Origin: Fluviicola sp.
GTDB lineage: Bacteria; Bacteroidota; Bacteroidia; Flavobacteriales_D; Crocinitomicaceae
Direction of reading: 5' to 3'
Assembly: GCF_039596395.1 (NCBI RefSeq)
Contig: NZ_JBCNJT010000004.1
Span: 186,001-250,000, forward strand
Length of the DNA: 64,000 bases
Shown piece by piece: positions 1-64,000 of the stretch (within the stretch, counting starts at the first letter, position 1; every line of letters begins with the position of its first letter). A program made the translations under genes and the position numbers. The notes under the pieces are model-generated. The model made no database searches. It was not told the DNA's origin and worked only from the letters and a program-made list of their open reading frames with translations.

Positions 1-123
1 GGGAAAGGATTCGGGCTCACCAGTATCAAACGCAGACTGATGCTGCTCTTTAATCAATACGACCTGCTCACCACCGAAAAGCAAGATAAACTATTCATTA
101 CTAAAATTTTGATTCCAAAATGA
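1..123 (+). CDS. Sensor histidine kinase, C-terminal end (LytS type, partial)
   Basis: Only the last 40 codons are in the window. The reading frame opens at base 1 and gives GKGFGLTSIKRRL followed by about 25 residues and TGA. A G-x-G-F-G-L-x-S-I-x-x-R-L stretch is the G2 box and following helix of a HATPase_c domain as found in LytS/YehU-type kinases. The stop overlaps the ATG of the LytTR regulator (ATGA), so kinase and regulator are translationally coupled and are probably a cognate two-component pair. The sensor part lies upstream of the window and cannot be described. Confidence 0.75.
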   Translation, partial: GKGFGLTSIKRRLMLLFNQYDLLTTEKQDKLFITKILIPK

Positions 124-845
124 TCAAGGCATTCATAGTAGACGACGAACCGCTTGCAAGAGAAGTGGTCAAAAAGCATTTGCAAAAGCATGCAGACATC
201 ACGCTTGTAGGTGAGGCAAACGATGGATTCGAAGCATTGAAGCTCATTCCTGAAGTAAAACCGGATTTATTGTTCCTGGATATCCAAATGCCAAAAATCA
301 ATGGATTTGAGTTATTGGAGCTATTATCGGAAACTCCTTCCGTGATTTTCACTACGGCATTCGATGAATTCGCCCTGAAAGCTTTCGAAGTCAATGCGCT
401 GGATTACCTGCTGAAACCTTTTTCGGAAGAACGTTTTGATACTGCTGTGAGCAAAAAGCGGCATTCGGAATTGCAGCCGGAAGTAAAACGAGACATTCCG
501 CTTCAGATCATTCATGAGCAAAACCGCATTGTGGTAAAAGACGGCACAGAAATCAAGATCATCCCTATCAATGAAGTCGATTACATTGAAGCCTATGATG
601 ATTATGTAAAGATCTACCAGGGGAAAAAATACATTTTGAAAAAACAAACGATGAACCATTTCGAGCAAGTACTTCCAAAAGACCAGTTCATCCGGATCCA
701 TCGCTCTTATATTTTAAATGTGAACCAGCTGACCAAGATTGAATCCTACGAAAAAAACAGTTACGTAGCAATCTTGAAAAGCGGCACAAGCATTCCTATT
801 TCACGCTCTTCCTACAGCGATTTGAAATCCCGTTTGGGTTTATAA
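120..845 (+). CDS. LytR/AlgR-family response regulator (receiver + LytTR)
   Basis: This is a cytoplasmic DNA-binding response regulator. Residues 3-115 form a receiver domain with acidic pocket D8-D9-E10, phospho-acceptor D54 in FLDIQMP, TT near 78 and the K in LLKPF near 102. Residues about 140-240 form a LytTR DNA-binding domain, with the family hallmarks YIEAYDDYVKIY, FIRIHRSYILN and PISRSSYSDLK. The length (241) is normal for the family. It overlaps the preceding kinase fragment by four bases, so phosphorylation by that kinase is likely. Target genes cannot be read from sequence. The next genes have their own promoter about 190 bp downstream and could be targets, but no LytTR site was identified. 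The family assignment is firm. Confidence 0.95.
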   Translation: MIKAFIVDDEPLAREVVKKHLQKHADITLVGEANDGFEALKLIPEVKPDLLFLDIQMPKINGFELLELLSETPSVIFTTAFDEFALKAFEVNALDYLLKPFSEERFDTAVSKKRHSELQPEVKRDIPLQIIHEQNRIVVKDGTEIKIIPINEVDYIEAYDDYVKIYQGKKYILKKQTMNHFEQVLPKDQFIRIHRSYILNVNQLTKIESYEKNSYVAILKSGTSIPISRSSYSDLKSRLGL

Positions 846-873
846 AACAACAACTGTATTTTGTTTTTATGAT

Positions 874-901
874 GTAGGGCCGTAAAATTTTACGGCCCTA
901 C
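874..901. repeat. 28-bp perfect palindrome, copy 1 of 3
   Basis: Each half-site reads GTAGGGCCGTAAAA and its exact reverse complement follows with no loop. It starts 29 bp after the response-regulator stop. A near-identical palindrome lies at 43548-43575 and one with the same outer arms at 63176-63203. It may act as a terminator or be a dispersed REP-like element. Confidence 0.85.
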
Positions 902-1034
902 GTTTAATTGATTCGAACGCGCTTACATCTGTTTGATTAAAAAATAATCAAAAATATTTCATCTTAAAAACCTTTATTTTACTGGATAAATTTCAAAAAA
1001 GATGATTTTTTAATCAAATTTTTTTGCAAAAAAG

Positions 1035-1066
1035 TTTGGTAGAACGAAATAGATTTCTTATCTTTG
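1035..1066 (+). promoter_or_regulatory. Bacteroidota-type promoter for the 1138-2759 pair
   Basis: TTTG at 1035-1038 is followed after 20 bases by TATCTTTG at 1059-1066, a full match to the -33 TTG / -7 TAnnTTTG promoter of the phylum. It leaves a leader of about 65 nt before the GTG at 1138. The rest of the 846-1137 gap is AT-rich and shows only the palindrome at 874. Confidence 0.65.
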
Positions 1067-1137
1067 TAAGGTAGGAAGTTCAGAGAGGAACTGATTACGA
1101 AAAACAACCTTTATTATTAACCATTATAAATCGAATC

Positions 1138-2196
1138 GTGAAACGAATTATTATCCTTTCCGTTGGTACGGCAACCCCTAAAGTTATCAAAGCTATTTCA
1201 GAAGCTTTTGAAATTAACCAGGAGTTATTATTTAAAATTCTTTACAATGCGCCTGCTATCTTTTTAGACCATGCAGATGAAGCGCTGGCAGAAAAGGCAT
1301 TCACCATTTTAACAGAACTCGGGCTGGAAGTTCTGATCCAAAATGCAGATGAACAAGCACCTATGCCCACAGAATCCCTTGATATCGCCGTCCATATCAA
1401 TGATCCGGTGAAATTAAGCACCGTCAACAAACAGCTGGCTGAATTTCTGGGCTGTACTGAAAGTGAATCTCTGCAACTCTTGCTCAGCGACCCCTCGGTG
1501 GTCTTAGGCGGAGTATCTATGGCCACAGCAGAGAGCTTGCAAAAACGAATAGATGCCGAAGTAATTGCAAGTAACCCCAAAATGGATTTGTACACCATTG
1601 AATTCACTGCAGCATCAGAAAATGACCGACTGAAGTTGATTAACCTCATCAAAAACCAGGAAATCACTATTCCTGAAGGAGAAACAAGATGGGTTCGCAA
1701 CCTAACCTACGAACAAATGAACCAGTTTCTCACGCGTTATCGCTCGCAACACGAGGTTAAGATCTACAACCAGAGTTATTCCAGGTTCCGTATTCTACTG
1801 GATAACTTTGACCTGTCGGATACTTCCCAAACCGATTTTCTCGTAAACGAGATCGGGATGCCACGGGAAATACTCGCAGAAATCCACGCCAATCTTCCGG
1901 TTTTACTGGATGAATCAATCAACTATGGCACACTTCAGGAAAACTTACTCTTGTACAAACAAGCCGGTTTAACCTGTTCCGAACAACGGATTCCATTCGG
2001 AAGGTATGTCATTTCGGTCAGTAACATTACCGATTCCGGGAAAGCAAGGGAAATCCTGAGCAAATATTACAAAGATGTCAATTTAGACACACTCACAGAT
2101 GTCTGGAAAGCCCCTCTGCCTCTTGGCGGTACATTGAGCCGATTGCTTGAAAAACAGTTGGAATACATTGGATGTGAAATTGAATACGAATACTAA
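1138..2196 (+). CDS. Protein of tandem ribosomal L7/L12 C-terminal-like repeats
   Basis: I do not recognise this 352-residue protein as a named family. It starts with GTG and has no signal peptide or membrane segment. Residues 8-62 (TPKVIKAISEAFEIN, then ILYNAPAIF, then ALAEKAFTILTELGLEVLI) follow the layout of the ribosomal protein L7/L12 C-terminal domain: strand, helix ending in x-NAP, helix, 'LxxxGLxVxI' strand. Weaker copies appear at about 78-135 (VNKQLAEFLG, LLLSDPSVV), 232-285 (FLVNEIGMPREILAEIHANLPVLL, LYKQAGLTC) and 291-352 (ILSKYYKDVN, VWKAPLPL, LEYIGCEIEYEY). It shares a promoter with the next gene, five bases downstream. Binding of a partner through these folds is inference; no catalytic residues were seen. 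Confidence 0.75.
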   Translation: MKRIIILSVGTATPKVIKAISEAFEINQELLFKILYNAPAIFLDHADEALAEKAFTILTELGLEVLIQNADEQAPMPTESLDIAVHINDPVKLSTVNKQLAEFLGCTESESLQLLLSDPSVVLGGVSMATAESLQKRIDAEVIASNPKMDLYTIEFTAASENDRLKLINLIKNQEITIPEGETRWVRNLTYEQMNQFLTRYRSQHEVKIYNQSYSRFRILLDNFDLSDTSQTDFLVNEIGMPREILAEIHANLPVLLDESINYGTLQENLLLYKQAGLTCSEQRIPFGRYVISVSNITDSGKAREILSKYYKDVNLDTLTDVWKAPLPLGGTLSRLLEKQLEYIGCEIEYEY

Positions 2197-2201
2197 CCAC
2201 T

Positions 2202-2759
2202 ATGAACGAAAACAACCCTAACCTCCATCTCCAAATCGCTGAAAACGGAAAAGTCCTCGCTTTAAAAGGAGATCACAAAGAAGCATTGCGCCACTACAAA
2301 GAGGCCATGCGGATGTGCCAGTCAGTCGAGAATTCCGAGTTTTTCCTGCAGCATTACAGTTTGTGTGCCATGGAATCACTGGAATTGATGGAGGCACACG
2401 AAGAAATCATCACTTTTTGCGAGAAAAGCATTGATTTCCTGACACCCAAAAAGGCCGAACGTACAGACGATTGGTTCAGGAAATACCTCGCATCGCTCTG
2501 GGAACGGAAAGGCATCCAGAGCATCTACCTGGATGAAAAAGCAGAAGCGATCGAAGCTTTGGAAGAAGCTCTGAAAGAAGCAAAGGAATTTACCATGCCT
2601 TTGGCTAAAGAGTTACTGAACTGGCTTCGCAGAGGGTACGCAATCACTCCGCAAAAAGTGCGTGATCTTCAAAAAAGACATCACTACTTTACAGTTCGTA
2701 AAGAGAATGTCAACGAAAAAATAGCAGTTCAACTGCCGGAAATGATCAATCCGTTCTAA
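2202..2759 (+). CDS. TPR-like helical protein of unknown function
   Basis: This 185-residue soluble protein lies five bases after the L7/L12-like repeat gene and is almost certainly in its operon. It is nearly all helical. Residues 10-40 (NGKVLALKGDHKEALRHYKEAMRMC) match a tetratricopeptide repeat, with the G-x-x-x-x-A-x-x-x-Y-x-x-A spacing, and 95-130 (LASLWERKGIQSIYLDEKAEAIEALEEALKEA) is a second one. The basic stretch LRRGYAITPQKVRDLQKRHH (about 144-163) may be a contact surface. No signal peptide or membrane segment is present. A protein-protein interaction role follows from the TPR fold. A link to the unusual cluster starting 155 bp downstream is possible only by position. Confidence 0.75.
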   Translation: MNENNPNLHLQIAENGKVLALKGDHKEALRHYKEAMRMCQSVENSEFFLQHYSLCAMESLELMEAHEEIITFCEKSIDFLTPKKAERTDDWFRKYLASLWERKGIQSIYLDEKAEAIEALEEALKEAKEFTMPLAKELLNWLRRGYAITPQKVRDLQKRHHYFTVRKENVNEKIAVQLPEMINPF

Positions 2760-2769
2760 ACCCGTTTTA

Positions 2770-2890
2770 TACGAAATACAGGCAGCCTTATTTGTGCGCA
2801 CAAATAACTGTCCGCCTGAAACCCATCATTTAAAATGACCCGGGCACACCGGTTACGCCCTCATTTTTCGGACGCAGCCTGTATTTCGTA
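2770..2890. promoter_or_regulatory. Structured leader: 14-bp inverted repeat enclosing a 20-bp palindrome
   Basis: TACGAAATACAGGC at 2770-2783 is repeated as its exact reverse complement at 2877-2890. Inside, 2788-2807 is a perfect 20-bp palindrome with half-site TTATTTGTGC. The region precedes the first gene of the 2915-10612 cluster by 24 bp. It has no T-run, so it is not a simple terminator; an operator or folded 5' leader is more likely. No -33/-7 promoter was found in the 155-bp gap. Confidence 0.6.
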
Positions 2891-2914
2891 CAAAACATTA
2901 AAAACAATTAATTT

Positions 2915-4768
2915 ATGAGTGATTTAACCAAATTCAGTGAAGGAGCTTCCATTCTTCAGCAGGTTGATGTCAGTGACATCTTTACAAACCTCGCCATGGG
3001 AATTGCGGAAGCTCAACAGAAACTAGATGACAATTCGATAGCACAGGCTATTAAATTGGCAGAAACCAACATCGACGGTGAATCTTTGTTGTCTTTAGGC
3101 TTCGCTCCGGTTTTCTATGCATTCCAATATGCAGACATCAGTGCCAGTATTAACTTGCAAATGGGACTAAAAGAAGCATTGGAATTCGGATTCGGGATCG
3201 ATGTGCAATTGTCCAACCTAAAAGGATACTCTGCTTTTAACCGTACTTTCTTAAGTTCAAACAGTTATTCGGAAACTTCAGAAGAATACAAATCTGTTCG
3301 ACAATTGAACTTCCGTGCAAAAGAGAAAAAGGCGATTAAGATCAACAACAAATTCATCAGCCAAAGTGAATACCTTGATGCAAAAACCCGCTTGGAGGAT
3401 TTCAAACACAAAATCCAGTCAGAAACGACTGTAGACCAGGTTTATGAAGAAATAGAATCCAGATCTCTCACTGAAAACAACAGCCGAGGAGTGGACGTCT
3501 TTATGGATGGAGGATTCATTCGAATTGAACCGAGTTTACATTTCGCAATTACCGGAGGAGTTGGACTCTTAAGAGTTGCTGATTTTAACGCACCATCAAC
3601 CACTATTGATCTTGATGGGCCGACATCCACTACATCCACTACATTTAGTTTGACGAATGCCGGATTTAACAATGCATTTTTAGACAGTGCAGTTACCGGA
3701 GCCGGATCAGGAGCTACCGTATATGCTCTTACAAAAGAAGGTAACTTGTTTGTAAAATCAGGTGGAAGCTGGGTAGAGGTATCAAGCAAAATTTACTTCG
3801 GGTATAACAGTGATGAGATTACCTATGGTAAAAATTTGAAGGATGGACCTAATGATTCTGCCAATCTGGAATATCCTTACGTGAGTCCGATTGTTGCTGA
3901 TGATAATGAAAACCACGATCAACATCCGTTAATCCACAAGGTGCTTCGTTTTATCCAAAGTCATGATTCGGATGCGTCCATTACCATTACGGGAATGACG
4001 GATCCAAAGGGCGGAGATAATCCGAAAAACAAAAGTTTGGCAAAAAGACGTGCAGAAAAACTGCGTGATCATATTTTCGGATCTTCAGCACCAATCAATG
4101 TTGAAATTGGTGCTGTAACAAACACTAATGGACCCAGTAATTTGATTGATCGCCATGCTACTATCGAGTTGAACTCTAACTACGTAATCATTATCGGAGC
4201 TAACGTTAAAAAAGTAGCTACAACTACTCCAGTCGGACCAAACAAGTTTGTTTACCTGGATGAATCAACAGCGACAGAAGGTCCTTTCAACAAATTGAAC
4301 GTTCAATATGGTTCAATTAGTCTTGCAATTTCAGATAACAGCTTTACCAATATCTGGAATACTGCCAAAACCAAATTGACTAACCACAGACACGAAGCAA
4401 CTTCTGACCAACTTCATTATTCTTTGGACAACGAAGCAATTGTAAAATTGCATTTGCTTTCGAACGACGCAGAAGAGATTTCTATCGAAGAAAATTCAGA
4501 AAGTAGCAGCAACGGAAGCGAGAACCAAAGTTCTTATTTGTGGGCTAAAACTAAAAATGAAAGCAATTCAGAAAGTGAAAGCTCAAGTAACAATAATCAG
4601 AGCTCATCATTTGCTTTCAGCGCAAGTGTAGATTTCAGAATGTCCCGTCAGTTTGAAATGTCGATGGAAGGAAATTCTTCCATGTCAGCAAGATTGGTTT
4701 CTCTTCCTGCACCAGATGCTTTCCGTGCTTTCCTGGACAGAAAATATGGAAGCTCTACGGAAGGATAA
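2915..4768 (+). CDS. Cluster paralog 1: GIAEAQ/LLSLGF protein with inserted OmpA-like domain
   Basis: I do not recognise this family. The 617-residue protein opens the cluster and has no signal peptide. Block A (residues 20-45, GIAEAQQKLDDNSI at 29-42) and block B (LLSLGFAPVFYAF at 58-70, then ISASINL) match paralogs at 4794, 5286, 6240 and 9476. Block C closes it (FRMSRQFEMSMEGNSSMSAR, LVSLPAP near 595-600). Between B and C sits an insert. Residues about 290-418 resemble an OmpA-like domain: KIYFGYNSDEI, then ITITGMTDPKGGDNP, SLAKRRAEKLRDHI and DRHATIEL. A Ser/Asn/Glu-rich stretch at about 525-575 follows. OmpA-like domains usually bind peptidoglycan outside the cytoplasm, which is odd for a leaderless protein. 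The OmpA match is moderate and the function unknown. Confidence 0.8.
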   Translation: MSDLTKFSEGASILQQVDVSDIFTNLAMGIAEAQQKLDDNSIAQAIKLAETNIDGESLLSLGFAPVFYAFQYADISASINLQMGLKEALEFGFGIDVQLSNLKGYSAFNRTFLSSNSYSETSEEYKSVRQLNFRAKEKKAIKINNKFISQSEYLDAKTRLEDFKHKIQSETTVDQVYEEIESRSLTENNSRGVDVFMDGGFIRIEPSLHFAITGGVGLLRVADFNAPSTTIDLDGPTSTTSTTFSLTNAGFNNAFLDSAVTGAGSGATVYALTKEGNLFVKSGGSWVEVSSKIYFGYNSDEITYGKNLKDGPNDSANLEYPYVSPIVADDNENHDQHPLIHKVLRFIQSHDSDASITITGMTDPKGGDNPKNKSLAKRRAEKLRDHIFGSSAPINVEIGAVTNTNGPSNLIDRHATIELNSNYVIIIGANVKKVATTTPVGPNKFVYLDESTATEGPFNKLNVQYGSISLAISDNSFTNIWNTAKTKLTNHRHEATSDQLHYSLDNEAIVKLHLLSNDAEEISIEENSESSSNGSENQSSYLWAKTKNESNSESESSSNNNQSSSFAFSASVDFRMSRQFEMSMEGNSSMSARLVSLPAPDAFRAFLDRKYGSSTEG

Positions 4769-4793
4769 TATTCACTATTAAACTTCCGGAAAA

Positions 4794-5258
4794 ATGGCAG
4801 CAATTGAAACAATTACAAACACGCTTACGAATTCCCCGCTTTCATCTATGATTGAAAACATGGGAATTTCAGTAGCAAAAGCGCAGGCAGCCCTGGACAG
4901 TAATTCCATCGAAATGCTCAAAAGCCTCGCTTCCAGCACCGTAGAAATAGGAGGACAAAAAATCAGCTTATTAAATTTAGGCTTTGTTCCCAGCTTCTAT
5001 GCCTTTACGGAAGCAACTTTCGATGCAAAAATGGACTTTTCACTGGCCGAATCGACTTCCTTTAACGCAGACGCGGTGGTTTCAGTGCAAACACAAGTAG
5101 TTTCGGCTACTGTTAGTGCAGGTTTTGCACGCAAATTCGATCAATCGGCTTCGGCTTCTTCGAGTATTGCAGCCCGCATGGTTTCACTACCGCCACCCGA
5201 AAACTTAGTGACCCTTCTGAAAAATTTAAATCCGGTAGGACTCACAACAACAACGTAA
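4794..5258 (+). CDS. Cluster paralog 2: minimal form of the family
   Basis: This 154-residue protein appears to be the shortest, insert-free member and so defines the core. Block A is PLSSMIENMGISVAKAQAAL from residue 15. Block B is LLNLGFVPSFYAFTEATF (about 61-78), followed by KMDFSLAES. Block C runs from VSAGFARKFDQSASASSSIA through ARMVSLPPPENL at about 130-141. There is no signal peptide, no membrane segment and no known catalytic motif. It lies 25 bp after paralog 1 and 27 bp before paralog 3, in one transcription unit. Predicted secondary structure by eye is a helix, two beta hairpins and a C-terminal extended strand. This fits a small subunit that assembles with its paralogs, which is inference. 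Confidence 0.8.
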   Translation: MAAIETITNTLTNSPLSSMIENMGISVAKAQAALDSNSIEMLKSLASSTVEIGGQKISLLNLGFVPSFYAFTEATFDAKMDFSLAESTSFNADAVVSVQTQVVSATVSAGFARKFDQSASASSSIAARMVSLPPPENLVTLLKNLNPVGLTTTT

Positions 5259-5285
5259 TCTTTTAATCAACAAAAACAACAAAGT

Positions 5286-6173
5286 ATGTTTGAAAACACC
5301 AAACCACGCATTGGTCAGGAACTTCTTGACGTGCCTATGGGCGACATGATTCGCCAAATGGCTTTTGCAATCGCAGAAGCACAGATCGTTTTAGATCAAA
5401 ACTCCATTGACGTAGCCGAAATGATGGGCGGTTTAACAACCGTTACGGATGAAGAAGGAAATGTCACTTTCGAAGACAGCCGAGTTTATTTCGGAAGAGA
5501 AAAATTGACAAAGGCTCAAGCTATTGCCCGCCACAACTCTACAACCAATGTTCAGGAAAAAGCTGAAATTCGTTCCTTACTTGGTTCAGGAGCTTACAAA
5601 CCGACATTATTAGCGACCCCTAGTGGTTTTACCGCTGGCGCAGCAATTGGAACGGCAGATAAATATGTGGATTTTCAGGGATCATTTTATTTAAGTACTG
5701 GTACAGGGGGTACTGGACCCTCTGTTGCAAAGACTCATGGAGATTTAATGATTGAATCTACCACTACTTCTACAGATGGTTCCGTTATCATCGAACTTCC
5801 AAGAAGAATTTCCATGTTGGAATGTGGTTTTACACCGACATTCTACCAATTCGTGGATACGATCATTGAAGTAAAGATTTCCATCAAGTACACACAGGAA
5901 GGTACTGCTGAAAGCAGTGGTTCTGTAACTGTTCAATCTCCGGTAAAACGCATTGGAAAAGGCTTGAAAAAACTCAAAAACGGAAAAACGGTGCAGATTG
6001 CGCAGGTGAATGCTGCTTACTCACAGAAGTACAGCTATTCTGCTGAAGGATCAAGTTTGCTTCGCACCAAGTTGGTTCCGCTTCCACCACCATCAATTTT
6101 GGAGGAGCGTATCCAGCGAATGATCAATGAAGAGTACAACAACGTTACTCCGGCAGCGATTCCGGCACCTTAA
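5286..6173 (+). CDS. Cluster paralog 3: family member with insert between blocks A and B
   Basis: This 295-residue member has block A as DVPMGDMIRQMAFAIAEAQ (residues 15-33) followed by IVLDQNSIDVAEMM. Block B is MLECGFTPTFYQFVDTIIEV (about 178-197), then KISIKYT. Block C is VNAAYSQKYSYSAEGSSLLR (about 243-262), then TKLVPLPPPSILEERI. The insert is between A and B here (about 50-170), not between B and C as in paralog 1. It is Gly/Thr/Ser-rich with no known domain recognised. A basic loop (KRIGKGLKKLKNGK, about 220-233) precedes block C. Blocks B and C are closest to paralog 4, which suggests a recent duplication. No signal peptide was seen. Confidence 0.8.
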   Translation: MFENTKPRIGQELLDVPMGDMIRQMAFAIAEAQIVLDQNSIDVAEMMGGLTTVTDEEGNVTFEDSRVYFGREKLTKAQAIARHNSTTNVQEKAEIRSLLGSGAYKPTLLATPSGFTAGAAIGTADKYVDFQGSFYLSTGTGGTGPSVAKTHGDLMIESTTTSTDGSVIIELPRRISMLECGFTPTFYQFVDTIIEVKISIKYTQEGTAESSGSVTVQSPVKRIGKGLKKLKNGKTVQIAQVNAAYSQKYSYSAEGSSLLRTKLVPLPPPSILEERIQRMINEEYNNVTPAAIPAP

Positions 6174-6187
6174 GCCAAATTAATCCC

Positions 6188-6219
6188 GGGCAGCTGTCAA
6201 AGCGGCAGCTGCTCTTTTT
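6188..6219 (+). terminator. Terminator-like hairpin inside the paralog cluster
   Basis: GGGCAGCTG at 6188-6196 pairs with CAGCTGCTC at 6206-6214 (nine pairs, one G-U), followed by TTTTT. It lies between paralogs 3 and 4, with 20 bases left before the next ATG. It may partially end transcription and set subunit ratios, or separate two transcripts. Confidence 0.6.
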
Positions 6220-6239
6220 AACCCTTAATCTATAAGCAT

Positions 6240-6776
6240 ATGGCAAATGTTGGAAAAGAGTTATTGAATGCTCCGTTTCCCGAATTAGTTCGAACGCTTG
6301 GTGTAGGGATTGCTGAGGCTCAATATGCACTCGATCGTGTTTCCATCAAAATCGCGCAATTAATGGCGGGATTCAAGGTGAATGACGATGGAGAAGTGGA
6401 ACGCGACGAAACAGCATTGATCGTTCTGAGAGAAGGAGACGAAGGAGTCAGTTTATTGTCTCTGGGCTTCACCCCTACATTCTATCAGTTTGTAGAAACT
6501 TATATCGAACTCAAGTTGGCTATTGCAATGAAAACAGAGACAGAAGCTACTGTAGGCAGTAATGTTGCAGGAGTTGCCTGGACACCATTTGGGGTAGTTG
6601 CAGCATCTGTAAATGCCAGTTATTCTCAGAAATACCAATACGAAGCAAACGGAAGTTCCGAAATGCGTACCAAACTCGTAACGGTTCCTGCTCCTGCAAT
6701 GTTCGAAAGTCGTTTGAAAGAACTGATGAACGAATCACAAATAGCTAAAGTTCAGGAAACTCTCGAAGAAGAATAG
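6240..6776 (+). CDS. Cluster paralog 4: near-minimal family member
   Basis: This 178-residue protein has block A as APFPELVRTLGVGIAEAQ (residues 11-28) plus YALDRVSIKIAQLM. Block B is LLSLGFTPTFYQFVETYIEL (about 74-93), then KLAIAM. Block C is VNASYSQKYQYEANGSSEMR (about 125-144), then TKLVTVPAPAMFESRLKELM. A short acidic insert (VNDDGEVERDETALIVL) lies between A and B. Blocks B and C nearly match those of paralog 3 (GFTPTFYQF, YSQKY, GSS, RTKLV). It is leaderless and has no transmembrane segment. The C-terminal helix after the PxP block is present in most members and may be a contact surface. Function is unknown. Confidence 0.8.
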   Translation: MANVGKELLNAPFPELVRTLGVGIAEAQYALDRVSIKIAQLMAGFKVNDDGEVERDETALIVLREGDEGVSLLSLGFTPTFYQFVETYIELKLAIAMKTETEATVGSNVAGVAWTPFGVVAASVNASYSQKYQYEANGSSEMRTKLVTVPAPAMFESRLKELMNESQIAKVQETLEEE

Positions 6777-6817
6777 AACAATCGGAAATTAAACACTAAC
6801 CATTCTAAAACAAGATT

Positions 6818-7906
6818 ATGACAAAAAGCTGGAAAAAACTCGTCAAAACCACAGATTTCGATTCAAACAATACAAGCGAAAACTCTTTTAGTAATATCCA
6901 ATTAACGCTGAATGAAATTGCAGCGCAAAATGAGGAATTGAATGATTTGTTGAAGGAACGGCAGTCTTTGGAAAAGGAGATGGGCAATTTACTTCAATCG
7001 AATAATCCTGTAACAGAAGATCCAAGGTTCTCCGGTACTATCGAATCGTTAAGCACCAAACGAGAGAAAGAAAAAAAAAGAGCCGTTCAGAAGAGAAAAT
7101 TGGAAGAACGGCTCTTACAAAAGAACAAAGAATTGGAAAAGTGGGAACAGAACCTGAAACGTCTGAAAAAAAAACTCGCTCTCCAAAAAAAAACCGCTCA
7201 GGCGGAAAAAAAAGAAACTCAGCAAGATTCTTCAACCAGCCTGAAAGCACTCAAATCAACACAAAAAAGTTCCGAGAAAAGGCGATTTGATGCCGATACT
7301 ATCCGGAAAAAGAAAGATGAAATAGGAAAAAAGAAGAAAGTGCTTACCGAAAAGGTCAAAAAGTTGGAAAAGGTTCCCGAAAAAATCAGGAAAGTAAAAC
7401 CAACTCTCGATTCATTCGGACAGAAGGATCTTGCGAAGTTTCAACAAAAACTGGATCCCGAGAAAAAGATTGCAGAGATTCCAACGCGAATTCGCAGGAT
7501 TAAAGATAACTGGGAAGAAAAACGTGAAACACAGAAAGAAAAGCTGCGGGAAAAAGTAGGTCTCAAAAAGCTGGAAGAGAAACTGGAAGAAGTAAAACGC
7601 TTTGGCAATGCTGTAAATTCAGCCAAATCACAAGCCAAAGACTCGTTGAAATCCCTGGAAGAAAAAGTTCCTGAAATGAAAGGATTTTCCGATCAGTTGG
7701 ACAAAGAACTTCCTTTGGATGATCGCCAAACAAACCTTTCCGAAAATGCTTCATCCAAAAAATCAGAAGAAAAAGAAGCTGAGCAAAAGGACACAAACCG
7801 CAGAGAAAAACTGAAAGAGCAATTTCTATCCAGAAAAAAGGCCGAACGAAAAGAAGAAGAACGGTCAAGTAGAAAAAAAGAACGCAAAAACGAAAAATAC
7901 ATTTAA
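6818..7906 (+). CDS. Highly charged coiled-coil protein of the paralog cluster
   Basis: This 362-residue protein is dominated by Lys and Glu and predicted to be mostly coiled coil. A first coil spans about 30-65 (LTLNEIAAQNEELNDLLKER) and a longer one about 82-190. A third Lys/Glu-rich part runs to the C-terminus (EAEQKDTNRREKLKEQF, then RKKAERKEEER). There is no signal peptide, membrane segment or enzyme motif. It sits 41 bp after paralog 4 and three bases before the Ig-bearing protein, inside the cluster and on the same strand. A scaffold or tether for the paralogs is a reasonable inference. The composition alone would also fit a nucleic-acid- or ribosome-associated protein. The A-rich codons follow from Lys/Glu content and are not clear evidence of transfer. 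Confidence 0.75.
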   Translation: MTKSWKKLVKTTDFDSNNTSENSFSNIQLTLNEIAAQNEELNDLLKERQSLEKEMGNLLQSNNPVTEDPRFSGTIESLSTKREKEKKRAVQKRKLEERLLQKNKELEKWEQNLKRLKKKLALQKKTAQAEKKETQQDSSTSLKALKSTQKSSEKRRFDADTIRKKKDEIGKKKKVLTEKVKKLEKVPEKIRKVKPTLDSFGQKDLAKFQQKLDPEKKIAEIPTRIRRIKDNWEEKRETQKEKLREKVGLKKLEEKLEEVKRFGNAVNSAKSQAKDSLKSLEEKVPEMKGFSDQLDKELPLDDRQTNLSENASSKKSEEKEAEQKDTNRREKLKEQFLSRKKAERKEEERSSRKKERKNEKYI

Positions 7907-7909
7907 AAA

Positions 7910-8593
7910 ATGAGTTCAACATCAACCACCAATTCACTGGCCCTGCATGAAATTATTCTCAGCATTGCGGACAGTTTGAATGAAGCGCAGGAAACACTGC
8001 GCAGCATGCCGCCGTATGACGAATACGGAAGACCAAACACCTTATATCAACTTCCTTACCTGGATTTTAACCTGGAAGTGATTTCACAGTTTGAAAGTAC
8101 TGAAACAAGCGGAGGAGGCGGAGCTTTGCCTGCAAGGTCCATTCGTTTTCTTCCCTTTAGAAGTACGGAAACAACGACTACCAATCAAAACATCGTTACT
8201 AGTACCATTTCAGGTCGATTTGTAGCTGTTATGCCAAATGAAGGATTACCTCAAGTTTTTTTGGAATGTTCTGCAGAACCAGACCCGATTACTTCAGGGG
8301 ACGGATTCACTGGTTACAGGATAACAATCAGAGCAGTGAATGCAGCCAATGAAGCTGTAATCGGTCAGCGAATCGAAGTAAATTTCAATACTTTCTCCTC
8401 CCGTGGTTTTAATTCCGGAGAAGATGTCAACACCCCCATTTTTACGGGTGCAAAGGACGGATATACCGACGAAAACGGAAGGTTCGAAGTTTCTGTGAAA
8501 TTAGATAACGTAGATTATGACTTCGGGAAAACCTTCATTTTCGCAGCCAATAGTGGCACACAATTTTCATCAATCGCAATTAGTAAGCCATGA
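7910..8593 (+). CDS. Cluster protein with block-A-like helix and Ig-like (Big_1-like) domain
   Basis: This 227-residue protein is a distant relative of the paralogs. Residues 9-29 (LALHEIILSIADSLNEAQET) match the block A pattern and LPYLDFNLEVISQ (about 45-57) takes the place of block B. ISGRFVAVMPNEGLPQVFLE (about 102-121) is in the place of the final strand. Residues about 125-227 look like a bacterial Ig-like domain of the Big_1/invasin kind: YRITIRAVNAANEAVIGQRI, then DGYTDENGRFEVSVKLDN. Such domains are usually on the cell surface, yet no signal peptide is visible. The stop overlaps the next ATG by four bases (ATGA), so the two are translationally coupled. From memory the helix-strand-strand layout recalls DUF2589; this was not tested. 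Confidence 0.75.
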   Translation: MSSTSTTNSLALHEIILSIADSLNEAQETLRSMPPYDEYGRPNTLYQLPYLDFNLEVISQFESTETSGGGGALPARSIRFLPFRSTETTTTNQNIVTSTISGRFVAVMPNEGLPQVFLECSAEPDPITSGDGFTGYRITIRAVNAANEAVIGQRIEVNFNTFSSRGFNSGEDVNTPIFTGAKDGYTDENGRFEVSVKLDNVDYDFGKTFIFAANSGTQFSSIAISKP

Positions 8594-9483
8594 TAATCAA
8601 TAAATTACAAATGGGAATTCTGCTATCCCATCCTGATAGAGCACCAATTCCTCCCACAACAGTAGTTTTTCAATACTATGATTTTGAAACGGAAAGCTGG
8701 GTACACCTGTACGAGCAAGTACTCAACTCAAAAGGAGCTGCCAACGTTTCAGCAGTCAGAAGAACCGGAATGCCTCCGGAAGAAGTCGCCTTCTTTGACC
8801 TGGTAAGTGATAAACAAATTCCTCCACTTCGTGTAATTCCGACAGAATTTGAGGGAGACATCTCTAAACAACCGGTATTTGCAAACGGTTTTGATTTTGA
8901 TATAGCGAGCTCCGGTACCTTGACAATTGATTTTGGCGGATTGTATTTAGTTCCGGAAGCTCTAATTACTGACCTCAGTACCCGGATTGAAAATTATGTA
9001 ATGATTACAAGTTCATATCCTGTCCCGGTTCCTACCGATAATACACCGCTTCCAATCAATGAATTGTATACGAATCTCGTTTCGGAAATTGCCACTGCAA
9101 GTGACTCTGGCTCTCCATTCAAACTTTCCAATGTTTCACTAAAATTGAAAGCATTGATTGAAAGAGATGGAGAAACCGTAAATGCTTCCTTGCTGGACCT
9201 TACCAATTCAAAAGATGTAAATGGAAATGCAATCAGTGAAATTGTTTTTGATATTACACCGGTTCAACAAACGGACGATGTTTCCAAACAGATCCCTGAT
9301 TTGACTGGATTTACAGAATCTGCTGTTCGAAAAATTCTACAGGCGTTTGGTTTAAAACTGAACCCCGTTTATCAGAAAAACCTGAATGTCGTGAATGGTG
9401 ATTCTTTCAGACAATCACCCGAAGCAGGAGAAATCATCGAATCAAACAAAATAGTAACCGTAATTTTTAGTAAACATGAGTGA
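8590..9483 (+). CDS. Cluster protein with C-terminal PASTA domain
   Basis: This is a 297-residue leaderless protein. Residues 1-230 are beta-rich and not recognised (VVFQYYDFETESWVHLYEQ, then GFDFDIASSGTLTIDFGGLYLVP, which may correspond to a family strand). Residues about 232-297 form a PASTA-type repeat: IPDLTGFTESAVRKILQAFG, then FRQSPEAGEIIESNKIVTVI. PASTA domains in other proteins bind peptidoglycan or partners outside the cytoplasm. It overlaps the Ig protein by four bases and the next paralog by eight, so three proteins are made in coupled fashion. PASTA also occurs three times in the next gene, which suggests the two act together. The N-terminal function is unknown. Confidence 0.75.
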   Translation: MIINKLQMGILLSHPDRAPIPPTTVVFQYYDFETESWVHLYEQVLNSKGAANVSAVRRTGMPPEEVAFFDLVSDKQIPPLRVIPTEFEGDISKQPVFANGFDFDIASSGTLTIDFGGLYLVPEALITDLSTRIENYVMITSSYPVPVPTDNTPLPINELYTNLVSEIATASDSGSPFKLSNVSLKLKALIERDGETVNASLLDLTNSKDVNGNAISEIVFDITPVQQTDDVSKQIPDLTGFTESAVRKILQAFGLKLNPVYQKNLNVVNGDSFRQSPEAGEIIESNKIVTVIFSKHE

Positions 9484-10612
9484 ACCAACTAACCCCGTTC
9501 AATTATTCAGCGAAATGCTTGGCAGTCCGCTGGGTGAATTAATCAGTTCTGTCGGCCAGGGAGTCGGAGATGCACAAGCAGCCCTGGACCAGGGAGCGCT
9601 GGAGCAAACTTTGGAAATTTATGATCTGAGCAAAGATGATGAAAAAACAGATGCTGAGTTAAAACTGCTGAAACTGATCCGTGAAATCGGTTATCAGCCT
9701 ACTTTTTACACCATTCCGGAAACAGAAGTAGAAGCACAAATTTCATTGTCGCTTGATTTGAAATCCGAACAAGCGAGTCCTATCGGAGGAACACCGCTTT
9801 CCAAATTCAAAGTTAACGCAACTCCGTTAAATGCCGGAAATATGAATCGTTTTGGTTTGCAGGCAAATGCAATGGCTAAATTGAAATTCAAAATCGTTCC
9901 TGTTCCACCTCCGCAAAACATCGTAGATATCCGATACGTACCGGATTTAGTTGGTCCAATTAGCCCTACTGATCCAAGTCCGAAAACATGGAACGAAACC
10001 ACAAAAGAACTCCTTGATAATCTTGGATTTACTGTTCTTTTCAAAACACAAGAAGGTGACTTAATCACAGATGAAACACTGGTAGAAGGTTTGGCAATTT
10101 TTAGTCAAACTCCTGACGCAGGAACCATTGCCAACACAGCAAATGTTCCTCTTGAGTTGACTTTCCAAGACCTTCATAAAGTTCCCGATTTAAGTACCCT
10201 GAACTGGAATTCAGAAACAGAAGAGATCATTGAGGATCTTGGATTTACGTATGCTTTCAAAACTCCGGAAGGCGACGCAATCATAGATGAAACATTGGTA
10301 GAAGGATTATTGATCGGAAGCCAATCTCCTTTAGCGGGATCTATAGCTAATGCTTCAAACACGCCTATTGAAATTGTTTTTGAAGATCTTCATAAGGTTC
10401 CAACTTTAATTGGTACATACTGGAGTTCAGAAGAAGAAGAAATCATTGAAAATCTAGGGTTTACTTATCAATTATTTGATGCAGACTCTTTAGAGACTAT
10501 CACTTTTGAAGAAGCAAACGGATATCTTGTTCAAGATCAATCCCTTGCATCCGGAACCTTCGCTTATACAGGTGATACAATTAATGTCTTTGTAAATACA
10601 AACGACATGTAA
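9476..10612 (+). CDS. Cluster paralog 5: family core followed by three PASTA-like repeats
   Basis: In this 378-residue protein the core occupies about 1-150. Block A is GSPLGELISSVGQGVGDAQ (16-34) plus AALDQGALEQ. Block B is LIREIGYQPTFYTIPETEVE (about 63-82), then AQISLSL. Block C ends in LKFKIVPVPPPQNI. Three PASTA-like repeats of about 75 residues follow, each with VPDL or VPTL, a TxE-helix, LGFTxxF/Y, and a QxPxAGxxA-type turn. The first two are very similar to each other (DETLVEGL, LHKVP). It differs from the other paralogs by carrying its extra domain at the C-terminus. It is the last gene of the co-directional set and is followed by a 13-bp hairpin. No signal peptide was found. Confidence 0.8.
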   Translation: MSEPTNPVQLFSEMLGSPLGELISSVGQGVGDAQAALDQGALEQTLEIYDLSKDDEKTDAELKLLKLIREIGYQPTFYTIPETEVEAQISLSLDLKSEQASPIGGTPLSKFKVNATPLNAGNMNRFGLQANAMAKLKFKIVPVPPPQNIVDIRYVPDLVGPISPTDPSPKTWNETTKELLDNLGFTVLFKTQEGDLITDETLVEGLAIFSQTPDAGTIANTANVPLELTFQDLHKVPDLSTLNWNSETEEIIEDLGFTYAFKTPEGDAIIDETLVEGLLIGSQSPLAGSIANASNTPIEIVFEDLHKVPTLIGTYWSSEEEEIIENLGFTYQLFDADSLETITFEEANGYLVQDQSLASGTFAYTGDTINVFVNTNDM

Positions 10613-10619
10613 ACCTTCA

Positions 10620-10659
10620 AAAGTTCAGGATGTGGAAAAAATCAAGCATCCTGAACTTT
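10620..10659 (+). terminator. Hairpin closing the paralog cluster
   Basis: AAAGTTCAGGATG at 10620-10632 pairs perfectly with CATCCTGAACTTT at 10647-10659 (13 bp, 14-nt loop). The T-run is short, so termination efficiency is uncertain. An in-frame GTG at 10632 falls inside the hairpin, which argues for the downstream ATG at 10689 as the next gene's start. Confidence 0.6.
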
Positions 10660-10688
10660 CTAACCACTTTAATCACCAACCAACCGCC

Positions 10689-11675
10689 ATGCATCACTTA
10701 AAAAAAACACCTTCTATTTTCGACCAGGTCGTGGAAATAAACAGCCAAAAAGAATATTGGTATGTGCGAACCGACGGCGGAGATCATTATGCCGATTTCA
10801 TTGAAAAAGGATATATCGGTATCAACTGGGATTTTATTCCCGCTTCGGATATCCGCGAAGAAAACCTGGATTACCTTCGAAAATCGATCATTAAACACAG
10901 TTACAAATACCGGAACATTCCTTACGAGAAGCTTGGAGCCGGTGAAAAGTCATCTGTTACCAAAACAATCAATAAGCTCTTCACCTTCAAAAACCTCAAA
11001 AGAGGCGATGTGGTTCTTATTCCATCGGAAGATGCCGATTATTTCAGTATCGGAGAGATTGCCGACGATGAAATCTACAACGCTTCCGGACCGGAATTAT
11101 CAGGCGGATTTCTTAAGAGGAGAAAGGTAAACTGGCTGAAAACCTCGGTCAGGCATCATTACTACAACTCCCTGTTTTACCTGTTGAAACATGCACACAC
11201 CATCGTTTCCATTAAAAAACATGCGGATTTTATCGATTCGCTGACAGAAGAATTGTACATCAAGGACGGTGATTGCTTTTTATCGCTGCGAATCAACAAA
11301 GAATCCGAAATCAGCCTGAAAGACCTGAAAGATCTGTTCGACAATTACCTGGGATTGATTTCCAAAATCAATGATGATTTCGATTTCGGAGAGAAAATAG
11401 ATACCACCACCGTTAAATTGAGTTTGAATTCCCCGGGATTCATCAATATCAAACTGCCGGTCGGAAAATCATTGATCGTGACCAGCCTGATCGTTTCCAT
11501 GTTTCTGAACGGTTGTACGAATGATGAGATCAGCCTGAAAATCAACCGCGAAAACATTCCGACGGAATACATTCCTTACATGGATTCCATCCAAAACATC
11601 CGGAAAAACCTGGAAGTGGAAAACGATACCATTTTTAACCGCTTAATCAATAACGAAGATGGAAACAGTAAGTAG
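10689..11675 (+). CDS. PUA/EVE-like domain protein with a C-terminal hydrophobic segment
   Basis: ATG 10689 (328 residues) is preferred to an in-frame GTG at 10632 that lies in a hairpin. Residues about 20-140 resemble the PUA/EVE-like domain at the N-terminus of some Mrr-type and other defence-associated proteins: YWYVRTDGGDHYADFIEKG, then YIGINWD, then LKRGDVVLIPS with FSIGEIADDEIY. Residues 145-270 are mixed and not recognised. A hydrophobic stretch (SLIVTSLIVSMFLNG, about 263-277) could anchor it to the membrane. No nuclease motif (D-ExK) was found, so a sensor role is more likely than DNA cutting. Its 3' end overlaps the next gene by 17 bases. The domain match is from pattern memory. Confidence 0.7.
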   Translation: MHHLKKTPSIFDQVVEINSQKEYWYVRTDGGDHYADFIEKGYIGINWDFIPASDIREENLDYLRKSIIKHSYKYRNIPYEKLGAGEKSSVTKTINKLFTFKNLKRGDVVLIPSEDADYFSIGEIADDEIYNASGPELSGGFLKRRKVNWLKTSVRHHYYNSLFYLLKHAHTIVSIKKHADFIDSLTEELYIKDGDCFLSLRINKESEISLKDLKDLFDNYLGLISKINDDFDFGEKIDTTTVKLSLNSPGFINIKLPVGKSLIVTSLIVSMFLNGCTNDEISLKINRENIPTEYIPYMDSIQNIRKNLEVENDTIFNRLINNEDGNSK

Positions 11676-12129
11676 CTTTTTGTCTTCCGGAGACAACGTA
11701 TTCAAATTTTTACTCACGATGTGCATCGGGACCATCCTGTTCAACATCGTTTACCCGACAGATAAAATCCGGGAAATCGGGATTCGCCAAAGTGAACTGA
11801 GTTACAAACTGGACCTGATGAATAACGAATCGAAAACACTTTTTGAAGAAATCAAGGAATTGAGTGCCGTGAAAAAAAGAGCAAAAGTTTCGTTCAACGC
11901 AGACTTTCAAAAAAAACTGCAATCATTCGATCTGAAGTACGATTTACTGATCCAAAAAGTCTGTGAGATCAGGCACCTCCGAAGATTGATCACTATTTCC
12001 AAAGACGAACTGAATTTTTATTCCAGTTTCCGGTTCTGGAGCTATTATCCTTCCATGGTAATCGGGTTGATATCACTTGTCTGCTGGATTCATTTTTATG
12101 TGAAGAGTATGGAAACAGAAGACACCTAA
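11659..12129 (+). CDS. Two-helix membrane protein with central coiled coil
   Basis: This 156-residue protein has one hydrophobic segment at about 15-34 (VFKFLLTMCIGTILFNIVYP) and another at about 130-150 (SMVIGLISLVCWIHFYV). A charged helical region of about 90 residues between them (ELSYKLDLMNNESKTLFEEI, then FQKKLQSFDLKYDLLIQKV) is probably a coiled coil. With both ends in the membrane, the hairpin would lie on one side, probably the cytoplasm since it is rich in Lys and Arg. Its start lies 17 bases inside the PUA/EVE-like gene, so the two are co-translated and may form a sensor-membrane pair. No family was recognised. Confidence 0.75.
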   Translation: METVSSFLSSGDNVFKFLLTMCIGTILFNIVYPTDKIREIGIRQSELSYKLDLMNNESKTLFEEIKELSAVKKRAKVSFNADFQKKLQSFDLKYDLLIQKVCEIRHLRRLITISKDELNFYSSFRFWSYYPSMVIGLISLVCWIHFYVKSMETEDT

Positions 12130-12158
12130 AACACTGCATTGCAAGTATTATCAAAATT

Positions 12159-12188
12159 TTGAAATGCTCCTTTTTTTATTTAAATTTG
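12159..12188 (+). promoter_or_regulatory. Bacteroidota-type promoter for 12207-13139
   Basis: TTG at 12159-12161 and TAAATTTG at 12181-12188 are 19 bases apart, matching -33/-7 consensus. The following ATG is 18 bases downstream, so the small protein and the membrane protein after it have their own transcript with a very short leader. Confidence 0.6.
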
Positions 12189-12206
12189 ATCATATAATTT
12201 ACTGTT

Positions 12207-12395
12207 ATGAGTGCAATTGTAAGTAATAGCGATGAAATAATCCAATCTACCAAAGAAGGGAGGTTATATATTCGTACCCAGGATTTTTTCAGACAAAAAA
12301 AGGTTCGGGAAATTATCTTCGGACTGCTCGAATCAGACATTATAAAAGACATCGAGGAATATCGGAAAAACCGGGAGGAGGAAAAGAAAAAATAA
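12207..12395 (+). CDS. Small charged protein, 62 residues
   Basis: This short soluble protein has an N-terminal part ending in GRLYIRTQDFFRQKKVREII and a strongly charged helical tail (IEEYRKNREEEKKK). It starts 18 bases after a good promoter and stops six bases before the next membrane protein gene. The tight spacing and promoter support it as a real gene despite its length. It has no signal peptide or membrane segment. No family was recognised. A regulatory or accessory role for the membrane protein is inference from operon position. Confidence 0.65.
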   Translation: MSAIVSNSDEIIQSTKEGRLYIRTQDFFRQKKVREIIFGLLESDIIKDIEEYRKNREEEKKK

Positions 12396-12401
12396 CAGCT
12401 A

Positions 12402-13139
12402 ATGCCCTGGAACCTGCTATTACTTCCGCTCGTTGCGGGATACTACATATTCACAAAATCTTATTATTTTAAGTTCAAACAGCAAAGACTTGATCAACAA
12501 CGATTAATCTTTGAGAGTATTATTTTAGCTGTTATAGCTTCGGTAATCACTTATATACTGCGGCTGTTTTATGAATCCGTTACCTCATTGGAATTTCAGC
12601 AAATCGTTTACAATGCCATTCCTATCAAATCCCCTTACACCGGAACCTCTTTATGTGTGCTACTTCTTTCGATTGCCTTTACGGAGTTTAGTAATTTGTT
12701 TTTAAACGAAAAGAAACGCATTATAAAAGCAATTAAAGCTATCGGAAATGAATTTGAATTACAACTGAAATCATCTTTTACAGACAATAAGTTGTTATTA
12801 TTTACCCTGAATAACGGGAAAGTTTATATCGCCTGGGTAAAAGAACTTCCGATACCTTCCGTCTCCAAATACGTCCGAATAATACCAATAATCAGCGGAT
12901 ACAGAGATGATCAGAAAAATGTGGTACTTACCACACATTATCTTTCCGTGTATGCGGAATATATTAAGGAAGGTAAAGTAAAGTCCATCGAAGAACTTGA
13001 TACGGATGTCATCTTAAACTCAGACGATATCGTCACCGTCAGTTTTTTTGACACTGAAATGTATTCTGTTTTTAATCAGGTAGGAAAATCGAATCCTGAT
13101 TCCGGGAAATCTCCCGACACCGTGGGCCGCAATTCTTAG
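12402..13139 (+). CDS. Three-helix membrane protein with C-terminal small beta domain
   Basis: This 245-residue protein has hydrophobic segments at about 1-18, 36-57 (IFESIILAVIASVITYIL) and 82-101 (SLCVLLLSIAFTEFSNLFL). The cytoplasmic C-terminal part (about 112-230) is beta-rich and recalls an Sm/SH3-like barrel: LLLFTLNNGKVYIAWVKEL, then YVRIIPIISGYRDDQKN. The strings NGKVYIAWV and R-I-x-P-x-x-S-G-Y-R-D look like family signatures I have seen in unnamed membrane proteins, but I cannot name the family. It shares a promoter with the 62-residue protein. Its stop overlaps the stop of rfaE2 on the other strand by three bases, so the module ends directly against core genes. Confidence 0.75.
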   Translation: MPWNLLLLPLVAGYYIFTKSYYFKFKQQRLDQQRLIFESIILAVIASVITYILRLFYESVTSLEFQQIVYNAIPIKSPYTGTSLCVLLLSIAFTEFSNLFLNEKKRIIKAIKAIGNEFELQLKSSFTDNKLLLFTLNNGKVYIAWVKELPIPSVSKYVRIIPIISGYRDDQKNVVLTTHYLSVYAEYIKEGKVKSIEELDTDVILNSDDIVTVSFFDTEMYSVFNQVGKSNPDSGKSPDTVGRNS

Positions 13140-13651
13140 CTTTTCAGTTTCTTCACAATATTCGTGGTACTGAATCCTTCCACCAGCGCAACTGTTTTCA
13201 CTTCGCCGCCGTTTGCAAGGATCGTTTCACGTCCCACAATGTATTTTTTGCTGGAAGCATCTTCCTCATTCGCATCGTAATCCGCACCTTTCACCAACAC
13301 ATCTGGTTTCAATAATTCGATCACGGAAACCGGAGTATCTTCATCAAAGAATACCACACCGTCTACAAAACTCAATGAAGCCAGGATCAATGCACGGGAA
13401 GATTCCGGGTTAATAGGCCGCTCCTCGCCTTTTCCCTGCCGCTTTACAGAAGCATCGGTGTTGATGGCGATAATCAGTTTCGAACCGAAATCAGCTGCTT
13501 TTGCCAGGTAAGTCACGTGACCTTCGTGCAGGATGTCGAAACAACCATTCGTGAATACTACTTTTTCTCCGGATTGTTTCCATTCCTGAACGCGTTGTGC
13601 CATATCTTCGTGTGAAGAAATCTTATGCTGGATCTGTTCGAACTTCCCCAT
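13136..13651 (-). CDS. rfaE2: D-glycero-beta-D-manno-heptose 1-phosphate adenylyltransferase
   Basis: This enzyme transfers AMP from ATP to heptose 1-phosphate, the activation step that makes ADP-heptose for the lipopolysaccharide core. The 171-residue protein is a single nucleotidyltransferase domain with TNGCFDILHEGHVTYL (residues about 33-48, the HxGH motif as HEGH) and a C-terminal VEGFSTTNIVKKLK, matching the ISSTxxxxxL region. There is no fused kinase domain, so it corresponds to stand-alone RfaE2 (the C-terminal half of E. coli HldE). The kinase partner is not in the window. Its start overlaps the preceding membrane protein gene by 29 bases. The assignment is strong. Confidence 0.93.
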   Translation of the reverse strand: MGKFEQIQHKISSHEDMAQRVQEWKQSGEKVVFTNGCFDILHEGHVTYLAKAADFGSKLIIAINTDASVKRQGKGEERPINPESSRALILASLSFVDGVVFFDEDTPVSVIELLKPDVLVKGADYDANEEDASSKKYIVGRETILANGGEVKTVALVEGFSTTNIVKKLKS

Positions 13652-14648
13652 CTTTTGAATAGTTTTTTGGTAAGAGAAAAAAGGATATAACCCCCAGAAC
13701 GATGATCAATACCGTTTGAGAAGCCCAGATAATCGTTCCCAAAGCACAACCGATTCCCCAGGCCTGGCTTCCGTATTGATCTTTCAAGTAATATTCAATG
13801 ACCAATCCTACTACCAAAGGAAAAACTCCAATTCCGCCATTAGTAAGCGTAATTCCAAGTGATCCGGCCAAAAAAGCGATGAGCATTCCTGTTGGCGGAA
13901 CATCCGACGTTTCGTCCAATGCAAAAAAGCAAATCGCGAAATAAACCACATAAAGGATCCAGATGAATAACGTATGTCCGATAAATCCGATTGGATTCCG
14001 GGTTTTAAAGACGGATAATACACCTGCAAATAAACCTTTGATAAAACCGACTACTTTTTGGCGGATACTTTTCAGGAGCAAAATCACTCCCAAAGCACAT
14101 GCAATGACACCGAGAATAATCCATTTAACCAACTGAAAAGCAGATGCAGACTCCGGGTTACCGGAAAACCGGGCTTCAATCAACCCTTTGATTTTCCAGA
14201 AATCTCCCGCCCCGACAATGGAAGCGATCAGAGCAACAGAAAACAGCATGATGAGGTCGAAAACGCGCTCAGCCAAAATAGTACCGAATGATTTGGAAAA
14301 AGGAACTCCATCGGAACGGTACAACATAGCAGCCCTAGAAGCTTCTCCGGCCCTGGGAATGGTCAGATTCACAATGTATCCGATCATAATGGCATGGTAG
14401 CGGTTCCACAAAGAAGTTTGGTATCCCATTGGCTCCAACAGGTATTTCCAGCGATATGCCCTGGAGAGCAATGCAAAAAAGCTTAATAATAAGGATAGGA
14501 AAACCCAGAAATAATCGGCTTCGCGAAGCGCTTTGTAAAAAGCAGCCTCCACCTCCGGTTCCATGGATGTGAAAAAGTACCAGATCAGATAAACGCCTAA
14601 GGCCAGTGGAAGAACTGTTTTTAGAAGAATACCTGCTGTTTTTTTCAT
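13623..14648 (-). CDS. Flippase-like integral membrane protein (LPG synthase TM family)
   Basis: This 341-residue protein has about eight hydrophobic segments and the layout of the lysylphosphatidylglycerol-synthase transmembrane family (AglD/UPF0104 type). Family marks are AYRWKYLLEPMGY after the second helix, GYIVNLTIPRAGEASRAAML (about 93-112), and LGITLTNGGIGVFP near residue 270. It has no catalytic LPG synthase domain, so it should not be called MprF. A role in moving lipids or lipid-linked sugars is known only for some relatives. Its ATG overlaps the panD stop (ATGA) and its end overlaps rfaE2. This places it in the panC-panD-rfaE2 transcript. Confidence 0.85.
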   Translation of the reverse strand: MKKTAGILLKTVLPLALGVYLIWYFFTSMEPEVEAAFYKALREADYFWVFLSLLLSFFALLSRAYRWKYLLEPMGYQTSLWNRYHAIMIGYIVNLTIPRAGEASRAAMLYRSDGVPFSKSFGTILAERVFDLIMLFSVALIASIVGAGDFWKIKGLIEARFSGNPESASAFQLVKWIILGVIACALGVILLLKSIRQKVVGFIKGLFAGVLSVFKTRNPIGFIGHTLFIWILYVVYFAICFFALDETSDVPPTGMLIAFLAGSLGITLTNGGIGVFPLVVGLVIEYYLKDQYGSQAWGIGCALGTIIWASQTVLIIVLGVISFFLLPKNYSKDGEVRTDPA

Positions 14649-14998
14649 CAGACTATCAAATTAGTCAATTCATTTGGAAAAACCAAGGACGGTTTGAATG
14701 ATCTTGCTTCCTCCGGAGTCATATATCCGTACCCGATAACAATAATCATATCTCCCACAGCTACTTTTCTTGCCGCCGGGCCATTTAAGCAAATTGTTCC
14801 GGTTCCTCTGTCACCCTTGATCACGTAAGTTTCCAAACGCTCTCCGTTATTGATGTTAACAACCTGAACCCGTTCACCTTCAACCAGGTTAGAGGCATCC
14901 ATCAATGCTTCGTCAATGGTAATACTTCCAACATAATTTAATTCTGCCTGAGTAACGCGTACGCGGTGAATTTTTGATTTGACTACTTGTATCAACAT
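14648..14998 (-). CDS. panD: Aspartate 1-decarboxylase
   Basis: PanD makes beta-alanine from L-aspartate for pantothenate synthesis. It is a cytoplasmic pyruvoyl enzyme matured by self-cleavage. The cleavage site Gly24-Ser25 is present in NYVGSITID, along with [12 protein letters not shown], Thr/Tyr residues of the active site ([10 protein letters not shown]), [12 protein letters not shown] and [17 protein letters not shown]. The length, 116 residues, is usual. It follows panC on the same strand after a 98-bp gap holding an inverted repeat and overlaps the flippase-like gene by one base. The two panto genes work in sequence: PanC joins the beta-alanine made here to pantoate. Identification is firm. 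Confidence 0.97.
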
Positions 14999-15031
14999 GT
15001 TTGTAAAAATCGAAGTGCAAAGGTAATACTA

Positions 15032-15090
15032 TAATTGCGAATTATGAATTGCGAATTCCTAATTAATCAGAACAAAGTCATTCGCAATTA
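15032..15090. repeat. Inverted and direct repeats between panC and panD
   Basis: TAATTGCGAAT at 15032-15042 has its exact reverse complement at 15080-15090, and the core AATTGCGAAT recurs directly at 15047-15056. The repeat occupies most of the gap between panC and panD. It may form a hairpin that affects read-through from panC, or be a remnant of a small dispersed repeat. Confidence 0.6.
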
Positions 15091-15096
15091 TTCCGA

Positions 15097-15936
15097 TCAG
15101 ACAAGTGCCATATTATCTATCAGTCTCACCTCTCCGCAAAAGCAAGCGATACACATGGTTGCACCCGGAACCCAGTGATCCGTAAGGTCCTGCAAAGTAA
15201 CGGGATCAACGATCGTCAAATACTCCAGTTGCAGTGTTCCGCGGTTAAAAAATTCAACAGCGCGTGCTACTGTCTCTGCCGGAGAAAATTGAGCAGCATC
15301 CTGTTTTGCCTGCGTCAACGTTTTAAAAATAATCAGTGCTTCTTCCTTCTGTTCTTCGGTCAGGCGTTTATTGCGGCTACTCATTGCCAGTCCTTTCTCT
15401 GTGCGGGAAGTTTCGCAGGGAACAATTTGGATCGGAAGGCTCAATTGTTCAACCATCTTTTTGATTACGGCAACCTGCTGAAAATCCTTTAGCCCGAAGA
15501 ATGCTTTTTGAGGTTCAACCAGTTCAAACAGGCGGGAAACCACCTGAACAACTCCTTTGAAATGACCCGGACGGAATTTTCCTTCCATCACTTCATCCAA
15601 ACCCTCTAAATCTACCCGGGGAGATACCAGGTTTTCAGGATAAATTTCTCGTTCTGAAGGAAAAAAAGCAATGTCGCAACCGAATTTTTTCAACAATTCG
15701 GAATCGGCTTCCGGAGTCCTCGGATACTTTTCTAGATCGGATGGATTATTGAATTGCGTCGGGTTTACAAAAACACTCACAACAACCACGTCACATTCAG
15801 CATTGGCGCGACTTACCAAGTCCATATGACCTTGATGCAAAGCACCCATAGTTGGCACAAAACCAATACTTTTACCTTCTTTCCGGGATGCATCCAGGGC
15901 TTGTTTGAGCCCTTCAACCGTGTTGATTATTTCCAC
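15097..15936 (-). CDS. panC: Pantothenate synthetase
   Basis: PanC condenses pantoate with beta-alanine using ATP, through a pantoyl-adenylate, in the cytoplasm. Visible marks are FVPTMGALHQGHMDLV (the HxGH site as HQGH), VVSVFVNPTQFN, KFRPGHFKGVVQVVSRLF, AFFGLKDFQQ and the KMSKS-like MSSRNKRL. I chose GTG 15936 (279 residues, beginning VEIINT) over the upstream ATG at 15969. The family normally starts at this point, GGG precedes it, and a -7 box (TAGTTTTG) occupies 15967-15974, which would put the longer start inside the promoter. It is divergent from the GT5-like gene and leads the panC-panD-flippase-rfaE2 unit. Function is firm; the start is likely. Confidence 0.95.
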   Translation of the reverse strand: MEIINTVEGLKQALDASRKEGKSIGFVPTMGALHQGHMDLVSRANAECDVVVVSVFVNPTQFNNPSDLEKYPRTPEADSELLKKFGCDIAFFPSEREIYPENLVSPRVDLEGLDEVMEGKFRPGHFKGVVQVVSRLFELVEPQKAFFGLKDFQQVAVIKKMVEQLSLPIQIVPCETSRTEKGLAMSSRNKRLTEEQKEEALIIFKTLTQAKQDAAQFSPAETVARAVEFFNRGTLQLEYLTIVDPVTLQDLTDHWVPGATMCIACFCGEVRLIDNMALV

Positions 15937-15966
15937 ATTTCTACCCTTTCGTTCAAAACAAGCAGG

Positions 15967-15974
15967 CAAAACTA
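15967..15974 (-). promoter_or_regulatory. -7 box for panC
   Basis: On the minus strand this reads TAGTTTTG, a full TAnnTTTG match, 30 bases upstream of the GTG at 15936. No TTG at the expected -33 distance was seen. It overlaps the divergent promoter region of the GT5-like gene. Confidence 0.45.
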
Positions 15975-15984
15975 TATTAATATC

Positions 15985-16015
15985 TTGAAGATTCCGTCTT
16001 TTTTTCTTAATTTTG
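15985..16015 (+). promoter_or_regulatory. Promoter of the GT5-like/DUF4270/glmS operon
   Basis: TTG at 15985-15987 is followed after 20 bases by TAATTTTG at 16008-16015, a full -33/-7 match. The ATG at 16052 is 36 bases further on. It lies back to back with the panC promoter, so the two units share a short control region. Confidence 0.65.
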
Positions 16016-16051
16016 CACTTATAATATTCAAAAATTCCCCTATCGAATTCT

Positions 16052-16882
16052 ATGGAAAAGAAAAGAATTCTCTTTGTTTCTCAGGAAATTTATCCATTTC
16101 TTGCAAAAACAGAAATTTCTCACAATGCTCGCAAGCTTCCGCAAGGGACGCAGGAGAATGGTAAAGAAATCCGTGTTTTCACACCTCGCTTTGGTACGAT
16201 TAACGAAAGAAGACATCAACTTCATGAAGTAATCCGCCTTTCGGGAATGAATATCATTATTGACGACAACGATCACCCGCTGATCATCAAAGTAGCGTCA
16301 ATTCCGGCAGCACGTTTACAGGTCTACTTCATTGATAACGATGAGTTCTTCAAACGTAAAACAAATGTAACGGACGATAAAGGTGCTGATTTTACAGACA
16401 ACGACGAAAGAAGCATGTTCTTCTGCCGCGGTGTTTTGGAAACAGTTAAAAAATTAGGATGGAAACCGGACGTGATTCACTGTCACGGTTGGATGACTTC
16501 CCTGATGTCCCTTTATATCAAAAAGATCTACAACAAAGATCCGCATTTTGCTGATACGAAAGTAGTTTACAGCATCTATAACGATAAAGAAGGATTCGAA
16601 TCTTCCTGGGATGAACGCTTCCATGAGAAGTTGAAGTTCGATGGATTTGATGAAGAAGTCACAAATTTAGTTAAAACGCCTACCCTGGATGCAATAACAA
16701 AAGCAGCAGTAACGTTCTGTGACGGTGTTGTTCAGGGCAGTGAAGTAATTCCGGCGGATTTACAAAAAGTCTACGATGAGGCAACGTGTTTAAAACTAAA
16801 TTATTTACCTGAAGAACACTTAACCAAAGGATTATCAGAGTTCTTTGACAAAGTAATAGAAGAAGGCATTTTGATACAATGA
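16052..16882 (+). CDS. Half-length glycogen/starch-synthase-like (GT5) protein
   Basis: This 276-residue protein matches only the N-terminal Rossmann half of GT5 glycogen synthases: MEKKRILFVSQEIYPFLAKT, then DVIHCHGWMTSLMSLYIKK (about 149-167) and FCDGVVQGSEV. A full synthase has about 480 residues and a C-terminal donor-binding half, absent here. The ADP-glucose motif KxGGLxDV near residue 20 is replaced by KTEISHNARKL. Synthase activity is therefore doubtful. In my recollection Bacteroidota often carry this short form next to panC and a DUF4270 gene, so it is a lineage trait and not a recent truncation. It overlaps the DUF4270 start by four bases. The cellular role is unknown; the operon with glmS suggests cell-envelope sugar metabolism. 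Confidence 0.85.
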   Translation: MEKKRILFVSQEIYPFLAKTEISHNARKLPQGTQENGKEIRVFTPRFGTINERRHQLHEVIRLSGMNIIIDDNDHPLIIKVASIPAARLQVYFIDNDEFFKRKTNVTDDKGADFTDNDERSMFFCRGVLETVKKLGWKPDVIHCHGWMTSLMSLYIKKIYNKDPHFADTKVVYSIYNDKEGFESSWDERFHEKLKFDGFDEEVTNLVKTPTLDAITKAAVTFCDGVVQGSEVIPADLQKVYDEATCLKLNYLPEEHLTKGLSEFFDKVIEEGILIQ

Positions 16883-18210
16883 TGAATCTAAAAAAACTAC
16901 ATAATAACTGGCGGAAAGGAATTTTACTTTCCGCTTGTTTTGTCTTAACACTTTCCGTTTTACCAGGATGTAAAAAAACATCTTCTCCTTTCGGTTCAGA
17001 AGCATTGAGTGTGGAAGATTTGCTGGCGGCAGGTGGAAAGGATACTTTTCAACTGAATACTTATTCGGTTCCTTTCGATACGCTTGCAACCGATAATCAG
17101 AATTTTGGGACTCTGGGAGCTTATCACGACCCGAAATTCGGAATTGTGAATGCGTCTATTTACACGCAACTTACAGTTAGCGGAGCAGTTACCGTAGGAA
17201 CAAATCCTATCATTGACTCCATCGTTCTTAGTTTGAACTATGGCGGTTATTATGGTACACTTGATCCACAGACTTTTGAAGTTTACCAGCTTGCAGATGA
17301 GTTAGATGTAGATTCGGTTTACAAACGGTCTACAGTCAAATCCACGATGGGTTCCAACTTAGTGGACCCTTCTTCTGCTACCCAAACTCCGAACACCAGT
17401 GCAAAAGTCATATTGACGGGTGATACTACGCAGCTGAACCCACAATTGAGGTTGCGTTTGAACAATGCATTCGGCCAGCAATTCCTGGACGATATGGCAG
17501 CTGGAAATTCAGCTTTCACAAGCAGCAGTAATTTCCTTAGTTCCAATTATTTAAAAGGACTAAAAATCAGTGTTTCAAATACCAATCCTGCAAAAGGAAA
17601 AGGCGCCGTTTTGTATTTCAAACTAGACAATTCGCAGACCAAAATGACTATTTACTACAAATTAGGATCGGAATCCGTTCAAAAACAAGTTGCACTGGTT
17701 ATCACCGGTGCCTGCGCTGATTTCAACCATGTAGATATTGATAATTCCGGGTACCACATTGCAGACGTACTTGCAAATCCGATCAACGGGAAAACCCAGT
17801 TTTACAGTCAGTCATTCAACGTTATTCCAAAAATTGAAATGCCTACTATCAGTAAGCTTAGTAACAAAACATTGCTCAACAACGCTTTGTTATCTTTACC
17901 GATTGCATACCACTCCGGGGATGTTTACTACCCGACTCAAACTTTCGGATTGGCTTATTCGGAAGACGGAGGCAAAACCTACAACGTTATCGCAACGGCC
18001 AATTACGACAACAATCAAAAAGGATTTTTATTTGACATCAGGCATTACGTTCAGGAAGTAATTTCCGGGAAAAAACAGAATAGCGGACTTTACGTGATCC
18101 CGGCGCAAAACTATTTTCGTTGTACTGCAGACCGCGTTGTTTTCAACGGTTCTGCATCTCCTTACAAGACAAAACCCAAATTAGTTCTTAAATACACTGA
18201 ATTCAAATAA
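16879..18210 (+). CDS. DUF4270 family lipoprotein
   Basis: This 443-residue exported protein has a lipoprotein signal: hydrophobic LLSACFVLTLSV followed by LPGCKK, with the acylated Cys near residue 31. The mature part is beta-rich and carries features of DUF4270: PVFDTLATDNQ-like SVPFDTLATDNQNFGTLGAY, then DSIVLSLNYGGYYG and a C-terminal PKLVLKYTEF. The family is common in Bacteroidota and has no proven function. The gene overlaps the GT5-like gene by four bases and ends three bases before glmS, so all three are co-transcribed. It is probably anchored in the inner or outer membrane facing the periplasm; which membrane cannot be told. Confidence 0.88.
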   Translation: MMNLKKLHNNWRKGILLSACFVLTLSVLPGCKKTSSPFGSEALSVEDLLAAGGKDTFQLNTYSVPFDTLATDNQNFGTLGAYHDPKFGIVNASIYTQLTVSGAVTVGTNPIIDSIVLSLNYGGYYGTLDPQTFEVYQLADELDVDSVYKRSTVKSTMGSNLVDPSSATQTPNTSAKVILTGDTTQLNPQLRLRLNNAFGQQFLDDMAAGNSAFTSSSNFLSSNYLKGLKISVSNTNPAKGKGAVLYFKLDNSQTKMTIYYKLGSESVQKQVALVITGACADFNHVDIDNSGYHIADVLANPINGKTQFYSQSFNVIPKIEMPTISKLSNKTLLNNALLSLPIAYHSGDVYYPTQTFGLAYSEDGGKTYNVIATANYDNNQKGFLFDIRHYVQEVISGKKQNSGLYVIPAQNYFRCTADRVVFNGSASPYKTKPKLVLKYTEFK

Positions 18211-18213
18211 ATT

Positions 18214-20058
18214 ATGTGTGGAATTGTAGCATATATCGGGAAGAAAGAAGCTTACCCTATTTTAATTAAAGGATTAAAGCGATTGGAATATCGTGGGTAT
18301 GATAGTGCAGGAATTGCATTGTTGGATTCCGGAAAGGTGAATTTATACAAGCGCCAGGGAAAAGTTTCCAACCTGGAAGAATTTGCCGCAGGCAAAAACA
18401 TATCCGGGCATGCAGGTATCGGTCACACACGCTGGGCTACTCACGGTGCACCGAATGATATCAACGCACACCCTCATTTTTCAAACGACGAAAAAATCGC
18501 ATTGATCCACAATGGGATCATTGAGAATTATAACAGCTTAAAAGAAGAATTGATCGTTCGCGGATACCATTTCAGAAGTCAGACAGATACGGAAGTATTG
18601 GTTCACCTGATCGATGATATCCAAAAGAAGGAAAAAGTAGACTTGGCAGAAGCAGTTCGCATGGCTTTACAAAATGTGATCGGTGCGTACGCGATCGTTG
18701 TTATTTCTTCCGATAATCCGAACCAGCTGATCGCAGCCCGTAAAAGTTCTCCGTTGGTTGTAGGTATCGGGAAAGAAAATGATTTCTACCTGGCTTCGGA
18801 TGCAACACCGATTATCGAATACACGAACCAGGTTGTTTACCTGGAAGATGAAGAAATCGCTGTAGTAGACCTGACATCCGGATTGAACATCACAAACCTG
18901 CGCAACCAGCCGAAAACTCCTTACGTACAGGAATTGGAAATGCAGCTGGAAACCCTTGAAAAAGGCGGATACGAGCATTTCATGCTGAAAGAAATCCACG
19001 AACAGCCACGTTCCATCAAAGATTGTTTCCGCGGACGTTTGAACGCTTCCGAAGGATGGGTTTCTTTGGGCGGAGTGAAAGACTACGAGCAAAAAATGAT
19101 CAATGCACAACGCATTGTGATGGTAGCCTGCGGAACTTCCTGGCATGCTTGTCTGGTCGGAGAATATTTGTTCGAAGATTTGGCGCGCATCAATGTTGAA
19201 GTCGAATATGCATCCGAATTCAGGTACCGCAATCCGATCATCAATGAAAACGATATCGTAATCGCTGTTTCGCAATCCGGTGAAACTGCAGATACGTTAG
19301 CGGCATTGGAATTGGCGAAATCAAAAGGCGCAACGATTCTCGGAATCTGTAACGTGGTAGGATCTTCCATCTCACGCATTACGGACGCAGGTTCATACAC
19401 CCACGCAGGACCGGAAATCGGGGTGGCTTCCACCAAAGCATTTACCGCTCAGGTAACCGTTCTGACTTTGATGGCACTTTCTCTGGCTCATAAAAAAGGG
19501 ACTTTAAGCGAATCGAAATTCAGAACCATGCTTTCCGAACTGGAAATCATTCCTGAGAAAGTGAAACGCGTATTGGAGCGCAATGCCGAGATCGAAGAAA
19601 TTTCCAGAATTTACAAAGATGCAAACAACGCACTTTACCTGGGAAGAGGAAGTTCTTTCCCGGTTGCACTGGAAGGGGCGTTGAAACTGAAAGAAATCTC
19701 CTACATCCACGCAGAAGGATATCCTGCAGCAGAAATGAAGCACGGGCCAATCGCTTTGATCGATGAAGAGATGCCGGTTTTCGTGATTGCTACCAAAGGA
19801 ACTTCCTACGAAAAAGTAGTAAGCAATATCCAGGAAGTAAAAGCACGTAAAGGAAAGATCATTGCAATCGTAACCGAAGGAGATACGGACGTAAAAGAAA
19901 TGGCAGATCACGTGATCGAAATTCCGGATACGGACGAACACCTGGTTCCTATCCTGGCAACCATTCCGTTCCAGTTATTGAGCTATCACATTGCGGTGAT
20001 GCGCGACTGCAACGTGGACCAGCCAAGAAACCTGGCAAAATCCGTAACAGTAGAATAA
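18214..20058 (+). CDS. glmS: Glutamine-fructose-6-phosphate aminotransferase (isomerizing)
   Basis: GlmS makes glucosamine 6-phosphate from fructose 6-phosphate and glutamine, the entry step to UDP-GlcNAc for peptidoglycan and lipid A. The class II amidotransferase domain starts MCGIVAYIG, with nucleophile Cys2, and contains RLEYRGYDSAG, GHTRWATHG and HNGIIENY. Two SIS domains follow at about 285-425 (VACGTSWHA, AVSQSGETADT) and 455-600 (YLGRGSSFPVALEGALKLKE, EMKHGPIALI). The C-terminal end (RNLAKSVTVE) is typical, and the length of 614 is normal. It is the last gene of the operon started at 16052, and a hairpin with T-rich tail follows. A leader ribozyme of the Firmicutes glmS type is not present in the three-base gap. 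Confidence 0.98.
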   Translation: MCGIVAYIGKKEAYPILIKGLKRLEYRGYDSAGIALLDSGKVNLYKRQGKVSNLEEFAAGKNISGHAGIGHTRWATHGAPNDINAHPHFSNDEKIALIHNGIIENYNSLKEELIVRGYHFRSQTDTEVLVHLIDDIQKKEKVDLAEAVRMALQNVIGAYAIVVISSDNPNQLIAARKSSPLVVGIGKENDFYLASDATPIIEYTNQVVYLEDEEIAVVDLTSGLNITNLRNQPKTPYVQELEMQLETLEKGGYEHFMLKEIHEQPRSIKDCFRGRLNASEGWVSLGGVKDYEQKMINAQRIVMVACGTSWHACLVGEYLFEDLARINVEVEYASEFRYRNPIINENDIVIAVSQSGETADTLAALELAKSKGATILGICNVVGSSISRITDAGSYTHAGPEIGVASTKAFTAQVTVLTLMALSLAHKKGTLSESKFRTMLSELEIIPEKVKRVLERNAEIEEISRIYKDANNALYLGRGSSFPVALEGALKLKEISYIHAEGYPAAEMKHGPIALIDEEMPVFVIATKGTSYEKVVSNIQEVKARKGKIIAIVTEGDTDVKEMADHVIEIPDTDEHLVPILATIPFQLLSYHIAVMRDCNVDQPRNLAKSVTVE

Positions 20059-20077
20059 ATAAGCTTTCAAAAAATAA

Positions 20078-20120
20078 AAAGGGGCGATCCATCAATTTGA
20101 AGGATACGCCCCTTTATCTT
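20078..20120 (+). terminator. Terminator after glmS
   Basis: AAAGGGGCG at 20078-20086 pairs with CGCCCCTTT at 20107-20115, extended by ATCC/GGAT, followed by a T-rich stretch. It lies 20 bases after the glmS stop. Confidence 0.75.
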
Positions 20121-20220
20121 TATATCCTTTCGGAAAATTGTTACATAAATCCCACAAATCACCTTGTTTTAGATTCACAGTAAGGTGCTTTTTGGTATTT
20201 TGTTTCACCAAACTCAGGAT

Positions 20221-21480
20221 ATGCAACAAGGACTCTCCCCGGAAAACCTCCAATCAGATATTGAAACAATCGGTAATATAAGAGGTATTTCTTCTATGCT
20301 GGAAGTGATTTGCAGAACTACGGGAATGGGTTTTGCAGCTGTTGCAAGAGTTACCGAAACAACCTGGGTAGCTTGTGAAGTACGAGACGAAATCTCCTTT
20401 GGATTAAAAGCTGGCGATGAACTTAAACTGAAGACAACTATCTGTGATGAGATCAGGCATTCAGGAACCATGGTTGTGATTGATCATGTTCAGGAGGATC
20501 CTCATTTCAAAACGCACCATACACCTTTGATGTACGGTTTCCAAAGTTACATTTCCGTTCCTATTTTCCGCAAGAACGGAGAATTTTTCGGAACGCTTTG
20601 CGCCATTGATCCCCATCCGGCCAAGTTAAATAATCCTACAGTGATCAGCATGTTCAAGCTCTTCACAGATTTGATCTCCTTTCATCTCGATGCAGTGGAT
20701 CAGCTTGCACAAGTGCAGGCAAAACTCGAAGAAGAAAAAAAGGTTGCTGAACTGAGAGACCAATTCATTGCAATCTTAGGACATGATCTCCGGAACCCGA
20801 TCAGCTCCGTAACACTAGCTGCAGAAATGCTTTTGGCCGGCAATCTGGATGAAAACAACCGCATGATCGTGCAAACCATCCAGCGCAGTGCTTTCCGGAT
20901 GATGGGATTAATTGAGAACATCCTTGATTTCGCACAGGGCCATCTTGGTGGAGGAATCGCACTGAAGCGCAAAATAAATCCGGAACTGCAACCGGTTATT
21001 GAACAGGTTATTGCCGAAATCCGCAACATTTGGCCCCAACGGGAAATTGACACCACGATCTCGCTTGATGGACCCGTTGATTGCGACGCAGATCGCATTG
21101 CCCAGCTTTTTTCAAACCTCATGGGGAATGCCATGATACATAGCTTGCCGGAAACCCCGGTCGAAGTAATTGTTGCAGGGAACCAACAATCTTTTTCAAT
21201 TGATGTGATCAACGAAGCGGCTCCGATCACACAGCGTGAACTGAACAGCCTGTTTCGTCCGTTTCTGCGGGGAAAAGATAGAACGGAGAAAAAAGGGTTG
21301 GGACTCGGATTGTTTATTTCTTCCGAAATTGCCAAAGCTCACAAAGGAGTGCTCCGGGCAACCTACGAACAAGGACATGTACGCTTTTCATTAACCATTC
21401 CCCAAAAAGCCAAAAAGAATCATTTTCCTGAAATGGAGGTGGCCGACACAAAGCCGGCACCAATCTCTGATGGTGAATGA
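20221..21480 (+). CDS. GAF-domain sensor histidine kinase
   Basis: This is a soluble histidine kinase. From ATG 20221 it has 419 residues; an in-frame GTG 36 bases upstream is less likely. A GAF domain spans about 15-160 (MLEVICRTTGMGFAAVARV, then FGTLCAIDPHP). A HisKA domain follows, with the phospho-acceptor His in FIAILGHDLRNPISSVTLAA (about 183-202). The HATPase domain runs to about 395 (N-box NLMGNAMIHS, G-box KGLGLGLFISSEIAKAH). There are no membrane segments and no receiver domain, and no response regulator gene adjoins it, so its partner is elsewhere. The GAF domain has no obvious heme or tetrapyrrole Cys/His signature I can assert. It is convergent with the zinc-ribbon genes. Confidence 0.93.
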   Translation: MQQGLSPENLQSDIETIGNIRGISSMLEVICRTTGMGFAAVARVTETTWVACEVRDEISFGLKAGDELKLKTTICDEIRHSGTMVVIDHVQEDPHFKTHHTPLMYGFQSYISVPIFRKNGEFFGTLCAIDPHPAKLNNPTVISMFKLFTDLISFHLDAVDQLAQVQAKLEEEKKVAELRDQFIAILGHDLRNPISSVTLAAEMLLAGNLDENNRMIVQTIQRSAFRMMGLIENILDFAQGHLGGGIALKRKINPELQPVIEQVIAEIRNIWPQREIDTTISLDGPVDCDADRIAQLFSNLMGNAMIHSLPETPVEVIVAGNQQSFSIDVINEAAPITQRELNSLFRPFLRGKDRTEKKGLGLGLFISSEIAKAHKGVLRATYEQGHVRFSLTIPQKAKKNHFPEMEVADTKPAPISDGE

Positions 21481-21486
21481 CTCCAT

Positions 21487-21527
21487 AAAAAAAGGATCAT
21501 CCGCCTTATCCGAATAATCCTTTTTTT
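21487..21527. terminator. Bidirectional terminator between convergent genes
   Basis: AAAAAAAGGAT at 21487-21497 pairs with ATCCTTTTTTT at 21517-21527, with a 19-base loop. A- and T-runs on both sides let it serve the kinase gene on the plus strand and the zinc-ribbon genes on the minus strand. Confidence 0.75.
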
Positions 21528-21551
21528 CATATTGGAGGTTATTGGTAGAAC

Positions 21552-22250
21552 TTATTTATCTTCGGATTCGACATTTCCTTTTAACATCAGTTCCTCCCGG
21601 AAAAGTCTTATTTTCAATCCTTTCAAAGATTCTTGCTGGTAAAAGTATAATTCAGAAGTAATCAATCCTTCACCGTTAACCCGCAGTGAAGCCGGATTTT
21701 TAGCCCAATTCAGTGGAATCCTGAACTTTCCGTCTTTGGAAGGAACCAGGCTTGTAATTTCTTTTCCGTCGACATCCAGCAATTGGATCGTTACCCGGTC
21801 AAACCCTTTTCCATCTACCAGGATGATTCCTTCGGTAAATTTCTCGTCCTTGTGATCGTAATATTCGGTCCTGACCACCATGCCATCCAAGGGTTCCTGG
21901 TAAATGACCTGCGTTGTATCAACAGGTGTTACCTGCGCTTGTGTATGAACAGCCGAAAAAGTACTCAATGCCAAACCCAATGCAACCGCTTTCAGGTCGA
22001 ATGAGAACGCATGATGAGGTTTCGTCAACCGGTAACTTTTCTCCATTTGGTCCGGGCGAAACCTTCCGCAAACAGATTCGTTTTTTCGGTTTTCCAGGTA
22101 ACTGACAATGGAAAAGTCAGACATGGAACTGAAATCCACAACCGTCTTGCTGCAAGCTTCACAAAACCGGCCTTTTGCTTCCGGTTTCATTTTTCCCCAG
22201 TCTTCGTGACAAGGTGCCTCGATGGTATATTTAACTAATTTCGCTTTCAT
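21552..22250 (-). CDS. Zinc-ribbon membrane protein, tandem paralog 3
   Basis: This 232-residue protein has an N-terminal Cys-rich module: PCHEDWGKMKPEAKGRFCEA (residues 13-32), then CSKTVVDFSSMSDFSIVSYL and VCGRF near 60. The C-x-n-C-x-x-C arrangement suggests a zinc ribbon. A hydrophobic segment at about 84-104 (AVALGLALSTFSAVHTQAQ) follows, then a C-terminal beta domain (GFDRVTIQLLDVDGKEI, DGKFRIPLNWAKNPASLRV) like a carboxypeptidase-regulatory sandwich. So the ribbon is probably cytoplasmic and the sandwich periplasmic. The same N-terminal module is common in Bacteroidota proteins of unknown role. Two paralogs precede it on the same strand. Confidence 0.8.
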   Translation of the reverse strand: MKAKLVKYTIEAPCHEDWGKMKPEAKGRFCEACSKTVVDFSSMSDFSIVSYLENRKNESVCGRFRPDQMEKSYRLTKPHHAFSFDLKAVALGLALSTFSAVHTQAQVTPVDTTQVIYQEPLDGMVVRTEYYDHKDEKFTEGIILVDGKGFDRVTIQLLDVDGKEITSLVPSKDGKFRIPLNWAKNPASLRVNGEGLITSELYFYQQESLKGLKIRLFREELMLKGNVESEDK

Positions 22251-22261
22251 AGCATCAGGAA

Positions 22262-22966
22262 TTAATCGTCTTTTCTCATTACTTTACCCATTTTCACCGG
22301 GTGCTTTTCATACAAGACAACCTTCAATCCGCTTAAAGACTGGTGATTTTCAAAGTAAACTGTTTGAGTATTGTATCCATCAGAACTCACTTTGATGGCT
22401 ACCGGATTCTTAGTCCAATCCAGCGGAATCCTGAATTTCCCGTTATCCGGGCGAATAACCACAGACGATAATTCAGCAGCATTTCCATCTATCAATACAA
22501 TTTTAATGTCTCCAAACTTCTTATCATCCAGCTGAATGTTTCCGCTTACGAATTTTTCATCCCGGTGATCGTAGAAAACGGCAACTTCCCCTTGTTTGAC
22601 AACCATTGTTTCTGTACTGTCGTGCTGCTCCGTAATCGGTGTATTTTGTGACTGAGCCGGAATCGCAGAAAAAGTACTTAATGCCAGGCCCAATGCCACA
22701 GCTTTCAAATCAAATTGGAATAAAGTCGGATGAGGTTTCGTCCACAAATAGGTTTTATCCAATTGCGCTTCCGTGAATCGTCCGCAAACCGACTGATGCT
22801 TATTGTTCTCGAGGTAATTCACAATGGAAAAATCAGACATCGCGCTGAAATCAACCACTGTTTTACTGCAGGAAGAGCAAAAACGCCCTTGTGCTTCCGG
22901 TTTCATCTGGTCCCAGTCTGCATGACAAGGTTCTTCGATCTGATAGTGTATTTTCTTCGGTTTCAT
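22262..22966 (-). CDS. Zinc-ribbon membrane protein, tandem paralog 2
   Basis: This 234-residue protein has the same three parts as its neighbours. The Cys module is PCHADWDQMKPEAQGRFCSS then CSKTVVDFSAMSDFSIVNYL and VCGRF. The hydrophobic segment is AVALGLALSTFSAIPAQSQ. The C-terminal beta domain contains DDKKFGDIKIVLIDGNAAEL, then DNGKFRIPLDWTKNPVAIKV and QSLSGLKVVLYEKHP. It starts 11 bases before the next paralog in the direction of transcription, so they form an operon. Identity with paralog 3 is high in the ribbon and membrane parts and lower in the periplasmic domain. That pattern suggests duplication followed by divergence of the exposed part. Confidence 0.8.
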   Translation of the reverse strand: MKPKKIHYQIEEPCHADWDQMKPEAQGRFCSSCSKTVVDFSAMSDFSIVNYLENNKHQSVCGRFTEAQLDKTYLWTKPHPTLFQFDLKAVALGLALSTFSAIPAQSQNTPITEQHDSTETMVVKQGEVAVFYDHRDEKFVSGNIQLDDKKFGDIKIVLIDGNAAELSSVVIRPDNGKFRIPLDWTKNPVAIKVSSDGYNTQTVYFENHQSLSGLKVVLYEKHPVKMGKVMRKDD

Positions 22967-23018
22967 GGCTCACTTTATGGGGAGTACAGGCTTTCTTCAA
23001 AAAGGTTCAATGCGTCTT

Positions 23019-23807
23019 CTATTTTTCCGTTTTCCGGATGCTCACATTTCCCATTTCGACCTTTTGCAAAATCCGGTCTTCTTCCGGTTCATCCACTTGT
23101 TTGATATCTCCCTGAATGACTTCACCCCGGATCATTTCAATTTCTTCGGGTAAAATAACCTCGATATTGCTGAGTTGTCTCATCGTTGAAAAATGCAATT
23201 CTTGTCTTTCATAACCAACTCCGCTTATCTCGATAAAAGCCGGTTTCAATTTCCAGTCCAGGTTGAATTCAAATTTTCCTTTCGCATCCGGATGAATGGT
23301 TTCCAGGATCGTTCCGTCTTCTGTTTTCAGTACAACGTTTATGGTTTTGAAATCAGCTATGTGATTCCGGATTTTACCCTGCGCCTTCTTTTCACTGGTG
23401 TGATCCAAATTGCGGTAGGCAATTGTTCCGATCACCAAAGGTTGAATAAGCGTGGTAGTATCTATCTTCAAAGGTTCCGGAGTTTCCGTTTGTGCAAAAC
23501 CATGGATCGCAGAAAAAGTGGTCAAAGCTAATCCCAGAACGACCGTTCTTAAATCAAAAGCAGGTGCAAAAACCGGTTGATTCAAGGAATAAACACGCTC
23601 CAATTGCGGTTTCGTAAATCGTCCGCAAACCTTTTCGTTTTTGTGCTCTTCCAGGTAATTTACAATGGAAAAATCGGACATTGCGGTAAAATCAATTACC
23701 GACTTTTCACAGGACCCACAGAAGCGGCCTGTAGATTCCGGAGTCATATCGTTCCAGCTTTTCCCGCATGGGTCCGGAATGGAATAGTGAATCTTTGTAG
23801 CTTTCAT
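23019..23807 (-). CDS. Zinc-ribbon membrane protein, tandem paralog 1
   Basis: From ATG 23807 this protein has 262 residues. The longer frame begins at a TTG, but the two paralogs start at the equivalent MKAxKIHY, so the ATG is chosen. The Cys module is PCGKSWNDMTPESTGRFCGS then CEKSVIDFTAMSDFSIVNYL and VCGRF. A hydrophobic segment (TVVLGLALTTFSAIHGFAQ) and a beta domain (FKTINVVLKTEDGTILETI, KGKFEFNLDWKLKPAFIEI) follow. It has a longer acidic C-terminal tail than the others. It is the first of the three transcribed genes. The zinc-binding interpretation rests on Cys spacing only. Confidence 0.8.
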   Translation of the reverse strand: MKATKIHYSIPDPCGKSWNDMTPESTGRFCGSCEKSVIDFTAMSDFSIVNYLEEHKNEKVCGRFTKPQLERVYSLNQPVFAPAFDLRTVVLGLALTTFSAIHGFAQTETPEPLKIDTTTLIQPLVIGTIAYRNLDHTSEKKAQGKIRNHIADFKTINVVLKTEDGTILETIHPDAKGKFEFNLDWKLKPAFIEISGVGYERQELHFSTMRQLSNIEVILPEEIEMIRGEVIQGDIKQVDEPEEDRILQKVEMGNVSIRKTEK

Positions 23808-23927
23808 AGCACGATTTTTTGACAGTACAGTGTATAACTCCAAAAGTTCAGATCTATTTTGTTTATTTATTAACTTCCCTGATTATCAATTCATTTTTTC
23901 TGTAAATTAGTTCAAAACAGTTTGTTT

Positions 23928-24134
23928 ATGATTCGAATAAAACGGTTTCAAAGAACACTCATCATTTTATTGGCAGCCATTAATTCGCTCTTCTATTCCA
24001 GTTCGCGTTCTTATTCGCTTACAGACACACTTTCCAACACTGTTATTTTTACCGGAATTGTGACACTCTTTGTATTTAGCTATGTATACATACAAAATAC
24101 TTCACGCCGGAAGAAAGCAAAGGTTAAATCCTAG
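23928..24134 (+). CDS. Small two-helix membrane protein
   Basis: This 68-residue protein starts at ATG 23928; a TTG six bases earlier is less likely. It has two hydrophobic segments, TLIILLAAINSLFY (about 10-23) and TVIFTGIVTLFVFSYVYI (about 39-56), and a basic tail (RRKKAKVKS). It stands alone between the divergent zinc-ribbon genes and the peptidase gene. No family was recognised. Topology would put both basic ends in the cytoplasm. It could also be a chance open frame, since hydrophobic short frames occur by chance in AT-rich DNA, but codon choice is ordinary and both ends are basic. Confidence 0.5.
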   Translation: MIRIKRFQRTLIILLAAINSLFYSSSRSYSLTDTLSNTVIFTGIVTLFVFSYVYIQNTSRRKKAKVKS

Positions 24135-24185
24135 TTAATCCCGTATTTCCTGCACTTTTATAGTCCCCAAATTGACTTTTTTAGG

Positions 24186-24193
24186 TATTTTTG
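24186..24193 (+). promoter_or_regulatory. -7 box for the S9 peptidase gene
   Basis: TATTTTTG is a full TAnnTTTG match 20 bases before the ATG at 24214. A TTG lies only 11 bases upstream, too near for a normal -33. Its place supports ATG 24214 over the upstream in-frame TTG at 24172. Confidence 0.45.
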
Positions 24194-24213
24194 AGCAACT
24201 TGAAAAAAAGCTA

Positions 24214-26244
24214 ATGGGTAAAAGATCTATTTTCCTTGCGCTGATTGCGGGCGCTATTGTACAATTTCAGGCAAAAGCGCAAGAATTTACTCCTGAAAAA
24301 ATGTGGTCTCTCAACCGAATTTCAGGAACCATCGGATCATCAAACGACGAATGGATGATCTACCAGAGCACCAAAACCGATTATACGGTCAACAAAGGAA
24401 AAACCAGTACTTTTTTGGTTGAATTGAAAACCGGGAAGACCAGCACACTGGATCTTGACGGAGCCTGGAACTTCATCTGGAATGCAGAAAATCAATTGGT
24501 TTTCCTGCAGCCGGCAGGTTCTGAAATCGAACTGAAAAGCTTGAATCCTGCTACCAAAACCGTTAAAACCCTTCACAATTTCGGAGCAACGGCAGTGGAA
24601 GGAATTGCAGTGAGCCCCGACGGAAAACGCTTTGCAACGCTGGAACCTTTAAAAATCAAGCAAACAATCAAAGACAAATACCCCGATCTACCTCAAACGT
24701 CCGGAAGGTTGGAAACTGATCTGATGTACCGTCACTGGAACCAATGGTCTTCTGCAGAAGTTCCGCATTTGTACTGGTACGAAGCATCTGAAGCAGGTAA
24801 ATTCTCCAAAAAAGCGGATGTCATGGAAGCTGAAAATTTCCCTTCCGTTACAGGTCCTTTCGGGGGAATAGAAAGCGTTTGTTTCAGCAAAGACGGACAA
24901 ACCATCTTCTACTCCACCAAGAAAATGGCTGGAAAAACATTCGCACAATCAACCAATTCTGAAATCTACGCTTATCGTACTTCAGATAAAATCACAACGA
25001 TCCTGTCTTCTGCTCACAAAGGATACGACACCAATCCGGCGATCAATTTCACCGGGAAAACACTTGCGTGGCTGAGCATGGAAAAAGATGGTTTTGAAGC
25101 AGATAAGAACAGAATCCGTATCATGGATCTGGAAAGCAGACAGGAAAAAGACCTTACCGCAAGTATGGATGTAAGTGTGAATGAATTCGCATGGCACCCA
25201 TCCCGCGAGATTATTTATTTCACTGCTACCACAAAAGCAACGAAGCAATTGTATTCCATCGATGTAAAAACCGGGAAAATTCAGCAATTGACTTTTGACC
25301 GTTGCGATTATGTGAGTTTCAGCGTGATGAAGGACCGTATTTTGCTGGAAAAGCAAGACATGATCCACCCGACGGATATTTGGATGTTCACTCCGAAGAC
25401 AAATGCGATGGAGCAATTGACTCACGCAAACAAAGAAGAATTGAAAGGAATTGCCGAGCCGACCGTGCAGGAAAAATGGATCACCACAACCGACGGAAAG
25501 AAAATGCTGACGTGGGTAATCTATCCTCCGAATTACGACCCTGCCAAAAAATATCCGGCATTGCTTTATTGTCAGGGCGGACCGCAAAGTCCGGTTTCCC
25601 AGTTCTTCTCTTTCCGCTGGAATTTCCGTTTGATGGCTTCACAGGGATATATTGTGATTGCTCCGAACAGAAGAGGTTTACCAGGGTTCGGACAGGAATG
25701 GAACGATGCTATTTCGAAAGACTGGGGCGGCCAGGCCATGCGTGATTACCTGACAGCAACCGATAGCTGTGTAGCTCAGATTCCTGCTATCAATAAAGAT
25801 AAACTGGGAGCTGTAGGAGCTAGTTACGGAGGTTATTCCGTTTACTATTTAGCTGGAATTCACGAAAACCGTTTCAAAGCTTTTATTTCCCATTGCGGAT
25901 TATTCAACCTGGAAAGCTGGTACGGAACAACCGAAGAATTATTCTTCGCAAACTGGGATATCGGCGGGCCATACTGGCTTCCTGAAAACAAGGAATTATA
26001 TGCAAAGAACAGCCCGCACAAATTGGTTGACAAATGGAATACTCCGATGCTGGTCATCCATGGGGGAAAAGACTTCCGTGTTCCGGAATCAGAAGGAATG
26101 CAGGCGTTCCAGGTACTTCAACTGAAAGGAATCCCGAGTAAATTCCTGTATTTCCCGGATGAAGGACACTGGGTAACCAAACCACAGAACAGTATTTTGT
26201 GGAACAGGGAGTTTTTCGATTGGTTAAATACTTACCTGAAGTAG
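24214..26244 (+). CDS. Secreted S9 family serine peptidase (prolyl oligopeptidase fold)
   Basis: From ATG 24214 the protein has 676 residues with a signal peptide (SIFLALIAGAIVQFQAKAQ). Residues about 30-420 form a WD40-like beta propeller (PDGKRFATLEP, SKDGQTIFYSTKK). The alpha/beta-hydrolase domain follows, with nucleophile Ser in GASYGGYS (near residue 537), Asp in GGKDFRVPESEG (near 620) and His in PDEGHWV (near 650). This is the layout of DPP-IV, acylaminoacyl peptidase and related S9 enzymes. It should act in the periplasm or be surface-bound and cleave short peptides. Subfamily cannot be settled: a DPP-IV-type Glu-Glu pair was not identified. It precedes the MMPL transporter by 85 bp on the same strand. 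Confidence 0.92.
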   Translation: MGKRSIFLALIAGAIVQFQAKAQEFTPEKMWSLNRISGTIGSSNDEWMIYQSTKTDYTVNKGKTSTFLVELKTGKTSTLDLDGAWNFIWNAENQLVFLQPAGSEIELKSLNPATKTVKTLHNFGATAVEGIAVSPDGKRFATLEPLKIKQTIKDKYPDLPQTSGRLETDLMYRHWNQWSSAEVPHLYWYEASEAGKFSKKADVMEAENFPSVTGPFGGIESVCFSKDGQTIFYSTKKMAGKTFAQSTNSEIYAYRTSDKITTILSSAHKGYDTNPAINFTGKTLAWLSMEKDGFEADKNRIRIMDLESRQEKDLTASMDVSVNEFAWHPSREIIYFTATTKATKQLYSIDVKTGKIQQLTFDRCDYVSFSVMKDRILLEKQDMIHPTDIWMFTPKTNAMEQLTHANKEELKGIAEPTVQEKWITTTDGKKMLTWVIYPPNYDPAKKYPALLYCQGGPQSPVSQFFSFRWNFRLMASQGYIVIAPNRRGLPGFGQEWNDAISKDWGGQAMRDYLTATDSCVAQIPAINKDKLGAVGASYGGYSVYYLAGIHENRFKAFISHCGLFNLESWYGTTEELFFANWDIGGPYWLPENKELYAKNSPHKLVDKWNTPMLVIHGGKDFRVPESEGMQAFQVLQLKGIPSKFLYFPDEGHWVTKPQNSILWNREFFDWLNTYLK

Positions 26245-26329
26245 ACCGGCAGCTGATTAACCAGCTTTAAAAGAGTAACAAAAACAGGCGTACAAATGTG
26301 CCTGACTAAAAATAAAAAACTAAAGAGAT

Positions 26330-29020
26330 ATGTGGAATAGAATAGCCAATATCATTCTGAGAAACCGTTTTATTATCCTGGCTATCATGGCATTACTGAC
26401 CGTTTTATTCGGTTATTATGCTTTGACCGGTTTAAAGATAGACAACAAGTATGGAAACATGCTTCCGAAGGATAGTCCTACCCAGATTACTTACCTGAAG
26501 TTCAAGAAAATGTTCGGGGAAGATGGTTCGGCGCTGATCATTGCGATCCAGGATAAAGATTTGTACACGAAAGAAAAATTCCTGCTCTGGAAAGGGCTGG
26601 GAGATTCGATCCTGCAAATTGACGGGGTAATCTCGGTGATCTCGGAAGCGAAGTTATTCAACCTCATCAACGATACGGCAAACAGCCAGTTTACGATCAA
26701 ACCGATCTTCTCGGATGTATCGTTCAAGGAAAAATCCATCGAACAGATCAAGAGCGAAATTCGCAGGAACCCGATCTACAATGGGATCATGTACAACGAC
26801 TCCACCAATGTGAGTTTGATGATGGTGAGCCTGGATGAAAACTTCCTGGTAGACAAAGAGAAACAGAAAGTGGTTATCGAGATCGAAAACCTGGCAAAAT
26901 CGTATGAGAAGCATTTCAATCAGATCCATTTCGCGGGATTGCCACACATGCGTGTATTGATAGGTAAACGGGTAATGGGCGAAATGTATATTTTCGTCAT
27001 CCTTTCGCTGGCAATTTCCTTCGGGATCATGTATTTCTTCTTCCGATCCGTGCGGGTTACGATGATCAGTCTCCTGGTTGTTGCAATTACCGTAATCTGG
27101 GCAATGGGAACGATCGGGTTGTTCAATTACAACATTTCGATCATGATGGCATTGATTCCTCCACTGATGATCGTAATCGGTATCCCGAACTGTATTTACC
27201 TTTTCAACAAATACCATTACGAGTTCAAACAGCACGGAAACAAGATCAAAGCTCTGACGCAGGTAATCCGTAAAACGGGAACTGCTATGTGGTTGACTAA
27301 CGTGACCACCGCAATCGGTTTTATGACTTTCCTCTTTACGAACTCTTCCAAATTCTTTGAATTCGGGGTAATTTCATCGGTAAACATCATGTTGTGTTAT
27401 GTGGTTTCCCTGTGTCTGATCCCGATCTTCGCTTCATTCTCCAAGCAGCCGAAAACACGTCACTTAAAACACCTTGACCGCAAAGCAGCAGTGAAGTTCC
27501 TGGAAAGGCTGGTTCAAATTACAGCACACAACCGCAGAACGGTTTATGTGATCACAATTATTCTGACTGTTGGAACAGGTATCGGGATTGTATTCATGAA
27601 AGTAACGGGGAATATTACCGGCGATTTACCAGCCAGAGATCCGATCCTGAAAGACATCCAGTTCATGGAAGCCAATTTCGGCGGAGCCGTTCCGTTTGAA
27701 GTGTTGATCGATTACAAGGAAAGAGGACGTTTATTCGGTAAGAATACCATGCAAAGCGTGGAGCAGGTGCAGGAAATGCTTGCCAAAGATACTTTGTTCG
27801 CCAAAAGCCTTTCCATTGTGGATTTTGTGAAAGTGGTAAACATGGCTTACTACAACAACAATCCTGCGCAGTACAAGATCTTTGCAACGAAGGATAAGCT
27901 GCGTCTGAATGCTTACCTGAAGAATTTATCTACGACCACTAACAATTCGACCTTGTCGATCAAAGAATTGGTGGATACTACGAACCACATTCTTCGTGTG
28001 CGAACTTCCATGAAAGATTTGGGTTCATACGAAGTGGAAGACCAGGTACATCTGATCGAGCACCGCATTGATAGTATTATGAATCCGGATAAACCTTCGC
28101 TGGAAAAGTATTACGCGAAATTTGAAAAAGGGAAGAAAGAATACATCGATTCCATTTTTGAATTATCAAGCGGGGTATACAATAACCTGACTTCGATCCT
28201 CTCAAACGGAGATGATAAGAAGCAATATGCTTTTGACTCCGACCCGGAATTGGTCAGAAAGTATTTCGGGAAACCTGCTTTCAAGAAGCAGCTGCGTGAA
28301 GCGATCAATAAAGAGTATTACGACATTACACTTACCGGAACATCGGTCGTAGCATCCGAGGGAACAAAATACCTGGTAAGCAACCTGACTTCCAGTATCG
28401 TATTTGCCGTGATTTCGATCGCCGCATTGATGTGTTTGTTGTTCTATTCATTCCGCATGGTGGTCGTATCCATGATCCCGAACTTAATCCCGATGATTAT
28501 TACCGCCGGAATTATGGGAATCTTCGGCATCCCATTGAAGCCTTCTACCCTGTTGATTTTCTCCATTGCATTGGGGATTACGGTCGATAATACGATCCAC
28601 TTCCTGGCACATTACCGCCACGAACTGAAGACGAAAAAATGGGATTTGAAAGAATGTATTGCCATTTCTATCCGCGAAACAGGTTTGAGTATCATTTATA
28701 CTTCCGTGATCCTGTTCTTCGGATTCATCGTATTCGTGTTCTCTGATTTCGGAGGAACACAGGCCCTGGGCTATTTGTCTGCAATTACGTATTTCGTGGC
28801 TCTTTTCACAAACCTGATCTTGTTGCCTTGTTTGTTATTAAGCTACGAACGCAGGTTGACAACCAAGTCTTTTGAAGAACCGTTATTCGAGATTTACGAC
28901 GAAGATTCAGACGTAAGCTGGGATTTATTGACCATCGAAGGGGCGGAAGATTCAAAATCCGACAAACCGGCTCCAGCGAAGGAAGACGAAGACCCGTCAA
29001 ACGAACCAAAAGCCGATTAA
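26330..29020 (+). CDS. RND/MMPL family transporter
   Basis: This 896-residue inner-membrane protein has the duplicated RND layout. One helix near residues 12-32 is followed by a large periplasmic loop, then five helices at about 220-400, a helix at about 425, a second large loop, and five helices at about 690-845. Marks include GLKIDNKYGNMLPKDSPTQ after helix 1 (seen in the SSD/MMPL group) and ALGITVDNTIHFLAHYRHEL in helix 10-11, with acidic residues in the membrane that may carry protons. The acidic C-terminal tail (about 865-896) is cytoplasmic. Such proteins export lipids or hydrophobic compounds. Substrate is unknown; no fusion or outer-membrane partner is adjacent. rmlA follows after three bases. 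Confidence 0.9.
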   Translation: MWNRIANIILRNRFIILAIMALLTVLFGYYALTGLKIDNKYGNMLPKDSPTQITYLKFKKMFGEDGSALIIAIQDKDLYTKEKFLLWKGLGDSILQIDGVISVISEAKLFNLINDTANSQFTIKPIFSDVSFKEKSIEQIKSEIRRNPIYNGIMYNDSTNVSLMMVSLDENFLVDKEKQKVVIEIENLAKSYEKHFNQIHFAGLPHMRVLIGKRVMGEMYIFVILSLAISFGIMYFFFRSVRVTMISLLVVAITVIWAMGTIGLFNYNISIMMALIPPLMIVIGIPNCIYLFNKYHYEFKQHGNKIKALTQVIRKTGTAMWLTNVTTAIGFMTFLFTNSSKFFEFGVISSVNIMLCYVVSLCLIPIFASFSKQPKTRHLKHLDRKAAVKFLERLVQITAHNRRTVYVITIILTVGTGIGIVFMKVTGNITGDLPARDPILKDIQFMEANFGGAVPFEVLIDYKERGRLFGKNTMQSVEQVQEMLAKDTLFAKSLSIVDFVKVVNMAYYNNNPAQYKIFATKDKLRLNAYLKNLSTTTNNSTLSIKELVDTTNHILRVRTSMKDLGSYEVEDQVHLIEHRIDSIMNPDKPSLEKYYAKFEKGKKEYIDSIFELSSGVYNNLTSILSNGDDKKQYAFDSDPELVRKYFGKPAFKKQLREAINKEYYDITLTGTSVVASEGTKYLVSNLTSSIVFAVISIAALMCLLFYSFRMVVVSMIPNLIPMIITAGIMGIFGIPLKPSTLLIFSIALGITVDNTIHFLAHYRHELKTKKWDLKECIAISIRETGLSIIYTSVILFFGFIVFVFSDFGGTQALGYLSAITYFVALFTNLILLPCLLLSYERRLTTKSFEEPLFEIYDEDSDVSWDLLTIEGAEDSKSDKPAPAKEDEDPSNEPKAD

Positions 29021-29023
29021 ACC

Positions 29024-29887
29024 ATGAAGGGAATCATTCTTGCCGGAGGTTCCGGAACACGGCTTCATCCGCTGACGTTGGCAATCAGTAAGCAGTTAAT
29101 GCCGATCTACGATAAGCCGATGATCTATTATCCTTTGTCGATATTGATGACTGCCGGGATTCGTGAGATCCTGATTATTTCAACTCCGCACGATCTTCCC
29201 CAATTCAAAAAACTATTGGGCGACGGCAGTAAAATCGGCTGTACTTTTTCCTATGCGGAACAGGCTGAACCAAACGGACTTGCACAGGCTTTTGTTATCG
29301 GTGAATCTTTCATCGGAAATGATTCCGTTGCCCTGATCCTGGGAGACAATATCTTCTATGGCGTCGGGATGGATGAACTGCTGAAGGAAAATGCGGATCC
29401 TGACGGAGGTGTCGTTTATGCTTATCACGTAAGCGATCCGGAACGTTACGGAGTGGTTGAGTTCGATGAGGTGATGAATGTGCTTTCCATTGAGGAAAAA
29501 CCTGTAAAACCGAAATCCAATTACGCCGTTCCGGGATTGTATTTCTACGACAATGATGTGATTGAGATTGCCAAAAACCTGCAGCCTTCTGCTCGCGGAG
29601 AATACGAGATCACGGATGTAAATGCGGAATACCTCAGACGCGGAAAACTGAAAGTCGCTATTTTGAGTCGCGGAACTGCCTGGCTCGATACCGGTACTTT
29701 TCCCTCCCTGATGCAGGCCGGACAGTTTGTACAGGTAATTGAAGAGCGCCAGGGCTTGAAAGTTGGCTGTATTGAAGAAGTGGCTTATCGAAACGGTTTT
29801 ATTACTGCTAATCAACTGGAAGAAATTGCACAGCCACTCGTCAAAAGTGGTTACGGCAGTTATTTATTGCAACTATTGAAAAAATAA
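29024..29887 (+). CDS. rmlA: Glucose-1-phosphate thymidylyltransferase
   Basis: RmlA makes dTDP-glucose from glucose 1-phosphate and dTTP, the first step to dTDP-rhamnose and other deoxysugars. The 287-residue protein has [20 protein letters not shown] (nucleotide binding), [40 protein letters not shown] and [14 protein letters not shown]. The length is that of the short tetrameric RmlA class. The following rmlB, C and D genes are not adjacent. It starts three bases after the MMPL gene and its stop overlaps the polyprenyl synthase ATG (TAATG), so the three form one unit. Identification is firm. Confidence 0.96.
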
Positions 29888-30843
29888 TGACAGGCCTTTC
29901 CCATTACGCTGCTTATCTGGAGAATGAAATATCGGGTATCGAACTGTCTGATGAACCCCATAATTTATACGACACCTTGCGTTATTTCCTTTCTTTGGGA
30001 GGAAAACGCATGCGACCTATCCTGACATTACTCAGTGGGGAAATCTTCAATATTCCGAAAGAGGAATGCGTCCACGCAGCTTTAAGTATCGAATTGTTCC
30101 ACAACTTTTCCCTGATCCACGACGACATTATGGATGGTGCACCGGTTCGCCGGGGAAAACCTACCGTACATACCAAGTGGAATACTAACATTGCGATTCT
30201 TTCCGGGGATCAATTGTACATCGAGGCTTATCACCAGTTGGCGAATTATTCCGACCACAGGCTTGCACTCCTGCTCAAATCCTTTAACGAAACAGCGATA
30301 GAGGTTTGTCAGGGCCAACAGATGGACATGGATTTTGAAAGCCTGGAGACTGTCACCGAAGAAGGTTATATCGAAATGATCCGGCTGAAAACTTCTGTTT
30401 TGCTGGGATGTGCTTTGGAATTCGGAGCAATCCTGGGAAACCAGGACGAAGAAACCCGAAGAAATCTCTATGAATTCGGGGTTTCTCTGGGAATTGCCTT
30501 CCAAATCCAGGACGATATATTAGATTTATATGGCGACCCGGCGATTTTTGGTAAACAGGTAGGTGGTGATATCCTTTCGAATAAAAAGACCTTGCTGTTT
30601 TTAAAAGCCATGCAAACGGGAGATAATCGTTTCAACGAACTGGTAAGGATGAATGCGGATCATCAAAAAGTAGCGCATGCGAAAATCCTTTTTGAAGAGC
30701 TGGGTGCACGAAAAGCTACTTTAGATGCCATGAACGGTTATTACGACCAGGCCATGGAAAACCTGAAGCAATTGGAGGCAAAAGGATTGAAAACAGACGC
30801 ATTGCACGCAGTAGCAAAATTCCTGATTACACGGGAGCTTTAA
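29887..30843 (+). CDS. Polyprenyl (trans-isoprenyl) diphosphate synthase
   Basis: This 318-residue cytoplasmic enzyme adds isopentenyl diphosphate units to an allylic diphosphate. Both Asp-rich motifs are present: LIHDDIMDGAPVRRGKPTVH (first, near residues 75-95) and FQIQDDILDLYGD (second, near 205-217). GGKRMRPIL and KKTLLFLKAM are also typical. Chain length cannot be read with certainty. A geranylgeranyl diphosphate role would fit the carotenoid genes directly downstream on the other strand, while an octaprenyl role for menaquinone is also possible. The start overlaps the rmlA stop by one base. It is convergent with crtY across a 72-bp gap. Confidence 0.92.
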   Translation: MTGLSHYAAYLENEISGIELSDEPHNLYDTLRYFLSLGGKRMRPILTLLSGEIFNIPKEECVHAALSIELFHNFSLIHDDIMDGAPVRRGKPTVHTKWNTNIAILSGDQLYIEAYHQLANYSDHRLALLLKSFNETAIEVCQGQQMDMDFESLETVTEEGYIEMIRLKTSVLLGCALEFGAILGNQDEETRRNLYEFGVSLGIAFQIQDDILDLYGDPAIFGKQVGGDILSNKKTLLFLKAMQTGDNRFNELVRMNADHQKVAHAKILFEELGARKATLDAMNGYYDQAMENLKQLEAKGLKTDALHAVAKFLITREL

Positions 30844-30882
30844 CCAAAACTCTCCGGTATTTCGTTATATAACGATTTCATG

Positions 30883-30910
30883 AAAACATGATATCATGAT
30901 ATCATGTTTT
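30883..30910. repeat. 28-bp perfect AT-rich palindrome between convergent genes
   Basis: The sequence is AAAACATGATATCA followed immediately by its exact reverse complement. Inside it the unit ATGATATC occurs twice in tandem. It lies between the stops of the polyprenyl synthase and crtY genes. Low GC makes a classical terminator less likely, although A- and T-runs flank it on both sides. Confidence 0.7.
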
Positions 30911-30915
30911 GGAAT

Positions 30916-31614
30916 TTATTTAGCCTTTCTCTTTTTGTTGGATTCCTTCAATACTTCGTGGATGAAGATGATCGGCAGAAGCATGCTCAGATTGTAATAA
31001 ATATCCTCCAAAGGAATCGTCCCTATGCGGATTCCCATGATGTGATTTTCAGCATACCAAACCACCGGTTCGTCTGTAAAAAAACCGGTCAACGCACCGT
31101 TCACGATCAAAAACGGGACCAGGCAAACCAGGAATGCCAGCGCAAAATAATTGAACCACTTTGCTTTCAGGCGGAAATGAATGCCAATAATCAATAAACA
31201 GGACAAGGAGCAAGCCGTCAGTGTGTACCAATTCCGGATATAAAAGATGGTCAGCAACAACCCCGAAAGCACCATTGCAAAAGCAAAAGCACGGCCCAAT
31301 AGGTCCAGCTTCAGGTTTGGGAAATAACCCCGGATCACTTCGTAAACAAATACACAAGCGTACGGTACCACCAAAAAGAAAAGCACCTCTTCCAGCGGTA
31401 AACGGAACAGGTAAATTCCTTCTACGTATTTCGGGTTGAAGCCCCAGACTTCGTGTTCTGTAAAGTAGTTATCCCACAACAAAAAGAACAAACCTACCAG
31501 CAGTATCGCAGCAAATGTACTTTTCCAATGCGTATAAAAATGGATCTTTTTATCGAAGCTCAATAGAAAGGGGAAAACGATCGTCCCGAGAATAATCCAC
31601 AGGTACAAGCTCAT
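30916..31614 (-). CDS. crtY: Lycopene beta-cyclase, fused CrtYc-CrtYd type
   Basis: This integral membrane enzyme closes the beta-ionone ring(s) of lycopene. The 232-residue protein carries two copies of the lycopene cyclase domain of the archaeal/fungal/CrtYcd kind: YLFRLPLEEVLFFLVVPYAC (about 68-87) and RIGTIPLEDIYYNLSMLLP (about 193-211), each with the P-L-E-(E/D) signature. About seven hydrophobic segments are visible. It belongs to the heterodimeric-type family as a single fused chain, which is the usual form in Flavobacteriia. Its ATG overlaps the crtZ end by four bases. It is the last gene of the minus-strand carotenoid operon. Confidence 0.92.
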   Translation of the reverse strand: MSLYLWIILGTIVFPFLLSFDKKIHFYTHWKSTFAAILLVGLFFLLWDNYFTEHEVWGFNPKYVEGIYLFRLPLEEVLFFLVVPYACVFVYEVIRGYFPNLKLDLLGRAFAFAMVLSGLLLTIFYIRNWYTLTACSLSCLLIIGIHFRLKAKWFNYFALAFLVCLVPFLIVNGALTGFFTDEPVVWYAENHIMGIRIGTIPLEDIYYNLSMLLPIIFIHEVLKESNKKRKAK

Positions 31615-32096
31615 TTTACCGCTTTGTTTTGTTTATAGGTCTTCCTGGCTTCGTTGTAATATTTAAACGGAACAATCAGCAACCCGAAGCATTCTCCGTC
31701 TTCCTTGTTGATGTGTTTGTGGTGCATTTTATGAGCACGTCTGATCGCTAAGAAATAAGGCGTATTTATTTCGCGGATCCATTTAAAACGCCGGTGAATG
31801 AATACGTCGTGGATCAGGAAATAAGTAAATCCGTAAGCCATGATCCCGAATCCCATCCAGACGAAGCCATATTGTTTGTACATCAATCCCAGCATAATTC
31901 CCAGCCAGCTTGGTACTGCGAAAATGAGAAAGAAGACGTCATTCCGCTCAAAAAAACCGGGTTGCCCCTGGTGATGGTCTTTGTGGAAATACCACATAAA
32001 ACCGTGCATCGCGAATTTGTGTGCAGACCATGCTGCAAATTCCGTGAGGAAAAAAGTCGCTATAAAAACCAATATGCCTGCCCAGGTTGGAATCAT
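31611..32096 (-). CDS. crtZ: Beta-carotene hydroxylase
   Basis: CrtZ adds 3-hydroxyl groups to beta-ionone rings, using a di-iron centre in the membrane. The 161-residue protein has all the His clusters of the fatty-acid-hydroxylase-like family: SAHKFAMHGFMWYFHKDHH (HxxxxH and HxxHH), FLIHDVFIHRR and RAHKMHHKHINKEDGECFG. About four hydrophobic segments surround them. Its start overlaps the cruF end by four bases and its end overlaps crtY, so cruF, crtZ and crtY are translationally coupled. Together they would act on carotenoids with one ring and one open end or two rings, depending on CruF action. Confidence 0.95.
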   Translation of the reverse strand: MIPTWAGILVFIATFFLTEFAAWSAHKFAMHGFMWYFHKDHHQGQPGFFERNDVFFLIFAVPSWLGIMLGLMYKQYGFVWMGFGIMAYGFTYFLIHDVFIHRRFKWIREINTPYFLAIRRAHKMHHKHINKEDGECFGLLIVPFKYYNEARKTYKQNKAVK

Positions 32097-32719
32097 CTGT
32101 TTAAAATTGCAAAAAATATCACTAAGATCGCAAATAATCCGACGGTAACTTTATTTGTTTCTACTGTTTTTCTGCTCAGCACCCAATATGAAAAGAGGGA
32201 AGAGAAGATCATCCAGCAGCCATAATTGTAGGGAGGTATCGTTTTAAATTCCCAGAACCAATAGCCTGAACGGATAGCTACCGGCTCAATGATCCAGTCC
32301 AAACCGGTCATTAAAGCTCCCGCGATCAGCGCTTTCAATATTACAGGTATTTTCCACTTATGAACAATTGCAGTAGCGGTGAAAGTCAACAATACCCAGT
32401 TCAGGGAGATAATCAGCGGGATCCCGTCCACTTTATATCCCAGCACACTTCCGTATTCATAATGTCCGAAAAGTAAAGCCGTATGAACTCCTATCCATTC
32501 AATGAGGTAACCTGCAGCACCAATCAGCAAAATATCAATGTGCTTTTTCAGCGAATAATCTTTGAACGACAAATACAAACAACCGAAGGAGAGTAACAGG
32601 TTGAAAGGTGTCAGTCCTAAAAAATAGAAGCGGAAACTGGTATTCAGCCCGATTAATCCGACGGTATAAAAGATGATTAAAACAATTAACAGCAGGTTTT
32701 GCTTTTTTACAGGGCTCAT
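32093..32719 (-). CDS. cruF: CruF-type carotenoid 1',2'-hydratase (carotenoid biosynthesis protein)
   Basis: This 208-residue integral membrane protein has about seven hydrophobic segments and the marks of the CruF/DUF422 family: GAAGYLIEWIGVHTALLFG (about 68-86), GHYEYGSVLGYKVDGIPLII, and LDWIIEPVAIRSGYWFWE (about 139-156). CruF hydrates the open psi-end of carotenoids such as gamma-carotene. Combined with CrtZ and CrtY it would lead to monocyclic 3,1'-dihydroxy carotenoids of the saproxanthin/myxol type. The final compound is inference, since crtB, crtI and a 3',4'-desaturase are not in the window. It starts three bases after the phosphatase gene. Confidence 0.88.
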   Translation of the reverse strand: MSPVKKQNLLLIVLIIFYTVGLIGLNTSFRFYFLGLTPFNLLLSFGCLYLSFKDYSLKKHIDILLIGAAGYLIEWIGVHTALLFGHYEYGSVLGYKVDGIPLIISLNWVLLTFTATAIVHKWKIPVILKALIAGALMTGLDWIIEPVAIRSGYWFWEFKTIPPYNYGCWMIFSSLFSYWVLSRKTVETNKVTVGLFAILVIFFAILNR

Positions 32720-32722
32720 GGA

Positions 32723-34927
32723 TTAAAGTTTAACTCCGAATAAACACACATCATCCACCTGGTCCAGGTTTCCTTTCCAGGATTGGAAATGGTTCTTCAG
32801 CAGGTCATGTTGTTCCGGTGCTTTTTCGGTAGAGATACGCAGCAAATACGCGTGCAGATTTGCCAGCTTCAGTTTTTTTCCTTTTTCACCTCCGAACTGA
32901 TCGGCATATCCGTCAGTATAGGCAAATAATTCATCACCCGGTTCCAGGTCGATCATATAAGTTTGGAATTCGGTCATCAGATCACTTTTTCCTACCGGCA
33001 TTTTATCTGCGGGGAACTTGATCAATTCACCACCGCGAACCAGGACCGGGTTGTTGTAAGCAGCCGCATAAGACAACTTGCGGTTTGATTCGTCAAAGCA
33101 AAACAATACGCCGTCCATTCCGTCACGAGCTCCGTCGTGAGAAATCGATTCTACCAACCGTTTCCGCACATGGTCAAAGATCTTTCCTGGCTCGGTAATT
33201 CCCAGCTGGTTGATGGCTTCACTCAAAAAAGTAATGTTCAGGGCGCTCATAAATGCTCCCGGAACTCCGTGGCCCGTACTATCGCAAATAGCCAGGTAGA
33301 ATTGGTCGTCTCTTTTTGTTGCCCAGTAAAAATCACCGGAAACAATGTCCTTCGGCTGAAAGAAGATGAAAGACTCCGGAAGCGCTTCTTTCAGCAAAGT
33401 CTGCTGCACCAATAAAGATTCCTGGATGCGCTTGGCGTAGTGAATGGAATCCAGTATTTCTGTCTGCTTTTGCTCGATCAGCGATTTCTGATCTTCAATT
33501 TCTTCGTTCTGCTTGTTCAATAGCGCATTGGCCTTCTTCTTTTCCTGGTTCGAACGGAAACTAATACCGAGCGAGATCACGATCAATCCCCCGATCAGGA
33601 ATAATCCTAAGATGAGGTTGCTTTTACGCTGGTTTTCCGCTTCGATCTTTTCGTTGGTTTGCCTGGAAAGTGCCAGGTCCTGCTCTTTTCGCTCCAGTTC
33701 ATTCAGGGAATTCAAGGTTGCAATCTGGTTCGTTACCGATTCCAGGTCCGTTTTTTCCTTCAATTCCTGGGCTTCCTCAAATACTTTCAAGGCTTTCTCA
33801 TGAGAACCGCTTCGTTTGTACAATTCTGCCAACACTTTCAGCGTTCTTATCTGCGCTCCTGCATCTTCCGTATCCCTGAATGCATCGAGCGCCAGTTCTG
33901 CTGATTCAATTCCTTCTTTATACTGTTTCAACTCTGCATAAATACTGGCTTTGGTGAGTTCCACTTCCCCGTAGTTCAGCAAATCCGCTTCCCGGTTGGC
34001 ATATTTTCCGGCTGTCAGGGTGAATTTCATCGCTTCATCAAAACGCTTCAGGTCATACAGGTAATTGGCACGTGCCAAATAATATTCCAGCCAAATGTCT
34101 TCTTCATCCATTTCTTTGGCAACCGAATACATTTCGTCCAGACAGGCTTTCGCTTTTGAAAATTGTTTTTTGGTCCGGTAATCCAGCGACAAATTGTAAA
34201 GAATGGTTTGCCTGTTTCTGACCGCATTTACTTCCCGGCTCAATTTCCGGGCTATTTCGGAATACTTCACCGATTCATCGATCATATTCCTGTCGTGATA
34301 AACCGTGCTCAGATTCATGTAGAGCTGCGCTTCCTGTTCCTTATTCTTTATACGTTTATTCAGTTTCAATCCTTCCTGGAAAGTAGAAATTGCCTGGTCA
34401 TAAAGTCCCACCGATTTATAAGCTGCTGCCAGGTTTGTATACAAAACGAGTATTTTATCATCCTGGTGGAACTTTTTGGCGATATCAATGGCTTTTTGAT
34501 AATGTTTCAGTGCTTGTGCATACGCCCCTTTTTCGTAATAAACAGATCCGAGATTGGCGTAAGCTCCGGTCAGTTTATCTTCCTGGTGATTCTTTATCCG
34601 AAGAGCAATCAGTTCGTTGTACATGGTGATTGCCTTTGAATACTGCGACAGGTAACGGTAATAGATTCCAAGCGTATTTTTTGCATCCATAATGCCGTTC
34701 GGATAATTCCGTTTCCGGGCCAGGTTCAGCGCTTTATTCGCAAAAACATAGGTGGAATCGAGGGAATAATCCAGGTAAGTCCAGGCAATTTCATTGTATT
34801 GAAAAACGCGCATAGTGTCTGAAGAGACAGGTTTTTGAAGCGCATTTTTTAAGCTGTCGAGGTATTCCGTTTGACCGAAAGCCCCGGATCCCATAACTAA
34901 CACTATTCCTAAAAACCAACTTCGCAT
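32723..34927 (-). CDS. TPR sensor with SpoIIE/PP2C-type phosphatase domain
   Basis: This 734-residue signalling protein has a signal peptide (MRSWFLGIVLVMGSGAFGQ) and about eight TPR units at about 60-400 (GSVYYEKGAYAQALKHYQKA is one). A membrane helix at about 439-460 (LILGLFLIGGLIVISLGISF) and a coiled coil at about 462-500 follow. The phosphatase domain (about 500-734) has FFQPKDIVSGDFYWATK, CDSTGHGVPGAFMSALN, DGMDGVLFCFD and LFAYTDGYADQFGG, which carry the metal-binding Asp and Gly residues. So a periplasmic helical sensor would control a cytoplasmic Ser/Thr phosphatase. It is the first gene of the carotenoid operon (three-base gap to cruF), an unusual partner. Target proteins, perhaps anti-sigma antagonists, are not adjacent. 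Confidence 0.93.
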   Translation of the reverse strand: MRSWFLGIVLVMGSGAFGQTEYLDSLKNALQKPVSSDTMRVFQYNEIAWTYLDYSLDSTYVFANKALNLARKRNYPNGIMDAKNTLGIYYRYLSQYSKAITMYNELIALRIKNHQEDKLTGAYANLGSVYYEKGAYAQALKHYQKAIDIAKKFHQDDKILVLYTNLAAAYKSVGLYDQAISTFQEGLKLNKRIKNKEQEAQLYMNLSTVYHDRNMIDESVKYSEIARKLSREVNAVRNRQTILYNLSLDYRTKKQFSKAKACLDEMYSVAKEMDEEDIWLEYYLARANYLYDLKRFDEAMKFTLTAGKYANREADLLNYGEVELTKASIYAELKQYKEGIESAELALDAFRDTEDAGAQIRTLKVLAELYKRSGSHEKALKVFEEAQELKEKTDLESVTNQIATLNSLNELERKEQDLALSRQTNEKIEAENQRKSNLILGLFLIGGLIVISLGISFRSNQEKKKANALLNKQNEEIEDQKSLIEQKQTEILDSIHYAKRIQESLLVQQTLLKEALPESFIFFQPKDIVSGDFYWATKRDDQFYLAICDSTGHGVPGAFMSALNITFLSEAINQLGITEPGKIFDHVRKRLVESISHDGARDGMDGVLFCFDESNRKLSYAAAYNNPVLVRGGELIKFPADKMPVGKSDLMTEFQTYMIDLEPGDELFAYTDGYADQFGGEKGKKLKLANLHAYLLRISTEKAPEQHDLLKNHFQSWKGNLDQVDDVCLFGVKL

Positions 34928-35017
34928 GTTCGAAGATAACGAAAATCAAAATGATGCGTTCCTGATTCAACAGATTATCAATCAGCAATCAACCGAAAGG
35001 TTAATCAGGAACCGGGT

Positions 35018-35081
35018 CTTCGACTCCACTCAGCCACCTGTTCCAGAAAGATTTTTCAAAGGACACTGAGCGGAGTCGAAG
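35018..35081. repeat. Inverted repeat with CTTCGACTCC arms
   Basis: Sixteen-base arms, CTTCGACTCCACTCAG at 35018-35033 and CTGAGCGGAGTCGAAG at 35066-35081, pair with one mismatch across a 32-base loop. It lies 12 bp beyond the hflX stop and before the phosphatase gene. The arm sequence resembles a dispersed repeat I have seen in other Flavobacteriales genomes; this was not checked. Confidence 0.65.
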
Positions 35082-35093
35082 TGTATCTTTGGT

Positions 35094-36275
35094 TTAATAT
35101 AAAAAGTTATTGAACGGATAACGGATTGCAAAAATGCGTTTGATCTCGGAATACATCGTTTCCCGAAGCTCTTCCACATTTTCCTTATTCGTTGCGGAAA
35201 TGAACACACATTTGGTTGCCGGCAAGCGGTTCATCCAGGTCTTTTTCAATTCCTCCAGTGTCATATTAGCGCCTTTCTCGTTTTCAGGATTGTACTGATA
35301 TGCATCGATCTTATTGAAAACAAGGATCATCGGCTTGTCTTTGTTGTCCAGTTCTGCCAGCGTTTCATTCACGATGTGCAGCTGATCTTCAAAGTTCGGA
35401 TGCGAAATATCTACGACATGGATCAGCAAATCGGCTTCACGCACCTCATCCAGTGTGGATTTAAAAGACTCTACCAACTGATGAGGTAATTTGCGGATAA
35501 ATCCAACGGTATCTGTCAACAGGAATGGCAGATTGTCAATCACCACTTTGCGCACCGTTGTATCCAGTGTTGCAAAGAGCTTGTTTTCAGCAAATACTTC
35601 CGACTTACTCAACAAGTTCATCATGGTACTTTTACCTACGTTGGTATAACCGACCAATGCAACGCGCACCAACTGTCCGCGGTTTCCGCGCTGAACAGCC
35701 ATTTGCTTGTCGATCTCCTTCAGTTTTTCTTTCAGGAGTGCAATTCGTGTTTGAATGATCCGTCTGTCGGTTTCAATCTGGGATTCCCCCGGACCACGCA
35801 AACCGATCCCTCCTTTTTGACGCTCTAAGTGAGTCCACAAGCGTTTTAGTCGCGGAAGCATGTATTGCATCTGCGCCAGTTCGACCTGTGTTTTGGCGTG
35901 AGAAGTGCGTGCACGGGAAGCGAAAATATCCAGGATCAGAATGTTCCTGTCCAGAATCTTGCATTCCAGTTCTTTCTCAATATTCCGCAGTTGGGAAGGC
36001 GAAAGCTCGTCATCAAAAATGACCAGTTCGATTCCGTGTTCTTTAATGTATTCTCTGATTTCCTCCAGTTTCCCCGTTCCCACAAAGGTTCTGGGGTTCG
36101 CCATCGGAAGTTTCTGTGTAAATCGTTTAACAGCAGTTGCACCGGCAGTTTCTGCCAGGAACTCCAGTTCATCCAGGTACTCGTGAGCTTGTTCATCGGT
36201 CACCGCAGATGTAATGATCCCAACAAGTACGCAGGTTTCTTCTACTGCATCAACTAAAACGTGACCTTCACTCAT
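35094..36275 (-). CDS. hflX: GTPase HflX
   Basis: HflX is a ribosome-associated GTPase that splits stalled or stressed ribosomes. The 393-residue protein has the N-terminal HflX domain (residues about 20-195, ending RLKRLWTHLERQKGGIGLRG) and a central G domain. The G domain has G1 GYTNVGKSTMMN (near 208-219), G3 DTVGFIRKLPHQLVESFKST and G4 FNKIDAY. A C-terminal tail (FAIRYPFNNFLY) is short. All core motifs are intact. It starts three bases after the cytochrome c gene, so it is probably transcribed with it. Identification is strong. Confidence 0.96.
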   Translation of the reverse strand: MSEGHVLVDAVEETCVLVGIITSAVTDEQAHEYLDELEFLAETAGATAVKRFTQKLPMANPRTFVGTGKLEEIREYIKEHGIELVIFDDELSPSQLRNIEKELECKILDRNILILDIFASRARTSHAKTQVELAQMQYMLPRLKRLWTHLERQKGGIGLRGPGESQIETDRRIIQTRIALLKEKLKEIDKQMAVQRGNRGQLVRVALVGYTNVGKSTMMNLLSKSEVFAENKLFATLDTTVRKVVIDNLPFLLTDTVGFIRKLPHQLVESFKSTLDEVREADLLIHVVDISHPNFEDQLHIVNETLAELDNKDKPMILVFNKIDAYQYNPENEKGANMTLEELKKTWMNRLPATKCVFISATNKENVEELRETMYSEIKRIFAIRYPFNNFLY

Positions 36276-36278
36276 TAT

Positions 36279-36626
36279 TTATTTTCGTAACGTTTGAACG
36301 AATTTTACCAATCCTTTAATTTCGGGCGTGCTCAACATGTCTTCGTAAGGCATCATCCCTTTATCGTTTCCTTTTCGGATCATTTTCTCGATCGCCGGTT
36401 CATCCAACTTACTGATGGATAAATCCTTTGCATTCGAAGCCTGCAATGTTCCGTCAGGCCCATGGCACGAAGCACAATTCAGTGTATAAACCGCTTTGGC
36501 ATCTTCCAGTGAAACCGGTTCATTGGAAACAGGTTTATCGCTTACTTCCGGTTTAGCTGTTTCACCGCAACCGGCACTTAGCAAACAAACAGAAAGAAGT
36601 ATTCCGGTGCTGATTTTTAGAACCAT
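36279..36626 (-). CDS. Lipoprotein c-type cytochrome
   Basis: From ATG 36626 (preceded by GGGAGG) this is a 115-residue lipoprotein. The signal is ISTGILLSVCLLSAGCGE, with acylated Cys near residue 19. The mature part holds one class I heme c site: LNCASCHGPDG (CxxCH near residue 56) and the axial Met candidate in KGMMPYEDMLS. It would carry electrons on the periplasmic face of a membrane. A longer frame starting at 36698 lacks a signal peptide at its start and is rejected. Its ATG overlaps the end of the upstream membrane protein gene by ten bases, which links them functionally. hflX follows after three bases. Confidence 0.9.
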   Translation of the reverse strand: MVLKISTGILLSVCLLSAGCGETAKPEVSDKPVSNEPVSLEDAKAVYTLNCASCHGPDGTLQASNAKDLSISKLDEPAIEKMIRKGNDKGMMPYEDMLSTPEIKGLVKFVQTLRK

Positions 36627-37054
36627 GATCCTCCCAATGCAGTTCTGAACGGCCATGGAATTGCCGCGAAAATGATGATCAATACAATCGTATACCAAAT
36701 CAGGATCGTCTTGTGCTTTTTAGCCGGGTCCAATGCTTTCTCCGCTTTCTTTCTACCGATAGTAATCAAGGTAACTGCGATAACCATCAACAGGATGTGT
36801 TCCAACCCGAAGAAACGTAATTGCGGGTTTTTCATCCAGCCTTCCACGTAAGAAATCTTCCCCGTAACAAATGCCAGGATTGTTCCCACTAAAATCTGGA
36901 TGTGCAGCATTACCATCGCAAACAGGTTCAGCATCTTATCCCCTTTTTCGTATTTTCCGCTTTTTCGTTTTAAGATCGCGTTTACAATTGCGAAAAGCAA
37001 TAACGCCAATGCTAACCAGCGTAATCCGGAATGTACATGTACCAATGCGCCCAT
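36617..37054 (-). CDS. Four-helix membrane protein, possibly cytochrome-b-like
   Basis: Starting at ATG 37054 the protein has 145 residues and four hydrophobic segments. The first is preceded by MGALVHVHSGLRW, with paired His residues. The others are around MLNLFAMVMLHIQILVGTI, FGLEHILLMVIAVTLITIG and ILIWYTIVLIIIFAAIPW. His residues at helix 1 (H6, H8), helix 2 (MLHIQ) and helix 3 (GLEHI) are placed as in heme-binding membrane cytochromes, and the downstream gene is a cytochrome c. A redox role is inference. A longer start at 37111 would add a non-conserved-looking stretch and is less likely. Confidence 0.75.
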   Translation of the reverse strand: MGALVHVHSGLRWLALALLLFAIVNAILKRKSGKYEKGDKMLNLFAMVMLHIQILVGTILAFVTGKISYVEGWMKNPQLRFFGLEHILLMVIAVTLITIGRKKAEKALDPAKKHKTILIWYTIVLIIIFAAIPWPFRTALGGSWF

Positions 37055-37171
37055 AATCAAATTAGTTTTTGGCAAAATTACCGAAAAAAAGACCTCATTG
37101 GTCGAAGTCAATCACTTATTTCCACATAGAATCACTATTTTTCAGCCCTTAAAACCAGAAGTCGTCGAAAA

Positions 37172-40100
37172 ATGATTCGCTATATTGTTGCTCTCTTATT
37201 TCCACTGAGCGTTTTTTCTCAAGCCGAAAAACCTCAGAACGGAGTAAAATCCCCTGCCCAAAATTCGTTTGTGCTTACAAATGTGACCATCCTGGTCTCT
37301 CCCGATAAAACCATAGAGAATGGTACAATCACTGTCCGGGACGGAAAGATTACGGCGGTGGATAAAATCCTGCTCACCACTCCGAAGGACTTGTTGGTCA
37401 TTGACGGAAAAAACGCGGTTGTTGTTCCTTCTTTTATCGAAGTGAATTCAACGATGGGAATTCCTTCAGACCAGAAAGCGGAGAACAAAACGGGACCTTA
37501 CTATTGGAACCATGCAATCCGAGCCGAATTTGATGCGATCGACTGGTACAAAGCGGATGAGAAATTAACCGCAGAATACCAGAAAATGGGATTCGGTTCC
37601 GTGTTGATCCACCGGAATGACGGCCTGGCGCAAGGATACGGTTCTTTGATGCAACTGGGAACAACAACTACAGGAAATTTACCCTATTTAAGCAAAGCAG
37701 CTTCTTTTTATTCGTTCCGAAAGGGAAGTTCTCCGTTGGATTATCCAAGCTCGCTGGTCGGTTCAATCGCTTTACTGAGACAATCTTTTTACGATGCGCA
37801 ATGGCATTCCGAATACGGGAAAGATGCCAATTATACATTGGATGCTATCACGCTACAATTGAAAAAGCCCGCTTTCTTTGCTTTGGAAGATAAGTCGGAT
37901 GTGTTTCGTGTGAAAGCGTTCATGCGGGAATTCAAACGCGACTTTACAATCCTTGGAACCGGGCAGGAACAATTCCTAGGAAATGCATGGGATACCTTGA
38001 AAGTACAATTGGTAATCCCGATCAATTTCCCGGAAGCTTTCGACCTGAAAGATCCGTACCTGGCACATGAAATTCCTTATAGCGAATTAAAGGTGTGGGA
38101 AATGGCACCGAGAAATCCGGGATTCCTGTTCAAACACAAAGTTCCTTTTATTACTTCTGCTTCCGGGCACACCACCGCAGCAGATTTCTGGAAACACATT
38201 CACCAGGCTCTGGCAGCAGGCTGGTCGGTAAATGACGTACTGCGCTCGTTGACAGTAGCTCCGGCAACTTTACTGGGTGTTCAGAAAGAATTGGGAACAA
38301 TAGAAGCAGAGAAATGGGCTAACTTCACGGTATATGACCAAAACCCGTTCCTGTATCAGGCAAAAGTACTGGAAGTATTCTCCAAAGGAGAACGCAAAGT
38401 CTTCCAAAACGCACCGATCTCGGATATCCGCGGAACTTACAGTTTAAACATCGACGGGGCAAAATACTGGCTGGAAATTGCCGGTACTCCTTCCCAGCCG
38501 GAAGGAAAAGTGAAATTGGTACGTACTATCCAGGATTCACTCACACTTGCGAATAAATCAGACACACTGACTACCAATGCGAAACTTTCCCTGGTCAATA
38601 ACGATATCTCCATCCATTTTGTGCAGCAGGTTGACGGCGAAAAGCAAACCTTCAGTCTCAAAGGCGATGTCAATACACGCGTATTCATTTTCGAGGGAGA
38701 AGGAACCAACAACAAAGGAAAATGGATCAAGTGGAGCGCTATGCGCAACAAGAAATTCGAAGCGAAAGACGAAACCAAACAAGCCTGGACTGCTGATACA
38801 ATGAATATTCCGGGTGCACGTTTCCCGAACAGTGCTTTTGGCTTTACCACACCGCCCAAACAATCCGTGATCATTTTCGAACAAGCTACTATCTGGACCA
38901 ATACCGACGAAGGAATTATCCAGGAAGGAACGGTTATCGTGGAAAACGGGAAGATCAAAGCCATTCACAAAGGTTCCGGAACATACGTGAAACCAAATGA
39001 TGCAGTAGTAATCAATGCCCGCGGGAAAATCCTTACAACCGGAATTATCGATGAACACTCACACATTGCCTTAACACGCGGTGTAAATGAAGGCGGACAG
39101 GCAGTTGCATGCGAAGTGCGTATGGAAGATGCGATCAACGCGGAAGATATTGATGTCTATCGTCAATTGGCCGGTGGCGTAACAGCTGCTCAATTGCTGC
39201 ACGGTTCCGCCAACCCGATCGGCGGGCAATCCGCGCTGATCAAGTTGAAATGGGGACATTACCCGCATGAATACGTCATTAAGAACGCTCCGAAATTCGT
39301 GAAATTTGCTTTGGGAGAAAATGTGAAACAATCCAACTGGGGTGTAAGCAACCGTTTCCCGCAAACGCGTATGGGCGTGGAACAGGTTTACATCGATGCG
39401 TTTTCACGTGCACTGGCTTATCACCAGGCGAAAAGCGGGCATCAAACAGGGAAACATAAAGATAAAAACGCGGTTCCTCCGGCGGTTGATCTGGAACTGG
39501 AAGCATTATACGAAATTGTTTCGGGGGAACGCAGAATTACCTGCCACAGTTATGTTCAGTCGGAAATCAATATGCTGATGCACGTAGCTGATTCGTTCGG
39601 TTTCAAGGTAAACACGTTTACACACATCCTGGAAGGATACAAATTAGCCGATAAAATGAAAGAACACGGAGTCGGTGCTTCTACTTTCTCCGATTGGTGG
39701 GCCTATAAATTCGAAGTCATGGATGCCATTCCTCAGAATGCCGCATTGATGACCAATATGGGATTAACCGTTGCGATTAACTCTGACGACGCCGAAATGG
39801 GAAGACGTTTGAACCAGGAAGTTGCCAAAACCATCAAATACGGAGGAATGACAGAAGATCAGGCCTGGAAAATGGTGACTTTGAATCCGGCAAAATTGCT
39901 GCATTTGGACGACCGCATGGGAACCGTCCAGGTTGGAAAAGATGCCGATTTGGTACTTTGGACAAACAATCCGCTGAGTGTAACGGCAAAACCGATCTAC
40001 ACAATTGTAGACGGAGAAATCCTGTTCGATGCGCAAAAGGACTTCAGCATTCAACAGGAAACTGCCGCAGAACGTGCACGCATCATTGCTAAAATGTCGG

Positions 40101-40210
40101 AAGAAAACAAGAAAGGCGAACCGACCAAACCTTTCACACGCAAGCGCAGAGGGCATTTCCATTGCAATACACTGGGTGAAGAAGAATCACTCGAAGTAAA
40201 CGAACACTAA
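37172..40210 (+). CDS. Secreted double amidohydrolase-fold protein (one intact active site)
   Basis: This 1012-residue exported protein (signal MIRYIVALLFPLSVFSQ) joins two amidohydrolase-like halves. The first (about 30-410) has the entry fold (VLTNVTI-like FVLTNVTILVSP) but lacks HxH: the spot reads FIEVNSTMGIP, and the late Asp region reads FITSASGHTT. The second (about 560-970) keeps likely metal ligands: GIIDEHSHIALT (HxH), RITCHSYVQSE (His), NTFTHILEGYKL (His) and VAINSDDAEMGRR (Asp). Only the C-terminal half should be an enzyme, with an unknown substrate, perhaps a cyclic amide or dipeptide, as in the imidazolonepropionase-like group. The downstream gene encodes another degenerate domain. 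It is probably periplasmic. Confidence 0.88.
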   Translation: MIRYIVALLFPLSVFSQAEKPQNGVKSPAQNSFVLTNVTILVSPDKTIENGTITVRDGKITAVDKILLTTPKDLLVIDGKNAVVVPSFIEVNSTMGIPSDQKAENKTGPYYWNHAIRAEFDAIDWYKADEKLTAEYQKMGFGSVLIHRNDGLAQGYGSLMQLGTTTTGNLPYLSKAASFYSFRKGSSPLDYPSSLVGSIALLRQSFYDAQWHSEYGKDANYTLDAITLQLKKPAFFALEDKSDVFRVKAFMREFKRDFTILGTGQEQFLGNAWDTLKVQLVIPINFPEAFDLKDPYLAHEIPYSELKVWEMAPRNPGFLFKHKVPFITSASGHTTAADFWKHIHQALAAGWSVNDVLRSLTVAPATLLGVQKELGTIEAEKWANFTVYDQNPFLYQAKVLEVFSKGERKVFQNAPISDIRGTYSLNIDGAKYWLEIAGTPSQPEGKVKLVRTIQDSLTLANKSDTLTTNAKLSLVNNDISIHFVQQVDGEKQTFSLKGDVNTRVFIFEGEGTNNKGKWIKWSAMRNKKFEAKDETKQAWTADTMNIPGARFPNSAFGFTTPPKQSVIIFEQATIWTNTDEGIIQEGTVIVENGKIKAIHKGSGTYVKPNDAVVINARGKILTTGIIDEHSHIALTRGVNEGGQAVACEVRMEDAINAEDIDVYRQLAGGVTAAQLLHGSANPIGGQSALIKLKWGHYPHEYVIKNAPKFVKFALGENVKQSNWGVSNRFPQTRMGVEQVYIDAFSRALAYHQAKSGHQTGKHKDKNAVPPAVDLELEALYEIVSGERRITCHSYVQSEINMLMHVADSFGFKVNTFTHILEGYKLADKMKEHGVGASTFSDWWAYKFEVMDAIPQNAALMTNMGLTVAINSDDAEMGRRLNQEVAKTIKYGGMTEDQAWKMVTLNPAKLLHLDDRMGTVQVGKDADLVLWTNNPLSVTAKPIYTIVDGEILFDAQKDFSIQQETAAERARIIAKMSEENKKGEPTKPFTRKRRGHFHCNTLGEEESLEVNEH

Positions 40211-40228
40211 CCGGCAGATACAGAGAAC

Positions 40229-41500
40229 ATGAAAACAATTATATCTACTTTTTTGCTTCTGTTGGCAATTGTAAGCTACGGACAAAAGAAATACAATAAG
40301 ATCCTCATCGAAGGTGCAACGCTTCACATCGGGAACGGGAATGTGATCCCGACAGGATCAGTAGGAATTGAGAACGGCACCATTATGTTGGTGAAAAACA
40401 CGCTGGCCTACACCTACAACAAAGCAGACTGGGATACGGTAATCACACTCAACGGGCATCATTTATACCCGGGATTCGTAGCTCCCAACTCTACACTGGG
40501 CTTAACAGAAATTGATGCCGTAAGAGCTTCGCATGATTTCCAGGAATTGGGAACTTTCAATCCGCATGTACGTGCCCAGGTCGCCTACAATTGTGAATCG
40601 GATGTGATCGAAACAGTTCGCACCAACGGTGTATTGATGATCCAGACCACTCCACGCGGCGGGCGTATTTCCGGTCAATCGAGCCTGATGACTAGTGCTT
40701 GCTGGAACTGGGAAGACGGAACCGTGAAGGCAGATGACGGGATCCACATCGAATGGCCTTCTGCTTACAGCCGCCATTGGGGCGAGCCGGTTGCCAAACC
40801 GAATGAAACCTACGAAGAGCAAAAACGGGAACTGATTGCTTATCTGACCAATGCCAAAGTGAGTGCCGGGAATAAGGATAAAGCCACACCGCTTCAATTC
40901 AGTGCCATGAGCGAATGCTTTAACGGGGAGAAAAGGTTTTATTTCCACGCCAATGAAGTGCAGCAAATCAATGACATTCTTGATTTAATCACGGAACTGG
41001 AAATAAAATTCCCGGTAATCGTAGGCGGATATGAAAGTTACCTGGTAGCAGACCGCCTGAAAATCAAAAAAGTTCCGGTCATGGTTGGCCGCCTGCATTC
41101 ACTCCCGCAGCACGACGATGATGCCTTCGACCTTCCATACAAATTGCCATTCCTGTTGCAACAAGCCGGTGTACAATTCTGCCTGCAGAACGAAGGTGAC
41201 ATGGAAGCCATGAACGCGCGCAACCTGCCTTTCCTGGCAGGAACTGCTATGTCTTACGGCCTGACAGAAGAAGAAGCAATCCGCTCCATTACCTTAAGCA
41301 CCTGCGAAATCATGGGAATTTCCAAAAACTACGGAAGTATAGAGATCGGTAAGAAAGCTACACTTTACGGCTCGGCCGGTTCTGCTCTGGAAATGAAAGG
41401 CAACCAGGCTTCCTTGTTGCTAATTAACGGGGCGTTTGTACCAACTACCAATTTCCAGACGGAATTGTACAGGAAGTATAAAACGAAGTACGGGAAGTAA
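40229..41500 (+). CDS. Secreted amidohydrolase-fold protein, likely catalytically inactive
   Basis: This 423-residue protein has a signal peptide (TIISTFLLLLAIVSYGQ) and an amidohydrolase-like fold: ILIEGATLHIGNGNVIPTGS at the start and ITLSTCEIMGISKNYGSIEI near the end. The metal HxH motif expected after HLYPGFVAP is replaced by NSTLGLTEID, and the late Asp site reads FCLQNEGDMEA. It resembles the first half of the upstream protein (FIEVNSTMGI versus FVAPNSTLGL). It starts 18 bases after that gene, so the two are made together. A non-catalytic partner of the intact domain upstream is plausible. Confidence 0.85.
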   Translation: MKTIISTFLLLLAIVSYGQKKYNKILIEGATLHIGNGNVIPTGSVGIENGTIMLVKNTLAYTYNKADWDTVITLNGHHLYPGFVAPNSTLGLTEIDAVRASHDFQELGTFNPHVRAQVAYNCESDVIETVRTNGVLMIQTTPRGGRISGQSSLMTSACWNWEDGTVKADDGIHIEWPSAYSRHWGEPVAKPNETYEEQKRELIAYLTNAKVSAGNKDKATPLQFSAMSECFNGEKRFYFHANEVQQINDILDLITELEIKFPVIVGGYESYLVADRLKIKKVPVMVGRLHSLPQHDDDAFDLPYKLPFLLQQAGVQFCLQNEGDMEAMNARNLPFLAGTAMSYGLTEEEAIRSITLSTCEIMGISKNYGSIEIGKKATLYGSAGSALEMKGNQASLLLINGAFVPTTNFQTELYRKYKTKYGK

Positions 41501-41653
41501 AGAGTGAGAATGAGAGCGGAGAATGAGAGTAAACTTACTGAAGGACTTTAAATCATCATTCTCATTCTGTTTCTGATTTTAACAATTATTGTATCCGTTA
41601 AATCTCTGCGAATAAATATCTTCGTCGAAAATTTAATTTAATTATCTAGGTCT

Positions 41654-42604
41654 ATGAAAAAAATCTACATTGCTGCGGCATTGCTATTATCCGGTAATGC
41701 GCTTTTTGCCCAAAGTTTTTCCCGTACAGACGTTGGTTACACACCAGGTGACAACTATACGATGTATGTTTCCGACTACGTAAACCCTGGAACTACCGGA
41801 ACAGGTGTAACATGGGATTTGTCCACAATGACAAATAACAGCCAGGTTACAGTAGCTACAACGGCAAACTCAGGAGGAACTTTCCCGACTGCAAACGTAA
41901 AATTGACTCAATCAAACGGCGGAGCTATTTACTACAACGTTTCAAGTACTAAAATGGAAGTGGTAGGAATCGATGCAAACGGAACAATATTTACTTATTC
42001 CAATCCTGCAACATACCTACAGTTCCCGGTGAATACCACTTATAACTTCACGGATGCTGCGGCAGCTACTTTCACGGTAAGCGGGTTTGCATTCAACCGT
42101 ACAACAAACACCCAGTCCGAATATTCAGGTACAGGAACACTGATCACTCCGGCAGGAACGTTCACAAACGTAATCCGTGTGAAGTCTACTCAAACAAATA
42201 CAGATACATATGCCGGAGGAACAATCAATTCATCTGTGATTGCATTTAACTGGTACAAAGCAGGTGTTACTCACGAATTGGCAAACGTTTCCAACGTTAC
42301 AGGATCATCTACTTCCCAGTCGGCTTATTACACAAGCGTACCTGCAAACCTTGGTTTGGAAGAAAGCGAATTGATCAATTTGTTGATGTTCCCGAACCCA
42401 ACAAACGGTACGATCGTTGTCAACTCCGATGAGGTAATCTCTAAAATCGAGGTGTACCAATTGTCCGGTGAATTGGCAATGGAGCAAACAGTAAACGACA
42501 ATTCTTCAGAAGTAAACCTTTCCGAATTGAACTCAGGAATGTACCTGGTGAAAGTTTACGGAAACAACGGTGCAGTTTCTGTTAAGCGCATTTCAAAGAA
42601 CTAA
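41654..42604 (+). CDS. T9SS type A cargo protein
   Basis: This 316-residue exported protein has a signal peptide (IYIAAALLLSGNALFAQ), a central beta-rich part of about 220 residues, and a C-terminal type A sorting domain: LMFPNPTNGTIVVNSDEVIS, then IEVYQLSGELAMEQTV and LNSGMYLVKVYG ending in KRISKN. The sorting domain directs export through the type IX secretion system and cleavage or attachment at the cell surface. The central part has no catalytic motif that I recognise (YNFTDAAAATFTVSGFAFNR, TNVIRVKSTQTNTDTYAGGT). It stands alone and is followed by a strong terminator. Confidence 0.9.
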   Translation: MKKIYIAAALLLSGNALFAQSFSRTDVGYTPGDNYTMYVSDYVNPGTTGTGVTWDLSTMTNNSQVTVATTANSGGTFPTANVKLTQSNGGAIYYNVSSTKMEVVGIDANGTIFTYSNPATYLQFPVNTTYNFTDAAAATFTVSGFAFNRTTNTQSEYSGTGTLITPAGTFTNVIRVKSTQTNTDTYAGGTINSSVIAFNWYKAGVTHELANVSNVTGSSTSQSAYYTSVPANLGLEESELINLLMFPNPTNGTIVVNSDEVISKIEVYQLSGELAMEQTVNDNSSEVNLSELNSGMYLVKVYGNNGAVSVKRISKN

Positions 42605-42624
42605 TCGGTTCTGAAAACATAGAG

Positions 42625-42659
42625 AAATCCCTTTCGCTGCGGTGGAAGGGATTTTTTTA
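42625..42659 (+). terminator. Terminator after the T9SS cargo gene
   Basis: AAATCCCTT and AAGGGATTT arms enclose a short GC-containing loop and are followed by a T7 run at 42652-42658. It lies 20 bases after the stop at 42604. Confidence 0.75.
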
Positions 42660-42926
42660 TTTCCAATGGTCGGAACAGGCAAGCACGGAAGTAAACGGAG
42701 GTTTCCATAAAAAACGCTCACTTATTCCCATTCCGTTCAGCCATTCCATAAATTCTTTTATTCTTCACGCTTTCATTTTTTACTTCTCACATAATCACTT
42801 TTTACATTTTCACTTTTACATTTTGCATTTTCATTTAACCTTTCCTAACAAAACCTTATTCCGGAACGGATCACCTTTTTCAATTTTGTTTCCTATTTTT
42901 GTTAAAGAACATAAAAAATAACTGTT
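42660..42926. other. Gene-free stretch before sod
   Basis: The full gap is 42605-42926 (322 bp). After the terminator it contains C/T-rich low-complexity DNA (about 42750-42842, with TTTTCACTTTTACATTTTG-like repeats) and a -7 box at 42894. No small gene, tRNA or larger repeat was seen. Confidence 0.5.
42894..42901 (+). promoter_or_regulatory. -7 box upstream of the superoxide dismutase gene
   Basis: TATTTTTG is a full TAnnTTTG match, 25 bases before the ATG at 42927. No TTG was found at the usual -33 distance. Confidence 0.4.
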
Positions 42927-43529
42927 ATGGCATTTGAATTACCAAAATTAGCATACGCATACGATGCATTAGAGCCACACATTGACGCTCGCACCATGGA
43001 GATCCATTATACAAAACATCACCAGGCATACGCAACAAACCTGAACAATGCGATTGCAGGAACGGATTTGGAAGGGAAATCAATCGAGTATATCTTACAA
43101 AATTGCAAAGACAAGCCGGCTGTTCGCAACAATGGAGGTGGTTACTGGAACCACAACCTGTTCTGGGAAATCATGGCACCGAATGCAGGAGGAACTCCAA
43201 CAGGAGAGTTGGCTCAGGCAATCAACGATGCGTTCGGAACATTCGAGCACTTCAAAGATGAGTTCGCAAAAGCTGCAACAACACGTTTCGGTTCAGGATG
43301 GGCCTGGTTGTGTGTAGAAGGAGGAAAACTGGTAATCTGCTCCACTCCAAACCAGGACAACCCGGTAATGGGAGAAGGATGTAAAGGAACACCGATTTTA
43401 GGATTGGACGTTTGGGAACATGCTTACTACCTGCATTACCAAAACCGTCGCCCGGATTACATCAACGCATTCTTTAATGTAGTAAACTGGGAAGCTGTTG
43501 CGAAAAAATACGCAGAAGCAAAGAAGTAA
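42927..43529 (+). CDS. Superoxide dismutase, Fe/Mn type
   Basis: The enzyme converts superoxide to oxygen and hydrogen peroxide. It is a cytoplasmic protein of 200 residues, with no signal peptide. The metal ligands are His27 ([12 protein letters not shown]), His near 75 ([14 protein letters not shown]), and Asp and His in [20 protein letters not shown]. The protein has the Fe/Mn alpha-hairpin N-terminus and a [14 protein letters not shown] signature. Fe versus Mn use cannot be fixed by these motifs, although [11 protein letters not shown] is common in Mn and cambialistic forms. It is a single-gene unit and is followed by a palindromic repeat of the dispersed set. Confidence 0.95.
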
Positions 43530-43547
43530 TAAATCTGTCAAAGAAAA

Positions 43548-43575
43548 GTAGGGGCGTAAAATTTTACGCCCCTAC
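43548..43575. repeat. 28-bp perfect palindrome, copy 2 of 3
   Basis: Half-site GTAGGGGCGTAAAA is followed directly by its exact reverse complement, then T5. It differs from copy 1 (874-901) by one base in each arm (GGGG versus GGGC), in a complementary way that keeps the stem perfect. It sits 18 bp after the superoxide dismutase stop and before the convergent secreted-protein gene. Confidence 0.85.
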
Positions 43576-43581
43576 TTTTTT

Positions 43582-43938
43582 CTAATCCTTCGACAGGACA
43601 ATCGTCGTAATAATCCCTCCGCTCAAGGTCGTTTGGGTCGACAATCCATCCACTTCAAATCCTTCCTTTTTCCATTTGTCCAGTTCCTTCTGGATAATCA
43701 CGCTGTTATTAGCGGCACCGTCATAAGTTTTCGCATCGATTTCCGCCAATTCCGTCGATTTGAAAGATCCGTCAGGGGAAGTTACCGTCATGCGGGATGA
43801 TCTTCCTCCTCCCAATGGAGGCAATTCAAAAGCCCTGATCAGAACCGTTTGGGATGTTTTTTCCTGGGCCATTCCCTGGCTTGTTCCCAGTAATAAGCAT
43901 ACAGACAATGTTAGCAGTAAACGCCTGGTGTGTTTCAT
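43582..43938 (-). CDS. Small secreted protein of unknown function
   Basis: This 118-residue protein has a clear signal peptide (RLLLTLSVCLLLGTSQGMAQ). The mature part of about 95 residues has no known domain. It contains TVLIRAFELPPLGGG, a short S/R turn, and a C-terminal segment ending in GIITTIVLSKD. No Cys or metal site is visible. It would be periplasmic or secreted. It is convergent with the superoxide dismutase gene and is the last gene on its strand before a terminator of the next. Function is not recognised. Confidence 0.75.
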   Translation of the reverse strand: MKHTRRLLLTLSVCLLLGTSQGMAQEKTSQTVLIRAFELPPLGGGRSSRMTVTSPDGSFKSTELAEIDAKTYDGAANNSVIIQKELDKWKKEGFEVDGLSTQTTLSGGIITTIVLSKD

Positions 43939-43992
43939 AAGTTAAATTTTAAGATCGTTGATTTCGGGATTATTCCACAAGAATTATTCCAT

Positions 43993-44034
43993 AAAAAAGA
44001 AAGGCGCGGTTCAATCAACGACGCCTTTCTTTTT
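43993..44034 (-). terminator. Terminator of the choice-of-anchor-L gene
   Basis: AAAAAAGAAAGGCG at 43993-44006 pairs with CGCCTTTCTTTTT at 44022-44034. On the minus strand it lies 17 bases after the stop at 44052 and ends in a T-run. Confidence 0.75.
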
Positions 44035-44051
44035 GAACGTAAATAAACTAA

Positions 44052-45692
44052 CTATTGCTTCGTAACAACCAATCGTTTTGGCGCCGACTGGTCCATGCGA
44101 ACCAGGTAAACTCCTTGTTTCAAATTGCTGATATCGAAGCTCGTTTTCATTCCGCCGTTTGACGGATAAATCTCAGTAACCAATGCCCCGTCAATTGTCA
44201 GTATTTGGATCAACTTCACTTCTTTGTCCGAAGTAATTTCAACCAACTTATCTGCAGGGTTCGGAGCCATGCTCCAGTGTGTTTCCATGTATTCTTCCAA
44301 ACCTAAATAAGGCGTTCCGTTTGTCTCGATTCCGTTTGGCAGGATTGCATAATCTGCATCCAGTAAGATTCCACCAACCGGAACATCAAAGAATAAGGTA
44401 TCCGTATGTGGAATGTACGGAACATCTACTAGCAGGTAGTAAGAACCGTCGGTAACATGATCAATCGTATATGTACCATCAGAAGCCGTATAAGCAAAAC
44501 CTTTGGTTTCATGCGTCTGGGCATCTTTTAAAAGCATTAAAGCTCCTTCAAACGGAACGTTCAGTGATTTCAGGTAAGAAGTGTCCACAACGATCGTTCC
44601 CGAAACGCTTCCTGTGCCGCTTAATACATCCAGTGTATCCGCATTGATATTCGCATTGTTCAGGAAACAAGGCAAACCGATAGCATCTGCTCCTGTCCAG
44701 GTAGAACTGGTAGCAAAATAAAGCGGAACTGCTCCCGGGAATAAAACCGGATCAGGTGTGAAACGCACGTGGTACAATCCTGTCGGTAAACTGTCTGCCG
44801 TGTAAGTTCCGTTAGTCACGTTGACGGTTTCTACCGGGATTGCAACGATTGTATCCTGTACGAAATTGAATACTTCCAGGATTCCTTCAGCCGGCTGGCC
44901 GTTAACCGTCAAACTTCCCGAAATATCGTTGTTTGCCTCCTGTTCGTCCAAAAAGATTGCAGAATCGTAAATACCGTCTGAAACATCGGAAATCACCAAT
45001 TTGATATGATACGTACTTCCGACCTGTGCGAAAAACTTCGCCTGTAAAGGAACCGTATAAGCGTCGAATACAAAATTCGTGGAATTCAGTCCGCTGGCAT
45101 TGTCTACATAATACTGCGAATTGATGTACTGGTTGATGGAATTGATTTCCACCGGAACAGTTGTGCCCGGAACATTGGCAATGTTCACCGGCGGGCCTGC
45201 ATTTTCCGAAACCAGGAACAGGAAACGGTCTGTGTACTGCGTGTTGGAGAACTCCGGGTATTCTTCCGAAGCAAAGATGTAATTGAAACGGATGGTATCC
45301 GTAATGATAGGTGTGAAATCAAACTGAACGGAAATAGCATCAAAACTGCCTGTTCCGGTTGCTACATTCCCATACTGAATGATGTCATAATCTCCGGGCA
45401 TACTCATATCCACACTGGAAAAAGTAGAAGATGGAGCACTGGAAAGGTTCGGATAACCGGTCGACAGTACCAAACCACTGTTTACCCCTAAGGACATTCC
45501 GTTCTCAAAACGGGCAACTTGGTTTTGTGTTCCCTGGAGCGTAACATTGGTGACTCCCTGGCACTGAACACCGAAAATGTTCGTGATCAGTACTTCCAGG
45601 TCGGAAACACCGGAGTATATCAATTGGGAATTGGAAAAATTGGAATAAGTGAGAAGGAGAGCAAGTACAAAAGTTGTTTTCAATTGTTTCAT
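44052..45692 (-). CDS. Choice-of-anchor L protein with T9SS type A sorting domain
   Basis: From ATG 45692 (546 residues) this secreted protein begins with signal MKQLKTTFVLALLLTYSN and ends with a type A sorting domain (SMAPNPADKLVEITSDKEVK, then LKQGVYLVRMDQ). Residues about 20-250 form a choice-of-anchor L domain: LITNIFGVQCQGVTNVTLQG, GLVLSTGYPNLSSAPSSTFS, RFNYIFASEEYPEFSNTQYT and DSAIFLDEQEAN. Two carboxypeptidase-regulatory-like or SdrD B-type modules follow (about 260-340, then 360-450; TYTIDHVTDGSYYLLVDVPY). The surface location follows from the sorting domain; the binding partner is unknown. A longer start at 45728 lies within a 5' hairpin and is rejected. Confidence 0.9.
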   Translation of the reverse strand: MKQLKTTFVLALLLTYSNFSNSQLIYSGVSDLEVLITNIFGVQCQGVTNVTLQGTQNQVARFENGMSLGVNSGLVLSTGYPNLSSAPSSTFSSVDMSMPGDYDIIQYGNVATGTGSFDAISVQFDFTPIITDTIRFNYIFASEEYPEFSNTQYTDRFLFLVSENAGPPVNIANVPGTTVPVEINSINQYINSQYYVDNASGLNSTNFVFDAYTVPLQAKFFAQVGSTYHIKLVISDVSDGIYDSAIFLDEQEANNDISGSLTVNGQPAEGILEVFNFVQDTIVAIPVETVNVTNGTYTADSLPTGLYHVRFTPDPVLFPGAVPLYFATSSTWTGADAIGLPCFLNNANINADTLDVLSGTGSVSGTIVVDTSYLKSLNVPFEGALMLLKDAQTHETKGFAYTASDGTYTIDHVTDGSYYLLVDVPYIPHTDTLFFDVPVGGILLDADYAILPNGIETNGTPYLGLEEYMETHWSMAPNPADKLVEITSDKEVKLIQILTIDGALVTEIYPSNGGMKTSFDISNLKQGVYLVRMDQSAPKRLVVTKQ

Positions 45693-45704
45693 AGCGCGGG
45701 TTAT

Positions 45705-45741
45705 TTTCTTTCGGTAGGTAGACGCCATGTCCCGAAAGAAA
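45705..45741 (-). promoter_or_regulatory. Hairpin in the leader of the choice-of-anchor-L gene
   Basis: TTTCTTTCGG at 45705-45714 pairs exactly with CCGAAAGAAA at 45732-45741 across 17 bases. It is 12 bases upstream of ATG 45692 and encloses the alternative ATG at 45728. It might act as the end of a leader or control translation. Confidence 0.5.
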
Positions 45742-45774
45742 GTTGCACTAAGTTTTTTGGATCAACTGAAAAAA

Positions 45775-46020
45775 CTAGTTTACGGCTTCCACAGCAACGA
45801 TTTCAGGAGCAACTCTTTTTACTGCTTCTTCCAATCCTGCTTTAATCGTCATCACACTCATGGAGCAATCGCTGCAAGCTCCGAGTAATCTCACTTGAAC
45901 AACGCCCTCATCAGTAATATCAACTAATTCCATATCCCCTCCGTCAGCGTTCAGATGCGGTCTCAATTCACTTAACGAAAGGTTGATTTTATCAGTTAAT
46001 TCGGATTTATTTAACACCAT
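45775..46020 (-). CDS. NifU C-terminal-domain protein
   Basis: This 81-residue protein is a stand-alone NifU C-terminal domain. Such proteins carry or scaffold [4Fe-4S] clusters. The CxxC site is LLGACSDCSMSVMTIKAGLE (near residues 50-70), with HLNADGGDMELVDI before it, as in Nfu. It overlaps the upstream Mrp ATPase by 14 bases, so they are co-translated and likely share a role in iron-sulfur cluster assembly in the cytoplasm. The length matches other single-domain Nfu proteins. Confidence 0.93.
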   Translation of the reverse strand: MVLNKSELTDKINLSLSELRPHLNADGGDMELVDITDEGVVQVRLLGACSDCSMSVMTIKAGLEEAVKRVAPEIVAVEAVN

Positions 46021-47101
46021 CTTTTTGTGTTTTTATTGCTTTACGCGCTTTGAGCACGTTTACCTCGTCTACAAAGATACGCACTAATTCTTCAAATGCT
46101 AATGCCGTAGGCGTATTTTCCTGAAATACAGCAGGTCGGCCCGCGTCTCCGGATTCGCGCACCCCCTGAACCAATGGAATGTGCCCCAGGAATGTTTCGT
46201 TCATTCCGGCAGCCAGGTTTTTCACTCCGTCACGCCCGAAAATGTAGTATTTGTTTTCCGGTAATTCAGCCGGTGTAAACCAGGCCATGTTCTCCACCAA
46301 TCCAACGATCGGAACGTTGATCGTATCCAGTTTGAACATGTTCACTCCCTTACGCGCATCTGCCAAAGCCACTTCCTGCGGCGTGCTTACGATTACTACC
46401 CCGTCCAGTGGAACGGTTTGTACCAGGGAAAGATGAATATCACCCGTTCCCGGAGGAAGATCGATCAGTAAATAATCCAATTCGCCCCAGTAAGCATCCG
46501 TAAACAATTGTGTCATGGCTTTTGCTGCCATAGGCCCGCGCCAAACGATCGCCTCATCATTCTGGGAGAAGAATCCCATCGAAAGGATCTTGATCCCGTA
46601 ACTCATTACCGGGTTGATCATCGGTTTTCCGTCCACATCCAGCATGGTAGGGCGTTCACCGTTCACATCAAACATCGTCGGGATACTAGGCCCGTAAATA
46701 TCTGCATCCACAATTCCCACGCGGTATCCGGCTTTCGCCAATCCTCCGGCCAGGTTCGCAGTAACGGTAGATTTACCGACACCTCCTTTCCCGGAAGCAA
46801 CTGCAATGATATTCTTCACTTCAGGAAGGATCTTGCGGTGTGTATCGCGCGCCTCGGAAGGCATTCCTTTTACCATGCAGGTAATTTCGATATCGTCACC
46901 GAAAACACGCTTCAAATTGAACTCAACAGCTTCCTGCATGCGTTTTCTGGCATGCAAAGCCGGGTTCGAAACATAAATTGTCAGGGTAATTTTCGAACCT
47001 TCAATCTGCAGGTCTTCTACAAAATTGAGTGTTACGATATCTTTCTTTAGATCGGGCTCCAAAATGGTTCCCAATACTTCCAACACTGCTTCCTTGGTCA
47101 T
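46007..47101 (-). CDS. Mrp/ApbC/NBP35-type P-loop ATPase
   Basis: This cytoplasmic iron-sulfur cluster carrier has 364 residues from ATG 47101; a TTG 21 bases upstream lies at a -7 box and is rejected. An N-terminal MIP18/DUF59 domain (about 1-90) precedes the ATPase, which has IIAVASGKGGVGKSTVTANL (deviant Walker A), VGIVDADIYGPSIPTMF, DLPPGTGDIHLSL and VGLVENMAWFTPAELPENKY. The CxxC that often follows ENM is absent here (WFTPAELPENKY), so the usual cluster-bridging cysteines are missing. I believe this is normal in the phylum but could not check. The adjacent NifU gene supports a role in cluster transfer. Confidence 0.92.
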   Translation of the reverse strand: MTKEAVLEVLGTILEPDLKKDIVTLNFVEDLQIEGSKITLTIYVSNPALHARKRMQEAVEFNLKRVFGDDIEITCMVKGMPSEARDTHRKILPEVKNIIAVASGKGGVGKSTVTANLAGGLAKAGYRVGIVDADIYGPSIPTMFDVNGERPTMLDVDGKPMINPVMSYGIKILSMGFFSQNDEAIVWRGPMAAKAMTQLFTDAYWGELDYLLIDLPPGTGDIHLSLVQTVPLDGVVIVSTPQEVALADARKGVNMFKLDTINVPIVGLVENMAWFTPAELPENKYYIFGRDGVKNLAAGMNETFLGHIPLVQGVRESGDAGRPAVFQENTPTALAFEELVRIFVDEVNVLKARKAIKTQKDGVK

Positions 47102-47119
47102 GGTAATTTTTTTACACTG

Positions 47120-47127
47120 CAAAAATA
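47120..47127 (-). promoter_or_regulatory. -7 box for the Mrp ATPase gene
   Basis: On the minus strand this is TATTTTTG, a full TAnnTTTG match, 18 bases before ATG 47101. No TTG at -33 was found. It supports 47101 as the start. Confidence 0.4.
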
Positions 47128-47158
47128 GCTATTCGTTCCCGGAACTTCTCTTAAAAGC

Positions 47159-47192
47159 AAAAAAAATCCCGATCTATACGTAAGATCGGGAT
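47159..47192 (-). terminator. Terminator of the barrel-Ig gene
   Basis: ATCCCGATCT at 47166-47175 pairs with AGATCGGGAT at 47183-47192. On the minus strand it follows the stop at 47212 by 19 bases and is followed by a run of T. Confidence 0.8.
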
Positions 47193-47211
47193 CATCAGTT
47201 TTAAAATCGTA

Positions 47212-50200
47212 TTATGGTCTTCCGGCCGGTCTGGTCGGTCTGGTTGTCGGAGTTACAGTTCCCGGTCTGGTTGTTGTTGGCCTGGTCGGAGTGGTGGTTT
47301 TTCCATTATTCCCTCCGTTTCCGCCATTTCCGTTCCCGTTCTCATCATCAACCGTTCCGTTTGTTCCGCCATTCGGACCGCCGGAACCTTGTCCCGGATT
47401 GGATTCATCTGTTCCATCCGTATTGTTTCCGTGTCCGTTGTTTCCGTTTCCATTTCCGTTCGAACCGTTTGGATTCTCAACCGGACGAGATACATTAATC
47501 ACACACGATTTGGTATCGGATCCGCTCGCGTTGGTAGCTGTAACCACCAATGGAACCGACACGGTAGACAATGTTACATTCACCTGGAAAGAGAATGTCA
47601 ATACATTGCTTTCGATGCTTGAAGTAAAGGTCACGTTCTCTCCGTTGTATAAAATACTTACCTGGCTTGCATTTGCTACGTTTTGAACCGTTCCGGAAAT
47701 CACTGCTGTTCCTGGCAGGAAGGTAGCCGGACAACGAATCGGATTAGTAAATGCGATAACAGGAGCAGGAATGACTTCCGGAGTATTGTAAATCACGATC
47801 TTGGAATCAGTAGCCGTCCCACCGGGTGTAACAGCAGTTGCCACGATGATGTTTTGTCCAAGCACATAGGTTGCATTGAACTGGATTCCTCCGGTACCTG
47901 CATTGAAATTAAAGTTAGTCACCACACCGTTCAGCGTTACTGAAACCTGTGACGCAGAAGTAACACCTGTCGTCGCAATCATTACAGTTTGTGCAGACTG
48001 ATCTGTTTCCAAAGGTGACATGGAAGGACTTGTAATTTGAATGGTCGGAGCAGGAACAACCACTACTTCTTTTCTCACCACGTTGATCGACTTACTGTTC
48101 TCGCCGCATTTGTTTTTAGCAAGAATCACAAACGCATTTGCTCCCACTACCAGGTTTCGGTCCAAAGTCAGAACTCCTGTCTGCTGGTTGTAAACAAAAC
48201 CGATCACCTGCCCGTTTTGGGTCACTGTAATTTCCGACTGACTTTCCACGTTTGATACTGTTGCAGAAAGATTAAATCCATCCGAAGTCACTGCAGCATT
48301 ATTCGGAGAAGAACTTCCGGTAATAGTTACCACCGGAGGTTTGCACACGATGCGGGTAACTTTCCAGCTCACTTGTCTGGAACCACATTCATTCGTTACG
48401 ATGATATCGATCGTATGCTGGCCTTCTGTTAAAGTAGCATTCAATGTTACGGTATGAGAAGCTTCGTCGTAATTGAACGCAACAACTACTCCGTCAACCT
48501 TGCACTGGATCTGTGAAACCTGTGTTACATTGCTTACCGTTGCCGCTACCGAAGCGTATTCGCTTTCAGTAATCAGTTCTTCACGAACCGGTTTCAGGCG
48601 AACGATTTCCGGTGCAATACATGGTATTACTTTCGGCTTCATCACAACAACCGTTGTACTGGAAGATGTTCCGCATGCATTTGTGGATTTGATCTCAATG
48701 GAATTGGATCCTTCAATAAGTGTCAGTGCTTTTTCAAACAGGGAAGTTCCGGCATTGAACGTTCCGGCTGTTTGCAGGTTTCCGTTCAGGTAAACCTCAA
48801 TCTGGTTCACGGAAGTACTATTCGTTACACTCGCTTTTACCACAAATGCCGTTGTTTCAACCGTTGTATTCTGCATAGCAGGATTACTGAATGTAATAAC
48901 CGGTTTGTTACAAGGAATTTCAATACGCTTGTAAATCACCGAAGTTGAAGCTGTGTGGCTTCCGCCGGCATTTGTTCCGGTAATCTCGAAAATGTTGTTT
49001 CCTGCATTCAATGTGTGATTGAACGTCACTTCCAAAGTTGCCGGGTTGAATGTCCAGAAACCTGGGTTTACAATTACCCCGTCTTCTTTCACCACGATCT
49101 GAGACTGCATGGTCACATTCGTCACTTTTGCTCTTACTATGTAAGCCGGTGAAGAAACTGTTTGTCCCGGAGTTGCCGGATTGATAAAGCTCACCACCGG
49201 AGGCAGGATCACTTCGTCGCGCTTATAGATGATCTGAGTGGCATCCGATGAGGTTCCCGCACTGTTTGTTGCAGTAATATTCACGGTATTTGCACCCAAA
49301 ATCAAAGAAGCATTCATCGTCAGCACTTTTGTTGAAGTGGAATAAGTAAACCCTGAATAAGGTGCTCCGTTTACCAATACCTGGATCTGCTGTTGATTAT
49401 CCACATTCAATACGGTCGCTGCCACATTGCTATTCGGCACATTCACCGTTTGAGGGTTAGCAGCCGGGTAAGTAATGGTAACTACCGGAGGCAAAGTCGG
49501 ATTCGGTGCTCTGTAATTGATCACTGTTGTTTCAGCATCCGAACCGGCAGCATTCGTTGCAACAATTTCGATTACGTTTGCTCCGTTCACCAAACCGGTA
49601 GTGAATTCCATGATTTCACTGGAAGCCGTATAGATGAAGTTTGTAGAAACCTGGCCATTGATCTTTAATACGATCTGGCTTGCTGTGCTCACAAAACGAA
49701 CACGGGCTTTCACCAGGTAAGAAGCATTTAATGAGGTAGAAGGATTCAAACTCGGATCAATGAAAGAAACAACCGGAGGCTGAACCGAAACCGGTTTTCG
49801 GTAAATGATTGTTTGCGTTTCACTGTCAGTTCCGGCGCTGTTTGTTCCCGTAACGGTGATGATATTCGCACCTTCAATCAAAGTCACCGCAAAAGAAGCA
49901 TTGCTGTTCACAAACGTAAAGTTGGTAACATTTGCCCCGTTCACATTCACGTTCACCCCGCTTTGGCTGGTCACGTGAAGCACAGATGCGATTACATTCT
50001 GTATTCCCGCTGATGTCGTATAAGGATCTACATTCGGAGTTGTAAACTGAACCACCGGCGGTTGCACTGTTTCAGCCCGTTTGTAGATAATCGTTGTTTG
50101 TTTGGAATCTGTTCCGTCTGCATTCGTTCCGGTAACAGTTACCACATTTGCTCCCGGAACCAGGTTCAATGATTCGGTAACACCGTTTGAAGCAGCATTG

Positions 50201-52074
50201 TAGGTGAAAGTTGTCAGGTTTGTACCATTCAGTGTTACTTTAACCTGGCTCTTCTGAGTTACGTTCAATACGGTTGCATTCAGGTTGAATACCGGGCTGG
50301 AAGTTTCGTAAGGATTTGTTCCGGGATTGGTAATCGTTACAATCGGAGGTTTAGGAGCCACCCGGTTGTAAATAATGATTGTTGTTGCAGAAGCAGAACC
50401 GGCAGCATTCGTACCGATTACTTCAAATACGTTTTGTCCCGGAGATAAGATTACATTGCTGGTGAATTTATCCGTTTGGGCATTGTATGCGAAGTTGTTG
50501 TTGATGGTACCGTTTTGCTTAAAGCTCACGTGTTGCGCATCTGCCACGTTCAATACATCGGCAGTCAATGCAAACGTATTTTGGTTCACCGTATACGGAT
50601 TGATATTCGGATTTACGAAGTAAACTACCGGCGGCTGGATGGTTTGCTGCGGCTGGTAAATAATTGTTGCTGTTTCTGTATCGGATCCGTATTGGTTGGT
50701 ACCTGTTGTAACAACTACGTTCGAACCGGTCACTAAATTCAATGTCGAAGCGATTCCCCGTGTAGAAGCATTGTAGGTAAATACTACAGGGCTTCCGTTC
50801 AAAGTCATCGTAATCTGGTCCTTTCCGGTCACATTCAACACAGTTCCTGTCAGGCTGAACACCGGGTTTTGAACAGTCGTCGGATTGGAAGCCGGATTGG
50901 AATAAGTCACAACCGGAGGAGTTGGTGTTTCTCTCACATAGTTGATCACCGTTTGGTCCATATCCGAACCAAAATCGTTCGTTCCCGTCAATTCAAAGGT
51001 ATTCTGACCCGGAACCAATGTCACGGTACTTTGGAAATCCTGTGTAGAAGGATTAAAGGTGAAATTGGTGATGTAATTTCCGTTTTGTCGGAAAACCACG
51101 TTCGAACTGGAACTCACGTTCTGAATTTTCCCTCTGATCACATACGTATTTGAATTTACGGTTGTTCCACTCGTACTCGGGTTGGTGAAATCAACTACAG
51201 GAGGAGTTCTTGTCGGTTGTGTCCAGGTTGGGTTTGTAACAACCGGCTGGCGCACTGTATCCTGATAAGTCATGTGTTCGTAATGATTTCTGATGTGGAA
51301 TTTCAAATAAACGCTGGTGTAGTGATACCAGTCATTGGTATATTTTCCTTTCGAAGAAAGATGACCGTCAAAGTTGTCAGCCATAGTAAAGGTTGTCTTG
51401 TGCTCAATTCCCAATGAAACACCTTTGGCAATCTGGTAGCCGATACCGATACCTACACTTGGCATAAATTTCCCCATGCTTGCAGGCGAATTCAAATCCG
51501 TATCGAATTTCTTATCCGTCATGGAATGAATTTCCGTTTGTGTATAAGAACCTGAAGCGAGTTTGGTTGAATCATACAGGTACGTAAATCCGTCAGATCC
51601 ATGTAAATCTCCTTTGGCACGATACCAGGTATAGCCGATACCTCCGAAAATATATGGGTCCCAGCCCGTACGTTCTCTCAACTTGTTAAAATGGATTGCC
51701 AATTCCAGGCTCAATTCGTGCAATCTCGTACCGAAATTCATCACTACGGGTTGACCCGCAGCATTGTATTCCTGGTAAACAGGATTGGAAGAAACGTTCG
51801 TAGAATCGGTGTTGTATCCTTTCCAAAGCCCGGTTAAGTAACGCAAACGCAAATCAAAACTGATCGGTCTCCCATAATTGTAATTGAATTGATGGCCTAC
51901 TATCAGACCGTATCCCAGATCCAGCTTGTATGGAACATCTGTTTTAGTCCACGTTCCACCGACGTTTAAACCCCAAAACCAACGACTGTCGTTGTCGTAG
52001 TTGACTTTTTCATTCTGGGAAAATAAGGTGGTGGCAAATAGTAGACTTACAATTAGCGTGTAAAAATATTTCAT
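47212..52074 (-). CDS. Giant outer-membrane protein: N-terminal barrel plus 13 Ig-like repeats
   Basis: This 1620-residue protein has a signal peptide (FYTLIVSLLFATTLFSQ). Residues about 25-275 look like an outer-membrane beta barrel of the OmpA/PorT-like kind (WFWGLNVGGTWTKTDVPYKL, YIFGGIGYTWYRAKG, GIGYQIAKGVSLGIEHKTTF). Thirteen repeats of about 90 residues follow, each opening with PPVVxFxNP or a variant and containing LNVTxxxQIxVxxNG, FxYNAxT and L-x-x-GxNxxxxTxTNxxGSD. The last 100 residues are low complexity, first Gly/Asn-rich (GNGNGNNGHGNN), then Thr/Pro/Arg-rich. No T9SS sorting domain was found. An adhesin or surface stalk is inference from repeats. It is divergent from the T9SS type B gene. 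Confidence 0.9.
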   Translation of the reverse strand: MKYFYTLIVSLLFATTLFSQNEKVNYDNDSRWFWGLNVGGTWTKTDVPYKLDLGYGLIVGHQFNYNYGRPISFDLRLRYLTGLWKGYNTDSTNVSSNPVYQEYNAAGQPVVMNFGTRLHELSLELAIHFNKLRERTGWDPYIFGGIGYTWYRAKGDLHGSDGFTYLYDSTKLASGSYTQTEIHSMTDKKFDTDLNSPASMGKFMPSVGIGIGYQIAKGVSLGIEHKTTFTMADNFDGHLSSKGKYTNDWYHYTSVYLKFHIRNHYEHMTYQDTVRQPVVTNPTWTQPTRTPPVVDFTNPSTSGTTVNSNTYVIRGKIQNVSSSSNVVFRQNGNYITNFTFNPSTQDFQSTVTLVPGQNTFELTGTNDFGSDMDQTVINYVRETPTPPVVTYSNPASNPTTVQNPVFSLTGTVLNVTGKDQITMTLNGSPVVFTYNASTRGIASTLNLVTGSNVVVTTGTNQYGSDTETATIIYQPQQTIQPPVVYFVNPNINPYTVNQNTFALTADVLNVADAQHVSFKQNGTINNNFAYNAQTDKFTSNVILSPGQNVFEVIGTNAAGSASATTIIIYNRVAPKPPIVTITNPGTNPYETSSPVFNLNATVLNVTQKSQVKVTLNGTNLTTFTYNAASNGVTESLNLVPGANVVTVTGTNADGTDSKQTTIIYKRAETVQPPVVQFTTPNVDPYTTSAGIQNVIASVLHVTSQSGVNVNVNGANVTNFTFVNSNASFAVTLIEGANIITVTGTNSAGTDSETQTIIYRKPVSVQPPVVSFIDPSLNPSTSLNASYLVKARVRFVSTASQIVLKINGQVSTNFIYTASSEIMEFTTGLVNGANVIEIVATNAAGSDAETTVINYRAPNPTLPPVVTITYPAANPQTVNVPNSNVAATVLNVDNQQQIQVLVNGAPYSGFTYSTSTKVLTMNASLILGANTVNITATNSAGTSSDATQIIYKRDEVILPPVVSFINPATPGQTVSSPAYIVRAKVTNVTMQSQIVVKEDGVIVNPGFWTFNPATLEVTFNHTLNAGNNIFEITGTNAGGSHTASTSVIYKRIEIPCNKPVITFSNPAMQNTTVETTAFVVKASVTNSTSVNQIEVYLNGNLQTAGTFNAGTSLFEKALTLIEGSNSIEIKSTNACGTSSSTTVVVMKPKVIPCIAPEIVRLKPVREELITESEYASVAATVSNVTQVSQIQCKVDGVVVAFNYDEASHTVTLNATLTEGQHTIDIIVTNECGSRQVSWKVTRIVCKPPVVTITGSSSPNNAAVTSDGFNLSATVSNVESQSEITVTQNGQVIGFVYNQQTGVLTLDRNLVVGANAFVILAKNKCGENSKSINVVRKEVVVVPAPTIQITSPSMSPLETDQSAQTVMIATTGVTSASQVSVTLNGVVTNFNFNAGTGGIQFNATYVLGQNIIVATAVTPGGTATDSKIVIYNTPEVIPAPVIAFTNPIRCPATFLPGTAVISGTVQNVANASQVSILYNGENVTFTSSIESNVLTFSFQVNVTLSTVSVPLVVTATNASGSDTKSCVINVSRPVENPNGSNGNGNGNNGHGNNTDGTDESNPGQGSGGPNGGTNGTVDDENGNGNGGNGGNNGKTTTPTRPTTTRPGTVTPTTRPTRPAGRP

Positions 52075-52232
52075 AGTCTAAAGTTTAATCTATTTTGTGG
52101 CTTAACCATTCCTGTGCCAAAAAAGCACAAAAAGGTTTCCATTTAACAAAATTGACGGCGCGAAACTACGAAAAAACCATTAAAATATCCCTGAATGTAT
52201 TAGTTTTACAATCATATACGCATCTTTCGCAC

Positions 52233-53522
52233 ATGAATCTCAGCGCTGTTAAAGTATTGTTAATCTCATTTTTAAGTGTGACTTCCGGGTTCGCCCAGTT
52301 GACAAACGATGCATGCCCGACAGCTACACCTTTGTGCCCGAATGTTTCGGTTTCCGGTTCCAATACCGGAGCAACAGCAACGGTCTGTCCGGGATGTGAA
52401 GATGACTTTACTTTTTGCTTTTCGGGAACGAACAGTGTTTGGTACCAGTTCAACACCAATGTAACCGGTGGTGATGTTACGTTCAATTTCAGCAATCTCC
52501 TGTTCAACCTGCAGGCAGGAAGAGGCACCGAATTGCAAGCCGCGATCATACAGGCGGTCGTTCCCTGCGATGCTGCAACCTATACGCTCATCAGCAATTG
52601 TGAATCCGGCTCTGCAACAGCATTCAGCCTGACAGCAGTGGGGCTTCCTGCAAACACCACTTATTACCTGGTTGTTAACGGCGCAAAAAATGGCGGAGCA
52701 ACACTCCCGGCAGAAGCTTCTTTTGATTTAATCGGATCAGGAACAGGATTCGACAGGCCGGCTCCGGGACTTTCGATCGGGGGACCGACAATTACAGTAT
52801 GTCCGCAAACTCCGACTTCATTTACAGCCTATCTAAGCAATTGTACAGATACCAGTGATTTCACCTGGTACGTGAATGGTGTTGTAAAAGCTGTGACTCA
52901 GTCCTCTCTATGGATTACAAGCAGCTTACAGAACGGAGATGTCGTTTCCGTAGATTGCAGTTGTTTTGACGTTTGTCCGCAGGCATTGAATGCTACGTAT
53001 CTGGCTGTAACAGTTGATCCTTTGACGGTTGATGCCGGTCCCGATTACACGATCCAGGCAGGTAGCAGTGTTCAGATAACAGGTACTTCAAACGGAACCG
53101 ATTTTATGTGGAGTCCGACGCAAACATTGAATACTCCCTACTCCATTACAACTTATGCCTCGCCGGAGGAAACCACCACTTACACTTTAACAGCTTTGAA
53201 CGCAAATTGTTCCCTTTCCGACGAAATGACCGTTTCCGTTTCCAATAACCTCACTATTCCGGGAAGTTTCTCACCCAACGGAGACGGAAGCAACGATAAA
53301 TGGATCATCGACGGAATTGGTTTTTATCCGGATGCACAGGTAGTTATTTATGATCGCTGGGGACAGAAAATTGCAGAGATTTCCGGCTACAGTTTAACTA
53401 AAGCCTGGGACGGAACCAATAAAGGCAAACCCGTTTCGGATGGGGTTTATTTCTATTCATTGGATCTGCGCCAGAATAACGACACCAAACCCCTTAAAGG
53501 AAGTATTACCGTAATCCGCTGA
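52233..53522 (+). CDS. T9SS type B cargo (gliding-motility-type C-terminal domain)
   Basis: From ATG 52233 this 429-residue protein has a signal (AVKVLLISFLSVTSGFAQ). An N-terminal domain of about 180 residues (LTNDACPTATPLCPNVSVSG, then YYLVVNGAKNGGATLPAEAS) resembles exported Bacteroidota adhesion or pre-peptidase-like modules. An Ig/PKD-like part follows (AGPDYTIQAGSSVQITGTSN). The C-terminal domain is type B: IPGSFSPNGDGSNDKWIIDG, then VVIYDRWGQKIAEISG and DGVYFYSLDLRQNN, ending KGSITVIR. Type B proteins need the T9SS and a PorP/SprF-like partner, and such a gene overlaps this stop by one base. A longer frame beginning with TTG at 52095 lacks a signal and is rejected. Confidence 0.92.
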   Translation: MNLSAVKVLLISFLSVTSGFAQLTNDACPTATPLCPNVSVSGSNTGATATVCPGCEDDFTFCFSGTNSVWYQFNTNVTGGDVTFNFSNLLFNLQAGRGTELQAAIIQAVVPCDAATYTLISNCESGSATAFSLTAVGLPANTTYYLVVNGAKNGGATLPAEASFDLIGSGTGFDRPAPGLSIGGPTITVCPQTPTSFTAYLSNCTDTSDFTWYVNGVVKAVTQSSLWITSSLQNGDVVSVDCSCFDVCPQALNATYLAVTVDPLTVDAGPDYTIQAGSSVQITGTSNGTDFMWSPTQTLNTPYSITTYASPEETTTYTLTALNANCSLSDEMTVSVSNNLTIPGSFSPNGDGSNDKWIIDGIGFYPDAQVVIYDRWGQKIAEISGYSLTKAWDGTNKGKPVSDGVYFYSLDLRQNNDTKPLKGSITVIR

Positions 53523-54448
53523 TGAAAAAAACACTGCTTTGCATACTTGTTTTGATTGCTTCCTGTTCTTTCGGACAGCAAGTGAGTCACATGTCGCAAT
53601 GGATCCATCATCAGTATGCGATTAATCCGGCATATACAGGAATCAAAACCTGCCTGGAAGCACAATCCACCTTCCGGGGACAGTGGATCAAAGTTGATGG
53701 AGCACCTTATTCCGGATGGGTAAGTGTTCACGCTCCTTTGCAATCGAAGCGCAGAAAATTCCTGAGCGGAAGACATGGTTTGGGCGGAATGGTTTACCTG
53801 GACAATATCGGTCCGTTCCAGGATATCCGTGTGCAGCTTTCCTATGCGGGACACTTTAATTTTTCACTGACCAATCGTTTATCACTCGGACTCGCAGTAG
53901 GTGCCAGACAACTTTCATTCGATTTGAATGAAGCAAAACCTTTGACTCCCGATCCGACCATTAACGGAAGTGCTTCTCAAATCCTTCCGACAGCTACTTT
54001 CGGTGCGTGGTGGAACGGAAAGAACTATTTTGCGGGATTTACTTTGTATGAACTCATTCCTCAGAAATGGAATGTAATCGGTACGAACGCAGGATCAAAA
54101 ATGCATTGGATGGCTACAGGTGGATATAAGTTTTATATCAATCCGAAAATCAACCTGTTTCCCGGAATGTATGTCGCATACACCAAAAACACGCCCATTG
54201 AGTTGCAGATCCATGCTTTGGTCGAATTTCAAAGCAAGTTCAATCTCGGTCTGGGTTTAAGAAACACCGATGCGCTGATTGCCATGGTTGGTTTCCGGTT
54301 CAAGGAAAAGTGGAAACTCGGATATTCCTACGATTTCGTTCTTTCAAAGCTGCGTCCGAACACTTTCCACTCCCACGAAATCACCCTTTCTTTTTCTCCT
54401 TGCAAACAGCGTTCGGAAAGCACTTCCGGTTGCGCTGATTTCGACTAG
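53522..54448 (+). CDS. PorP/SprF family type IX secretion outer-membrane protein
   Basis: This 308-residue outer-membrane barrel belongs to the PorP/SprF family. It has a signal (LLCILVLIASCSFGQQ) and the family start VSHMSQWIHHQYAINPAYTG, then TFRGQWIKVDGAPYSGWVSV. Regular beta strands follow to the C-terminus (MVGFRFKEKWKLGYSYDFVL). Family members are needed for export or surface placement of T9SS type B proteins. Its ATG overlaps the stop of the type B cargo gene (TGATG), so the two are almost surely a cognate pair. An OmpA lipoprotein follows after 95 bp. Confidence 0.93.
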   Translation: MKKTLLCILVLIASCSFGQQVSHMSQWIHHQYAINPAYTGIKTCLEAQSTFRGQWIKVDGAPYSGWVSVHAPLQSKRRKFLSGRHGLGGMVYLDNIGPFQDIRVQLSYAGHFNFSLTNRLSLGLAVGARQLSFDLNEAKPLTPDPTINGSASQILPTATFGAWWNGKNYFAGFTLYELIPQKWNVIGTNAGSKMHWMATGGYKFYINPKINLFPGMYVAYTKNTPIELQIHALVEFQSKFNLGLGLRNTDALIAMVGFRFKEKWKLGYSYDFVLSKLRPNTFHSHEITLSFSPCKQRSESTSGCADFD

Positions 54449-54543
54449 AAGGCTGTGCTATTCCCATTTCACTGTTTATAAGTATCTCCTGGCCTCCTCT
54501 CAGCCGCCCGATTTCTTTCGAAATTTGAGTTTAAAGCATTTGA

Positions 54544-55509
54544 ATGAAAACACAACTTTCTATAATCGCACTAATTGGCGCATTGACAGCATGCGTACCT
54601 GCAAAAAAATACAACGAACTTCTTGAAAGAGAAAAAGTATGCAGCGAAGAACTGAGTAAATACAAGGCTTCAAGCATCGAAAACGAAGGAAAAGCAAAAG
54701 ACCTGCAAATCATGGTCGATCAATTCCGTAAAGACATCGTTACCTTGAAAAAGGACACATTAGAATTGGGATCAAACCTGCGTTTCCTGCAGTCACAATA
54801 CGATCTGATGGTTGCGCAAAATGAAGCTTACGAACAGAAACTGGATCAAATGCGAATGAAGGGAGCCAAAGAATCAGCCAATTACCAGGCAGATATTGAA
54901 GCAAAGAACCAGGAACTTCAACGCAAAGAAGACGCTTTGAAAGCTTTGGAAAGTGAATTGGTAGCCAAGGAAAAACTGCTTATCGAGCGCGAAGAACGCG
55001 TGACCGAACTGGAGGAAATGATCAAGCGAAAAGACGATGCCATGAAGCAGTTAAAAACCCGTGTCTCCAGTGCTTTAAAAGGATTTGAGAACAAAGGGCT
55101 CACCGTTATTGAAAAGAATGGTAAAATATACGTTTCTCTGGAAGCCAAATTACTTTTCGCATCCGGAAGCACCACGGTTGAACCGGATGGAAAAAAGGCT
55201 TTGGTGGATCTGGCAAAAGTATTGGAGAACGAAAAGGATTTGGAAATCATCGTTGAGGGACATACAGACACGGATAAATTGGCAAGCACTGCTCATCCGA
55301 AAAACAACTGGGAATTAAGCGTACTCCGTTCAACGGCCGTTGTAGAAATTATGATTGGCAATAGCAAAATGAACCCCATGCAGCTAATGGCGGCCGGAAG
55401 AGGCGAATATCATCCGGTTGATCCGAAAGACAAAGCAAAAAACAGACGCATCGAAGTGATTATTTCACCGAACTTAAACGAGCTTTACCAAATTTTAGAC
55501 GGAAAATAA
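54544..55509 (+). CDS. OmpA-family lipoprotein with coiled coil
   Basis: This 321-residue lipoprotein has signal MKTQLSIIALIGALTACVPA (lipobox LTAC, Cys17). A long coiled coil at about 25-180 (EREKVCSEELSKYKASSIEN, then EKLLIEREERVTELEEMIKR) is followed by an OmpA-like peptidoglycan-binding domain at about 200-310. The OmpA domain has LLFASGSTTVEPDGKKALVD, IIVEGHTDTDKLASTAH, NWELSVLRSTAVVEIMI, AAGRGEYHPVDPKDKAKNRR and RIEVII. It would tether an outer-membrane lipoprotein to peptidoglycan across the periplasm. It lies 95 bp after the PorP/SprF gene on the same strand and may stabilise that complex, which is inference. Confidence 0.93.
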   Translation: MKTQLSIIALIGALTACVPAKKYNELLEREKVCSEELSKYKASSIENEGKAKDLQIMVDQFRKDIVTLKKDTLELGSNLRFLQSQYDLMVAQNEAYEQKLDQMRMKGAKESANYQADIEAKNQELQRKEDALKALESELVAKEKLLIEREERVTELEEMIKRKDDAMKQLKTRVSSALKGFENKGLTVIEKNGKIYVSLEAKLLFASGSTTVEPDGKKALVDLAKVLENEKDLEIIVEGHTDTDKLASTAHPKNNWELSVLRSTAVVEIMIGNSKMNPMQLMAAGRGEYHPVDPKDKAKNRRIEVIISPNLNELYQILDGK

Positions 55510-55530
55510 TCCGGAATGGACTTTCAAGAA

Positions 55531-55556
55531 AGGCACTCTTTTGGGTGTCTTTTTTG
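55531..55556 (+). terminator. Terminator after the OmpA lipoprotein gene
   Basis: GGCACTC at 55532-55538 pairs with GGGTGTC (two G-U pairs) around a short T-rich loop, followed by six or more T. It lies 22 bases after the stop. Confidence 0.6.
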
Positions 55557-55603
55557 TTGAAAATAATTCGTAATTTAAAGAAACAAAAAGAAAGGTCATT
55601 CAC

Positions 55604-55963
55604 ATGGAACAAACATTGGTTATAGGAGCAACAACGAAAGAAGATCGTTACGCAAACAGGGCAATCCGCGCATTAAGAAGCCACAATTATCCGGTAGTAG
55701 CTTTCGGACAAAAAGAAGGTAAAGTGCTGGATGTGGATATTGAAACCGAATGGAATCCGGATTGGGATATTGAAACAGTTACGTTATATCTTGGTCCGCA
55801 AAACCAGGAAGGTTACATCGACAAGATCATAGCATTGAAACCGAATCGGGTGATCTTCAATCCCGGAACAGAAAACCCGGCGTTTGTCGAAAAATTAAAA
55901 GCCGCTAAAATATACCCTGAAATTGGCTGTACGTTAGTGATGCTTTCAATAGGAACTTATTAA
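55604..55963 (+). CDS. CoA-binding domain protein (YccU-like)
   Basis: This 119-residue cytoplasmic protein is a single CoA-binding Rossmann domain. It has LVIGATTKEDRYANRAIRAL at the start (G-x-x-x-x-x-x-R-x-x-x-A), NYPVVAFGQKEG, then TVTLYLGPQNQEGYIDKIIA and RVIFNPGTENPAFVEKL. This is the compact form seen in YccU and related proteins. No enzyme activity is known for the short form. It stands alone between two terminators. The assignment to the fold is good; the exact role is unknown. Confidence 0.88.
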   Translation: MEQTLVIGATTKEDRYANRAIRALRSHNYPVVAFGQKEGKVLDVDIETEWNPDWDIETVTLYLGPQNQEGYIDKIIALKPNRVIFNPGTENPAFVEKLKAAKIYPEIGCTLVMLSIGTY

Positions 55964-55968
55964 AACAT

Positions 55969-56001
55969 AAAGCCTTGCAAAAATGATTGCAAGGCTTTTT
56001 T
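55969..56001. terminator. Bidirectional terminator between CoA-binding and Fic genes
   Basis: AAAGCCTTGCAA at 55969-55980 pairs with TTGCAAGGCTTT at 55987-55998 across a six-base loop, followed by TTT. It can serve the CoA-binding gene on the plus strand and the Fic gene (stop 56009) on the minus strand. Confidence 0.8.
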
Positions 56002-56008
56002 ATTTATG

Positions 56009-57079
56009 TTATCCGCAAAGGGAAATGTGCTCTTTCAATGCGTGGATAACGGTTTCAGCAATCAAAGTATGAAATGCGTTTTTCCCGTCTTCAGGAGCTT
56101 TTTCCAAAGCATTGTAATAACGAAGCCTGTTTTCCAATTCTCCTTTGATATTAGCAATGGGATAACCACTTTGCATCAAAATCAGGTTCATGATCAAACG
56201 GCAGGTTCTCCCGTTTCCATCAATGAAAGGGTGAATACGAACGATTTGTTCATGCATTTCTGCAGCCAATATCACCGGATGGAGCAGCGATTTATTTTTT
56301 TTATAAAAGGCAAAGACCTCTTCCATCATTGGATTAAGCATATATGGCTCCGGTGGCAAATGAGCACTCCCCGAAATACGAACTCCTATGGAACGGTAAA
56401 CTCCGGCGTTTTCACGATCAATTCCTTTAAGGATCAAGTGATGGATTTCCTTCAGAATGCGTTCAGAAAAAGCCGTTTTTTTTTGGATCATTTCTCCCAG
56501 ATAACTGATAGCTTCGGAATGATTTATCGCTTCCAGGTGCTCTCTGACAGATTTCCCACCAACGGTTATTCCATCATTAACAACCAGATAAGTCTCCTGA
56601 AGAGTCAGTGTATTTCCTTCAATCCGGTTACTTTCATACGTATAATTCAGATTGAAGTATTCTTCCATTTTCTTTAACTGAAGTTGATTGAGAGGCCGTT
56701 TAGAAGACCAGATCTCCAATAATTCAGAACATTCTCTTAATAAATCATTTAATTGGGGAGAAATTACTTTTTGATAATCTGCTTTATTCTGACGATCGTA
56801 TTTAACCCGCTCTTCAGCAACTTGCATAGCTTTCTCGAACAAACGGCTGTCTTCATCAAACAGAGCATAAATCCTTTCACCAATCCAACTTGCCCTGGTA
56901 CTATCTTCATCCAATTCCAAATGAGAGATCAATAGTTGTATATGCTTTTCGGAAGGTGTTCTTTCTCCTTTCTCATATTTGTTCAATAAAGCGATATCTA
57001 TTCCTGAAACCCGCGACAATTCTTTCAATGTATAATTGAATCGCGTGCGTGCCTCTTTTAAAACATCCTTTAATTTCAC
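56009..57079 (-). CDS. XRE-type HTH plus Fic domain protein
   Basis: This 356-residue protein starts with GTG and joins an XRE-like HTH (about 3-55: LKEARTRFNYTLKELSRVSG, then LNKYEKGERTPSEKHIQLL) to a Fic domain. The Fic active site is EQIVRIHPFIDGNGRTCRLI (HPFxDGNGR complete, near residue 275). The inhibitory motif (S/T)xxxE(G/N) is present before the Fic core as SNRIEGN (near 152-158), as in self-inhibited class II Fic proteins. Fic enzymes transfer AMP to a hydroxyl of a target protein. No separate small antitoxin gene adjoins it, in line with self-inhibition. The HTH and a nearby palindrome suggest self-repression. Confidence 0.93.
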   Translation of the reverse strand: MKLKDVLKEARTRFNYTLKELSRVSGIDIALLNKYEKGERTPSEKHIQLLISHLELDEDSTRASWIGERIYALFDEDSRLFEKAMQVAEERVKYDRQNKADYQKVISPQLNDLLRECSELLEIWSSKRPLNQLQLKKMEEYFNLNYTYESNRIEGNTLTLQETYLVVNDGITVGGKSVREHLEAINHSEAISYLGEMIQKKTAFSERILKEIHHLILKGIDRENAGVYRSIGVRISGSAHLPPEPYMLNPMMEEVFAFYKKNKSLLHPVILAAEMHEQIVRIHPFIDGNGRTCRLIMNLILMQSGYPIANIKGELENRLRYYNALEKAPEDGKNAFHTLIAETVIHALKEHISLCG

Positions 57080-57082
57080 CTT

Positions 57083-57114
57083 TTGACAAATTAATTATAG
57101 ACTAATTTAGTCAA
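57083..57114 (-). promoter_or_regulatory. Promoter/operator of the Fic gene
   Basis: The palindrome GACTAATTTAGTC at 57100-57112 lies within an outer inverted repeat TTGAC/GTCAA at 57083-57114. On the minus strand TTAATTTG (one base off TAnnTTTG) is at 57094-57087, eight bases upstream of the GTG. The overlap of palindrome and promoter suits binding by the HTH of the Fic protein itself. Confidence 0.5.
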
Positions 57115-57125
57115 ATTTTTTGGAT

Positions 57126-57160
57126 AAAAAAATCCCCGAATCATTTTCGGGGATTTTTTT
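57126..57160 (-). terminator. Terminator at the end of queA
   Basis: AATCCCCGAA at 57131-57140 pairs with TTCGGGGATT at 57146-57155, with A- and T-runs on both sides. It overlaps the queA stop by two bases and on the minus strand ends that gene's transcription before the Fic promoter. Confidence 0.85.
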
Positions 57161-58217
57161 ACAATATCAACATCGCATCTCCGTACGAATAGAACTTATA
57201 TTTTTCTTTTATTGCTTCATGATAAGCTTCCATCATTAAGTCATGACCGCAGAAAGCTGAAATCATCATTAACAAGGTAGAAAGCGGTGTATGGAAATTC
57301 GTTACCAAACTATCTGCAATGCTAAAATCGTAAGGAGGGAAAATAAACTTGTTGGTCCAACCATCAAACGCTTTCAACATGTTATCAGTAGAAACGGATG
57401 TCTCAACTGCACGCATGGAAGTTGTTCCGATAGCACAAACGCGCTTCTTATTCCTCTTCGCTTCATTCACGATGCTGGCAGCTTTTTCAGTGATGATCAC
57501 TTGCTCGGAGTCCATTTTATGCTTCGTCAGATCTTCTACTTCCACAGAACGGAAAGTACCCAATCCTACGTGCAATGTTACTTCAGCAAAGTTTACACCT
57601 TTCAACTCCAAACGCTTCAGCAATTCACGGGAGAAATGCAATCCTGCAGTAGGCGCCGCAACAGCTCCTTCTTCTTTCGCATAAATGGTCTGGTATCTTT
57701 CCTCGTCAGCTTCTTCCACATCACGCTTGATGTATTTCGGAAGCGGAGTTTCTCCAAGTTCTGTAATTTTTGCCTTGAATTCTTCGTAAGGACCATCAAA
57801 CAAGAATCGCAATGTTCTTCCGCGGGAAGTAGTATTGTCAATAACCTCAGCTACCAATGAATCATCATCACCGAAGTACAATTTATTTCCAATTCTGATC
57901 TTACGTGCCGGATCAACCAATACATCCCACAAAAGGCTCTCACGGTTCAATTCTCTCAATAAGAACACCTCAATCTTAGCACCCGTTTTTTCCTTGTTTC
58001 CGTACATGCGGGCAGGGAATACACGTGTGTTGTTCATAATCATAACATCACCTTCACCGAAGTAATTGATAATGTCCTTAAACAAACGGTGCTCGATTTT
58101 TCCGGTATCGCGGTGGACTACCATCAAACGTGCTTCATCACGGTTTTCACTTGGGTATTCAGCAATCAGTTCGTCCGGAAGATCAAAACTGAATTCAGAA
58201 AGCTTCATTTTATTCAT
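57159..58217 (-). CDS. queA: S-adenosylmethionine:tRNA ribosyltransferase-isomerase
   Basis: QueA transfers and isomerises the ribosyl group of S-adenosylmethionine onto 7-aminomethyl-7-deazaguanine in tRNA, making epoxyqueuosine in the cytoplasm. The 352-residue protein has [79 protein letters not shown] and [19 protein letters not shown]. All are signatures of the family, and the length is usual. An ATG nine bases downstream is an equal candidate start. It follows truB on the same strand but also has its own promoter inside the truB 3' end. Confidence 0.97.
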
Positions 58218-58255
58218 ACAAGCTGTATTTTTATCTGCTTTAAATCAAAAGAGGG

Positions 58256-58286
58256 CAAAATTACAAAAAATCAGGGTATTTTACAA
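58256..58286 (-). promoter_or_regulatory. Promoter of queA
   Basis: On the minus strand TTG at 58286-58284 and TAATTTTG at 58263-58256 are 20 bases apart, a full consensus match. The -33 half lies inside the last codons of truB. The ATG of queA at 58217 is about 39 bases downstream. Confidence 0.6.
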
Positions 58287-58976
58287 GGGTTGTCCCTCAA
58301 TGAATTCAATCCATTCTTCAACACTCTTAGAATCCTGAATATCATAAATGCCAGACTTCGTTCTTCGCAATGCAATAAGGGTCGCACCACATCCGAGTTT
58401 TTGTCCGAAATCATGTGCAATTGAACGAATATAGGTGCCTTTCGAGCAGGAAATCTCAAAATCAACTTCCGGAAAACGGGTTGCATCAATCTTGAAATCC
58501 ATTACTTCAATTGTATTGGCTTTCAATTCTTTTTCAATTCCGGCCCTCGCATAGTCATATGCCCGTTTGCCATTGATCTGTTTGGCAGAAAACAAAGGCG
58601 GAACCTGTTGCTGCACGCCCAGGAAACTCAAACGAACTTCTTCCAGCTGTTCCGGAGTAATCCCGGCAGTTTCCTTGTCTGAATTGTACTCAGTTTCCAG
58701 GTCGTAGGAAGGGGTTGTTTTTCCCAAAAGGAAAGTACCGGTATACGTTTTAGCATCTGAAGTCAGGCCTTCAATGAGCTTCGTATGTTTTCCGATACAA
58801 ATAACCAGTAATCCGGTAGCTAAAGGATCCAGCGTTCCTGCATGTCCTACCTTTAATTTCTTTACTCCGAGCCGCTTGCGAAGATGCCAGCGCAGTTTAT
58901 TAACCGCATCGAAAGAAGTCCATTCAAAGGGTTTATCCACCAAAATGGTGCTTCCCTGTGCAAATTCCGTAATCAT
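58281..58976 (-). CDS. truB: tRNA pseudouridine-55 synthase
   Basis: TruB converts U55 of tRNA to pseudouridine. The 231-residue protein, from ATG 58976, has TILVDKPFEWTSFDAVNKL, KVGHAGTLDPLATGLLVICI (catalytic Asp in GTLDPLA), QQVPPLFSAKQINGKRAYDY and CSKGTYIRSIAHDFGQKL. The start is set by TAATG overlap with the uppP stop, one base; an in-frame TTG 27 bases further upstream is unlikely. Only a short C-terminal region follows the catalytic domain, without a full PUA domain, common in this phylum. It lies in the ftsX-DUF3098-uppP-truB run. Confidence 0.97.
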   Translation of the reverse strand: MITEFAQGSTILVDKPFEWTSFDAVNKLRWHLRKRLGVKKLKVGHAGTLDPLATGLLVICIGKHTKLIEGLTSDAKTYTGTFLLGKTTPSYDLETEYNSDKETAGITPEQLEEVRLSFLGVQQQVPPLFSAKQINGKRAYDYARAGIEKELKANTIEVMDFKIDATRFPEVDFEISCSKGTYIRSIAHDFGQKLGCGATLIALRRTKSGIYDIQDSKSVEEWIEFIEGQPL

Positions 58977-59770
58977 TAAAGGATTGTTAATTCGTAACCA
59001 CAAAGCATCAGGATCAGAATAATCCCGCCGACAATAATTCGGTACCAGCCAAAGAGCTTAAATCCGTGTTTGTTCAGAAAACCGATAAATCCTTTGATAG
59101 CGATAATAGCAACTATAAACGCCACTACATTCCCAATAATCAATAAGTTGATTTGGTCACCGGATAAAGAGTCGTGTTTTTCAAAATAATCCAGGGTCTT
59201 TTTAGCCGTTGCTCCAAGCATGGTAGGTAAAGCCAAAAAGAAAGAAAATTCTGCTGCCAGCTTCCGGCTCATCTTCTGGCTCATTCCTCCTACTATGGAT
59301 GCCCCTGAACGGGAAACTCCAGGTATCATGGCAATGCATTGAAAGAATCCAACTTTTAAGGCATCCCAATAAGTCATTTCTTCCATTTTATGGATACGCG
59401 GTTTATTGAACCAATTATCCACAAACAATAAGATCACACCTCCGACAAGTAAGGAAATGGCAACTGCCATCGGGTTTTCCAGTAACTGATCAATATAATC
59501 CGAAAGCAAAACGCCCAAAACAGCAGCAGGAATAAAGGCTACAATAAGTTTCAGGTAAAACTGCACACTTTGAAAAAAGCGTTTGAAATACAGTACAAAA
59601 ACAGCCAGAATTGCCCCCAATTGAATAACAATCATAAACAATTTGGTGAAATCATCATTCTCAACCCCCATTGCAGCAGACCCCAGGATCATATGCCCGG
59701 TCGATGAAACAGGCAAAAACTCAGTTAGGCCCTCAATGAGAGCCAATATAATTGCTTCAAACCAATTCAT
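58976..59770 (-). CDS. uppP: Undecaprenyl-diphosphatase
   Basis: UppP (BacA) removes phosphate from undecaprenyl diphosphate to recycle the lipid carrier for peptidoglycan and other envelope polymers. The 264-residue inner-membrane protein has about seven to eight helices. The motifs are [20 protein letters not shown] (residues about 7-26, with E14, E17 and S/T-G-H) and [20 protein letters not shown] (PGxSRSG). Its stop overlaps the truB ATG and it begins three bases after DUF3098. All active-site features are present. Confidence 0.96.
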
Positions 59771-59773
59771 GGA

Positions 59774-60022
59774 TTATTCTTGAGAATTAGAATCTTTCGC
59801 TTTCTTCATGATGCCGTAAATCATTACGACAAATCCTGCTACAATCAAAATCGGAGCAATGGTAATCCGAACGGTAGAAAACAACTCTTTTTCATGGAAA
59901 TCCGCAGGATTATCTGCTCCACCACCGATCATTAAGAGGTAGCCGATAATATTGATTGCCAAACCAATGAAAATGATTCGCAGGTTTTCTTTTTTTATGG
60001 GAAAGTCGAATTTATTGTTCAT
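59774..60022 (-). CDS. DUF3098 family small membrane protein
   Basis: This 82-residue protein has two membrane helices at about 15-33 (IIFIGLAINIIGYLLMIG) and 53-72 (ITIAPILIVAGFVVMIYGI). GGGADNPADFHEKELFSTVR lies between them and a basic tail follows. The G-G-x-x-x-(D/N)P-x-x-F-x-x-E-(L/I)-F-S pattern is that of DUF3098, found in Bacteroidota between ftsX and uppP. Its function is unproven. The conserved place suggests a role with FtsX in the cell envelope or division, which is inference. It starts 24 bases after ftsX. Confidence 0.9.
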   Translation of the reverse strand: MNNKFDFPIKKENLRIIFIGLAINIIGYLLMIGGGADNPADFHEKELFSTVRITIAPILIVAGFVVMIYGIMKKAKDSNSQE

Positions 60023-60046
60023 GCTGTAACTGAATGTGTGGCTAAA

Positions 60047-60940
60047 TTAATATAAATCATCCAATTTCGCACGTAAATATTTGTTTAGCGCAAACCACGT
60101 GGAAACAATGGTTAAAATACACCCAATAATCAGAAGTGATGCAAAAAGCAGCAGCACATCCATCAGTTTCATATCAATCTCAATAATGTCGAGTACATTG
60201 TTCAATGCAAAAAATACGGTCATTAAAAAAGCCATCCCGATAATTCCTGAAACAATTCCCTGGTAAACTGCCTGCTTCAAAAATGGTCTTCTGATAAACC
60301 CGCTGGTAGCACCAACCAATTGCATGGTCTTAATGGTAAAGCGCTTGGAATAAAGCGCCAAACGAATGGTATTGTTGATCATTGCTACTGCAATCACAAT
60401 CAACAGGGAAGCAACAACCAAAATCAGGAAAGCAAATTGTTTAAATCCTAAATTCACTTCTTCCAGGGCCGCTTTATCGTAATTTACTTCAGCCAGCATG
60501 TCGCCGTATTTATTATTCAGGCGTATTTCGATTTCTTTCATTCCTTTTTTAGTCACAAAAGAGCTTAGCGGCCGGAAGTTAATGGTCGGAGGGAGCGGAT
60601 TCTCTCCTTCAAAAATGGCAAGAATCTCAGATGAGTTCTGATCGGAACCTTTGAATTCATCAATAGCACGTTCGGGTGAAACGAAAACCACTTCTTTGAA
60701 GCAATCCCATGATTTTAGTTCCTGTGCTACTTGCTTGATATCTGCTGGATTGTACTCCGATTTAAAGAATAAATCACCGTGCAGATTTTCCCGAGCTTGT
60801 CTTTGCAGCGAATCCAGGCCAATTACTCCTGCCAATACCAAACCTATCATAAACAGAACCAACGAAATTCCGATTACCGTTGAAACGTAACTGGTTCGCA
60901 GTCCTTTTTTTCCTGTTTTTTCGATTCCTTTACTCATCAT
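60047..60940 (-). CDS. ftsX: Cell-division ABC transporter permease subunit FtsX
   Basis: FtsX, with the ATPase FtsE, signals across the inner membrane to peptidoglycan hydrolases during division. From the ATG at 60940 (or 60937) it has 297 residues. A helix near 21-43 (STVIGISLVLFMIGLVLAG) is followed by a periplasmic domain of about 110 residues (FKEVVFVSPERAIDEFKG) and three helices at about 170-290. The ABC coupling region is TIRLALYSKRFTIKTMQLVG (AxRxExxxMxLxGA-like). A frame starting from TTG at 60979 would add a non-conserved piece and is rejected. ftsE is not in the window. DUF3098, uppP and truB follow. Confidence 0.93.
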   Translation of the reverse strand: MMSKGIEKTGKKGLRTSYVSTVIGISLVLFMIGLVLAGVIGLDSLQRQARENLHGDLFFKSEYNPADIKQVAQELKSWDCFKEVVFVSPERAIDEFKGSDQNSSEILAIFEGENPLPPTINFRPLSSFVTKKGMKEIEIRLNNKYGDMLAEVNYDKAALEEVNLGFKQFAFLILVVASLLIVIAVAMINNTIRLALYSKRFTIKTMQLVGATSGFIRRPFLKQAVYQGIVSGIIGMAFLMTVFFALNNVLDIIEIDMKLMDVLLLFASLLIIGCILTIVSTWFALNKYLRAKLDDLY

Positions 60941-61088
60941 TACGAAATTACACTTTTTCGATACATGCTCTTTTATCAATTTGAGAAGCTATTAACGAAG
61001 AAATGAACAAATTTTCAGCTTTCTGAAATTTTGCTGTTTTGATAACCAAAAAACGCCTATTTTGTACCAACTTTAATTCAAAAACCCT

Positions 61089-61700
61089 ATGAAAAAAACA
61101 TTCTTTTACGCAGCAAGCATTGCTTTTATCACTTTGGGAATGACCGCGTGCGGCGCTTCAACCGAAGAAAACAAGGAAGACACAGCAACAACCTATGAGC
61201 TGGATTCAAAAGCAACAACTTTGAAATGGAAAGGTACGTATGCCGCAGACGGACACACGCACAACGGAACCGTGGACATTTCATCCGGATCGATTACCTA
61301 CAAGGGCGAGACATTCGAAGCAGGAAATTTTACGGTTGACATGAAAACGATCAAGAATGAACTGACTCCTGAAATGGGTTCTGAAGACCTGAACAGCTCC
61401 ATCATGGGCGAAGGTTTATTCAACGCATCCCAATTCCCGAATGTAGACGTGGTTATAAACAGCATTTCAGACAAGGAAATAGATGCAACATTAAAAGTTG
61501 CCGGAAAAGAAGTTCCTGCTAAAATGCCTGTCACAGTTAAGAGAACAGACAAGGAATTGACCGCAAAAGGAAAATTCACCGTTGATTTTTCTCCGATGGA
61601 CGCAGAAGGATTCAAACCGGGAACTGAAAAAGGAAAAGAAACGCAGTACATCAAGCCGGGTGTTGACTTCGAATTGAACCTGGTAATGAAAGCTAAGTAA
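61089..61700 (+). CDS. YceI-family lipoprotein
   Basis: This 203-residue lipoprotein has signal KKTFFYAASIAFITLGMTAC (lipobox MTAC). The mature part is a YceI-like lipocalin-type barrel: YELDSKATTLKWKGTYAADG (strand A), GSITYKGETFEAGNFTVDMK, LFNASQFPNVDVVINSI (the FxxxxYPxxxF pattern as FNASQFPNVDV) and FTVDFSPMDA. YceI proteins bind isoprenoid-like lipids. The ligand here is not known. It is a single-gene unit between the ftsX operon (divergent) and a strong terminator. A His-rich loop (DGHTHNG) near residue 55 is a small extra feature. Confidence 0.9.
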   Translation: MKKTFFYAASIAFITLGMTACGASTEENKEDTATTYELDSKATTLKWKGTYAADGHTHNGTVDISSGSITYKGETFEAGNFTVDMKTIKNELTPEMGSEDLNSSIMGEGLFNASQFPNVDVVINSISDKEIDATLKVAGKEVPAKMPVTVKRTDKELTAKGKFTVDFSPMDAEGFKPGTEKGKETQYIKPGVDFELNLVMKAK

Positions 61701-61727
61701 CTATCAATAGCATTCAAAATAATAGGC

Positions 61728-61755
61728 AAGGCTTCCTGAATGGAAGCCTTTTTTA
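61728..61755 (+). terminator. Terminator after the YceI gene
   Basis: AAGGCTTCC at 61728-61736 pairs exactly with GGAAGCCTT at 61742-61750 across five bases, followed by TTTTT. It lies 27 bases after the stop. Confidence 0.85.
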
Positions 61756-61882
61756 TGTCAATGATTCTACAATTTTATTTTCACGACCAACATTTCAAAT
61801 CATTACATTTAAAACATCATGTTTTATTTCTAAAAATTTGTGATAATTTGTTTTCATCGAATCGTCGGATTTGTTTTTGGAT

Positions 61883-61890
61883 TATTTTTG
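61883..61890 (+). promoter_or_regulatory. -7 box upstream of the aspartate kinase gene
   Basis: TATTTTTG is a full TAnnTTTG match, 17 bases before the ATG at 61908. The nearest TTG upstream is not at the usual spacing. No leader peptide or riboswitch was recognised in the 207-bp gap. Confidence 0.4.
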
Positions 61891-61907
61891 CCGGAAATTA
61901 ATTTCAG

Positions 61908-63179
61908 ATGAACGTTTTTAAATTTGGTGGAGCTTCTGTGAAAGACGCCAATGCAGTAAGGAATGTATCTCACATTCTTTCCCTTTTCCCTAAAGATCAA
62001 TTGATTGTTGTTGTGTCTGCAATGGGTAAGACAACCAACGCCATGGAAGAGATCGTAGAATCCCTTTGGAACAGGAATGAAAAACGTTACATGGAATTAA
62101 TCGAAGACCGTTACCAGTTCCATCAACTGATCGTTGCGGAATTATTCCCGGAAAAACATTACTTCATTCATCAGCAGATGGAAGAATTGTTTGAATCCCT
62201 TAAAAGCCGTTTTCACCTTCCGATTTCCGACAATTACAACTTTGAATACGATCAGATCGTTTCATTGGGAGAAGTTTTATCTACTATGATTGTAGAAGCT
62301 TTCATGAAAGAAGAAGGTCATGTTACAGCGTGGGTCGATTGCAGAAAAATCATCCGTACGAATCACGAATACCGCGAAGGCGAAGTAGACTGGGCAAAAA
62401 CAGAGGCGTTGGTAAAAGAACGTTTATTGCCTTTGTTCAAGGAAAAACGCATCGCAATCACACAAGGTTTTATCGGGCACACTTCGGAAGGGTTTACAAC
62501 CACACTTGGAAGAGAAGGTTCTGACTTCACCGCCGGAATTTTGGCGTATTGCACAAATGCAAAAGGAGTTACGATCTGGAAAGATGTTCCGGGAATGCTG
62601 AATGCAGATCCGAAATGGTTCGATGACACGATCAAACTTCAAAAGATTTCGTTCAAGGAAGCTATTGAACTTTCATACTACGGTGCAAGTGTTATCCACC
62701 CGAAAACCATTAAGCCGCTTCAAAACAAAGGCATTCCTTTGTACGTGAAATCCTTTATCGATCCGAATGCAGAAGGAACGGTAATCCAGGAATCCATGGA
62801 TTTCGATCATCTGGTTCCGTCTTTCATTTTCAAAATGGACCAGGTATTGATGTCTTTCACACCAAAAGATTTCTCCTTTATCGTAGAAGAGAACCTGGGA
62901 GATATTTTCCAGCAACTGGCTTTCTACGGAGTAAGAATTAATCTGATGCAGAATTCAGCACTGAGCTTCTCCATCCTGTTCGACCGTTCCAAAACTGAAC
63001 CGATGAAACTGGTGGAAAAATTCAAAGATCAATATTCTATTCGCTACAACGAAGGACTGGAATTGGTGACGATCCGTCATTACGACCAGGCTACTATTGA
63101 CCGCGTCACCATCGATAAAGACATCCTACTGGAACAGCGAACACGACAAACCATTCGTATGGTCATGAAAAATAAGTAG
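61908..63179 (+). CDS. lysC: Aspartate kinase (monofunctional)
   Basis: The enzyme phosphorylates aspartate, the first step to lysine, threonine and methionine. The 423-residue protein has the kinase signature MNVFKFGGASVKDANAVRNV, VVVSAMGKTTNAMEEIV, ITQGFIGHTSEGFTTTLGRE and IELSYYGASVIHPKTI. A short C-terminal region of about 120 residues has one ACT-like fold (LMSFTPKDFSFIVEENLGDI). There is no homoserine dehydrogenase domain. The stop TAG lies inside the third copy of the 28-bp palindrome, so the repeat supplies the end of the gene. Which amino acid inhibits it cannot be predicted. Confidence 0.94.
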   Translation: MNVFKFGGASVKDANAVRNVSHILSLFPKDQLIVVVSAMGKTTNAMEEIVESLWNRNEKRYMELIEDRYQFHQLIVAELFPEKHYFIHQQMEELFESLKSRFHLPISDNYNFEYDQIVSLGEVLSTMIVEAFMKEEGHVTAWVDCRKIIRTNHEYREGEVDWAKTEALVKERLLPLFKEKRIAITQGFIGHTSEGFTTTLGREGSDFTAGILAYCTNAKGVTIWKDVPGMLNADPKWFDDTIKLQKISFKEAIELSYYGASVIHPKTIKPLQNKGIPLYVKSFIDPNAEGTVIQESMDFDHLVPSFIFKMDQVLMSFTPKDFSFIVEENLGDIFQQLAFYGVRINLMQNSALSFSILFDRSKTEPMKLVEKFKDQYSIRYNEGLELVTIRHYDQATIDRVTIDKDILLEQRTRQTIRMVMKNK

Positions 63180-63203
63180 GGACGCGACGCATCGCGTCCC
63201 TAC
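63176..63203. repeat. 28-bp palindromic element, copy 3 of 3
   Basis: GTAGGGACGCGA at 63176-63187 pairs exactly with TCGCGTCCCTAC at 63192-63203 across a CGCA loop. Outer bases GTAGGG/CCCTAC match copies 1 and 2, while the inner part differs. The TAG at 63177-63179 is the stop of the aspartate kinase gene. Confidence 0.85.
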
Positions 63204-63273
63204 TTATTTTTATTATCACATCGCCTCCCTACTTATTTTTATTGTCGCATTCGTCCTGCTTATTTTTGTAACG
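63188..63273 (+). repeat. Three imperfect direct repeats of about 28 bp
   Basis: The unit CGCRTC-CCTACTTATTTTTATT occurs from 63188, from 63216 and, more diverged, from 63245. The first unit takes in the right arm of the palindrome at 63176-63203, so the tandem array appears to have grown from the palindrome's right half plus its flank. It occupies the gap before the last gene. Confidence 0.65.
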
Positions 63274-63309
63274 AATCCCTAAGTTTGCATTATCAACTAT
63301 GAAAAACTT

Positions 63310-64000
63310 ATGAAAGGACTCTTACATTCACTTTTCATCCTTGCACCTATTTTGTCGTTCGCTCAAACGAAAGCACCGGTCGATTCCATGTCTTTTTACT
63401 TTGAGTTCAACAGCCATGTCATCAATTTTCAGTATCCGCACAATTCGGACACAAAAACAAAGCTCTCCAAACTCAAAGAGCCGTCGCTGGTTCTACGCGC
63501 TTATACCGATTCAACCGGTTCCAAAGAATACAATCTCAAACTGGCAGAAGCACGATTGGAAGCAACCAAACAATTCCTGGACAAAACCTATCCAAAGCAG
63601 TTTAGCATCCGTACAGAAGTTGCTATCGGTGAAGACCTTTCACAGCGGTCGGATTCAGATAAACGGCGGGTAGACATTATTGCTTCCCACTCTTCCAAAA
63701 CAAACAGCACCGAAATTGCCTCCAAAAAGAAACGGACCTTTGAACTTAATGTTCCCATTCAATTAAAGATCCAATTTGTTTACGGACGTGATGAGGTACT
63801 CAAAAGCTCTTATGAAGACATTCAATTCCTGATTGAAACGCTCCGGGAAGATCCGACGCTTTACGTAGTACTCGGCGGACACGTTTGCTGCGGAACAGAC
63901 AGCAAAAACCTTTCAGGAATGCGCGCAGACCGCATCAAACAAATCCTTGTAATGGAGGGAAACATTTCAGGAAGCAGGATTAATGCCGTTGGGTTCGGAA
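63310..64000 (+). CDS. Secreted protein with two OmpA-like domains (partial)
   Basis: The frame runs open to the window end (230 codons). It begins with a signal peptide (MKGLLHSLFILAPILSFAQ). A first OmpA-like domain spans about 28-127: MSFYFEFNSHVINF, then LVLRAYTDSTGSKEYNLKLA with EARLEATKQFL and DKRRVDIIA. A second starts near residue 145: PIQLKIQFVYGRDEVLKSSY, VVLGGHVCCGTDSKNLSGMR and ADRIKQIL. Two OmpA-like domains in one chain and the vicinal Cys pair in the second (HVCCGTD) are unusual. It would be periplasmic and bind peptidoglycan. An out-of-frame ATG at 63299 opens a four-codon peptide and is not the start. Confidence 0.85.
   Translation, partial: MKGLLHSLFILAPILSFAQTKAPVDSMSFYFEFNSHVINFQYPHNSDTKTKLSKLKEPSLVLRAYTDSTGSKEYNLKLAEARLEATKQFLDKTYPKQFSIRTEVAIGEDLSQRSDSDKRRVDIIASHSSKTNSTEIASKKKRTFELNVPIQLKIQFVYGRDEVLKSSYEDIQFLIETLREDPTLYVVLGGHVCCGTDSKNLSGMRADRIKQILVMEGNISGSRINAVGFG

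Follow-up and report, generated by a model that had tools for sequence, protein, structure and literature searches.

The operon and its distribution

The window analyzed here, a 64,000-nucleotide stretch of a Fluviicola sp. contig (NZ_JBCNJT010000004.1), carries an operon of ten tightly packed plus-strand genes, A–J, at positions 1138–10612 (Table 1). An earlier note, made from the sequence alone, had placed a cluster of five related genes and a degenerate sixth from 2915 onwards. All six genes are real, with correct coordinates and strand, but the unit starts at 1138, because the genes at 1138 and 2202 accompany the rest.

Table 1 Genes and candidate regulatory elements of the A–J operon (positions in the window)
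Feature	Position	Strand	Description
Putative promoter TTTG-N20-TATCTTTG	1035..1066	+	Exact match, upstream of gene A
Gene A	1138..2196	+	Tandem ribosomal L7/L12-C-terminal-like domains
Gene B	2202..2759	+	TPR protein; TPR_2 above cut-off (Pfam scan)
Structured leader B/C	2760..2914	+	Conserved long-range stem, about 19 pairs
Gene C	2915..4768	+	Hairpin core halves at both ends; insert of ~450 aa with OmpA-like domain between
Gene D	4794..5258	+	Minimal hairpin core
Gene E	5286..6173	+	Hairpin core; insert between helix and first strand
Conserved stem-loop E/F	6188..6214	+	Terminator-like in the window
Gene F	6240..6776	+	Hairpin core
Gene G	6818..7906	+	Coiled-coil protein, highly charged, fast-evolving
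Gene H	7910..8593	+	Diverged core, then C-terminal Ig-like (invasin or macroglobulin-type) domain
Gene I	8590..9483	+	N-terminal Ig/transthyretin-like domain, C-terminal PASTA
Gene J	9476..10612	+	Hairpin core, then PASTA repeats

The TTTG-N20-TATCTTTG element, which we take to be a Bacteroidota-type promoter, is kept upstream of A in Fluviicola-type loci. In an alignment of six such loci, 8 of 32 pairs predicted for the B/C leader showed changes on both sides; the leader had no Rfam match. The E/F stem-loop (GCAGCTG...CAGCTGC) is kept in six Fluviicola-type loci, with a T-run only in the window.

Of 81 distinct loci from at least eight phyla, found with a contig search profile made from E and F orthologues, 61 carry the full A–J set with its order unchanged. 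Carriers that can be cultured include Caulobacter, Halomonas and Fluviicola. Almost every complete locus has a G-family gene in the place between F and H. Occurrence is patchy, with phyla intermixed; the genomes checked have one cluster each, complete or absent, and congeners lacking the operon have near-empty sites. That the ten-gene module stays intact and ordered across eight phyla points to strong selection on it as a unit. In a tree of 95 cores, the slots grouped with 4 changes for five labels, the minimum, and the C, E and J groups each received 100% SH-aLRT support. Within it every core gene branches in a place of its own, which makes the paralogues older than the spread.

The hairpin core

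Genes C, D, E, F and J share a helix/strand/strand core. Three blocks in the same order had been noticed in these five reading frames, and their alignment agrees, with A27, Q28, L31, D32, G76, P79, F81, Y82, V147, P150 and P152 (numbering of gene F) invariant in all five. Profiles of C, D, E and F matched that of J with P-values of 1e-16 to 1e-26, and a core profile searched against the whole genome matched the operon's core genes only; the likeness is therefore not due to chance. H, previously called a degenerate sixth member, earned that place by its profile match to the C family (P = 1.8e-6) and to the pooled D and F families (P = 1e-4). The inserts do differ in kind and position, as had been described: between the strands in C, between helix and first strand in E, and after the core in J.

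The main AF2 model, of D, was built on an alignment with unmodified rows and comprises a helix (residues 15–47), two strands (68–85 and 116–132) and C-terminal helices. The long helix, the hairpin bases and the C-terminal helix are confident and the middle is unordered (residues 90–113, pLDDT <50), as would be expected of a hairpin that orders upon assembly; the core models as a whole are of low confidence (mean pLDDT 61–68). A further core model, whose alignment had inserts cut from two rows, serves as a rough cross-check only. The first strand of D is amphipathic (p = 0.0008); regular alternation in the second was not significant. We found no solved structure for the core or for DUF2589.

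Scans of all ten genes with Pfam, NCBIfam, PHROGs and PADLOC gave the core no name. No PHROG was assigned to the cores. A search of 50,697 phage records and scans of 2.9 million viral contigs did not find them either; DUF2589 itself matched one viral contig. Foldseek of the core model against the PDB returned nothing below E = 0.7. Its weak matches included MS-ring collars and beta-barrel pores, which, all having E > 0.7, are not evidence by themselves; pore stems appeared at E = 2.4 or worse, and the model hairpin is of low confidence. Against BFVD, one unnamed protein was found (A0A516MP19, E = 3e-5). Library, structure and virus searches thus agree with the earlier reading that no phage tail, injection, gas-vesicle or secretion component is present, and neither profile nor fold searches gave a strong match to a characterized system.

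Several identities were dropped on these grounds. The operon is missing from viruses and has no virion genes, which argues against a phage remnant; PADLOC matches were limited to a PASTA cross-match for gene I and a weak resemblance of gene A to ThsB, which do not make a known anti-phage defence system; and no gas-vesicle component was found. An aerolysin-like pore, prompted by the Ser/Thr-rich hairpin, was backed by no search. No known system explains operon A–J, and the open-access literature yielded no description of this domain combination (subscription papers were outside the scope).

Accessory domains, cysteine content and relatives

The OmpA-like domain (PF00691) was detected in 25 of 26 gene C orthologues; the copy in the window scores below the Pfam cut-off (E = 5e-4). 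Its D363 and R379 (window numbering) are kept in 68 and 72 of 73 orthologues, and the insert of C belongs to the OmpA-like domains by its domain match together with this conserved Asp/Arg pair, which in Acinetobacter baumannii OmpA binds diaminopimelate (PMC6572160). The domain would sit at the tip of the hairpin. Its usual context is a signal peptide or an outer-membrane barrel, whereas in C it lies within a leaderless hairpin protein. PASTA (PF03793) exceeded the 23.2-bit cut-off in I (31.8 bits) and J (35.6 bits) and was found in 26/26 and 20/26 of their orthologues, respectively; both proteins are leaderless, without a kinase or transmembrane anchor. In I orthologues there is also a coiled coil, whose length varies, and the C-terminal Ig-like domain of H rests on weak Big_1 and MG4 matches. 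The gene A profile matched bL12 structures at residues 5–73 (E = 1.6e-5) and 224–288 (E = 0.003), and Pfam L12 was present in 9 of 22 orthologues; A probably acts in the cytoplasm, as an adaptor or in assembly, and B is probably cytoplasmic as well.

The paralogues had been called leaderless, and among the C–J orthologues examined no signal-peptide or lipobox pattern occurs as a family trait; transmembrane helices are almost absent. Cysteine makes up 0.00–0.16% of C–J versus 1.03% of 524 flanking genes, and D has none across 75 orthologues, while A (1.09%) and B (1.48%) are normal. We infer that C–J end up outside the reducing cytoplasm, having left it without Sec signals.

The resemblance to DUF2589 (PF11655) suggested in the earlier note stands as probable distant kinship and not as family membership: the Pfam scan up to E = 1 and the whole genome gave no PF11655 match, and the model scores no core. 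By hhalign, C and D each align collinearly with DUF2589 across 145–158 columns that begin at the N-terminal helix and end at the closing P-x-x-L helix (probability 52–69%; P = 1.4e-4 for C and 4e-5 for D); reversed C and D gave P = 0.4 and 0.15, and reversed and unrelated controls together 0.15–0.7. For F, the helix alone aligns (P = 2.8e-4), and E, J and H are weak. Judged by these profiles, DUF2589 is probably a distant relative of the core. It names a relative and not a role, because its own model misses the cores and it has no known function; among 5.39 million open-access papers searched, a single one mentions it. The DUF2589 loci seen resemble the operon in holding small paralogue groups (two or three genes) and in being Cys-poor (0.27%), but they have no OmpA, PASTA, L12-like or Ig part and do not follow the ten-gene order. 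A Sphaerotilus sulfidivorans plasmid (NZ_CP035710.1) carries two core genes (versus family F, E = 1e-39 and 2e-24) next to genes for a helix/strand protein and a coiled-coil protein; this locus has just four genes and no OmpA or PASTA part.

Possible assemblies

The earlier suggestion that the paralogues form a mixed assembly is well supported, though indirectly, by a gene order that hardly varies across eight phyla, by single genes in each slot and by slot groups that are old and separate. Our leading account, held at somewhat less than even confidence, is that the operon encodes one hetero-oligomeric, fixed-slot assembly whose final location is outside the cytoplasm, bound to peptidoglycan. 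C, D, E, F, J and the diverged H would supply its six hairpin subunits, none able to take the slot of another. These would pack by way of their terminal helices (N and C) and long beta-hairpins, G and I serving as linkers of coiled-coil or Ig type. A (L12-like) and B (TPR) would stay behind in the cytoplasm to help with assembly or targeting, and the assembled C–J particle would leave that reducing compartment without Sec signals and hold on to peptidoglycan with two kinds of domain: the OmpA-like one, at the tip of C's hairpin, and PASTA, in I and J. Against this account, the operon has neither a linked exporter or lysis gene nor a signal sequence, and the core models are of low confidence.

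This assembly could take two forms, each unlikely when considered singly and neither favored. C–J might assemble in the cytoplasm and be freed by lysis as tailocins are, then bind the peptidoglycan of neighbors or of the producer. Tailocins and extracellular contractile injection systems are leaderless and patchy and may carry peptidoglycan-binding modules; C–J are likewise leaderless, Cys-poor and equipped with peptidoglycan-binding domains, and their patchy, phyla-intermixed occurrence is like that of weapons. Against such a released particle, the operon has no homologue of a sheath, tube, baseplate, spike or ATPase, lysis genes are missing, and no recurrent cargo gene was found at the loci. 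Alternatively, C–J might form a ring, channel or surface organelle anchored in the producer's own peptidoglycan. OmpA and PASTA domains usually act on the cell's own wall, and the weak fold matches to MS-ring collars and beta-barrel pores would fit, though with all E > 0.7 they count for nothing alone; but proteins with no signal peptides and almost no transmembrane helices have no obvious entry into the periplasm.

A cytoplasmic compartment, filament or scaffold that reuses the OmpA and PASTA folds for protein contacts seems less likely again. It would account for the missing leaders and the cytoplasmic types of A and B, and some cytoplasmic assemblies, such as gas-vesicle proteins, are also Cys-poor; yet three genes carry two different peptidoglycan-binding folds, and the diaminopimelate-binding Asp/Arg pair is kept although it would have no role there. 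That DUF2589 genes are likewise found two or three together could suggest a local expansion of one such gene alongside unrelated accessory domains, forming no single system. This is close to refuted by the constancy of ten genes, order and slots over eight phyla and by slots that predate the spread.

Slightly more tentative than the peptidoglycan-binding assembly itself is its extension to a new class of leaderless nanomachine: a six-hairpin hetero-oligomer, related to DUF2589, that would leave the cell by an unrecognized route, dock on peptidoglycan and have spread horizontally over at least eight phyla. Its core has no library name despite conservation across eight phyla. If true, a peptidoglycan-docking assembly without signal sequences would add a new type of envelope machine or of released particle, and would offer a first handle on DUF2589, a family of no known function.

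Shared core and ten-gene operon

The earlier note had described five genes (C, D, E, F and J; see table) with a three-block core in the same order, and the ORFs, their alignment and whole-genome profile searches bear this out. The shared unit spans ~150 residues, running from an N-terminal helix (GIAEAQ..LD..SI) through a first strand (LLSLGFxPTFYxF.E..IE.K) to a last block (S....KLVxxPxP and a short helix), with matches in the whole genome confined to these genes. The degenerate sixth copy claimed at H also held up, profile comparison with the C family (P 1.8e-6) placing H as a diverged member. The observation is real and the shape of the cluster was well judged, the true unit being larger, at ten genes rather than five or six.

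Two Bacteroidota genomes from a different family have genes A to J in the same order. Scanning 84,980 species genomes, with 142 relatives confirmed and the best 80 loci kept, showed that the cluster recurs in other Bacteroidota, the question raised in the earlier note, and in further phyla. By family models, 61 of the 81 distinct loci have A–J complete and in order (63 of 83 rows, as two loci were present in duplicate); since the models were made from these loci, membership in part follows from how they were built, which is not so for gene order. Ten of the remaining loci are correctly ordered fragments on partial loci, and the others show minor changes such as an additional F-like copy or an over-long ORF. 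Median intergenic gaps within A–J range from -1 to 33 bases, and no neighbour gene recurs beside the operon across loci except those common to close relatives. The B–C stem, which has no Rfam family, possibly controls the C–J part, and the E–F stem-loop may set subunit ratios.

Features of the operon (genes by start position, all on one strand)
Feature	Window position	Content or conservation
Promoter and 5' leader ahead of A	1035-1137	Bacteroidota-type promoter, strongly conserved leader; Fluviicola-type loci
A	1138	L7/L12-C-terminal-like domains
B	2202	TPR protein
Long-range stem, B–C gap	2760-2914	conserved; 8 pairs changed on both sides, six Fluviicola-type loci
C	2915	core; OmpA-like domain (25/26 orthologues)
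D	4794	core
E	5286	core
Stem-loop between E and F	6188-6214	conserved in Fluviicola-type loci; terminator-like in window
F	6240	core
G	6818	
H	7910	Ig-like end
I	8590	PASTA at end (26/26 orthologues)
J	9476	core; PASTA at end (20/26 orthologues)

Distribution and spread

Carriers fall mainly in Pseudomonadota (44), Bacteroidota (28) and Myxococcota (3), with one each in Gemmatimonadota, Latescibacterota, Acidobacteriota, Verrucomicrobiota and Chloroflexota. Given a scan that relied on seed patterns and retained its best 80 loci, these counts are a lower bound tilted to close relatives. The module is rare and patchy, being found in 3 of 295 genomes of the window's class, 11 of 150 of its family, 9 of 195 of the phylum holding the Corallococcus locus and 1 of 251 of that holding the Chloroflexota locus. 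Searched genomes either lack the paralogues or have all of them, with core matches gathered at one locus, except where a draft assembly is split over contigs. A LytTR regulator gene and a flippase-like gene flank the module 12.8 kb apart in the window; the distance between them is 0.6, 1.3 and 1.5 kb in three congeners lacking it and 5.5 kb in another, as expected for a gained or lost island.

In a concatenated tree of seven families, alpha- and gamma-proteobacteria are intermixed, and Gemmatimonadota and Latescibacterota stand next to Halomonas, which suggests horizontal spread; some records in this tree are metagenome bins, and FastTree joins long branches. One record titled Glaciecola amylolytica (CP034120.1), whose operon has Fluviicola-type flanking genes, is probably mislabelled.

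Predicted fold and probable distant relatives

An AF2 model of D, based on an alignment of 109 D and F sequences (mean pLDDT 68; residues 90–113 below 50), predicts a long helix (15–47), strands at 68–85 and 116–132, and C-terminal helices. Polar and apolar faces alternate along the first strand (p 0.0008 in D, 0.02 in F), not significantly along the second. A PDB fold search gave no match under E 0.7. The viral structure library BFVD gave one unnamed match to the D model (A0A516MP19, E 3e-5, TM 0.56, 21% identity), and the core did not turn up in phage or viral collections searched by sequence.

The likeness to DUF2589 that the earlier note suggested is probably distant kinship, not membership: the family's own model (PF11655) gave no direct score against the cores, and C and D align with it end to end by profile comparison (P 1.4e-4 and 4e-5; reversed and unrelated controls 0.15 or higher). 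E and J gave weaker, partial alignments near their own reversed controls. DUF2589 is without a described function; among the open papers searched, a single one mentions the domain, in short Archaeoglobus genes that are induced on lactate. At six loci (L033, L036, L038, L041, L045, L055), DUF2589 genes adjoin a helical protein and another protein of similar layout, in which a helix precedes a PVPR...-type strand and a block such as E-x-G-x-x-W lies near the terminus; this recurring trio is undescribed so far. A Sphaerotilus plasmid (L141, 7424-9854) carries a relative of four genes, of which two encode the core, one a helix/strand protein and one a coiled-coil protein; this may be the minimal form of the system.

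Probable location and assembly

The earlier note called the paralogues leaderless, and indeed neither a signal peptide nor a lipobox is common to the members of any gene family; TM-like stretches occur seldom or not at all. C–J contain almost no cysteine (0.00% in 75 D orthologues, 0.01–0.16% in the other families; 1.03% in 524 genes flanking these loci), and A (1.09%) and B (1.48%) have normal amounts. Because of this, we read C–J as working outside the reducing cytoplasm, with A and B staying inside. DUF2589 proteins are likewise cysteine-low (0.27%).

C, I and J carry putative peptidoglycan-binding modules. The OmpA-like domain of C sits between the core's two strands, at the hairpin tip; the Asp and Arg residues with which A. 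baumannii OmpA binds diaminopimelate (PMC6572160) have equivalents in 68 and 72 of 73 orthologues. Gene I differs widely in length, apparently by coiled-coil growth, reaching 1546 aa at the Chloroflexota locus (L114, 2807-7447) and 297 aa in the window.

On a tree built from 95 cores of 19 loci, the five slot labels (C, D, E, F, J) require 4 changes, the minimum possible; shuffled labels take 58. Clades with 100% SH-aLRT unite each of C, E and J; the F cores are paraphyletic to E, and those of D do not fall on one side of a single branch. The paralogues had therefore split before the operon spread, without replacing one another since, as would be expected if each had its own position in a mixed assembly. 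The mixed assembly proposed in the earlier note thus gains support, at the level of sequence, from fixed slots and gene order, in a unit of ten genes. Such an assembly could be released or anchored in the producer's envelope; that it stays inside the cell is less likely. Most likely, the conserved ten-gene module encodes a single hetero-oligomeric assembly that docks on peptidoglycan.
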